DNA of 33,948 bases from Candidatus Aminicenantota bacterium (lineage in GTDB: Bacteria > Acidobacteriota > Aminicenantia > Aminicenantales > UBA4085), in contig VGJF01000006.1 in NCBI GenBank assembly GCA_016867585.1, positions 1-33,948 of the forward strand, in the 5' to 3' direction. Shown here piece after piece: positions 1-33,948 of this stretch; the stretch's first letter is position 1; each line of letters opens with the position of its first letter. Under the pieces are notes generated by a model. It was given only the letters and a program-made list of their open reading frames with translations, was not told where the DNA came from and made no database searches. A program made the position numbers and the translations under genes.

Positions 1-740
1 ATGAGGCGGTCGATCGTCCGGGTGTTCTTATATCTGTAGATGGCCCGGTCGATCGGCGCCGTTTCCTCCCCGACGACGGCCACGAAATAGACGCTTTGCC
101 CTTTTTGCGGGGGAAAGGCCAGGCTCGATGTCTCCCCTCCGGCGGAAGCCGAAAATTCGCCCGCCCGATGGGTCCAAAGCAGGCATCGCCAGGGCTTGGC
201 GCTTGTCGCCTCTCCGCGGACGGAATCCTCGGCCGCGAGCGAATACCGGCCCTTGAAGTCCCACGGGAAATATTGGATCAGCCGGATCGCGGCGTCTCGG
301 GGGGCGCTCATCCGGCCGACCGCCGTCCGCTCGTCGACGCGGGACCACTCGAGGGTAGCCGTGTCGTTGCGGTCGGACGGCTTGATGTAGACCGGCGTCT
401 CGGATTTCGCCTCGGCGGAAAGGACGGGAAGCCCCAGGTCGAATCGAACCCGGGCATAAAGGCCGTCCGGGGAATGCGGTCCGACCTCGGAGACCATGTA
501 AAACAGGTCTTCGCCGTCGATCGTCCGGCCGTTGCGTTCGAAAGCGAACCGGAGGGCGAAGGCGGCGTCTCTCTGGGGGGCGAGGACGAGACCGGCCCAG
601 GCCCGGCCGTCCAAGGCACCGATATGGGTCTCCTTCCAAGGGTGTTCGATTTCCCCCCCAAACGGCCCGTGGCCGGCCGTGAACATGGCCAGCCCCGATA
701 GGACGACCGCCGGACCAAAGACGGACCGCATTCTCGACAT
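1..740 (-). CDS. Partial CDS (C-terminus beyond window): putative secreted protein, possibly the N-terminal region of a trehalase/GH63-like glycoside hydrolase
   Basis: Open minus-strand frame from ATG at 740 (MSRMRSVFGPAVVLSGLAMFTAGHGPFGGEIEHPWKETHIGALDGRAWAGLVLAPQ...) with no stop to position 1, so absent from the ORF track. Hydrophobic N-terminus; good promoter-like sequence upstream. Family guess is weak. Confidence 0.6.
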   Translation of the reverse strand, partial: MSRMRSVFGPAVVLSGLAMFTAGHGPFGGEIEHPWKETHIGALDGRAWAGLVLAPQRDAAFALRFAFERNGRTIDGEDLFYMVSEVGPHSPDGLYARVRFDLGLPVLSAEAKSETPVYIKPSDRNDTATLEWSRVDERTAVGRMSAPRDAAIRLIQYFPWDFKGRYSLAAEDSVRGEATSAKPWRCLLWTHRAGEFSASAGGETSSLAFPPQKGQSVYFVAVVGEETAPIDRAIYRYKNTRTIDRL

Positions 741-757
741 GCTTCTTATCCCCGATT

Positions 758-786
758 AATGTAGGATAAAAGACCGCCGAAATCAA
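758..786 (-). promoter_or_regulatory. Sigma70-like promoter for the minus-strand partial CDS
   Basis: Minus strand: TTGATT (781-786) - 17 nt - TACATT (758-763), just upstream of the start at 740. Confidence 0.5.
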
Positions 787-832
787 ACCTCGGCCGGCCG
801 TGCCCGCCGATGGTCCTGGGAAAGGGTCCGTA

Positions 833-861
833 TTGAAATCGGTCCGTCAAACGGATATCCT
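833..861 (+). promoter_or_regulatory. Sigma70-like promoter for the DUF362 gene
   Basis: TTGAAA (833-838) - 17 nt - TATCCT (856-861), directly upstream of ATG 872. Confidence 0.45.
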
Positions 862-871
862 GGGCGACATC

Positions 872-2041
872 ATGGTCCGCGTGGCCGTCGTCCGCTGCCC
901 CGATTACGAGGCCGCGTCTTTGGCGGTTTCCGTCGGCCGGGCCTTCGGCCTCCTCGGCGGTCTGGAGGCTTTCGTCCCCCGCCGGGCCAAGGTGTTCATC
1001 AAGATCAACCACCTCTCCCCTCCTTCCCCTCCGGAAGCGGCGATCGTGACCCATCCCGCCTTGGCCGCGGCCGTCATTAAACGGCTCAAGGAGCTGTCCG
1101 ACGATATCATCGTCGGCGACGACATCCACAGCCCCGAGGCGGATGGATTTCGCCTTTCGGGCTACCGTGACCTCGTCCGCCGTTTCGGAATCCGCCTCGT
1201 CAACCTCCGCGAGGAAGGCTTTCGGGAGGCGCCGACGAGAGGCCGGCGTCTTCCGGCCGTCCATGTCTCGCCCCTCGTCCTCGAATCCGATGTCCTCATC
1301 AACCTGCCGAAATTCAAGACCCATGCCTTCACGGCCTTCACCGGGTCGGTCAAGAACATGTTCGGCGCCATTCCCCACGGCCGCCGTCTCGAGGCTCACC
1401 GCCGCTTTCCGCGCCAGGACGACTTCGCCGAAATGCTCGTCGATGTCTACGGCCTCCGGATTCCGGACCTGACGGTCATGGACGCCGTGACGGTCATGGA
1501 AGGCAAAGGCCCCGCCGGGGGAACCCCGAGGCCGGCCGGGCTGATCCTCGCCTCCTCGGACGGCGTGGCCGTGGACGCCGTCGCCGCGGAACTGGCCGGG
1601 TTTCCCCGGTCGGGGATTCTGACGACCGCCCTCGCCCGGGGAAGGGGGTTCGGGGTCGGCGACCTGGAGGGCATCGAGATCGTCGGGGAGCGTCTCCGCG
1701 ATGTCGCCCTGTCGAACTTCGAGCCCTCGGCCGTCGCCTCCGGCTTGATCAAAAAAAGGCTGCCGGCGGCCGTGTATGCCTTCGTCTCGGGACAATTGAT
1801 TTATCTCCCCCGGGTCGAGGCCGAGAGGTGCACCGGCTGCGGCGAATGCCTCCGGTCGTGCCCGACCGGAGCGGCCCGCCCGGACGGAGAAAAAGCCCGG
1901 ATCGAGAAGAGAGCCTGCATCGGATGCATGTGCTGCCATGAGGTCTGCCGTTTCCGGGCGATCCGTCTCCGGCGCAAGGGACTCGGCCGGCTGATCTCCG
2001 GCGGAGGAAAGCTCCTCCGCCGTCTGGGAGTTCGGGTCTAG
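872..2041 (+). CDS. DUF362 domain-containing protein with C-terminal 2x[4Fe-4S] ferredoxin domain
   Basis: MVRVAVVRCPDYEAA...; DUF362-like VLINLPKFKTHAFTAFTGSVKNMFGAIPHGRR; C-terminal CTGCGECLRSCP and CIGCMCCHEVC motifs. ORF track starts at GTG 800; ATG 872 preferred. Confidence 0.88.
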   Translation: MVRVAVVRCPDYEAASLAVSVGRAFGLLGGLEAFVPRRAKVFIKINHLSPPSPPEAAIVTHPALAAAVIKRLKELSDDIIVGDDIHSPEADGFRLSGYRDLVRRFGIRLVNLREEGFREAPTRGRRLPAVHVSPLVLESDVLINLPKFKTHAFTAFTGSVKNMFGAIPHGRRLEAHRRFPRQDDFAEMLVDVYGLRIPDLTVMDAVTVMEGKGPAGGTPRPAGLILASSDGVAVDAVAAELAGFPRSGILTTALARGRGFGVGDLEGIEIVGERLRDVALSNFEPSAVASGLIKKRLPAAVYAFVSGQLIYLPRVEAERCTGCGECLRSCPTGAARPDGEKARIEKRACIGCMCCHEVCRFRAIRLRRKGLGRLISGGGKLLRRLGVRV

Positions 2042-2045
2042 GCTT

Positions 2046-2663
2046 TCAGAGATTGACGCGCAGGCCGAATTTCAGCAGGACGATGTGGAGGTTGACCCAG
2101 ATGTCGTCCCGCCGGACGGGTTGATTCGCCTCCCAGGTCAGCGTTTGACCGGGGGCTCGGCGCATGACGTAGGCCGCTTCGCCGAAAAAGCTCATCCGCC
2201 AGGTCAGGGGGACTCGGGCCCCGAGTCCGAGGTGAAAGGCCGTTCCGCTCTCGACCCTTTGTTCGACCCGGCCGCCGGCCGCGGCCGCTTCCGCCGAAAG
2301 CCGGTGAGAGGCGAAGACATAAGATCCTCCGGCGAGGAGGTAGGGGATGAAATAGGCGTTCGGCCGCAACTCCCAGCGGAGGGAAATCGAGAGGGGGGAG
2401 ACGGTCAGCGTTCCTTCATGGAGTTTGCGGAATGATGTCCGGGAACGGCTTTGCCAAAAGGCGACGTCCCCGTTCAGGGATATTCCTCGGCCGAGGTTCA
2501 ATCCGAGACCCACTCCCGCCTCCGGGGCGGGCCGGAGATTGTTCTCCTCCTGGCCGGCCAGCCCGCCCTGGACGGCCAAGGAAAATAGGCTGCGCTCGGC
2601 GAGCGCCGGCGGCGCGGCGGCGGCCGCGGCCAGAAGCGCGGCCATGATTTTGACGATGACCAT
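2046..2663 (-). CDS. Outer-membrane beta-barrel protein with signal peptide
   Basis: MVIVKIMAALLAAAAAAPPALAERS signal peptide, then alternating amphipathic strands ending GLRVNL; length and pattern typical of small OMP barrels. Confidence 0.75.
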   Translation of the reverse strand: MVIVKIMAALLAAAAAAPPALAERSLFSLAVQGGLAGQEENNLRPAPEAGVGLGLNLGRGISLNGDVAFWQSRSRTSFRKLHEGTLTVSPLSISLRWELRPNAYFIPYLLAGGSYVFASHRLSAEAAAAGGRVEQRVESGTAFHLGLGARVPLTWRMSFFGEAAYVMRRAPGQTLTWEANQPVRRDDIWVNLHIVLLKFGLRVNL

Positions 2664-2827
2664 CGGAGGCCCATCTTCCCCGAAACCTCCTCGTCTGTCA
2701 ATCCGGCCTTCGCCTGACCGTTATACGCTTTCAAGGTTATCCCCCATGCCCGTTTTGGCCTTCGGCCGAGGTTGGGCACCGGAGGGCGATTTGTGGTAAA
2801 TTACTCTCGGCCCGAAAAGGAGGGCTC

Positions 2828-3955
2828 ATGGATTTCAGCGCCTACTTCCGCTCCCGGCGGGGAGAAATGCTCAGTCTCTTGAAGGAGCTCGTCCTCCGCG
2901 AATCTCCCACTTCGGACAAGAAAGCCGTCGACGCCTGCGCCTCCGGGCTTATCGACCGGTTCGCCCGTCTCGGGTCGAAGGTCACCCGGTTCCCCCGGAA
3001 GGACGTCGGCGATTTTCATCTCGTCGAGTATCCGGCCAAGGACGACCCCCGGCAGGAAGGCCGGATTCTCGTCCTCGGGCATTTGGACACCGTTTGGCCC
3101 CTGGGCAAGGTCGAGGAGATGCCTTTCTACGTCCAAGGCGATAAGGTCTTCGGGCCCGGGGTCCTGGACATGAAGGCCGGTCTGGTCGTCGCCCACTCCG
3201 CCTTGAGGGCGATCCGCGACCTCAACCTCCGCCCCCGCCGGAAAATCGCTCTTTTCCTCAACTCGGCCGAAGAAATCGGCCACGAGGAGTCCGCCCGAAG
3301 GATCATCGCCCTGGCCAAAAAATCCGACCTCGTCCTCTGCCTTGAACCCGCCCTGCCCGACGGCGCCCTGAAGATCCAGAGGAAAGGCCGGCTCGTCCTT
3401 CGTTTCGACGTTTCGGGCTCGGCGGCCCATGCCGGCTCTCCCGAGAAGGGCGTGAGCGCCGTCGACGGCCTTCTCGACGTCCTCCGAAAAATGCAGAGCC
3501 TTCGGTCGAAGGAGATCTCGGTCAATATCGGCCTCATCGGCGGGGGCGATAAGGCCAATGTCGTCGCCGCCAAGGCCTGGGCCGTCTGCGATGTCCGCTT
3601 TTGGACGACCGCCCAGAAAACGAGAATTTTGGCCGCGGCCCGAGGGCTCAAAAGCGTCGGTTCGGCCAAGATCAAGCCGGTTGTCGAAAGTTTCACCCCG
3701 CCGTTGGAGAAAACGCCGGCTTCGGCCCGTCTGCTCGAAGAGGCCCGCTCCATCGCCGCCGGCCTCGGCCTGACTCTCGAGACCGGGAGGACGGGAGGAG
3801 GTTCGGACGCCTCTCACGCCGCCGCCCTCGGGAAGCCGACCCTCGACGGCCTGGGGCCCGCCGGCGACGGAATCCATGCCGAGGGCGAGCACCTTCACCT
3901 GCCTTCCCTGGTCGAGAGGGCGGCCTTGTTCACCGAACTCCTCCTCAAGCTCTGA
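2828..3955 (+). CDS. M20 family metallopeptidase (glutamate carboxypeptidase / carboxypeptidase G2-like)
   Basis: Motifs VLGHLDTVWPLG, GPGVLDMKAGLVVA, SAEEIGHEES, SAAHAGSPEKGVSA, GGGSDASHAA; upstream AAAAGGAGGGCTC SD. Confidence 0.92.
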   Translation: MDFSAYFRSRRGEMLSLLKELVLRESPTSDKKAVDACASGLIDRFARLGSKVTRFPRKDVGDFHLVEYPAKDDPRQEGRILVLGHLDTVWPLGKVEEMPFYVQGDKVFGPGVLDMKAGLVVAHSALRAIRDLNLRPRRKIALFLNSAEEIGHEESARRIIALAKKSDLVLCLEPALPDGALKIQRKGRLVLRFDVSGSAAHAGSPEKGVSAVDGLLDVLRKMQSLRSKEISVNIGLIGGGDKANVVAAKAWAVCDVRFWTTAQKTRILAAARGLKSVGSAKIKPVVESFTPPLEKTPASARLLEEARSIAAGLGLTLETGRTGGGSDASHAAALGKPTLDGLGPAGDGIHAEGEHLHLPSLVERAALFTELLLKL

Positions 3956-3976
3956 GGCCGCGCCGCGCCCCGCGGT

Positions 3977-4006
3977 TTGACAGGACGTTTTTCATTGTGT
4001 TACTTT
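3977..4006 (+). promoter_or_regulatory. Sigma70-like promoter for the aminotransferase-serA pair
   Basis: TTGACA (3977-3982) - 18 nt - TACTTT (4001-4006). Confidence 0.5.
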
Positions 4007-4068
4007 TGTCCTTCCGTAACCGCCGATCATCCGATCGAACCGAGGATCATCCAAAGGAAGGAGGACTC

Positions 4069-5214
4069 ATGATCAAGAAGTATTATCTCCTCTCTCCCGG
4101 CCCGACGCCCGTGCCGGAGAACGTCCTGGCCGCGGCGGCCGAGCCGATCATCCATCATCGGACGCCGGAATTCTCGAAAATCTTCATGGACACGACCGAG
4201 GGTCTGAAGACCGTCTTCGGAACCAAGGAAGACGTCTTCATCCTGACCTCCTCGGGAACGGGAGCCATGGAGGCGGCCGTGGTCAATCTTTGCTCCCCGG
4301 GAGACAAGGTCATCACGATCAACGGCGGCAAATTCGGCGAACGCTGGGGGAACATCTGCAAAGCCTACGGCGTCCAGAACCGGGAGATCGTCCTCGAATG
4401 GGGCAAGGACTTCTCCAAGGAGGCCCTGGCCGCCGAGCTCGAAGCCCATCCCGGAACCAAGGTCGTGTTTTGTCAGCTCTCGGAGACCTCGACCGGAGCC
4501 ATCTTCGACATCCGGGGCTACGGCGAGGTCGTCTCCCGGACGGACGCCGTTTTCGTCGTCGACGGCATCTCGGGAAGCGGGGCGACGCCCTGTCCCATGG
4601 ACGAGTGGAAGGTCGATGTTTTGCTCTCGGGCTCCCAGAAATCGTTCATGATCCCCCCCGGTCTGGCCTACATCGCCCTCGGCCCCAAGGCCTGGAAGCT
4701 CGTCGACACGGCGAAGTGCCCCCGGTTCTACTTCGACGCCAAGAAGGCGAAAAAGAACCTGGCCGATAAGACAACGCCCTGGACGCCGGCCATCTCCCTG
4801 ATCATCCAGCAGAAGAAGGCCTTGGACATCATCCTGGCGATGGGCCTGGAGAAGCTCTACGCCCATCACCGCCTTTTGGGCGACGCGACCCGGGCCGGAG
4901 TCAAGGCCCTCGGGCTTGAGCTTTTGGCCGAACGTCCGGGCGATATCCTGACCGCGGTCAAGACGCCGGCCGGCCTCGAGGGAGGGAAAATCGTCAAGAC
5001 GATGCAGGGCAAATACATGGCCTACATCGCCGGCGCCCAAGACCCCCACAAAGGGAAGTTCTTCCGGATCGCCCATCTCGGCTACATGGGCGGCTTCGAC
5101 ATCATCACGGCTTTGACGGCCTTGGAAATGACCCTGGCCGACCTGGGGCATGCCTTCGAAGCCGGAGCTTCGGTCAAGGCGGCCGAACCGATCCTCCGCG
5201 GGAGCTGGCAATGA
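4069..5214 (+). CDS. Class V aminotransferase, alanine-glyoxylate / serine-pyruvate aminotransferase family
   Basis: MIKKYYLLSPGPTPVPENVL..., TSSGTGAMEAAV, PLP lysine region SGSQKSFMIPPGLAY. The track ORF 3601..5214 includes a non-coding upstream extension; SD AAGGAGGACTC precedes 4069. Confidence 0.92.
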   Translation: MIKKYYLLSPGPTPVPENVLAAAAEPIIHHRTPEFSKIFMDTTEGLKTVFGTKEDVFILTSSGTGAMEAAVVNLCSPGDKVITINGGKFGERWGNICKAYGVQNREIVLEWGKDFSKEALAAELEAHPGTKVVFCQLSETSTGAIFDIRGYGEVVSRTDAVFVVDGISGSGATPCPMDEWKVDVLLSGSQKSFMIPPGLAYIALGPKAWKLVDTAKCPRFYFDAKKAKKNLADKTTPWTPAISLIIQQKKALDIILAMGLEKLYAHHRLLGDATRAGVKALGLELLAERPGDILTAVKTPAGLEGGKIVKTMQGKYMAYIAGAQDPHKGKFFRIAHLGYMGGFDIITALTALEMTLADLGHAFEAGASVKAAEPILRGSWQ

Positions 5215-6110
5215 CCAAGATCCTTATCGCCGACGCGTTGGACAAGGACGCCCTGGGCGCCTTGAAGGCCGTCCCCGGATTCGAAGTCACGGTCAAAACG
5301 GGAATGGACGAGGCGGCTCTCGTCCAGACGATTCCCGGCTATCAGGCCGTCGTCGTCCGGAGCGCGACGAAGATCACGAAACCGGTCATCGAAGCGGCCT
5401 CGGACCTCCGGCTGATCGTCCGGGCCGGGATCGGCCTGGACAACGTCGACGCCGCCGCGGCCAAGGCCAAGGGGATCGCGGTCGCCAACACCCCGGCCGC
5501 GACGACGATCTCGGTCGCCGAGTACACCTTCGGCCTGATGCTGGGGGCGGTCCGCCAGCTCGGCCGGGCCAATCTGACCATGAAGCAGCATGCCTGGGAG
5601 AAAAAGACCCTCCACGGGACGGAGCTCTACGGGAAGACCTTGGGTCTCATCGGGGCGGGCCGGATCGGCCTGGCCGTCGCCGAGCGGGCCCTGGCCTTCG
5701 GCCTGACCGTCCTCGCTTATGACGTCGTCCCCGTCCAAACGGCCCTCGCCGTGACCCAGGTCCCACTCGAAGAACTTCTCGTCCGGTCCGACCTCATCAC
5801 CCTCCACGTCCCGAAAACGCCCGCTCCCCTCCTCGGTCCGGTCGAGTTCGAAAAAATGAAGGACGGGGTCATCCTCATCAACGCCGCCCGCGGCGGCGTC
5901 GTCGACGAGGCGGCCCTCCTGGCCGCCTTGAACAGCGGCAAGGTCCGAGCCGCGGCCCTGGACGTCTTCGCCAAGGAGCCGCCCGCGGACTGGGCGCTCG
6001 TCGACCACCCGAACGTCCTGGCCGCCCCCCACATCGCTTCCCAAGCCGAAGAGGGGCAGCGCCGGGCCGGCCTTGAGGTCGTCAGGCTCCTTCAAGACCA
6101 TTTCCGGTGA
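5211..6110 (+). CDS. serA: D-3-phosphoglycerate dehydrogenase-like 2-hydroxyacid dehydrogenase (no ACT domain)
   Basis: MTKILIADALDKDALGAL..., VRAGIGLDNVD, LGLIGAGRIGLAVAERA, NAARGGVVDEAAL, PHIAS. ATGA overlap with the upstream aminotransferase. About 299 aa. Confidence 0.88.
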   Translation: MTKILIADALDKDALGALKAVPGFEVTVKTGMDEAALVQTIPGYQAVVVRSATKITKPVIEAASDLRLIVRAGIGLDNVDAAAAKAKGIAVANTPAATTISVAEYTFGLMLGAVRQLGRANLTMKQHAWEKKTLHGTELYGKTLGLIGAGRIGLAVAERALAFGLTVLAYDVVPVQTALAVTQVPLEELLVRSDLITLHVPKTPAPLLGPVEFEKMKDGVILINAARGGVVDEAALLAALNSGKVRAAALDVFAKEPPADWALVDHPNVLAAPHIASQAEEGQRRAGLEVVRLLQDHFR

Positions 6111-6137
6111 GAGCCCATCTCCCCGCCCCGGGGCCAA

Positions 6138-6166
6138 TAGAAATTCGTCTGCGTTTCGGGTAGAAT
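6138..6166 (+). promoter_or_regulatory. Weak sigma70-like promoter for nifS
   Basis: TAGAAA (6138-6143) - 17 nt - TAGAAT (6161-6166). Confidence 0.35.
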
Positions 6167-6203
6167 AGCTCTTTATTTTCGCCGAACCTCGAGAGAGCGA
6201 ACG

Positions 6204-7361
6204 ATGGTCTACCTGGACAACAATGCGACGACCCCCCTCGACGCGGCCGTGGCCGAAACGATGGCCGCCTTTCTCCGGGAGCACTTCGGGAACCCCTCGT
6301 CCCTTTATCCCATCGGCCGGCAGGTCAAGGAGATGATCAACACGGCCCGGGAGAGCGTCGCCCGGTCCATGGGGGCCGGGAAAGCCGAGATCACGTTCAC
6401 CGGGTCCGGGACGGAATCCGACAATCAGGCCATCCTCGGGGTTTGCGAGGCCCTGCCGGACAAGAGGGAATTTGTGACCTCGACCGTCGAGCATCCGGCC
6501 GTCCAGGAAACGGCCGCCTATCTCGAAAAGAAAGGCTACGCCGTCAAGTACGTCCCGGTCGACGCCTTCGGCCTCCTGGACCTGGACGCCCTCCGCGACG
6601 CCGTCACCTCCCGGACCGCCCTCGTCTCGATCATGCACGCCAATAACGAAATCGGGACGATCCAGCCGATCGAAGACGTTTCCCGGATCGCCCATGACCA
6701 CGGCGTTCTCGTCCATACCGACGCCGTCCAGACTTTCGGCAAGATCCCGCTCGATGTCGAGGCTCTCGGGATCGATCTCCTGACGGTTTCGGCCCATAAA
6801 ATCTACGGCCCCAAGGGCGTCGGGGCCCTCTATGTCCGGAAAGGAACGCCGATCCGGCCGATCATTCACGGCGGCCACCAGGAGCGCGGCCTGCGGGCGG
6901 GAACGGAGAACACGGCCGGCATCGTCGGCTTCGGCGAAGCGGCCCGTCTTCTTCGCGACCGGATCGGCCCCGACCGCGAGCGGCTGGCCGCCCTGGGCGA
7001 ACGCCTTCGGGCCGGAATTCAGTCCCGGATCCCCAAGGTCCGGATGAACGGCCATCCGGAGCGAAGAATCAAGAGCACCCTCAGCGTCTCCTTCCTGGGC
7101 CTCGAGGCCGAAGCCGTGCTCCTGGCCCTGGCGACGAAGGGGATCTACGTCTCGACGGGGTCGGCCTGCAGCGAGGACTCGGACGAGGTCTCCCATGTCC
7201 TGACGGCCATCGGCCTCAGGCCGGAATTCGCCCGCTCGACGGTCCGGATGTCCCTCGGCCGGTTCAACACCGACGAGGATGTCGAGATCGTCCTCGGCGT
7301 GCTTCCGGAGATCGTCGCCAAGCTGCGGAAAATCTCGGCCTTCGATACCGAGGAATGGTGA
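6204..7361 (+). CDS. nifS: Cysteine desulfurase (NifS/IscS family)
   Basis: MVYLDNNATTPLD..., GSGTESDNQAI, LTVSAHKIYGPKGVGALYV, GLRAGTENTAGIVG, catalytic Cys in STGSACSEDS. Confidence 0.95.
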   Translation: MVYLDNNATTPLDAAVAETMAAFLREHFGNPSSLYPIGRQVKEMINTARESVARSMGAGKAEITFTGSGTESDNQAILGVCEALPDKREFVTSTVEHPAVQETAAYLEKKGYAVKYVPVDAFGLLDLDALRDAVTSRTALVSIMHANNEIGTIQPIEDVSRIAHDHGVLVHTDAVQTFGKIPLDVEALGIDLLTVSAHKIYGPKGVGALYVRKGTPIRPIIHGGHQERGLRAGTENTAGIVGFGEAARLLRDRIGPDRERLAALGERLRAGIQSRIPKVRMNGHPERRIKSTLSVSFLGLEAEAVLLALATKGIYVSTGSACSEDSDEVSHVLTAIGLRPEFARSTVRMSLGRFNTDEDVEIVLGVLPEIVAKLRKISAFDTEEW

Positions 7362-7371
7362 GGAGGTCCCC

Positions 7372-8259
7372 ATGAGCGAACCGACGATCCTCGACCGCAT
7401 CGCCCGAAGATCGGTCCTTCTCGACGGGGCCATCGGGACCGAACTCATGAAGCGAGGCCTCGTCCCCGGGACCTGCCCCGAGCTCATGAACGTCGAGCAT
7501 CCCGCCGTCGTCCAGTCCATCCACCGGGACTACTACGCGGCCGGTTGCGACGCCGTGACGACGAACAGCTTCGGCGCCTCGCCGCTCAAACTCTCGGCCT
7601 ACGGCCTCGCTGGCCGGGCCTATGAACTCAACCTGGCCGCGGCCCGGAACGCCGTCTCCGTCCGTCCCGAGGGGAGATTCGTCGGAGGCGGCCTCGGACC
7701 GACGGGCAAATTCCTCAAGCCCCAGGGTGAACACACCGAGTCCGAACTCGAAGCCCAGTTCGCCGTCCAGGTTCGGGGCCTGGTCGACGGCGGGGCGGAT
7801 TTTCTCCTTGTCGAGACGATGTTCGACCTCCGGGAGGCGCTCGCGGCCGTCCGGGGAATCCGGAGGGAATCGTCCCTCCCGGTCTTCGCCTCCCTGACCT
7901 TCAACAAGACGCCCCGCGGCTTCTTCACCTTGATGGGCGACAGCCTCAAGAATTGCGTCGAGGCCCTCGAGGCCGAGGACATCCCGGTCTTGGGGGCGAA
8001 CTGCACCCTGGCCAGCGGCGAGATGGCCGACCTCGCGGCCGTGCTTCGCACCCTGACCTCTCGGCCCTTTCTCATCCAGGCCAACGCCGGAAGACCCGAA
8101 ATCCGGCCGGACGGGAAAGTCGTCTATCTCCAGACCGTCGACGAGTACCTCGCGGACGTCCCCCGGATCATCGCCCAGGGGGCGGCCGTTATCGGCGGCT
8201 GCTGCGGCACCAACCCCGAACACCTCCGCCGGATGGCCTCCCTGCTCGGCTTGTCCTGA
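7372..8259 (+). CDS. Homocysteine S-methyltransferase family protein, single domain (MetH N-terminal/BHMT-like)
   Basis: LLDGAIGTELMKRGLVPG, TTNSFGAS, zinc-site motifs GANC and GGCCGTNPEH. Confidence 0.9.
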   Translation: MSEPTILDRIARRSVLLDGAIGTELMKRGLVPGTCPELMNVEHPAVVQSIHRDYYAAGCDAVTTNSFGASPLKLSAYGLAGRAYELNLAAARNAVSVRPEGRFVGGGLGPTGKFLKPQGEHTESELEAQFAVQVRGLVDGGADFLLVETMFDLREALAAVRGIRRESSLPVFASLTFNKTPRGFFTLMGDSLKNCVEALEAEDIPVLGANCTLASGEMADLAAVLRTLTSRPFLIQANAGRPEIRPDGKVVYLQTVDEYLADVPRIIAQGAAVIGGCCGTNPEHLRRMASLLGLS

Positions 8260-8278
8260 GACGCCGGCCGTCGGCCTC

Positions 8279-8824
8279 TCAACCCCCCTGAGAGCTCTTG
8301 AGCTGTCGGCGGTAGGCCCGCCGGACCTCGAGAAAATAAGAGACCATCTTAGGCTTGGCGAAATCGGGATAGGTCCATTCGAGCCGGCGGATGCCGGTCC
8401 TCGAAAACAGAAACTCGAGGTGGGCGTAAATCCCCTCCTGCAGAGGGACGCGGTGGGAAAAATTCTTGGCCGTGGCCATGATGAGGGCCGCCTCGGTGAG
8501 ATATCCCGGGTCGAGGTTGACGGCCCGCCGGGACGCGCCGAAGGCCCTCCCGATCTCCTTCTCCATGGCGTTCGTCCGGAGTTTGACCGCGCTCAAGGCC
8601 TCGGGCGCGATCAGGGCGGCGAAGCTGACGAACGACCTCCGGAGCCGGGGCCCGATCTCGGCCGCGTAATAATCCGTCTCCACGAACGGGAAGCGCCCGC
8701 TCCGGATGTCGATCTCCCCCCAGGCGGAGGACAGGCGCGATTCGGCGGCTTCGAAATGAGCTTCTTCGGCGGCCAGGATCCCGCAGACGAGCTTGACGGG
8801 ACGAAACGGCCTCGGCTCGGCCAT
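8279..8824 (-). CDS. DUF4416 family protein
   Basis: MAEPRPFRPVKLVCGILAAEEAHFEAAESRLSSAWGEID...FPFVETDYYAAEIGP...NLDPGYLTEAALIMATAKNFSHR; recognised family pattern, function unknown. Confidence 0.82.
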   Translation of the reverse strand: MAEPRPFRPVKLVCGILAAEEAHFEAAESRLSSAWGEIDIRSGRFPFVETDYYAAEIGPRLRRSFVSFAALIAPEALSAVKLRTNAMEKEIGRAFGASRRAVNLDPGYLTEAALIMATAKNFSHRVPLQEGIYAHLEFLFSRTGIRRLEWTYPDFAKPKMVSYFLEVRRAYRRQLKSSQGG

Positions 8825-8946
8825 GCCTCAACCTTATCCTAAAGGCCGGGTCAATTCAACGACGACCCTCCGGGTTTGCGCCCCGATGAAGCCAGGCTCC
8901 CGGGAGGGGGACATCGAGCGTCCCGGGGCCGGTCGAGCCCGGCGCG

Positions 8947-8975
8947 TTGAAATGATCGGGCCGATGGCCTATAAT
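8947..8975 (+). promoter_or_regulatory. Sigma70-like promoter for the asnS operon
   Basis: TTGAAA (8947-8952) - 17 nt - TATAAT (8970-8975); near consensus. Confidence 0.7.
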
Positions 8976-9004
8976 GAGCCGCGGTTTTTGAGGCGGCCAG
9001 AACG

Positions 9005-10297
9005 ATGAAATGGGTTTACATCGAAGACATCGCGGCTCACCGAGGCCAGGATGTTGAACTCCGGGGCTGGGTCTACAACACCCGGTCGAGCGGCCGGATC
9101 CGGTTCATCCTTGTCCGGGACGGGACGGGGATCCTCCAGGCGACGATCCATTCCGAGAGCGAGGGCGACCCGCTCTATGAAAAATTCGACTCGCTGACCC
9201 AGGAGACCTCGCTTGTCGTCCGGGGGCGCGTCCGCGAGGACAAGCGGGCCCCGGGGGGATTCGAGCTCGGCATCCGGGAGATCGACATCCTCCAGGCGGC
9301 CGAGGATTATCCAATCACCCCCAAGGAACATTCGACCCCGTTTCTCATGGAGCACCGCCATCTCTGGCTCCGCTCCCGGAAGCCGCATGCCGTCCTCCAG
9401 GTCCGGGCCGAGGTCGTCAAGGCGATCCGCGACTTTTTCGACGGCCGCGGATTCCGCCTCATGGACACGCCGATCCTGACTCCGAGCGCCTGCGAAGGCA
9501 CGACGACCCTGTTCGAAACGAAATACTTCGACCAGACGGCTTATCTGAGCCAAAGCGGCCAGCTCTACAACGAGGCCACGGCCGCCGCCTTCGGCAAGGT
9601 GTACTGCTTCGGGCCGACGTTCCGGGCCGAAAAGTCAAAAACCCGGCGCCATCTCATCGAATTCTGGATGGTCGAGCCCGAAGTCGCCTTCGCCGTCCTC
9701 GACGACATCATCGATCTCGGGACCGACCTCGTTCTCTTCATCCTCGAGCGGGTCCTCTCCCAACGCCGGAGCGACCTCGAGGCCCTCGAACGAGATCCTC
9801 GTCCCCTCGAGGCGATCGCCAAGCCGTTCGCCCGTCTGACTTATGACGAGATCGTCCCCCGCCTCCAAGCCAAGGGCTCGGCCATGGCCCGCGGAGACGA
9901 CTTCGGCGCGGCCGAGGACGCCCTCATCTCGGAGCTTTCTCCGGGCCCGGTTTGCATCACCCACTTCCCGGCGGCGATCAAGGCCTTCTACATGCAGCCC
10001 GCTCCCGAGCGCCCCGACTTGGCCTTGGGGGTCGATTTCATGGCCCCCGAGGGATACGGAGAGATCATCGGCGGCGGCCAGCGGATCCACGACCCCGGTC
10101 TTCTCGAAGAGCGCCTCCGGGAGCATCATCTGCCGGCCGAAGCTTACGCCTGGTATCTCGACCTCCGCAAATTCGGCTCCTGCCCCCACAGCGGCTTCGG
10201 CCTCGGGGTCGAGCGGACGGTCTCTTGGATCTGCGGGATCAAACACATCCGGGAGACGATCCCCTTTCCCCGCCTTCTCTACCGCATTTACCCTTGA
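9005..10297 (+). CDS. asnS: Asparagine--tRNA ligase
   Basis: OB-fold VELRGWVYNTRSSGRIRFILVRDGTG, class II motifs FRAEKSKTRRHLIEFWMVEPE, EIIGGGQRIHDP, GFGLGVERTVSWICG. Confidence 0.94.
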   Translation: MKWVYIEDIAAHRGQDVELRGWVYNTRSSGRIRFILVRDGTGILQATIHSESEGDPLYEKFDSLTQETSLVVRGRVREDKRAPGGFELGIREIDILQAAEDYPITPKEHSTPFLMEHRHLWLRSRKPHAVLQVRAEVVKAIRDFFDGRGFRLMDTPILTPSACEGTTTLFETKYFDQTAYLSQSGQLYNEATAAAFGKVYCFGPTFRAEKSKTRRHLIEFWMVEPEVAFAVLDDIIDLGTDLVLFILERVLSQRRSDLEALERDPRPLEAIAKPFARLTYDEIVPRLQAKGSAMARGDDFGAAEDALISELSPGPVCITHFPAAIKAFYMQPAPERPDLALGVDFMAPEGYGEIIGGGQRIHDPGLLEERLREHHLPAEAYAWYLDLRKFGSCPHSGFGLGVERTVSWICGIKHIRETIPFPRLLYRIYP

Positions 10298-11628
10298 GCC
10301 AGCCATCCCGCCCGGACCTTCGCCGCGTCGCTCTCATCACCTACGGCTGCGCCAAGAACCTCGTCGACAGCGAGGTCATGGCCGGCCGGCTTCTCGAGAG
10401 CGGGTTCGCCTTGGCCGGCGACCCGGCCCGGGCCGAGGCCGTCCTTCTGAACACGTGCGGATTTATCCGGGCCGCCCGGGAAGAGGCCCTCGAGGGGATT
10501 GCCGAGGCCGTCGCCTTGAAGGCCGGAAAACCCGGCCTCAGGATCGCCGTCGTCGGCTGTTTCCCGGAACGTTCCCGTGACGCGCTCTCGGCCCGTTTCC
10601 CCGAGGTCGATGTTTGGGCCGGAGTCCGGGACTTCGACAATGTCGTCTCCCTCCTTCGGGGGAAACGCTTCCGGGCCGGACGTCGAGCGTTCCTTTATTC
10701 TGACCGGTCGCCGCGGGCCCTGTCGACGCCGCCCGGATGGGCCTATCTCAAGATCTCGGAAGGATGCTCGGGCCGCTGCGCGTTCTGCGCGATTCCCGGG
10801 ATCAAGGGCGGCTACCGCTCCCGCTCTTCGGCTTCGATCGTCCAAGAGGCCCGAGGTCTGGCCGACAAAGGGGTGAAGGAAATCAACCTCGTCTCCCAGG
10901 ACTCGACATTCTTCGGCCGGGATCGGGGACGGGAGGACGGCCTCGCCCGTCTTCTCGATGATCTGGCCCGGGTCGACGGCCTGAGCTGGATCAGGGTCCT
11001 CTACGGCTGTCCCGAGGGAGTGACGGACAAGCTCCTCGAAGCCATGGGAAACCCGAAAATCTGCCCTTACTTCGACCTTCCGTTTCAGCATGCCGACCGG
11101 GCGGTCCTCCGCCGGATGGGAAGGGCCACGGATGCCCGGCGGGGTCTCCACCTTCTCGAAAAGATCAGAAGCCGGGTTCCCGAGGCTTCCGTCAGGACCT
11201 CTCTCATCGTCGGCTTCCCCGGGGAGGGCGAGCGCGAGTTCGAAGCCCTCCGCGATTTCGTCCGGAAGGCCCGATTCGACCATCTCGGTGTCTTCGCCTA
11301 TTCTCCCGAGGAGGGCACGAGAGCCTATGGCCTGGGCGACCCGGTCCCGGCGGCGGTCAAGGAGGAGCGGAGGAAAGCGATCCTCGATCTCCAGGCCGGG
11401 ATCTCGTCCTCGCTCCTTCGCCGGTTCGTCGGCCGGATGATCGACGTTCTCATCGAGGGACGGTCGCCCGAACGTCCCCGGACTTGGCTGGGGAGGTCGC
11501 GCTGGCAGGCTCCCGAGGTCGACGGGCTCGTCTTCGTCCGGGCCTCGGCCGGCCGGTTGGAAAACCGCATCCGGCGTGTTAGAATCACCTCTTCCGGCAC
11601 GTATGACCTCGAGGGACGGCTGACGTGA
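10294..11628 (+). CDS. rimO: Ribosomal protein uS12 methylthiotransferase
   Basis: LITYGCAKNLVDSEVM, LLNTCGFI, AVVGCFPE, radical-SAM CSGRCAFCAIPGIKGGYRSRS, C-terminal TRAM-like region. TTG start at 10294 overlaps the asnS stop (TTGA); the track ORF begins far upstream inside asnS. Confidence 0.93.
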   Translation: MSQPSRPDLRRVALITYGCAKNLVDSEVMAGRLLESGFALAGDPARAEAVLLNTCGFIRAAREEALEGIAEAVALKAGKPGLRIAVVGCFPERSRDALSARFPEVDVWAGVRDFDNVVSLLRGKRFRAGRRAFLYSDRSPRALSTPPGWAYLKISEGCSGRCAFCAIPGIKGGYRSRSSASIVQEARGLADKGVKEINLVSQDSTFFGRDRGREDGLARLLDDLARVDGLSWIRVLYGCPEGVTDKLLEAMGNPKICPYFDLPFQHADRAVLRRMGRATDARRGLHLLEKIRSRVPEASVRTSLIVGFPGEGEREFEALRDFVRKARFDHLGVFAYSPEEGTRAYGLGDPVPAAVKEERRKAILDLQAGISSSLLRRFVGRMIDVLIEGRSPERPRTWLGRSRWQAPEVDGLVFVRASAGRLENRIRRVRITSSGTYDLEGRLT

Positions 11629-12077
11629 TCAATGCCATCGCCAGGGGGCTCGCGACGGTTTTCGGGGCGGGCTATTTTCCCCTCGCCCCGGGAACGCTGG
11701 CCAGCCTCCTCGCCGCCGTCGCTTTTCGCTTCGTCCTGTCCGGTTTCCACCCCCTTGCCTATGCCGGTCTCGTGGCCGGGATTTTTTTTCTCGGCGTCTG
11801 GGCCTCCCGGCGATACGCTCGGATTCTTCGGCAAAAGGACCCCCGGAGAGCGGTCATCGATGAAATCGCCGGCCAGCTCGCCGCCTTGGCCGCCGTTCCG
11901 CCGACCTGGCCCTGGATCGGGGCCGGATTCTTTCTCTTCCGCCTCTTCGACGTCGTCAAGCCTTTCCCCGTCCGCCGGCTGGAGCGCCTGCCGGGCGGAT
12001 GGGGCATCATGGCCGATGATATGCTCGCCGGACTCTATGCCGCCCTGATCCTCCAGGCATGGCGCTGGCTGCGATGA
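11625..12077 (+). CDS. pgpA: Phosphatidylglycerophosphatase A
   Basis: GAGYFPLAPGTLASL, VIDEIAGQL, FRLFDVVKPFPVRRLERLPGGWGIMADDMLAG; GTG start overlapping the rimO stop. Confidence 0.92.
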   Translation: MINAIARGLATVFGAGYFPLAPGTLASLLAAVAFRFVLSGFHPLAYAGLVAGIFFLGVWASRRYARILRQKDPRRAVIDEIAGQLAALAAVPPTWPWIGAGFFLFRLFDVVKPFPVRRLERLPGGWGIMADDMLAGLYAALILQAWRWLR

Positions 12078-13318
12078 ACGTCCATCTCTTGGCCGTTGGG
12101 TCGGAGCTTCTGACTCCCCTGTTCAGGGACACGAATTCCCTCTACCTGACCGAGCGCTTGAACGACCTCGGCTATGAAGTCGCCTTCAAGGGCGTCGTCG
12201 GCGACGAACCTCTCCCCCTTTCCCGGGCCGTCCGACGGTCCCTGGAGGAGGCCGACATCGTTTTCGTCTGCGGAGGACTGGGCCCGACGGGGGACGATCG
12301 GACCCGCGAGGCCGTCGCCGTCGTCCTGGGACGGGAGCTCGTTCTCGACGAAAAGATCCTCCGGACGATCGAGGACAGGTTCCGCCGGCGGGGAAAGGAG
12401 ATGCCCGAGGCGAACCGGAAGCAGGCCCTTGTCATCGCCGGAGCCGAGGTCCTTCCCAACCGCAACGGGACGGCCCCGGGCCTCTGGATTTCCCATGGAG
12501 GGAAAACCGCCGTCCTTCTGCCCGGACCGCCGTTCGAACTCCGGTCGATGGCCGAGGAGAGCGTTTGGCCGAGGCTGCCTCGGCGCCCGGACGGCCCTTT
12601 GGTCCGGACCGTCCTCAAGACGACGGGCTTGACGGAATCCGAGGTCGAAACCCTGGTCCATGACCTCTATCCCTCCGAGCCGAGTCGGCGTCTCACGATC
12701 CTGGCCTCGCCCGGACAGATCGAGCTCCATCTCTCCTCCGCCGCGGACGGTGTCGGCGAATGCGGGTCCGGCCTGGCGGCGGTCGTTCGGGAAATCCGCG
12801 GCCGGCTTGGATCCCGCATTTTTTCCGACGACGGCGCGGAACTCGAGGAGGTCGTCGGACGGCTGCTCCGCGAAAGGGGCCTGACCCTGGCCGTGGCCGA
12901 ATCATGTTCGGGCGGCCTGCTCAGTCACCGGCTGACCTCGGTTCCCGGCAGTTCGGCCTACTATGCGGAAGGCTGCGTGACTTACGGGAACCGGGCGAAA
13001 ACCGAACGTCTCGGCGTCCCGGCGGCAACCATCGCCCGCCACGGGGCGGTCAGTCGCGAAACCGCCGCGGCCATGGCCGAGGGAGCGCGCCGGACTTCCG
13101 GGGCGGAGATCGGTCTGTCCTTGACCGGAATCGCCGGACCCGGCGGCGGCGCTCCGGAAAAGCCCGTCGGCCTCGTCTACGCGGCGCTTTCGGACGGGGC
13201 GGGGACGATCACGGCTAAAAGCCTTTTTTTGGGGCCGCGGGACCGGGTCAAGTTCCAGGCCTCCCAAAAAGCCCTCGACCTTCTCCGCCGCCGGCTCCTG
13301 GGAGTCGAAATCCCATGA
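12074..13318 (+). CDS. cinA: CinA family protein (nicotinamide-nucleotide amidohydrolase, two-domain)
   Basis: MNVHLLAVGSELL...GLGPTGDDRTREAVA; C-terminal PncC-like LAVAESCSGGLLSHRLTSVPGSSAYYAEGCVTYGN. ATGA overlap favours start 12074 over 12059. Confidence 0.93.
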   Translation: MNVHLLAVGSELLTPLFRDTNSLYLTERLNDLGYEVAFKGVVGDEPLPLSRAVRRSLEEADIVFVCGGLGPTGDDRTREAVAVVLGRELVLDEKILRTIEDRFRRRGKEMPEANRKQALVIAGAEVLPNRNGTAPGLWISHGGKTAVLLPGPPFELRSMAEESVWPRLPRRPDGPLVRTVLKTTGLTESEVETLVHDLYPSEPSRRLTILASPGQIELHLSSAADGVGECGSGLAAVVREIRGRLGSRIFSDDGAELEEVVGRLLRERGLTLAVAESCSGGLLSHRLTSVPGSSAYYAEGCVTYGNRAKTERLGVPAATIARHGAVSRETAAAMAEGARRTSGAEIGLSLTGIAGPGGGAPEKPVGLVYAALSDGAGTITAKSLFLGPRDRVKFQASQKALDLLRRRLLGVEIP

Positions 13319-13872
13319 GGGCGTTCATCGCCGTTGAAATCGACCCCGCGATCAAAGCCGCGATGGCCGACCTTCAGCGCCGGCTTCGCCGGCTCGGTTC
13401 GGCGGCCGTATCCTGGACCCGCGAGAGCGGCCTGCACCTGACTCTCAAGTTCCTCGGAGAAATCGAGGAAAGCCAAGCCGCCGGGCTCCGCGAGCCGTTG
13501 GCCGGGATCGCCGCCGCGACGGCGTCATTTCCCCTCCTCGTCAGAGGGACGGGGACATTCCCTCCCGGCCGGCCTCCCCGCGTTCTTTGGGTCGGCCTCG
13601 AGGCCCCATCCGACCTGGCCGTCCTTCAATCCCGAATCGAGAGGGCGGCCGAAGACGCCGGCATCCCCCGCGAGGAACGGCCTTTCCATCCTCATCTGAC
13701 TCTGGGTCGGGTCAAGGCGAACGGAGGGCTTCATCCTCTCCTGGCCGAACTCGAGCGTTCCGGACGGGCCGAGTTCGGCCGGATGACCGTCCGGTCCGTG
13801 GTCCTATTCCAAAGCGACCTCAAGCCTTCGGGAGCCGAGTATACCCGCCTCGGGATTTTCGAGTTCCGATGA
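13315..13872 (+). CDS. thpR: RNA 2',3'-cyclic phosphodiesterase (LigT/ThpR family)
   Basis: MRAFIAVEID, two HxTx-type motifs HLTLKFLG and HLTLGRVK. Confidence 0.93.
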   Translation: MRAFIAVEIDPAIKAAMADLQRRLRRLGSAAVSWTRESGLHLTLKFLGEIEESQAAGLREPLAGIAAATASFPLLVRGTGTFPPGRPPRVLWVGLEAPSDLAVLQSRIERAAEDAGIPREERPFHPHLTLGRVKANGGLHPLLAELERSGRAEFGRMTVRSVVLFQSDLKPSGAEYTRLGIFEFR

Positions 13873-14474
13873 CCGAGAAAATCCTCTTCCTCCTGGGCGC
13901 CTATTTGTTGGGCGCCTTCCCGACCGGATATCTCCTCTTTCGATGGAGCGAACGTCAAGACATCCGCCGCTTCGGCAGCGGCGCGACCGGAGCGACGAAC
14001 GTCCTCCGGTTCAAAGGCCTGGCCTTGGCCGCTCCCGTGGCCCTCATCGACATCGCCAAGGGAGCGGTCCCGGCCTTGTTGGCCCAACATCTCTTCGGCC
14101 AGGCCGGTTTTGCGGCCTTGGGCGCTTCGGCGGCCGTCATCGGACACTGCTTTCCCGTCTATATCGGATTCCGCGGCGGAAAGGGCGTGGCCACGGCGGC
14201 CGGGGCCATGCTCTCGCTCGCCTGGGTCCCGGCCCTCCTCTGTCTCGGCGTCTTCATCCTCGCCGTCGCGGCGACGCGTTTCGTCTCGGTCGGGTCGATC
14301 CTGGCGGCCGTCTTTTTTCCCGTCTTCGCCGTCCTCCTCGGCTCGCCCGATGAGCTCGTCCTCTCGAGTTTGCCGATCGTCGCGGTCATTCTCGTCCGGC
14401 ATGCCTCGAACATCCGCCGCCTGATCAGGCGGGAGGAGAGAAGATTCGAACGGCCCAAAGGAGGCGAAGGGTGA
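13869..14474 (+). CDS. plsY: Acyl-phosphate:glycerol-3-phosphate acyltransferase
   Basis: LGAYLLGAFPTGYLLFR, RRFGSGATGATNVLR, GHCFPVYIGFRGGKGVAT; multi-span membrane protein. Confidence 0.94.
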   Translation: MTEKILFLLGAYLLGAFPTGYLLFRWSERQDIRRFGSGATGATNVLRFKGLALAAPVALIDIAKGAVPALLAQHLFGQAGFAALGASAAVIGHCFPVYIGFRGGKGVATAAGAMLSLAWVPALLCLGVFILAVAATRFVSVGSILAAVFFPVFAVLLGSPDELVLSSLPIVAVILVRHASNIRRLIRREERRFERPKGGEG

Positions 14475-15565
14475 AGGCCGCGGTCATCGGCGGCGGAAGC
14501 TGGGGCACGGCCTTCGCCGTCTATCTCGGCCGAATCGGCATCCCGACCCGCTTGTGGATCAGGGAGCCGGATGTTTTCGAAGCGGCCCGCCGGGACCGGG
14601 AAAACCCCGTCTTCCTCCCTGGGCATCGCTTCCCCGAGGCCGTCTCCGTCCATCAGGAGATCGGTCAGGCGATGGATGGCGCGGAGGCCGTTTTCGTCGC
14701 CGTGCCGTCGCAGCACTGCCGACAAATCTACAGCCGGATGTCGCCCTACTGCGAAGAAGGCCAGGCCGTCATCAGCCTGACCAAGGGGATCGAGAAACGG
14801 ACGCTCCTCAGGATGTCCGAGGTCATGGGCGAGGTTTTCGACTCCGAAACCCGGCCGTCGGTCGGCGTCCTGTCGGGGCCAAGTTTCGCCCGGGAAGTCG
14901 CCGAGGGGCATCCGACGGCCCTCATCCTGGCCTCGCGGGATAGCGGCTCGGCCGGCCGTCTCCAGCATCGCCTTTCGAGCCCGTCGCTCCGGGTCTACAC
15001 GACCCGGGACGTCGCCGGCGTCGAAGTCGCCGGGGCCCTGAAAAACATCATCGCCATCGCCGCGGGAATTTTGGACGCCATGGCTTTCGGCCACAATGCC
15101 CTGGCCTCCCTCATCACCCGCGGCCTGGCCGAAATCGCCCGGCTGGGGATCAAGCTCGGGGCCCGCCGCGACACGTTCGCCGGCTTGGCCGGTCTGGGCG
15201 ACCTCGTCCTGACCTGCACCGGCCCGCTCAGCCGGAACCGCCGGGTCGGCCGGGAGCTTGGCGCGGGACGACGGCTGAGCGAAGTCCTGGCCGGCGCCAG
15301 GATGGTCGCGGAGGGAATCCCGACGACGGTCTCGGCGCGCGAATTGGCCAAGAAGAAGGGGGTGGAAATGCCGATCACCGAGCAGGTCTATCAAGTCCTT
15401 TGCCGAAAGAAGCCTCCCCGCCGGGCCCTGGCCGACCTGATGGCCCGCGAACTCCGGAGCGAAACCGACGGCTTCGAGTACAAGTTCCAGCATTTCATGA
15501 ACCGTTTCCGGGGCGGGCAGAGGCCGAGCGAGGGCGCGTCGTCGAAAATCCGAGGACGCCCATGA
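14471..15565 (+). CDS. gpsA: NAD(P)H-dependent glycerol-3-phosphate dehydrogenase
   Basis: GGGSWGTAFAVYL, LTKGIE, VLSGPSFAREVAEGHPTA, GALKNIIAIAAGI, GLAGLGDLVLTCTGPLSRNRRVG; GTG start overlapping the plsY stop. Confidence 0.94.
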   Translation: MKAAVIGGGSWGTAFAVYLGRIGIPTRLWIREPDVFEAARRDRENPVFLPGHRFPEAVSVHQEIGQAMDGAEAVFVAVPSQHCRQIYSRMSPYCEEGQAVISLTKGIEKRTLLRMSEVMGEVFDSETRPSVGVLSGPSFAREVAEGHPTALILASRDSGSAGRLQHRLSSPSLRVYTTRDVAGVEVAGALKNIIAIAAGILDAMAFGHNALASLITRGLAEIARLGIKLGARRDTFAGLAGLGDLVLTCTGPLSRNRRVGRELGAGRRLSEVLAGARMVAEGIPTTVSARELAKKKGVEMPITEQVYQVLCRKKPPRRALADLMARELRSETDGFEYKFQHFMNRFRGGQRPSEGASSKIRGRP

Positions 15566-16347
15566 GAAAAAAGACCGCGATGATCGGGTTGGCCCTGGCC
15601 GTGGCCGCCCTTCTTCTGCCGGGATGCGTTTCGGCCGAAAAGCGGAAGGCCGCCGAGCGGGAAAAGGACCCCCAATACCAGTACGAAAAGGCCGTCGTCT
15701 GCATGCAGTACGGGATGGTCGACGAGGCCTTGAAATATCTCCGGGCCGCCCTTCTCCTCGACTCCCGTCACGCCCTCGCCCTGAACCTCCAAGGTTTGGC
15801 CTTCATGATGAAGGGCCTCGTCCCGGAATCCATCAAGTCCTTCGAGGCCTCGGTGTCGATCGACCCGGGCTTCTCCGAAGGCCATAACAACCTGGGGACG
15901 GCTCTTCAAGAAGCGAATCGCCTCGACGAGGCGGCCGCCGCCTACGAGAAGGCCTACGCTCTCGACCAAAACTACAATGCGGCCTACAACCTGGCCAAGA
16001 TCGCCTATCTCCAGGAACGGCCCGGGCAAGCCCTGGACTGGGTTCAGAAATCCATCGCCAGGTTCGGCCGGTCCGTCCTGGCCTTCAACCTCCAGGGGCT
16101 TGTCTTCGAGGCCTTGGAACGCTTCGACGAAGCGGCCGCGAGCTACCAGCAGGCCCTCCGGATCCAGCCCGCCGAGTTGAACGTCCAGTTCAACCTCGGG
16201 GTCGTGTATTACAAGAAGAAGAATTATTCCCTGGCCAAGGACATCTTCACCAAGGTCCTCGACGAACTCGTCCGCAATCCCAAGGCCGGCTCCGACGAAC
16301 TCCGCGGCCGCGTCCAGGACGCCCTGAAAAAGCTCGAGGGGCGCTGA
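15562..16347 (+). CDS. Tetratricopeptide-repeat lipoprotein (PilF/PilW-like)
   Basis: MRKKTAMIGLALAVAALLLPGC lipoprotein-type signal; repeated TPR units (YGMVDEALKYLRAALLLDSRHALALNLQGLAF..., RLDEAAAAYEKAYALDQNYNAAYNLAKIAY...). Confidence 0.85.
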   Translation: MRKKTAMIGLALAVAALLLPGCVSAEKRKAAEREKDPQYQYEKAVVCMQYGMVDEALKYLRAALLLDSRHALALNLQGLAFMMKGLVPESIKSFEASVSIDPGFSEGHNNLGTALQEANRLDEAAAAYEKAYALDQNYNAAYNLAKIAYLQERPGQALDWVQKSIARFGRSVLAFNLQGLVFEALERFDEAAASYQQALRIQPAELNVQFNLGVVYYKKKNYSLAKDIFTKVLDELVRNPKAGSDELRGRVQDALKKLEGR

Positions 16348-16357
16348 GCCCGAGGCC

Positions 16358-17614
16358 TCAGGTCCCTTCCTGCCATTCGGCGAGGTATTTCTTCTGCTCG
16401 GCCGTCAAGGCGTCGATCCGGATCCCCATGGCCTCGAGCTTCCGGCGGGCGATTTCCGCGTCGATCTCCCGGGGGACCGGATAGACGGTCGGCTCGAGGG
16501 CCGAGGCGTTCCGGACGAGGTGGACGACGCTGAGGGCTTGGTTGGCGAAGCTCATGTCCATGACCATGGCCGGATGGCCTTCGGCCGCGGCCAGGTTGAT
16601 GAGCCGGCCTTCGCCCAGGAGATGGATTCTTCGGCCGTCGGCCATCGTGTACTCGTCGACGAACTCCCGGATTTTTCTTTTCCGCCTGGCCATGGCGGCC
16701 AAGGCCGGGATGTCGATTTCGACGTTGAAGTGGCCCGCGTTGGCCACGACCGCCCCGTCCTTCATGGCCGCGAAATGCCTGCGGCCGATGACGATCTTGT
16801 TGCCGGTCACGGTCACGAAGACGTCCCCAATCCGGGCGGCCTCGGCCATGGGGAGGACGTCGAAGCCGTCCATGACGGCCTCGATGGCCTTGAGGGGATC
16901 AACTTCGGTGATGATGACTCTCGCCCCGCCCCCCCGGGCCCGGGCGGCCAGGCCTCGCCCGCACCAGCCGTAGCCGGCGATGACGAATCGGAGGCCGGCC
17001 AAGAGGACGTTCGTCGCCCGAAGGATGCCGTCGATCGTGCTTTGGCCGGTTCCGTAGCGATTGTCGAAAAAGTGCTTGGTCTGGGCGTCGTTGACGGCGA
17101 TGATCGGGTAGCGGAGAACACCCTGATGGGCCATGCTCCTGAGGCGGATGACCCCCGTCGTCGTTTCCTCGGTTCCGCCGTCGACCCCCCCGACAAGGTC
17201 CCGGCGCTTTGTGTGGAGCACGGTCACGAGGTCGGCTCCGTCGTCCATCGTCAGGTGGGGCTTGTGGTCGATGGCGCTTAAGATGTGGCGGTAATAGGCC
17301 TTGTGGTCCTCCCCCTTTATGGCGAAAACGGGCAGGCCGTGATGTTTGACCAAGGCCGCGGCCAGGTCGTCCTGGGTGCTCAGGGGATTCGAGGCGCACA
17401 AGCGGACTTCGGCTCCCCCGAGCCGGAGAGCTTCCATGAGGTTCCCCGTCTCGGTCGTCACGTGGAGGCAAGCCGCGATGCGCACTCCCCGGAGAGGCTT
17501 GTCCTTGGCCAACGAGGCCTTGATCGAGTTCAGAACGGGCATGAACCGGCCGGACCACTCCATCCGGAGCTTGCCCTTGGCGGCGAGGCCGAGGTCTTTG
17601 ACATCGTAGGTCAT
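16358..17614 (-). CDS. ahcY: Adenosylhomocysteinase-family protein (short archaeal/Thermotoga-like form)
   Basis: [69 protein letters not shown]; ends EWQEGT without the KPDHYRY tail. Confidence 0.92.
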
Positions 17615-17636
17615 CGGGACATTCTCCTTTTCCGTC

Positions 17637-18803
17637 TCACAGGCCCGCGTCGCCGCGAATGGCCGCGGCCTTGTCCGTCCGTTCCCAAGTGAACTCGGGC
17701 TCGGTCCGTCCGAAATGGCCGAAGGCCGCCGTCTTCCGGTAGATCGGCCGGAGGAGGTCGAGATGCGTGATCATCGCTTTCGGCGTCAGGGGAAAATGGG
17801 CCCGGATGATCTCTTTGATCTTGTCTTCGGAGATCTTCGCCGTTCCGAAGGCGTCGACCATGAGGGAAACCGGCTCGGCGATGCCGATGGCGTAGGCGAT
17901 CTGGACCTCGACCTTGTCGACGAGACCGGCGGCGACGAGGTTCTTGGCGATGTATCGGGCCATGTACGACCCGGACCGGTCGACCTTGGAGGGGTCCTTT
18001 CCGGAGAAGCATCCGCCGCCGTGGCTGCCGACGCCGCCGTACGTGTCGACGATGATCTTCCGGCCGGTGACGCCCGTGTCGGCCAGCGGTCCGCCCTGCT
18101 CGAACCGTCCCGTTCCGTTGATGATGATCTTCGTCTTGGGGTCGATCATCCCGGCCGGAACGACCTCGTCGATGACGGCCTGCCGAATCCCTTCCCGGAG
18201 GTCGCCGATCTTGACCGCGGCGTCGTGCTGGGCGGCGATGACGATCGCTTCGACCCGCTTCGGAGCGTCCGCGGCGTATTCGATCGTGACCTGGGATTTG
18301 CCGTCGGGCCTGAGATAGGGGAGAATATGGGCCCGCCGGACGTCGGTCAGGCGGCGGACGAGCTTGTGGGCCATCATGATCGGAAGGGGCATGAGCTCTT
18401 CGGTTTCGCGGCAGGCATAGCCGAACATCAAACCCTGGTCGCCCGCCCCCTGCTCCCGGCCGGCCGTCTCGTCGACGCCCTGGGCGATGTCGGGCGACTG
18501 CTCGTGGATCGAACTCAGGACGCAGCAGGTCTCGTAATCGAAACCGTACTCGGCGTGGGTGTAGCCGATATCCCGGACCTCCTCCCGGACGACTTTTTGA
18601 AAGTCGCAATAGCCGAGAGTCGTGATTTCCCCGGCGATGAGGACGAGGCCCGTCGTGGCCAGCGTTTCGCAGGCCACCCGGCTCTTCGGGTCCTGAGCCA
18701 GGAGGTCGTCGAGGATCGCGTCGGACACCTGGTCGCAGACTTTGTCGGGGTGACCGACGGTCACCGATTCCGAGGTGAAGAAGTGTTTTCCGTCCTGACT
18801 CAT
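17637..18803 (-). CDS. metK: S-adenosylmethionine synthase
   Basis: [84 protein letters not shown]. Confidence 0.96.
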
Positions 18804-18838
18804 GCGGATCCCTCCGGAGGCAAGATAAAGTAACGGCC

Positions 18839-18867
18839 TTTATAGCACAAGGCCGCCTCCGATGCAA
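18839..18867 (-). promoter_or_regulatory. Sigma70-like promoter for metK-ahcY
   Basis: Minus strand: TTGCAT (18862-18867) - 17 nt - TATAAA (18839-18844). Confidence 0.5.
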
Positions 18868-18897
18868 GACGAGATCGGACCGAACCGGCGGGTCCGT

Positions 18898-18926
18898 TTG
18901 ACCCTCATCCGCGAATCTGCTATTTT
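18898..18926 (+). promoter_or_regulatory. Sigma70-like promoter for the M16 pair-ftcD-GGDEF run
   Basis: TTGACC (18898-18903) - 17 nt - TATTTT (18921-18926). Confidence 0.55.
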
Positions 18927-18958
18927 GAGCCCGTTCAAGCCGACGGAAGCCGACAACC

Positions 18959-20317
18959 ATGGGCGCGCCGATTTGGAAACCGGGGACCTGCGCCGCTTTG
19001 CTCTGGCTCGTCCTCGGCGGAGCGGCCGAAACCGTCCAGCTTGTCCCCGATCCCGCCCTCCCCGTCCGGTTCGCCTTGAAGAACGGGCTGGAGGTCGTCC
19101 TGTCCGAAGACCCCTCGCTTCCCGTCGTCGCCGTCGCCGTGGCTTACAGGGCCGGATCGATCCAGGAGACCGAAGGCCGGACGGGACTCGCCTATCTCAT
19201 GGAAAAGCTGATGATGGACGCGGGCGGAGAGAACGTCGCCCCCTTCCAGCACCGGAACACGATCATCCGGAGCGGCGGAACGCTCAATGCCGAGGCTTTC
19301 GAAGACCGGACGATCTTCTACCAAACCGTCCCCTCCCATCTCTTGGCCCTCGTTCTCTGGCTGGAGTCGGAGAGGATGCGATCCCTCGTCATCACCGAGG
19401 AGGTCTTCGATCGGACCCGGTTCGCCTTGCTCGAGGAACTCCGCCAGCGCCGATTCGTCGAGCCGTATCTCCCCAGCCTGTACACCCTGGATCGGCTCAC
19501 CTACGCCGATTTCCCCTACAGCCATCCTCTTCTCGGGTCTGAGAACGACGTCCGGAACTTGACCCTCGAGGACGTCCGGGCCTTCGCCGGGGAGGCTTTC
19601 TCCCCCGGCAACGCCGTCCTCGTCGTCGCCGGCCAGTTCGCCGCCGCGAGAGTCCGCGACCTCATCGGCCGCTTCTTCGAAACCATCCCTCGGGGGAAGC
19701 CTCTTCCCCCCCTTCCCTCCGGGGATTCCTCCTGGACCCGCCGGAGGATCGAACAAAGCGTCGAAGAGCCGTTTGTCCCGGCGCCCGCCCTGTATATCGC
19801 TTTTCGAATCCTGTCTCCCCGCTATCCCCTCGAGGTCAACGCCATGACGATCCTCGATTACGTCCTTCTCCGCGGCCGGACCTCCCGCCTCTCCCGCCGG
19901 CTTCTCAATCGCGATGCCAAGATCGCCTACCAGCTCAGCGGCGGCCTCGAGCGCCGTCTCGACCGGTTCGTCTACAAGATTTTCGTCACGGCCAGTCCGA
20001 CGATGATCCCGGCCTGCCAGAGCGCCGTCTTCAGCGAGCTCGAGAAGCTCCGGCGGACGTTTGTCTCCGAGGACGAGCTCTCCCGGGCCAAGGCCCGCTA
20101 TCGGGCGGACCTCGTCGGCCGGACCTCGACGGCCGCGGACAGGGCGATTTATCTGGCCGAAGAGGCCCTGGCCCTCGGCCTCGACGGCCGGACGGTCGAT
20201 GACCTGCCGGCCGAGCAAGCTAAAACTTTCGCCGTCTCGGCCAAGGACATCGTCGGGGTCATGAACCGTCATTTCACCGTCGACAACAGCATCGTCCTCA
20301 TCCTGACCCGCAAATGA
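18959..20317 (+). CDS. M16 (insulinase-like) family protein with degenerate zinc motif
   Basis: M16 fold pattern VRFALKNGLEVVLSEDPSLPVVAVAVAYRAGSIQETEGRTGLAYLMEKLMM...GGTLNAEAFEDRTIFYQTVPSHLLALVLWLESERM; HxxEH position reads YLMEK. Confidence 0.88.
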   Translation: MGAPIWKPGTCAALLWLVLGGAAETVQLVPDPALPVRFALKNGLEVVLSEDPSLPVVAVAVAYRAGSIQETEGRTGLAYLMEKLMMDAGGENVAPFQHRNTIIRSGGTLNAEAFEDRTIFYQTVPSHLLALVLWLESERMRSLVITEEVFDRTRFALLEELRQRRFVEPYLPSLYTLDRLTYADFPYSHPLLGSENDVRNLTLEDVRAFAGEAFSPGNAVLVVAGQFAAARVRDLIGRFFETIPRGKPLPPLPSGDSSWTRRRIEQSVEEPFVPAPALYIAFRILSPRYPLEVNAMTILDYVLLRGRTSRLSRRLLNRDAKIAYQLSGGLERRLDRFVYKIFVTASPTMIPACQSAVFSELEKLRRTFVSEDELSRAKARYRADLVGRTSTAADRAIYLAEEALALGLDGRTVDDLPAEQAKTFAVSAKDIVGVMNRHFTVDNSIVLILTRK

Positions 20318-21759
20318 GACGCGCCGCGATCGCTTTCGGCCTGCTCGCCCTACTGGCCGGTTGGGCGGTTCTGCCGGCCCAGGAGCGGCTCCGCCGGCCG
20401 CCGCCGATCGAGCCCCTGGCGCCCCTCCGGCTTCCCGAATTGCAATCCCGGGAGTTGGCCAACGGGCTGAAATTATGGGTCGCTTACCGGGAGGTATCCC
20501 CGATCGTCAGCCTCCATCTGATCATCGGCGGCGGCGAAAGCGCCTGGCCCGACAAGACCCCTGGCCTGGCCACCCTGGCCGCGGCCCTTCTCGGCCAGGG
20601 GACGCAATCCCGGCGCGTGTCCCAGATCGAAGAGGCCGTTGAGGCCATGGGCGGCGATCTCGTCGCCGAAGCCGGAGCGGACGCCGTCCACTTGCGTTTC
20701 CGCTTCCTGGAGAATTCTCTGGACGAGGCCCTGGCTCTCGTCGCCGAAATGATCCTTCGGCCCGATTACACGGACCGGGCCGTCCAGATCGCCAAGACGA
20801 CCGTGACCTACGACCTCGTCGACAAAGAGAGGCATCCGGCTTTCGCCGCCCGCCGTCATCTTGTCCGTCTCCTCTTCGAGGGTCATCCCTACGGTCGTTC
20901 GGCTTTCGGACGGGAGGCCATCCGAGCTTGGACCCTCAAGGATTTCCTCGAGTTTCTCGGCCGGACGTTCCATCCGAACAACACCCAGGTTCTCCTCGTC
21001 GGAAACGTGACCATCAACACGGCGACGCGCCGCGTTTCCCATTACTTGAACATGTGGCCCCGCCGCGATCTCGCCGCCCCTCCCCTGCCGCCTCCCCGAC
21101 CGCCGGCCCGGGACCGGGTTGTCCTCGTCGATCTTCCGGGAGAGGCCGACGCCCTCATTCTCGCCGGGACGACCCTGCCCTCTTTCTCCCCTTCCGAAGG
21201 AGCCGTTCTCCAGGTTCTCAACCAAATCCTCGGGGGATCCCTGTACTCCCGCCTCAATCTCAACCTCCGCGAGTCCAAGGGATATGCCCGTTTCGCGACG
21301 AGCGAGACTCTCGCCCTTCGGGCCGGGGGCGTTTTCATGATTCAAGCCTCCGTCGCCCCGGGCGTCCTCGCTCCGGCCGTGGCCGAAATCCTGGCCGAGG
21401 TCCGGAAGCTGGCCGTCTCATTCCCCCTGCCGCTCGAGGTCGAGCAGGCCAAGGGATTTCTCATGGCGAACTTCCCCGTTTCGATCGAACGTTATGACCG
21501 TTATGCCGACCGGGTCGCGGAAACGATCGTCCTCGGCGCCGGAGAGGAGCGTTGGAGCCGATACCAAGCCTCCATCGTCGGCGTCGACGGCGAAAGCGTC
21601 TCTGCTCTGGGCCGGAGGATCCTGTCGCAGCCCTTCGTCTTCGTCATTGCCGGGGCGAAAGAGGCCTGCCTGGAGCACCTGGCCGAATTCGAACCCCTCG
21701 ACGTCTTCGACGCCGGGGGCCGTTATCTTTCGACCGCGCCCAGGCGAAAGGAGCCCTGA
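20314..21759 (+). CDS. M16 family protein, non-catalytic (beta-subunit-like) with signal peptide
   Basis: Signal MRRAAIAFGLLALLAGWAVLPAQE; LANGLKLWVAYREVSPIVSLHLIIGGGESAWPDKTPGLATLAAALLGQG...; LGGSLYSRLNLNLRESKGYAR. No HxxEH. ATGA overlap with the upstream gene. Confidence 0.9.
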   Translation: MRRAAIAFGLLALLAGWAVLPAQERLRRPPPIEPLAPLRLPELQSRELANGLKLWVAYREVSPIVSLHLIIGGGESAWPDKTPGLATLAAALLGQGTQSRRVSQIEEAVEAMGGDLVAEAGADAVHLRFRFLENSLDEALALVAEMILRPDYTDRAVQIAKTTVTYDLVDKERHPAFAARRHLVRLLFEGHPYGRSAFGREAIRAWTLKDFLEFLGRTFHPNNTQVLLVGNVTINTATRRVSHYLNMWPRRDLAAPPLPPPRPPARDRVVLVDLPGEADALILAGTTLPSFSPSEGAVLQVLNQILGGSLYSRLNLNLRESKGYARFATSETLALRAGGVFMIQASVAPGVLAPAVAEILAEVRKLAVSFPLPLEVEQAKGFLMANFPVSIERYDRYADRVAETIVLGAGEERWSRYQASIVGVDGESVSALGRRILSQPFVFVIAGAKEACLEHLAEFEPLDVFDAGGRYLSTAPRRKEP

Positions 21760-23442
21760 ATGAAGCTCGTCGAGTGCGTGCCCAATTTCAGCGAGGGCCG
21801 CGATCCCGAAAAAATCCGGGCCATCGCCCGGGAAATCGAGGCGACGCCGGGAGTCAAGCTCCTCGACGTCGACCCCGGCGCGTCGACCCATCGCACGGTC
21901 GTGACGTTCGTGGGAACCCCCGAGGCCTCCGCCGAGGCGGCTTTTCGGGCGATCCGAAAGGCCGCCGAGGTCATCGACATGACGACTCACAAGGGCGCGC
22001 ACAGCCGGATCGGAGCGACCGACGTCTGCCCGTTCGTCCCTCTGGCGGGGACGACGATGGCCGATTGCGTCCGTTTGGCCAGGGAGCTCGGCCGCCGGGT
22101 GGCCGACGAACTGGGAATACCCGTTTACCTTTACGAAGAAGCGGCCGCTTCTTCCGAGAGGCGGAACCTCGCCTCGATCCGCCAGGGAGAATACGAGGGC
22201 CTGCCCGACAAGCTCAAGGATCCCGCCTGGATGCCCGATTTCGGCCGGCCCGTTTTCAACCCCCGGTCCGGAGCGACGGTCATCGGCGCCCGGGAATTTC
22301 TCATCGCCTACAACATCAACCTCGACACCCGGGACCGGAAACTCGCCAGCGAGATCGCCCTCAACATCCGGGAGAGCGGCCGCCTCCGGAGGGACAAGGA
22401 CGGGAACATCGTCCGCGACGCCTCGGGAGAGGCCGTTCGGATCCCGGGGCGGTTCTCCCACGTCAAGGCCGTCGGGTGGTACATCGAAGACTACGGCAGG
22501 GCCCAGATTTCGATCAATTTCACGAACTTCAAGGTCACCCCGGTCCACGCCGTCTTCGACGAGGTCCGGTCCCAAGCCGCCCGCCTCGGCCTCAGGGTCA
22601 CGGGGTCCGAGCTCGTCGGGCTTATTCCCCGGGAGGCTCTGCTGGCCGCCGGCCGACACTATCTGAGGAGGCAAGGCAAAAGCTCGGGAGTCCCCGAGGA
22701 AGAGCTCATCCGCCAGGCCGTCCTGTCCCTGGGCCTGAACGACGTCGCCCCCTTCGATCCCGGGAAAAAAATCATCGAGCTCCAGGTCGATGAGGCCCCG
22801 GCGAAACTCGTCGGGATGGACCTCCGGTCGTTCGCCAACGAAGTCTCGATGGATTCCCCGGCCCCGGGCGGAGGGAGCGTGGCGGCATTATGCGGGGCGC
22901 TCTCGGCCTCGCTGTCGGCCATGGTCGCCAACCTGACCGTCGGAAAGAAAGGATACGAGCGGGTCGACCGGGAGATGGACCGGACGGCCGGCCAGGCCCA
23001 GAATCTCAAGGACCGTCTTCTTCGGGCCGTCGACCTCGATACGATCGCCTTCGGAAGGGTCATGGAAGCCCTCCGCCTTCCCCAGGCGACCGCCGAGCAG
23101 CGATCCGAACGCCAAGCGGCTCTCGAGGCCGCCAACCGGGAGGCGACGGCCGTCCCCCTCGGCGTCCTCCGGGACGCCTTGGCCTTGATCGACGCGGCCG
23201 GGGCCGCGGCGGCCAAGGGGAACCGGAACTCGCTGAGCGACGCCGGAGTGGCCGCCCTGACGGCCGCCGCGGCGGCCGAGGGGGCGTTCTATAACGTTTT
23301 CATCAATCTGCCGAACCTCGGGGACGCCGAGGCCCGGGCGATGATCAAGAAAGAAGCCGCGTCCCTCCGCCGCCGGATCCTCCGCCGATCGGCCGTGGTC
23401 CGGAAGCGGGTTGAAACAAACCTGAGAAAAAAGGTAAAATAA
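21760..23442 (+). CDS. ftcD: Bifunctional glutamate formimidoyltransferase / formimidoyltetrahydrofolate cyclodeaminase
   Basis: MKLVECVPNFSEGRDPEKI, DVDPGASTHRTVVTFVG, MTTHKGAHSRIGATDVCPFVP; C-terminal cyclodeaminase SFANEVSMDSPAPGGGSVAALCGALSASLSAMVANLTVGKKGY. Confidence 0.95.
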   Translation: MKLVECVPNFSEGRDPEKIRAIAREIEATPGVKLLDVDPGASTHRTVVTFVGTPEASAEAAFRAIRKAAEVIDMTTHKGAHSRIGATDVCPFVPLAGTTMADCVRLARELGRRVADELGIPVYLYEEAAASSERRNLASIRQGEYEGLPDKLKDPAWMPDFGRPVFNPRSGATVIGAREFLIAYNINLDTRDRKLASEIALNIRESGRLRRDKDGNIVRDASGEAVRIPGRFSHVKAVGWYIEDYGRAQISINFTNFKVTPVHAVFDEVRSQAARLGLRVTGSELVGLIPREALLAAGRHYLRRQGKSSGVPEEELIRQAVLSLGLNDVAPFDPGKKIIELQVDEAPAKLVGMDLRSFANEVSMDSPAPGGGSVAALCGALSASLSAMVANLTVGKKGYERVDREMDRTAGQAQNLKDRLLRAVDLDTIAFGRVMEALRLPQATAEQRSERQAALEAANREATAVPLGVLRDALALIDAAGAAAAKGNRNSLSDAGVAALTAAAAAEGAFYNVFINLPNLGDAEARAMIKKEAASLRRRILRRSAVVRKRVETNLRKKVK

Positions 23443-23445
23443 GGG

Positions 23446-24177
23446 ATGATGCGGCTGCCGCTCATCTCGGGTGGACTCAAGAAGCGCCTTTGGGTGATCA
23501 TCATTCTCGTCATCGGGTTCCTCGTCTACACCTCCCTCGGCGATCTCCTGCCCCGCTACTGGGATTGGATCGGTTTTCGGACCTTCGAGCGGTCCGTCCT
23601 GACCATCGGCTTTCTCGTCATCCTGCTCATCGCCCTCTCCGGCCTGGCCGCGAGCGATAAGCTCTCGGACCTGGCCATCAGAGACGGGCTGACCGACCTT
23701 TACAACCAGAGTTACATCAAGGCCCGGCTCCAGGAGGAAATATACCGGTCGGACCGTTACGCCTATCCCTTGAGCATCCTCATGATCGACCTGGACGATT
23801 TCAAGAACGTCAATGATCTCCACGGCCACGTCATCGGAGATCACGTCCTCAAGGCGTTCGCCGGAGTTTTGCAGGAACTCGTCCGTCATTCGGACATCGT
23901 CGGCCGGTTCGGCGGGGAGGAGTTTCTGGCCATCCTTCCCCAGACGGGCCCTCTCGAGGCCGCCGCGGCCGCCGAGCGGATCCGCCGCGACATCGCCCAG
24001 TATCCTTTCCGGGTCGGCCGGGACCGGGACCGGCAAGTTGAGATCACGATCAGCCTGGGCGTTTTCTCGAATCCCCGACAAAACCAGAACGTCGAAGAAA
24101 TCATCACCTGCGCCGACTCGGCTCTCCGCCGGGCCAAGACCCAGGGCAAGAACAAGGTCGTCGCCGCCTCTACCTGA
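23446..24177 (+). CDS. Membrane-anchored GGDEF diguanylate cyclase
   Basis: Two N-terminal TM segments (LWVIIILVIGFLVYTSL, VLTIGFLVILLIALSGLAA); DGLTDLYNQSYIKARL, MIDLDDFKNVND, RHSDIVGRFGGEEF (I-site RxxD plus GGEEF). Confidence 0.93.
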   Translation: MMRLPLISGGLKKRLWVIIILVIGFLVYTSLGDLLPRYWDWIGFRTFERSVLTIGFLVILLIALSGLAASDKLSDLAIRDGLTDLYNQSYIKARLQEEIYRSDRYAYPLSILMIDLDDFKNVNDLHGHVIGDHVLKAFAGVLQELVRHSDIVGRFGGEEFLAILPQTGPLEAAAAAERIRRDIAQYPFRVGRDRDRQVEITISLGVFSNPRQNQNVEEIITCADSALRRAKTQGKNKVVAAST

Positions 24178-24973
24178 GACGCCTCCGGGCGGCCGCCGCC
24201 CCCCCGAAAAGAACGAGACCGACGAGGACGATCGCCCCTGAGGCCGGAAGGTCGAAAACGTAGGCCGAGAGCAGCCCCAGGACGACGGACAGCGCGCCGG
24301 CCGTCCCGGCCAGACAGAGGGCCTTCCGGAAGCTCGAGGCGACCTGGAGGGCGGCCGCGGCCGGAACGACGATCAGGGCCGAGACAAGGAGGATCCCGAC
24401 GACTCTCATCCCGAGGACGATCGTCACCGCCGCGAGGATCGTCACGGCCATGTCCAAGCGCTCGACGGGCAGCCCGGCGGCCCGGGCCGACTCCCGGTCG
24501 AACGTCAGGAAGACGAGCTTGTGGTAAAGGCCGAAGATGACGGCCGCGATCCCCGCGGCCAAGGCCGCGGCGAGGACGACCTCAAACCTGGAAATCGCCA
24601 GGATCTCGCCGAACAAGTAGCTCAGAAGTCCGGCGTTATAGGTCCGGGCGGCCGAAGCGAGGACGATCCCCAAGGCCAGCCCTCCGCTGCTCAGGACGGC
24701 GACGGCCGTGTCGCCGTGAAGTCCGGCCCGGGACTTCAACTTGACCAGGAGCCAGGCCGCGAAGACGGCGACGACGAAGGCGACGGCCAGCGGCAAACGC
24801 CGGACGAGGAGTCCGAGGGCGAGGCCGGCGAAGGTGATATGGGACAGTCCGTGTCCGATCATGGCGTCACGGCGGAGGACGAGAAAGACGCCGAGGACGG
24901 CGCAGGAGAAGGCGATGAGGATCCCGGCGACCAGGGCGCGCTGGAGAAAGGCGAATTCCAGGAAGGCTCCCAT
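24170..24973 (-). CDS. Zinc/manganese-type metal ABC transporter permease (ZnuB-like)
   Basis: AFLQRALVAGILIAFSCAVLGVFLVLRRDAMIGHGLSHITFAGLALG; multi-span ABC-3 family permease. Confidence 0.92.
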   Translation of the reverse strand: MGAFLEFAFLQRALVAGILIAFSCAVLGVFLVLRRDAMIGHGLSHITFAGLALGLLVRRLPLAVAFVVAVFAAWLLVKLKSRAGLHGDTAVAVLSSGGLALGIVLASAARTYNAGLLSYLFGEILAISRFEVVLAAALAAGIAAVIFGLYHKLVFLTFDRESARAAGLPVERLDMAVTILAAVTIVLGMRVVGILLVSALIVVPAAAALQVASSFRKALCLAGTAGALSVVLGLLSAYVFDLPASGAIVLVGLVLFGGAAAARRRLR

Positions 24974-24984
24974 GGATGCTCAGG

Positions 24985-25752
24985 TCAATGACGGTGGGAG
25001 ATCAGGTGATGGCCTCCGGCGATCATGTCGCGGAGGGCGGCCGAACGGCAGAATTCCTCGTGGGTCCCGTGGTAAACGAGCTTCCGGCCGAGGCAGGCGA
25101 CCTTGGTGATGTGGCGGTTGGCGATGCCGATGTCGTGGGTGACCAGGACGATCGTGATCCCTCGGCCGATATTCAGGGCCGAGAGAAGGTCGTAGAATTG
25201 CTCCTCCATTCCGGCGTCGACCCCCGTGGTCGGTTCGTCGAGGACGAGGAGATGCGGCGCTAGGAGGAGGGCCCGGGCGATGAATACCCGTTGCTGCTGT
25301 CCCCCCGAGAGGCGTCCGACCGGGCTTCGGGCCTCCTTGTCTAGGCCGACCAGGGCCAGGATCCTGGCGATCTCCTCGGCCTCATCCCGGGTCGTCCGAT
25401 GGAAAGGGCGGCGGGAAGCGAGAAGGCCCATGGCCACGACTTCCCTCACGGAGGCGGGGAACAAAGGGTCGAAATGCGTCGCCTTCTGGGGGACGTAGCC
25501 GATCCGCTCCCAGGCTTTGAAGGCGGAGACGGGTTGGCCCATGATTTTGACCGATCCCCGGGAGGGTTTCAAGACGCCGAGGATCGTCTTGATCAAGGTT
25601 GTCTTCCCGGACCCGTTCGGGCCGAGGACGGCCAGGAAGTCTCCCCTGAAGATGGGCAGGGTGACATCCTCGAGGACGAGGCCTCGTCCGTAGCTGAAGG
25701 AGACATTCTCGACCGAAACGAGAAGGGCTGAGTCAACGGCAGCCGAGCCCAT
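24985..25752 (-). CDS. Metal ABC transporter ATP-binding protein (ZnuC-like)
   Basis: Walker A GPNGSGKTTL, signature LSGGQQQRVFIARALL, Walker B LLVLDEPTTGVD, H-loop VTHD. Confidence 0.94.
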   Translation of the reverse strand: MGSAAVDSALLVSVENVSFSYGRGLVLEDVTLPIFRGDFLAVLGPNGSGKTTLIKTILGVLKPSRGSVKIMGQPVSAFKAWERIGYVPQKATHFDPLFPASVREVVAMGLLASRRPFHRTTRDEAEEIARILALVGLDKEARSPVGRLSGGQQQRVFIARALLLAPHLLVLDEPTTGVDAGMEEQFYDLLSALNIGRGITIVLVTHDIGIANRHITKVACLGRKLVYHGTHEEFCRSAALRDMIAGGHHLISHRH

Positions 25753-26650
25753 GGCGCAGGTTCTCCAAGTTCCGTTCCATCAGGTCAATGAAGGTCGTCC
25801 GGCCGCCCCGCGCTTCGGTCAGGTTATGGCCCGGATGGAGGAGGAGGACCTCCGCTCCGATTTCCCGGGCGATCGTCCGGGCCAGCCGGTCGCCCGAACC
25901 GGGTTCATGGAAAACGGCGGCGATGTTTTCGGACTTGGCTAAGGCGATGATCCGGACGATGTCCCTGGGAGCCGGAGAGGCCTCGGGCGTCGGCCCCATG
26001 ACCGCGGTCTGGACCAGGCCGTAGCGCCGGGCCAGATAAGCGAACGCGGCGTGGCCTCCGACGACGAGCCGCCGGCCCCGGCAGGACCGAAGGGCTTCGG
26101 CATACCGCCGGTCAAGGTCCTCAAGCCTGGCCTTGTAGGCCCGGGCGTTGGCCTCGAAAATCGGGGCTTCGGAAGGCGAAAGCTCGGCCAAAGCCGCGGC
26201 CACGCGGTCGACAATGGCCCGGTCCTGGTCGAAATCCAGCCAAACATGAGGGTCCGTCGCATGGCCTTCCCCTTCCTCATGATCCGTCTCCTGGATCAGT
26301 CGCAGTCCCCGGCTCGCTTCCAGCCTTTTCCATCCCGGTCCGGCGGCGTTCCGGAAAAGGTCTTCCGCCCAAGGATCAAGGCCGGACCCGAGATATAGGA
26401 AAAGCCCTCGCTCCCCGGCCAGCGTCTTGATGTCCCCCAGGCGGGGCTGCCAGGAGTGGATATCGGCCCCGGGAGGAACGAGGATCTCGGTTTCGGTCCG
26501 ATCTCCGCCCACCTCTCGGGCGAATTCTCCGAGAGGGAAGATCGTCGCCACGACCTTGAGTCCGGGCCGAGGATCGACGGACGCGAGGAGGGTCGCCGCG
26601 GCCGCCACGGCGGCCGCCCCCGCAGCGGAGGATACGAAACGAAGCCTCAT
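25733..26650 (-). CDS. Metal ABC transporter substrate-binding protein (ZnuA-like)
   Basis: Signal MRLRFVSSAAGAAAVAAAATLLAS; VVATIFPLGEFAREVGGDR, PPGADIHSWQP, ETDHEEGEGHATDPHVWLDFD, GGHAAFAYLARRYGL, FHEPGSGDRLARTIAREIGAEVLLLHPGH. Start moved to 26650 because the likely -10 overlaps the track start at 26686. Confidence 0.9.
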   Translation of the reverse strand: MRLRFVSSAAGAAAVAAAATLLASVDPRPGLKVVATIFPLGEFAREVGGDRTETEILVPPGADIHSWQPRLGDIKTLAGERGLFLYLGSGLDPWAEDLFRNAAGPGWKRLEASRGLRLIQETDHEEGEGHATDPHVWLDFDQDRAIVDRVAAALAELSPSEAPIFEANARAYKARLEDLDRRYAEALRSCRGRRLVVGGHAAFAYLARRYGLVQTAVMGPTPEASPAPRDIVRIIALAKSENIAAVFHEPGSGDRLARTIAREIGAEVLLLHPGHNLTEARGGRTTFIDLMERNLENLRHGLGCR

Positions 26651-26684
26651 GGGTGCGTCCAGTGAACCACTTTCATCCGGGGCC

Positions 26685-26714
26685 ATTGTAATGAACGGTC
26701 CGAAGGCCTGTCAA
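26685..26714 (-). promoter_or_regulatory. Sigma70-like promoter for the metal ABC transporter operon
   Basis: Minus strand: TTGACA (26709-26714) - 18 nt - TACAAT (26685-26690); near consensus. Confidence 0.65.
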
Positions 26715-26805
26715 ACCGGCCTCCTCCGCCCGGCGGCCTTGCGCCCCCGCGAGGATTGTGGCATCATGGGCCTCCGTTAGGATTTTCATTCACGGAGGAA
26801 GTCCC

Positions 26806-28260
26806 ATGGCATCGCCTCTCGCCGGCCTGGCGCCGGAACTTCTTTGGAAGCACTTCGACCGCATTCTCGGCATTCCCCGCTGCAGCGGGAGCGAAAAACC
26901 GCTGGGAGATTACATCGTCTCCCGGGCCAAGGCTTTGGGTTTGGTTTGGAAGCGGGATAAGGTCGGCAATGTCGTCGTCCGCAAGCCGGGCGCCCCGGGA
27001 CGGGATTCCGCGGCCTTCCTGGCCCTTCAGGGGCACATGGACATGGTTTGCGAGAAAAACTCCGACGTCGTCCACGACTTCGCCAAAGACCCCATCATCC
27101 CCGTCCTGAAAGACGGCTGGATCCAGGCCCGGGGGACGAGCCTCGGCTCGGACAATGGAATCGCCGTCGCGGCCTTCCTGGCGGTCATGGAAGACGCCTC
27201 TCTCGTCCACGGCCCGCTCGAATTCCTTTTCACCGTGGACGAGGAGCGCGGGCTGACCGGGGCCCGTTCCATACCGGCCGGATTCCTCCAAAGCCGGCGG
27301 ATGCTCAACCTCGACAGCGAGGAGGAGGGGACATACACCATCGGCTGTTCGGGGGGGGCCGACTCGGACTTCACCTTCCCCTTGAAGAGGCTCAAGGCCG
27401 CCGCCGGGAAATCCCTCCGGCTGTCCATTATGGGGCTCCGAGGCGGCCATTCCGGCCTCGACATCCATCTCGGCCGGGCCAACGCGATTAAAATCCTGGC
27501 CCGCGTCCTCTTCGAGGCCGGCTCAAAGTTTTCTTTTGCCTTGGGCCGCCTCGAAGGCGGGAGCAAGCACAACGCCATCCCCCGGGAGGCCCGAGCGGAT
27601 CTCGTCCTCGCCCCGGCGGAGGAGGCGCGCTTCCGGGCATTCCTCGACCGGACGTTGGCCGACGTCCGGGCCGAATTCGGGAGCGTCGAGGCCGATTTGG
27701 CCTGGAGTCTCGATCCCCTCCCGGGCCGGAACTTCAAACCGATGACCGAAAAATCGCGCCGCGGCCTGCTCGCCTTTCTCCTGGCCTGTCCGCACGGGGT
27801 CCTGAGGATGCACCCCGAGATCGCCGGCCTGACCGAAACCTCGAACAACCTGGCGATCGTTCGAACAACCCCTTCCTCGGCCCGCATCCTGACCAGCAGC
27901 CGAAGCTCGGTCGGGCCGGCCTTGGCCTCCGTCCGAAACTCCCTCAAGGCCCTGGCCCATTTGGCCGGCGCGTCCGTCCGCCAGCCCGAAGGATACCCGG
28001 GCTGGGCTCCGAACCTCCACTCGAGCCTCCTGGCCGAGATGCAGGCCATCCACGTCAAAGTCTTCGGGGCCGAAGCCAGGGTCGTGGCCGTCCACGCCGG
28101 CCTCGAGTGCGGGATCATCGGAGAAAAATTTCCGGGGATGGACATGATTTCCTTCGGGCCGAACATCCGCCATCCCCATTCGCCCGACGAGCGGGTCGAA
28201 GTCGCTTCCGTCCGGAAATTCTACGACTTCCTCCTGGCCGTCTTGAGGGAGCTCTCCTGA
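26806..28260 (+). CDS. pepD: Aminoacyl-histidine dipeptidase / beta-Ala-His dipeptidase (M20 family)
   Basis: LQGHMDMVCEKN, GTSLGSDNGIAVAAFLAVMED, TVDEERGLTGA, LNLDSEEEGTYTIGCSGGADS, HAGLECGIIGEKFPGMDMISFGPNIRHPHSPDERVEV. SD CACGGAGGAAG supports start 26806. Confidence 0.94.
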   Translation: MASPLAGLAPELLWKHFDRILGIPRCSGSEKPLGDYIVSRAKALGLVWKRDKVGNVVVRKPGAPGRDSAAFLALQGHMDMVCEKNSDVVHDFAKDPIIPVLKDGWIQARGTSLGSDNGIAVAAFLAVMEDASLVHGPLEFLFTVDEERGLTGARSIPAGFLQSRRMLNLDSEEEGTYTIGCSGGADSDFTFPLKRLKAAAGKSLRLSIMGLRGGHSGLDIHLGRANAIKILARVLFEAGSKFSFALGRLEGGSKHNAIPREARADLVLAPAEEARFRAFLDRTLADVRAEFGSVEADLAWSLDPLPGRNFKPMTEKSRRGLLAFLLACPHGVLRMHPEIAGLTETSNNLAIVRTTPSSARILTSSRSSVGPALASVRNSLKALAHLAGASVRQPEGYPGWAPNLHSSLLAEMQAIHVKVFGAEARVVAVHAGLECGIIGEKFPGMDMISFGPNIRHPHSPDERVEVASVRKFYDFLLAVLRELS

Positions 28261-28292
28261 GCTCCTCGACGTTCGTTCCGTGGAGGGATTTC

Positions 28293-31200
28293 ATGGGAAA
28301 GGTCAGATTCGCCTTCGTCCTCTGCCTGACGGCCGCTTGCCTCACGATCCCGGCCGCTTGCAAGAAGAAGCCGACCGCGTCGCGGCTCCCGGCCGGAGCC
28401 TCGACCGATATCAAGGGCGAACTCGCCGTTCTCCATGCCGGCCCTAAGGGAGACACGGCCTCGGTTCGGGACTTGGCCGAAGTCGTCGTCGTCTTCGATC
28501 ATCCCATGGCCGCTCTGGCCGCCGAGCCGTTCGAGGACCCGGAAGCCGTCCTCAAATTCGATCCTCCCCTGGAAGGCCGCTTCCGCTGGATGGGGACGAG
28601 GACGCTCGCCTTCATCCCCAAGGACAGGCTTCCTTTCGGGACCGAGATCGAGGCCACGATCCCTGCCGGCACCCGTTCGATCGACGGCTACGCCTTGAAA
28701 ACCGACTTCCGCTGGGCGTTCGCCACGGTCCGACCCCGTCTCATCCGGAACGATCCCCAAGATGGAGACGATCAGCGGCGGCTGGAGACCGACGTTCTCC
28801 TCGTGTTCAACCAGCCCGTGGACCCGTCCAAAGCGGCCTCCCACCTCGCTTTCACGGGGTCCACGGCCGGCGGGCCCGAACAGCCCGTCCCCTACGACTT
28901 GATCCCCGCCCTCGAAAAGCGCCTCAAGGAAGAGGGCCTTCCCTTTCCGTCCGAACAGACCCTCCTCCTCCGCCCCAAAGCCAAGCTCAAGCCCGAAACG
29001 GCCTATGCCGTCGAGATCAAAGCCGGCCTCCCCGGAAGGGAGGGGCCCCTAGGGATGGAGAAGAACGCCGTCATCCGGTTTGAAACATTCAAGAATTTCG
29101 CCTTCGAAGGCCTGGAGGACCAAGGGAAGCACGATCCCCGCGAACCTCTCCGGTTCCGTTTCTCCAACCGGGTCGTCTATAAAGACTTCGCGGCCAAGGT
29201 CAAATTCGAGCCTCCCGTCGAAATTCCGGACTATTACGCCGAATGGGATCATGCCAGCGAAAACCTATGGATTTCCATTCCTCTCCGGCCCGAGACGGCC
29301 TATACGGCCGTTGTTCCGGCCGACCTGGCCGATGATTTCGGAAATCGCCTGGGCCGCGAAGCCAAGGTTTCATTCGCCACCGGCTCTTACAGGCCTTCGA
29401 TCCGGATGACGACCGGACAGGGTGTCGTGGAAGCCTACGGCGACCTGACCTATCCCCTTCAGGCCGTCAACGTCTCCAAAGCCGGAGTCCGGGCCGTCCG
29501 TTTGTCCAAGATGGAGGTTGTCCCGCTTCTGGTCCGCGGACCCCTCTACGCCTCCAGCGAGCCCTTCGAAGCCCGGCCGGGGTTCACCGTCATTGAAAAA
29601 ACGCTGAGCTTCGCCCTTCCGCCGAACGAACGCCAGGCCGTTCCGATTCGTCTCGGCGAATTCGTCCCCTCGGGCAAGGGATTCCTCTTTCTCGAGCTCG
29701 ACACTTTTTCGGACGCCCGATGGGGACGATACCCCAAGGTCTTCCTCCAGGTCACCGAGCTCGGGATCACGGGGAAGTTCTCCCGGGAGAACAACCTCCT
29801 CTGGATCTCCGAACTCCGGACGGGAACGCCGGCCTCGAACGTCGAGGTCGAGTTGCGAAGCGACGCCAACGCCGTCTTGTGGAGGGGCCGAACGGATGCC
29901 GACGGCCTGGCCCGCGCGCCGGGATGGAAGGCTCTCGGGCTTCGCCCGATAAGCGGATGGGAGAAGCCTCGGCTCTGGGTCATCGCCTCGAGAGGCGACG
30001 ACGCCGCGCTCCTCTCGTCGGATTGGGGCACGGGAGTCGAACCCTATCGTTTCGACATCCCCTACGACTGGAATCCCGAGCCGGAAACCTCGGCCGGAAC
30101 CCTCTTCACCGAACGGGGGATCTACCGGGCCGGCGAGACCGTCCATATCAAGGGCATCCTCCGCCGCCGGGACGCGGGACGATGGGTCCTCCCCTCCGTC
30201 CGGGAGGTCGAATGCGAAATCCGCGATCCTTTCGGCAAGAGCGTCCACAAGGCGAAATCCCCCCTCGATGCCTTCGGATCCCTGGCCTTCGATTTCGAGA
30301 CGCGCGAAGACGCTCCCCTGGGATCCTACGACTTGACCGCGGTCATCCCTCCCGAGGGGCCGGGCCGACCGGAAACGCGGCTGTCCGAGTCTTTTCGCAT
30401 CGAGGCCTTCCGTCCGGCCGAATTCGAGGTCCATCTCCGCTCGCTCTCCCCGAGTTATGTCTTCGGGGCGACTTATGAGGCCGAAATCAAAGCCAATTAT
30501 CTCTTCGGCGGGGTCATGGCCGGCCAGCGGGCCGACTGGACGCTCCGCCTGAATCCCTCCGGATACAGACCTCCCGGACATAAGGGGTATGTTTTCGGCG
30601 ACGAGGCCGCCGCCTTCGACGAGGATATTCAGGCCGAAAGAAGCCGATTGATCGGGTCGGGCGGCGGGGAACTCGGCCAGGACGGCAAGCTGGCCTTGAA
30701 GATCCCCCTCCTGGCCGAAAAGGAGCGCTCGACGGTGAGCGCCGACCTCGAGGCCACGGTCCGGAGCCCGAGCCGGCGCCAGATCTCAAACCGTATCCAG
30801 ACCATCGTCCATCGGGGGTCCTTCTACATCGGATTGAGGCCCCGGACCTCGTTCCTCAAGAAGGGCGAGTCCCTGCCCGTCGAGGTCATGGCGGCCGCTC
30901 CCGACGGGAGGCTCGTTTCCGACAGACGGGTCAGCCTGAGCCTGGTCAAGCGGGAATGGCGCTCGGTCCGAAAATCCGGAGTCGGGGGGCGCCTCGAATG
31001 GATCTCGGAAACCGAGGACACGACCATCGCCACTCAGGATTTCCGGACCAAGGGCGAACCCGTCACCGTGGAGTTCCTTCCGGAAAAGTCCGGCTTGTAC
31101 GTCCTCAGCGCTTCGGCCCAAGATGAGGGCCGCAACGCGATCGCGACGACGACTTACGTTTACGTGACCGGCGCGGATTACGTTCCCTGGGAGAGGGAGG

Positions 31201-33948
31201 ACGACGACGTCCTGGAGCTTGTCGCCGACGCCGAAACCTACGCTCCGGGCGACAAAGCCAGGATCCTCGTCAAATCACCCTATGAAAGGGCCAAGGCCCT
31301 CGTCACCGTCGAACGGGAATTCATCCTCGAGTCCCGCGTCCTCGAGATCCAGGGCTCGACCCAGGAAATCGAGATCCCGGTGACATCCGACCTCATTCCG
31401 AATGCGTTCGTCTCCGTCCTCCTCCTCCAAGGCCGGACTTCCCACGCGACGTCCGAGCAGGTCGAGGACGTCGGGAAGCCGTCCTTCAAGATCGGCTATC
31501 TTAATCTCAAGGTCGACCCGGCGGAGAAACGGCTGACCGTCGACGTCGTCCCGGCCAAGGCGGTCTTCAAGCCGCGCGACCCGGTCGAAATCAAGATCCG
31601 GGTCAGGGACGTCCGAGGGGCGGGGGCCGAGTCCAGCCTGACCGTGGCCGTGGTCGATGTCGGCGTCTTGAACCTCATCGGCTATCAGACGCCCGACCCC
31701 TTCCCCAGTTTTTACGGGGAAAGACCGCTGTCGGTCGACACGTCGGAAACGCGCCTTCATGTCGTCGGCCAGCGCCATTACGGCGAAAAAGGGGAAAACA
31801 TCGGCGGCGGAGGGGCCGAGGCCGCCAGGGCCATGGGCCTCTCCGAAGTCGTCCTCCGCGGCGATTTCAAGTCGACGGCCTACTGGAACCCGTCCGTCCT
31901 GACCGACGCCTCGGGCGAAGCCGACGTCCGGTTCGTCCTCCCCGACAACCTCACGACCTTCAGGATCATGGTTGTGGCCCAGACCAAGGATTCCCTTTTC
32001 GGCCGCGGCGAGGCCTCCCTGAAGGTGGCCAAGCCCGTCCTCCTTCTCCCCGCCTTGCCTCGTTTCGCCAGGGTCGGCGACGCGTTCCAGGGCGGCGTCC
32101 TCGTCACCAATCATACCGACAAACCCGGTAAAGTCTCCCTGTCGCTCCAAGTCGAAGGCCTCGAGGCCGACGACAAGGGGATCGGCCGCGAGGCTTCTCT
32201 GGCCCCCGGCGAGTCCAAGGAAATCCTCTGGACTTTCGCGGCCAAAACGGCCGGCCGGGCCCGCTTCGCCTTCCGGGCGGCCATGGGGGGCGATTCCGAC
32301 GGCCTCGAAATCACGATTCCGGTCGAATGGCCTCGGCCGACGGAGACGGTCGGGTTTTTCGACGAGACCGAGACGGCCAAGGAAGAGACGATTGTCCTGC
32401 CGGGGGATGTCTTCCCCGACGCCGGCGGCATCGATTTTCAAGCTTCCGCCTCGGCCCTCAACGGCCTCGAAGCCTCGCTGGCCTACTTGACGGATTATCC
32501 GTATCTCTGCCTCGAACAGCGGCTCTCGAGCGTCCTCCCGTACCTCGTCGCGCCCCTGATCATCCGCGACCTCAAGCTGACGACCTTGAGCCAGGATGAG
32601 GTCGAGACGATGGTCCGGAGGCAGCTGCGGGAAATCTATGCCCACCAGAAAGACGGCGGAGGATTCAGTCTTTGGCCGGACTCCGCCTTCGAATCGCCCT
32701 TTTTGACGAGCTATGCCGCCTTCGCCATGCTCAAGGCCTTCGAGGCGGGCTATCCGATCGACCGGGGCCGGTTGAATGCCGCCCTGGACTACCTCCGCGT
32801 GTTCCTGCGGTCCAAGTACGACCCGGCGGCTTCTCCGTACGACCGACGGGGCTGGGCGACGACCCAGGCCTTCGCTCTTTATGACCTCGCCCTCGCCGGC
32901 CGCTTCGAGCCGGCCTACGGGGAAAAGCTCTTTCAGGAGCGAAGCCAGCTTTCGCTCTTCGGCCGGGCCATGCTTCTCAAGGCCCTCTTCCAGGGACAGG
33001 GCTCCCTCGGCGCCCGGGAAACGCTCGTCGGCGAATTTCTCAACGCCGCCAGGGTGACGGCCTCCTCGGCCCATTTCGAGGAGGCCGACGAGTCCCGGTT
33101 GGGCTGGATCTATTCGTCCAACACCCGGACGACGGCCGTCATCCTCCAGGCCCTCGTCGAAACGGGAAACCGGAACCCTCTCCTGCCGGACGCCGCCCGC
33201 TGGCTGGTCGAAAAGCGTCGAAGCGGCCGCTGGGCATCGACCCAAGAGAATTTCTTCGTCTTCTACGCCTTGAACGAATACTACCGGGTCTTCGAAAAAG
33301 GACGGCCCGACTTCAAGGCCAAGGCCGTTCTGGCCGACAAAGTCCTCCTCGAGGAAGCCTTCCGGAATATCCGTCAAACGGCCCGGGCCTCGGTCCCCCT
33401 GTCCGCTTTCCAGCCCGGCCGGCCTCTCCCCTTCCGGGCCGAAAAAACGGGCCCCGGGATGTTCTACTACGGCCTCCGCCTGACCTATGCCCCCGCCCGG
33501 AAGCTCGAGGCCCGCGACGAAGGATTTGCCGTCTACAAGAAAACGTCCGCCCTCGACGGTTCTCCGGTCGCCGCCGTCAAAGCCGGCTCGCTCGTCGTCG
33601 TCACCCTCGAGGTCGCCGTCCCCAAGGAGAGCCTCTTCGTCGTCGTCGAAGATCCCCTTCCGGCCGGGTTCGAGGCCGTCAACCCGGGTTTTCGCACCGA
33701 GAGCGAAGAGCGGCTCCGGGCGCTCTGGGCTCTCGACGACGAAGATTGGCGCCCCTGGTGGGAGGGTTTCAACCACGTTGAACTCCACGACAACCGGGTT
33801 CTCCTGTTCGCGGATTCGCTCCGACCCGGCCTCCACACCTACCGATATCTCGCCCGGGCCCTGACCTTCGGCGATTTTTCCGCGCCGGGAGTCAAGGTCG
33901 AGCAAATGTACGCCCCCGAAGTCTTCGGACGATCGGCCGAGCAGGTTT
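28293..33948 (+). CDS. Alpha-2-macroglobulin family protein, probable lipoprotein (C-terminus truncated by window end)
   Basis: MGKVRFAFVLCLTAACLTIPAACKKK...; the frame checks at 28293, at the CLEQ codons (32508-32519) and at the last codon (33945-33947). Family patterns LFTERGIYRAGETVHIKGILR, VLRGDFKSTAYWNPSVLTDASGEADVRFVLPDNLTTFRIMVVA, thioester YLCLEQR, terminal MYAPEVFGRSAEQV. Absent from the track as no stop lies in the window. Confidence 0.93.
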   Translation, partial: MGKVRFAFVLCLTAACLTIPAACKKKPTASRLPAGASTDIKGELAVLHAGPKGDTASVRDLAEVVVVFDHPMAALAAEPFEDPEAVLKFDPPLEGRFRWMGTRTLAFIPKDRLPFGTEIEATIPAGTRSIDGYALKTDFRWAFATVRPRLIRNDPQDGDDQRRLETDVLLVFNQPVDPSKAASHLAFTGSTAGGPEQPVPYDLIPALEKRLKEEGLPFPSEQTLLLRPKAKLKPETAYAVEIKAGLPGREGPLGMEKNAVIRFETFKNFAFEGLEDQGKHDPREPLRFRFSNRVVYKDFAAKVKFEPPVEIPDYYAEWDHASENLWISIPLRPETAYTAVVPADLADDFGNRLGREAKVSFATGSYRPSIRMTTGQGVVEAYGDLTYPLQAVNVSKAGVRAVRLSKMEVVPLLVRGPLYASSEPFEARPGFTVIEKTLSFALPPNERQAVPIRLGEFVPSGKGFLFLELDTFSDARWGRYPKVFLQVTELGITGKFSRENNLLWISELRTGTPASNVEVELRSDANAVLWRGRTDADGLARAPGWKALGLRPISGWEKPRLWVIASRGDDAALLSSDWGTGVEPYRFDIPYDWNPEPETSAGTLFTERGIYRAGETVHIKGILRRRDAGRWVLPSVREVECEIRDPFGKSVHKAKSPLDAFGSLAFDFETREDAPLGSYDLTAVIPPEGPGRPETRLSESFRIEAFRPAEFEVHLRSLSPSYVFGATYEAEIKANYLFGGVMAGQRADWTLRLNPSGYRPPGHKGYVFGDEAAAFDEDIQAERSRLIGSGGGELGQDGKLALKIPLLAEKERSTVSADLEATVRSPSRRQISNRIQTIVHRGSFYIGLRPRTSFLKKGESLPVEVMAAAPDGRLVSDRRVSLSLVKREWRSVRKSGVGGRLEWISETEDTTIATQDFRTKGEPVTVEFLPEKSGLYVLSASAQDEGRNAIATTTYVYVTGADYVPWEREDDDVLELVADAETYAPGDKARILVKSPYERAKALVTVEREFILESRVLEIQGSTQEIEIPVTSDLIPNAFVSVLLLQGRTSHATSEQVEDVGKPSFKIGYLNLKVDPAEKRLTVDVVPAKAVFKPRDPVEIKIRVRDVRGAGAESSLTVAVVDVGVLNLIGYQTPDPFPSFYGERPLSVDTSETRLHVVGQRHYGEKGENIGGGGAEAARAMGLSEVVLRGDFKSTAYWNPSVLTDASGEADVRFVLPDNLTTFRIMVVAQTKDSLFGRGEASLKVAKPVLLLPALPRFARVGDAFQGGVLVTNHTDKPGKVSLSLQVEGLEADDKGIGREASLAPGESKEILWTFAAKTAGRARFAFRAAMGGDSDGLEITIPVEWPRPTETVGFFDETETAKEETIVLPGDVFPDAGGIDFQASASALNGLEASLAYLTDYPYLCLEQRLSSVLPYLVAPLIIRDLKLTTLSQDEVETMVRRQLREIYAHQKDGGGFSLWPDSAFESPFLTSYAAFAMLKAFEAGYPIDRGRLNAALDYLRVFLRSKYDPAASPYDRRGWATTQAFALYDLALAGRFEPAYGEKLFQERSQLSLFGRAMLLKALFQGQGSLGARETLVGEFLNAARVTASSAHFEEADESRLGWIYSSNTRTTAVILQALVETGNRNPLLPDAARWLVEKRRSGRWASTQENFFVFYALNEYYRVFEKGRPDFKAKAVLADKVLLEEAFRNIRQTARASVPLSAFQPGRPLPFRAEKTGPGMFYYGLRLTYAPARKLEARDEGFAVYKKTSALDGSPVAAVKAGSLVVVTLEVAVPKESLFVVVEDPLPAGFEAVNPGFRTESEERLRALWALDDEDWRPWWEGFNHVELHDNRVLLFADSLRPGLHTYRYLARALTFGDFSAPGVKVEQMYAPEVFGRSAEQV

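Follow-up and report, generated by a model that had tools for sequence, protein, structure and literature searches.

Bacterial M16B heterodimers, such as SPH2681/SPH2682 of Sphingomonas, TTHA1264/TTHA1265 of Thermus and PA0372/PA0371 of Pseudomonas, are encoded by two-gene operons. In each of the bacterial M16B pairs listed in a review, one subunit bears the HxxEH motif together with a distal Glu, and the R/Y pair of the partner half completes the active site (PMC12731061). The two tandem M16 genes analysed here, hereafter named P1 and P2, share with these heterodimers the two-gene organization, the two M16 domains and the size of about 50 kDa per subunit, and find their best sequence and fold matches among them. 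Unlike the pairs listed in the review, this pair has no HxxEH in either subunit in any of 73 Aminicenantia genomes. P1 and P2 are located in a 33,948-nucleotide stretch of DNA (the window), in which the following features were identified.

18898..18926, plus strand: weak sigma-70-like promoter match 5' of P1, from a consensus scan only
18959..20317, plus strand: P1, orthologous to the catalytic subunit of M16B, zinc site lost, 452 aa (Pfam PF00675/PF05193, AlphaFold, fold matches)
18959..19030, plus strand: signal-like N-terminus of P1, a hydrophobic stretch of ~24 residues with approximate end, seen by eye in most orthologues
19193..19207, plus strand: P1 residues 79-83, YLMEK, at the HxxEH position (alignment to active relatives)
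19280..19333, plus strand: P1 residues 108-125, strand pair near the active site (model strands 108-113 and 118-125)
19436..19438, plus strand: P1 E160, where active subunits have the distal Glu that binds zinc (alignment to solved M16B subunits)
20314..21759, plus strand: P2, orthologue of the naturally non-catalytic M16B partner, 481 aa (Pfam PF00675/PF05193, fold matches)
20314..20379, plus strand: putative signal peptide of P2, ~22 residues, ...VLPA|QE, end approximate (sequence, by eye)
20563..20601, plus strand: P2 residues 84-96, GLATLAAALLGQG, partner-type pseudo-motif helix (alignment)
21268..21291, plus strand: P2 residues 319-326, RESKGYAR, R/Y pair region of the partner lid (alignment)
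21760..23442, plus strand: formimidoyltransferase-cyclodeaminase (FTCD), directly 3' of P2 (Pfam)
23446..24177, plus strand: GGDEF protein, ending the gene run within the window, present only in some relatives (Pfam)

The initial annotation described an intact, ATGA-coupled pair of M16 genes with a recognisable HxxEH in neither product. Both open reading frames are complete at the positions listed and overlap at 20314-20317, and the earlier readings of GLAYLMEKLMM and ALLEELRQRR in P1 and of the pseudo-motif helix in P2 were correct. Both proteins exceed the PF00675 and PF05193 cut-offs. P1 aligned over nearly its full length with solved catalytic M16B subunits (3amj_C/3ami, E about 2e-35), and its Y79..E82-K83 fall exactly on the HxxEH of solved active subunits. 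HxxEH was also sought at other positions of P1 and P2 and was absent from both, which argues against a misplaced motif. The sequence of P2 resembles M16B partner subunits, which normally lack HxxEH; P1 is therefore the unusual half. The best NCBIfam match of P2 is the YfmF family NF047422, at 45.7 bits against a cut-off of 285 bits, and P2 is not a member of this family.

AlphaFold models of the single subunits showed a complete M16B topology in each case, with a pLDDT of 91.5 for P1 and 92.2 for P2. The best PDB fold matches of P1 were active bacterial M16B subunits (3ami, TMt 0.91; 5euf; 4nnz), and those of P2 were inactive partner subunits (3gwb, TMt 0.89; 3amj_B). The proposal that the overall fold remains is borne out by these models, which reach a pLDDT of ~92 and match the active and the partner subunits of M16B. 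By homology, given the synteny and the solved relatives, P1 and P2 would assemble into a heterodimeric clamshell. The signal-like N-termini of both proteins, recognised by eye, suggest that this clamshell is periplasmic. In P2 orthologues, a conserved QERFR segment follows the signal-like N-terminus.

Orthologues from the lineage, Candidatus Aminicenantia (Acidobacteriota), were taken from relatives, the phylum, the class and a named genome collection. Named relatives were fetched by the peptide patterns LWLESDRM and NGLxV..., which do not include the motif, so that they were not chosen for it. A first set of 59 loci and 15 further loci found later, minus one duplicate contig, gave 73 distinct Aminicenantia genomes. 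Alignment detected HxxEH in 0/73 Aminicenantia P1 orthologues versus 84/84 comparison relatives, all of which combine it with the distal Glu. The full set of three zinc ligands is absent from all 73 proteins: one ligand is left in 50, none in 22 and two in a single protein. The motif loss could have been an isolated mutation or an assembly error, as the initial annotation had cautioned. No Aminicenantia orthologue carries HxxEH, hence the mutation is not isolated, and the congeners G003 and G002 share with the window P1 both YxxEK and an extra residue after it, which excludes an assembly error. For annotation, this means that these orthologues, present in about 70 genomes, should not carry an active zinc protease label.

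We then compared conservation along the two proteins with that of active relatives, in which 42 P1 positions are near-invariant. The largest changes in the clade were found at positions 79, 81, 83, 157, 160 and 167, that is, in the zinc helix and the distal-Glu helix, and E82 was partly lost. Most of the remaining near-invariant positions are still conserved at 90% or more in the clade. Residues 108-125 of P1, which we take to be the equivalent of the M16 substrate-binding edge strand, are largely kept (N110 in 49/59, A111 in 54/59 and T113 in 48/59 orthologues), with a slight erosion of the substrate-strand residues N110 (83%), T113 (81%) and T118 (78%). Clade-specific, newly conserved positions were also detected: K340, Y301 and Q97 in P1, and E75, S78 and P349 in P2. 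On the partner side, the P2 positions lost in the clade are 279, 325 and 326, the last of which corresponds in the alignment to the Tyr of the R/Y pair. The Arg of this pair, R319, is present in 57/57 P2 proteins of the clade and in 71/71 active relatives. The Tyr is found in 69/71 active relatives and as Y326 in 34 of the 57; in the window P2, R319 is accompanied by R326, so that the R/Y pair of an active M16B enzyme is incomplete. These alignments thus show decay on both sides of one composite active site, the rest of the molecule being held. The zinc side in P1 and the Tyr lid in P2 were given up, fully or in part, within a pair that is itself conserved and retained.

In quick tree searches without bootstrap, the 59 inactive P1s among 111 M16 proteins grouped into a single clade (SH-aLRT 99) next to Acidobacteriota enzymes that carry HxxEH, and this clade persisted when the motif columns were removed (SH-aLRT 99). 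The 57 P2s formed a matching clade (SH-aLRT 97). The pair was detected in 67/71 genomes of the window's order, complete in 66 and split in one, the four genomes without it being draft assemblies. It is also present in families f10 and f12, the two deepest; when looked for across the class, it was not found in families f8, f9 and f11. The best reading of these trees is a single ancient loss of catalysis, which would have occurred in an ancestor shared by much of Candidatus Aminicenantia. Sequence identity is about 43% for P1 and about 37% for P2, versus about 70% for FTCD and AHCY, and the pair thus evolves faster than its neighbours. The dN/dS ratio between close pairs was about 0.03-0.33 for both genes, indicating that P1 and P2 are selected proteins and not relics.

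Analysis of the gene environment showed that the catalytic-type and partner-type genes are adjacent, in constant order, in every locus where both are readable. The order P1-P2-FTCD within about 50 nt was found in 42/46 longer orthologous loci, f10 and f12 included, and FTCD was found near the M16 pair in 0/83 outgroup loci. Almost every genome of the class has FTCD, also in the pair-less families f8, f9 and f11, and in four genomes (G049, G031, G037 and G055) the gene sits on another contig. A function shared with FTCD was considered and rejected, since FTCD occurs without the pair in these families and elsewhere in these four genomes; the link is positional. Its stable place beside the pair does not clearly make FTCD a functional partner. 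Among the orthologous loci, a search for a third gene constantly present in the operon found none, and no bc1 genes were recognised among the annotated neighbours in the window.

Several other observations concern the neighbourhood. The gene following the pair mostly encodes a bifunctional FTCD of ~558 aa; in G118 (f10) its product has 348 aa, and in G175 (f12; L166:10719-11633) it has ~305 aa and matches the formiminotransferase part. In three f5 genomes (L143:3060-7640; L144:9490-12309; L145:6465-9239), the pair lies in a different neighbourhood, downstream from a large protein of 801-827 aa and one of 115-125 aa that resembles an anti-sigma-factor antagonist. A small macro-domain-like protein (...EGNIALVDAEAIVNA..., named by eye) was seen downstream from the pair in several genomes (L161:13136-13690; L144:5909-6451; L145:2981-3532; L153:10783-11304). 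In the window, a ZnuABC-type metal ABC transporter (ABC-3 permease, ATPase and ZnuA-like binding protein; 24173-26686, minus strand) is convergent with the M16/FTCD run. Its place is conserved in many relatives, and this is probably only synteny. Adjacent genes for S-adenosylmethionine synthetase and S-adenosylhomocysteine hydrolase (16358-18803, minus strand) are divergent from P1 and conserved in most of the order. No RNA element or riboswitch was detected by Rfam between metK and P1.

The initial annotation had offered two explanations for such a pair, a non-proteolytic role or an alternative active site. The former is well supported: the ligands are lost throughout the clade, with a matching loss in the partner half of the active site, selection is purifying, the fold is intact and the operon is conserved. 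Judging from the sequences, P1-P2 is very probably a non-proteolytic M16B pair. It is likely, with somewhat less assurance, that one ancient loss of catalysis converted an exported M16B clamshell into a pseudopeptidase pair that is conserved and serves to bind or scaffold. The ancestor of P1 and P2 would have been an ordinary exported bacterial M16B heterodimeric peptidase, in which P1 lost the catalytic centre once and the matching lid residue of P2 largely disappeared. The clamshell itself would have been kept, with its two M16 subunits, one operon, signal-like N-termini and most of the residues lining the substrate strand. The two halves could then form a chamber or docking surface for a peptide, an unfolded segment or a partner in a membrane complex, and the bound molecule would be held or scaffolded and not cut.

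We put at about even the chance that the pair binds clients inside this chamber and is not a structural subunit. R319 and the kept strand residues favour peptide binding in the chamber. The eroded strand residues N110, T113 and T118 mean that client binding there is not demanded, and the faster evolution of the pair than of its neighbours fits a loose scaffold as well. Yeast core I, which is structural, has likewise lost the motif, so that binding need not have outlasted the loss. As a more tentative proposal, P1-P2 may act as a periplasmic M16 holdase or peptide receptor, in which the old substrate strand and the Arg lid would capture extended peptides or unfolded segments and release them uncut. 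A strictly structural role, in which the two proteins would act, in the manner of core I/II of yeast bc1, as a scaffold in a larger envelope complex and bind no peptide in the chamber, seems rather unlikely, though it is the strongest competitor. The erosion of the lid Tyr and the substrate-strand residues along with the zinc site is consistent with it, and so are the new clade-specific conserved positions, as expected if an interface had been gained. In yeast, the motif was detected in neither core I nor core II, and core I shows no activity (PMC12731061). However, the invariant R319 and the largely kept N110, A111 and T113 speak for continued constraint on the chamber face, and the only constant additional operon gene is FTCD, a cytosolic-type enzyme.

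The genome was also searched for a separate HxxEH partner, as had been suggested earlier, and other M16 proteins with HxxEH were found on contigs C121, C123 and C247. M16-type proteolysis is therefore covered elsewhere in the genome. Several HxxEH-bearing proteins in the same genome, and the need of M16B enzymes for an inactive half, could make P1 and P2 regulatory or alternative partners of these catalytic subunits instead of each other's pair. We consider this improbable, since P1 and P2 are neighbours in every readable locus, are translationally coupled in the window and form matching clades, and since a partner-type gene next door or a fused half accompanies most of the catalytic M16 proteins examined.

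Even less probable is that P1-P2 is still an enzyme, with residual or new hydrolysis at an unusual metal or non-metal site made of Y79, E82, N83 and E160. Across the 73 Aminicenantia proteins, position 79 is Y in 52, F in 10, H in 5 and another residue in 6, so that 62 have Y or F; position 82 is E in 52, Q in 19 and another residue in 2; position 83 is N in 59, K in 5, H in 5 and another residue in 4; and the distal position 160 is E in 42, N in 14, D in 9 and another residue in 8. The predominance of these residues would be compatible with such a site, and bovine core I, which reads YFVEH with Tyr first, has weak activity after detergent treatment (PMC12731061). Bovine core I nevertheless retains the second His, where the Aminicenantia P1 mostly has N or K. 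In addition, Q replaces E82 in 19/73 proteins and the distal ligand is gone in 31/73. The proposed alternative active site thus found no support, with Y/F/H/S/A at position 79, N/K/H/T/R/G at position 83 and E82 often replaced by Q; since no set of pocket residues is constant, the active site is unlikely to have been rebuilt. A metal site rebuilt around the clade-invariant H98 was also considered and rejected, as the same position is His in 55/84 active relatives and H98 is thus not a new ligand. Finally, decay into inactive relics without current function, which the lost catalytic residues and the faster evolution than that of neighbouring genes might suggest, is refuted by the open frames in 73 genomes, the low dN/dS given above, the high-confidence fold and the near-universal presence in the order.

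The conserved pseudopeptidase pair that we favour can be set against two groups of known M16 proteins. In alpha-MPP and other single M16 pseudopeptidases, an inactive half completes the chamber, as may be the case here. The difference is that alpha-MPP serves an active beta subunit, whereas in the Aminicenantia pair the supposed active subunit itself is dead. Among the open-access papers searched, we found no description of M16 pseudopeptidases of Aminicenantes. The nearest parallel to a pair without a working site is mitochondrial bc1 Core I/Core II, a pair of M16B homologues in which the site is lost or altered in both. The bc1 core proteins match the P1 fold at a TM of about 0.8, and the Tyr at the first-His position of bovine core I corresponds to Y79 of P1. 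Core I and Core II are, however, mitochondrial, located on the matrix side as part of complex III, and no bc1 link was seen for the Aminicenantia pair. Because the inactive P1 clade lies beside active Acidobacteriota enzymes in the tree, its loss is best read as convergent with that of bc1. If P1-P2 is indeed a holdase or receptor, it would be an obligate non-enzymatic clamshell and a bacterial counterpart of the bc1 core proteins. The purpose of an M16 chamber unable to cut becomes a testable question in this simple two-gene system, and the clade provides, in bacteria, an independent parallel to the unexplained catalytic loss of the bc1 core proteins.
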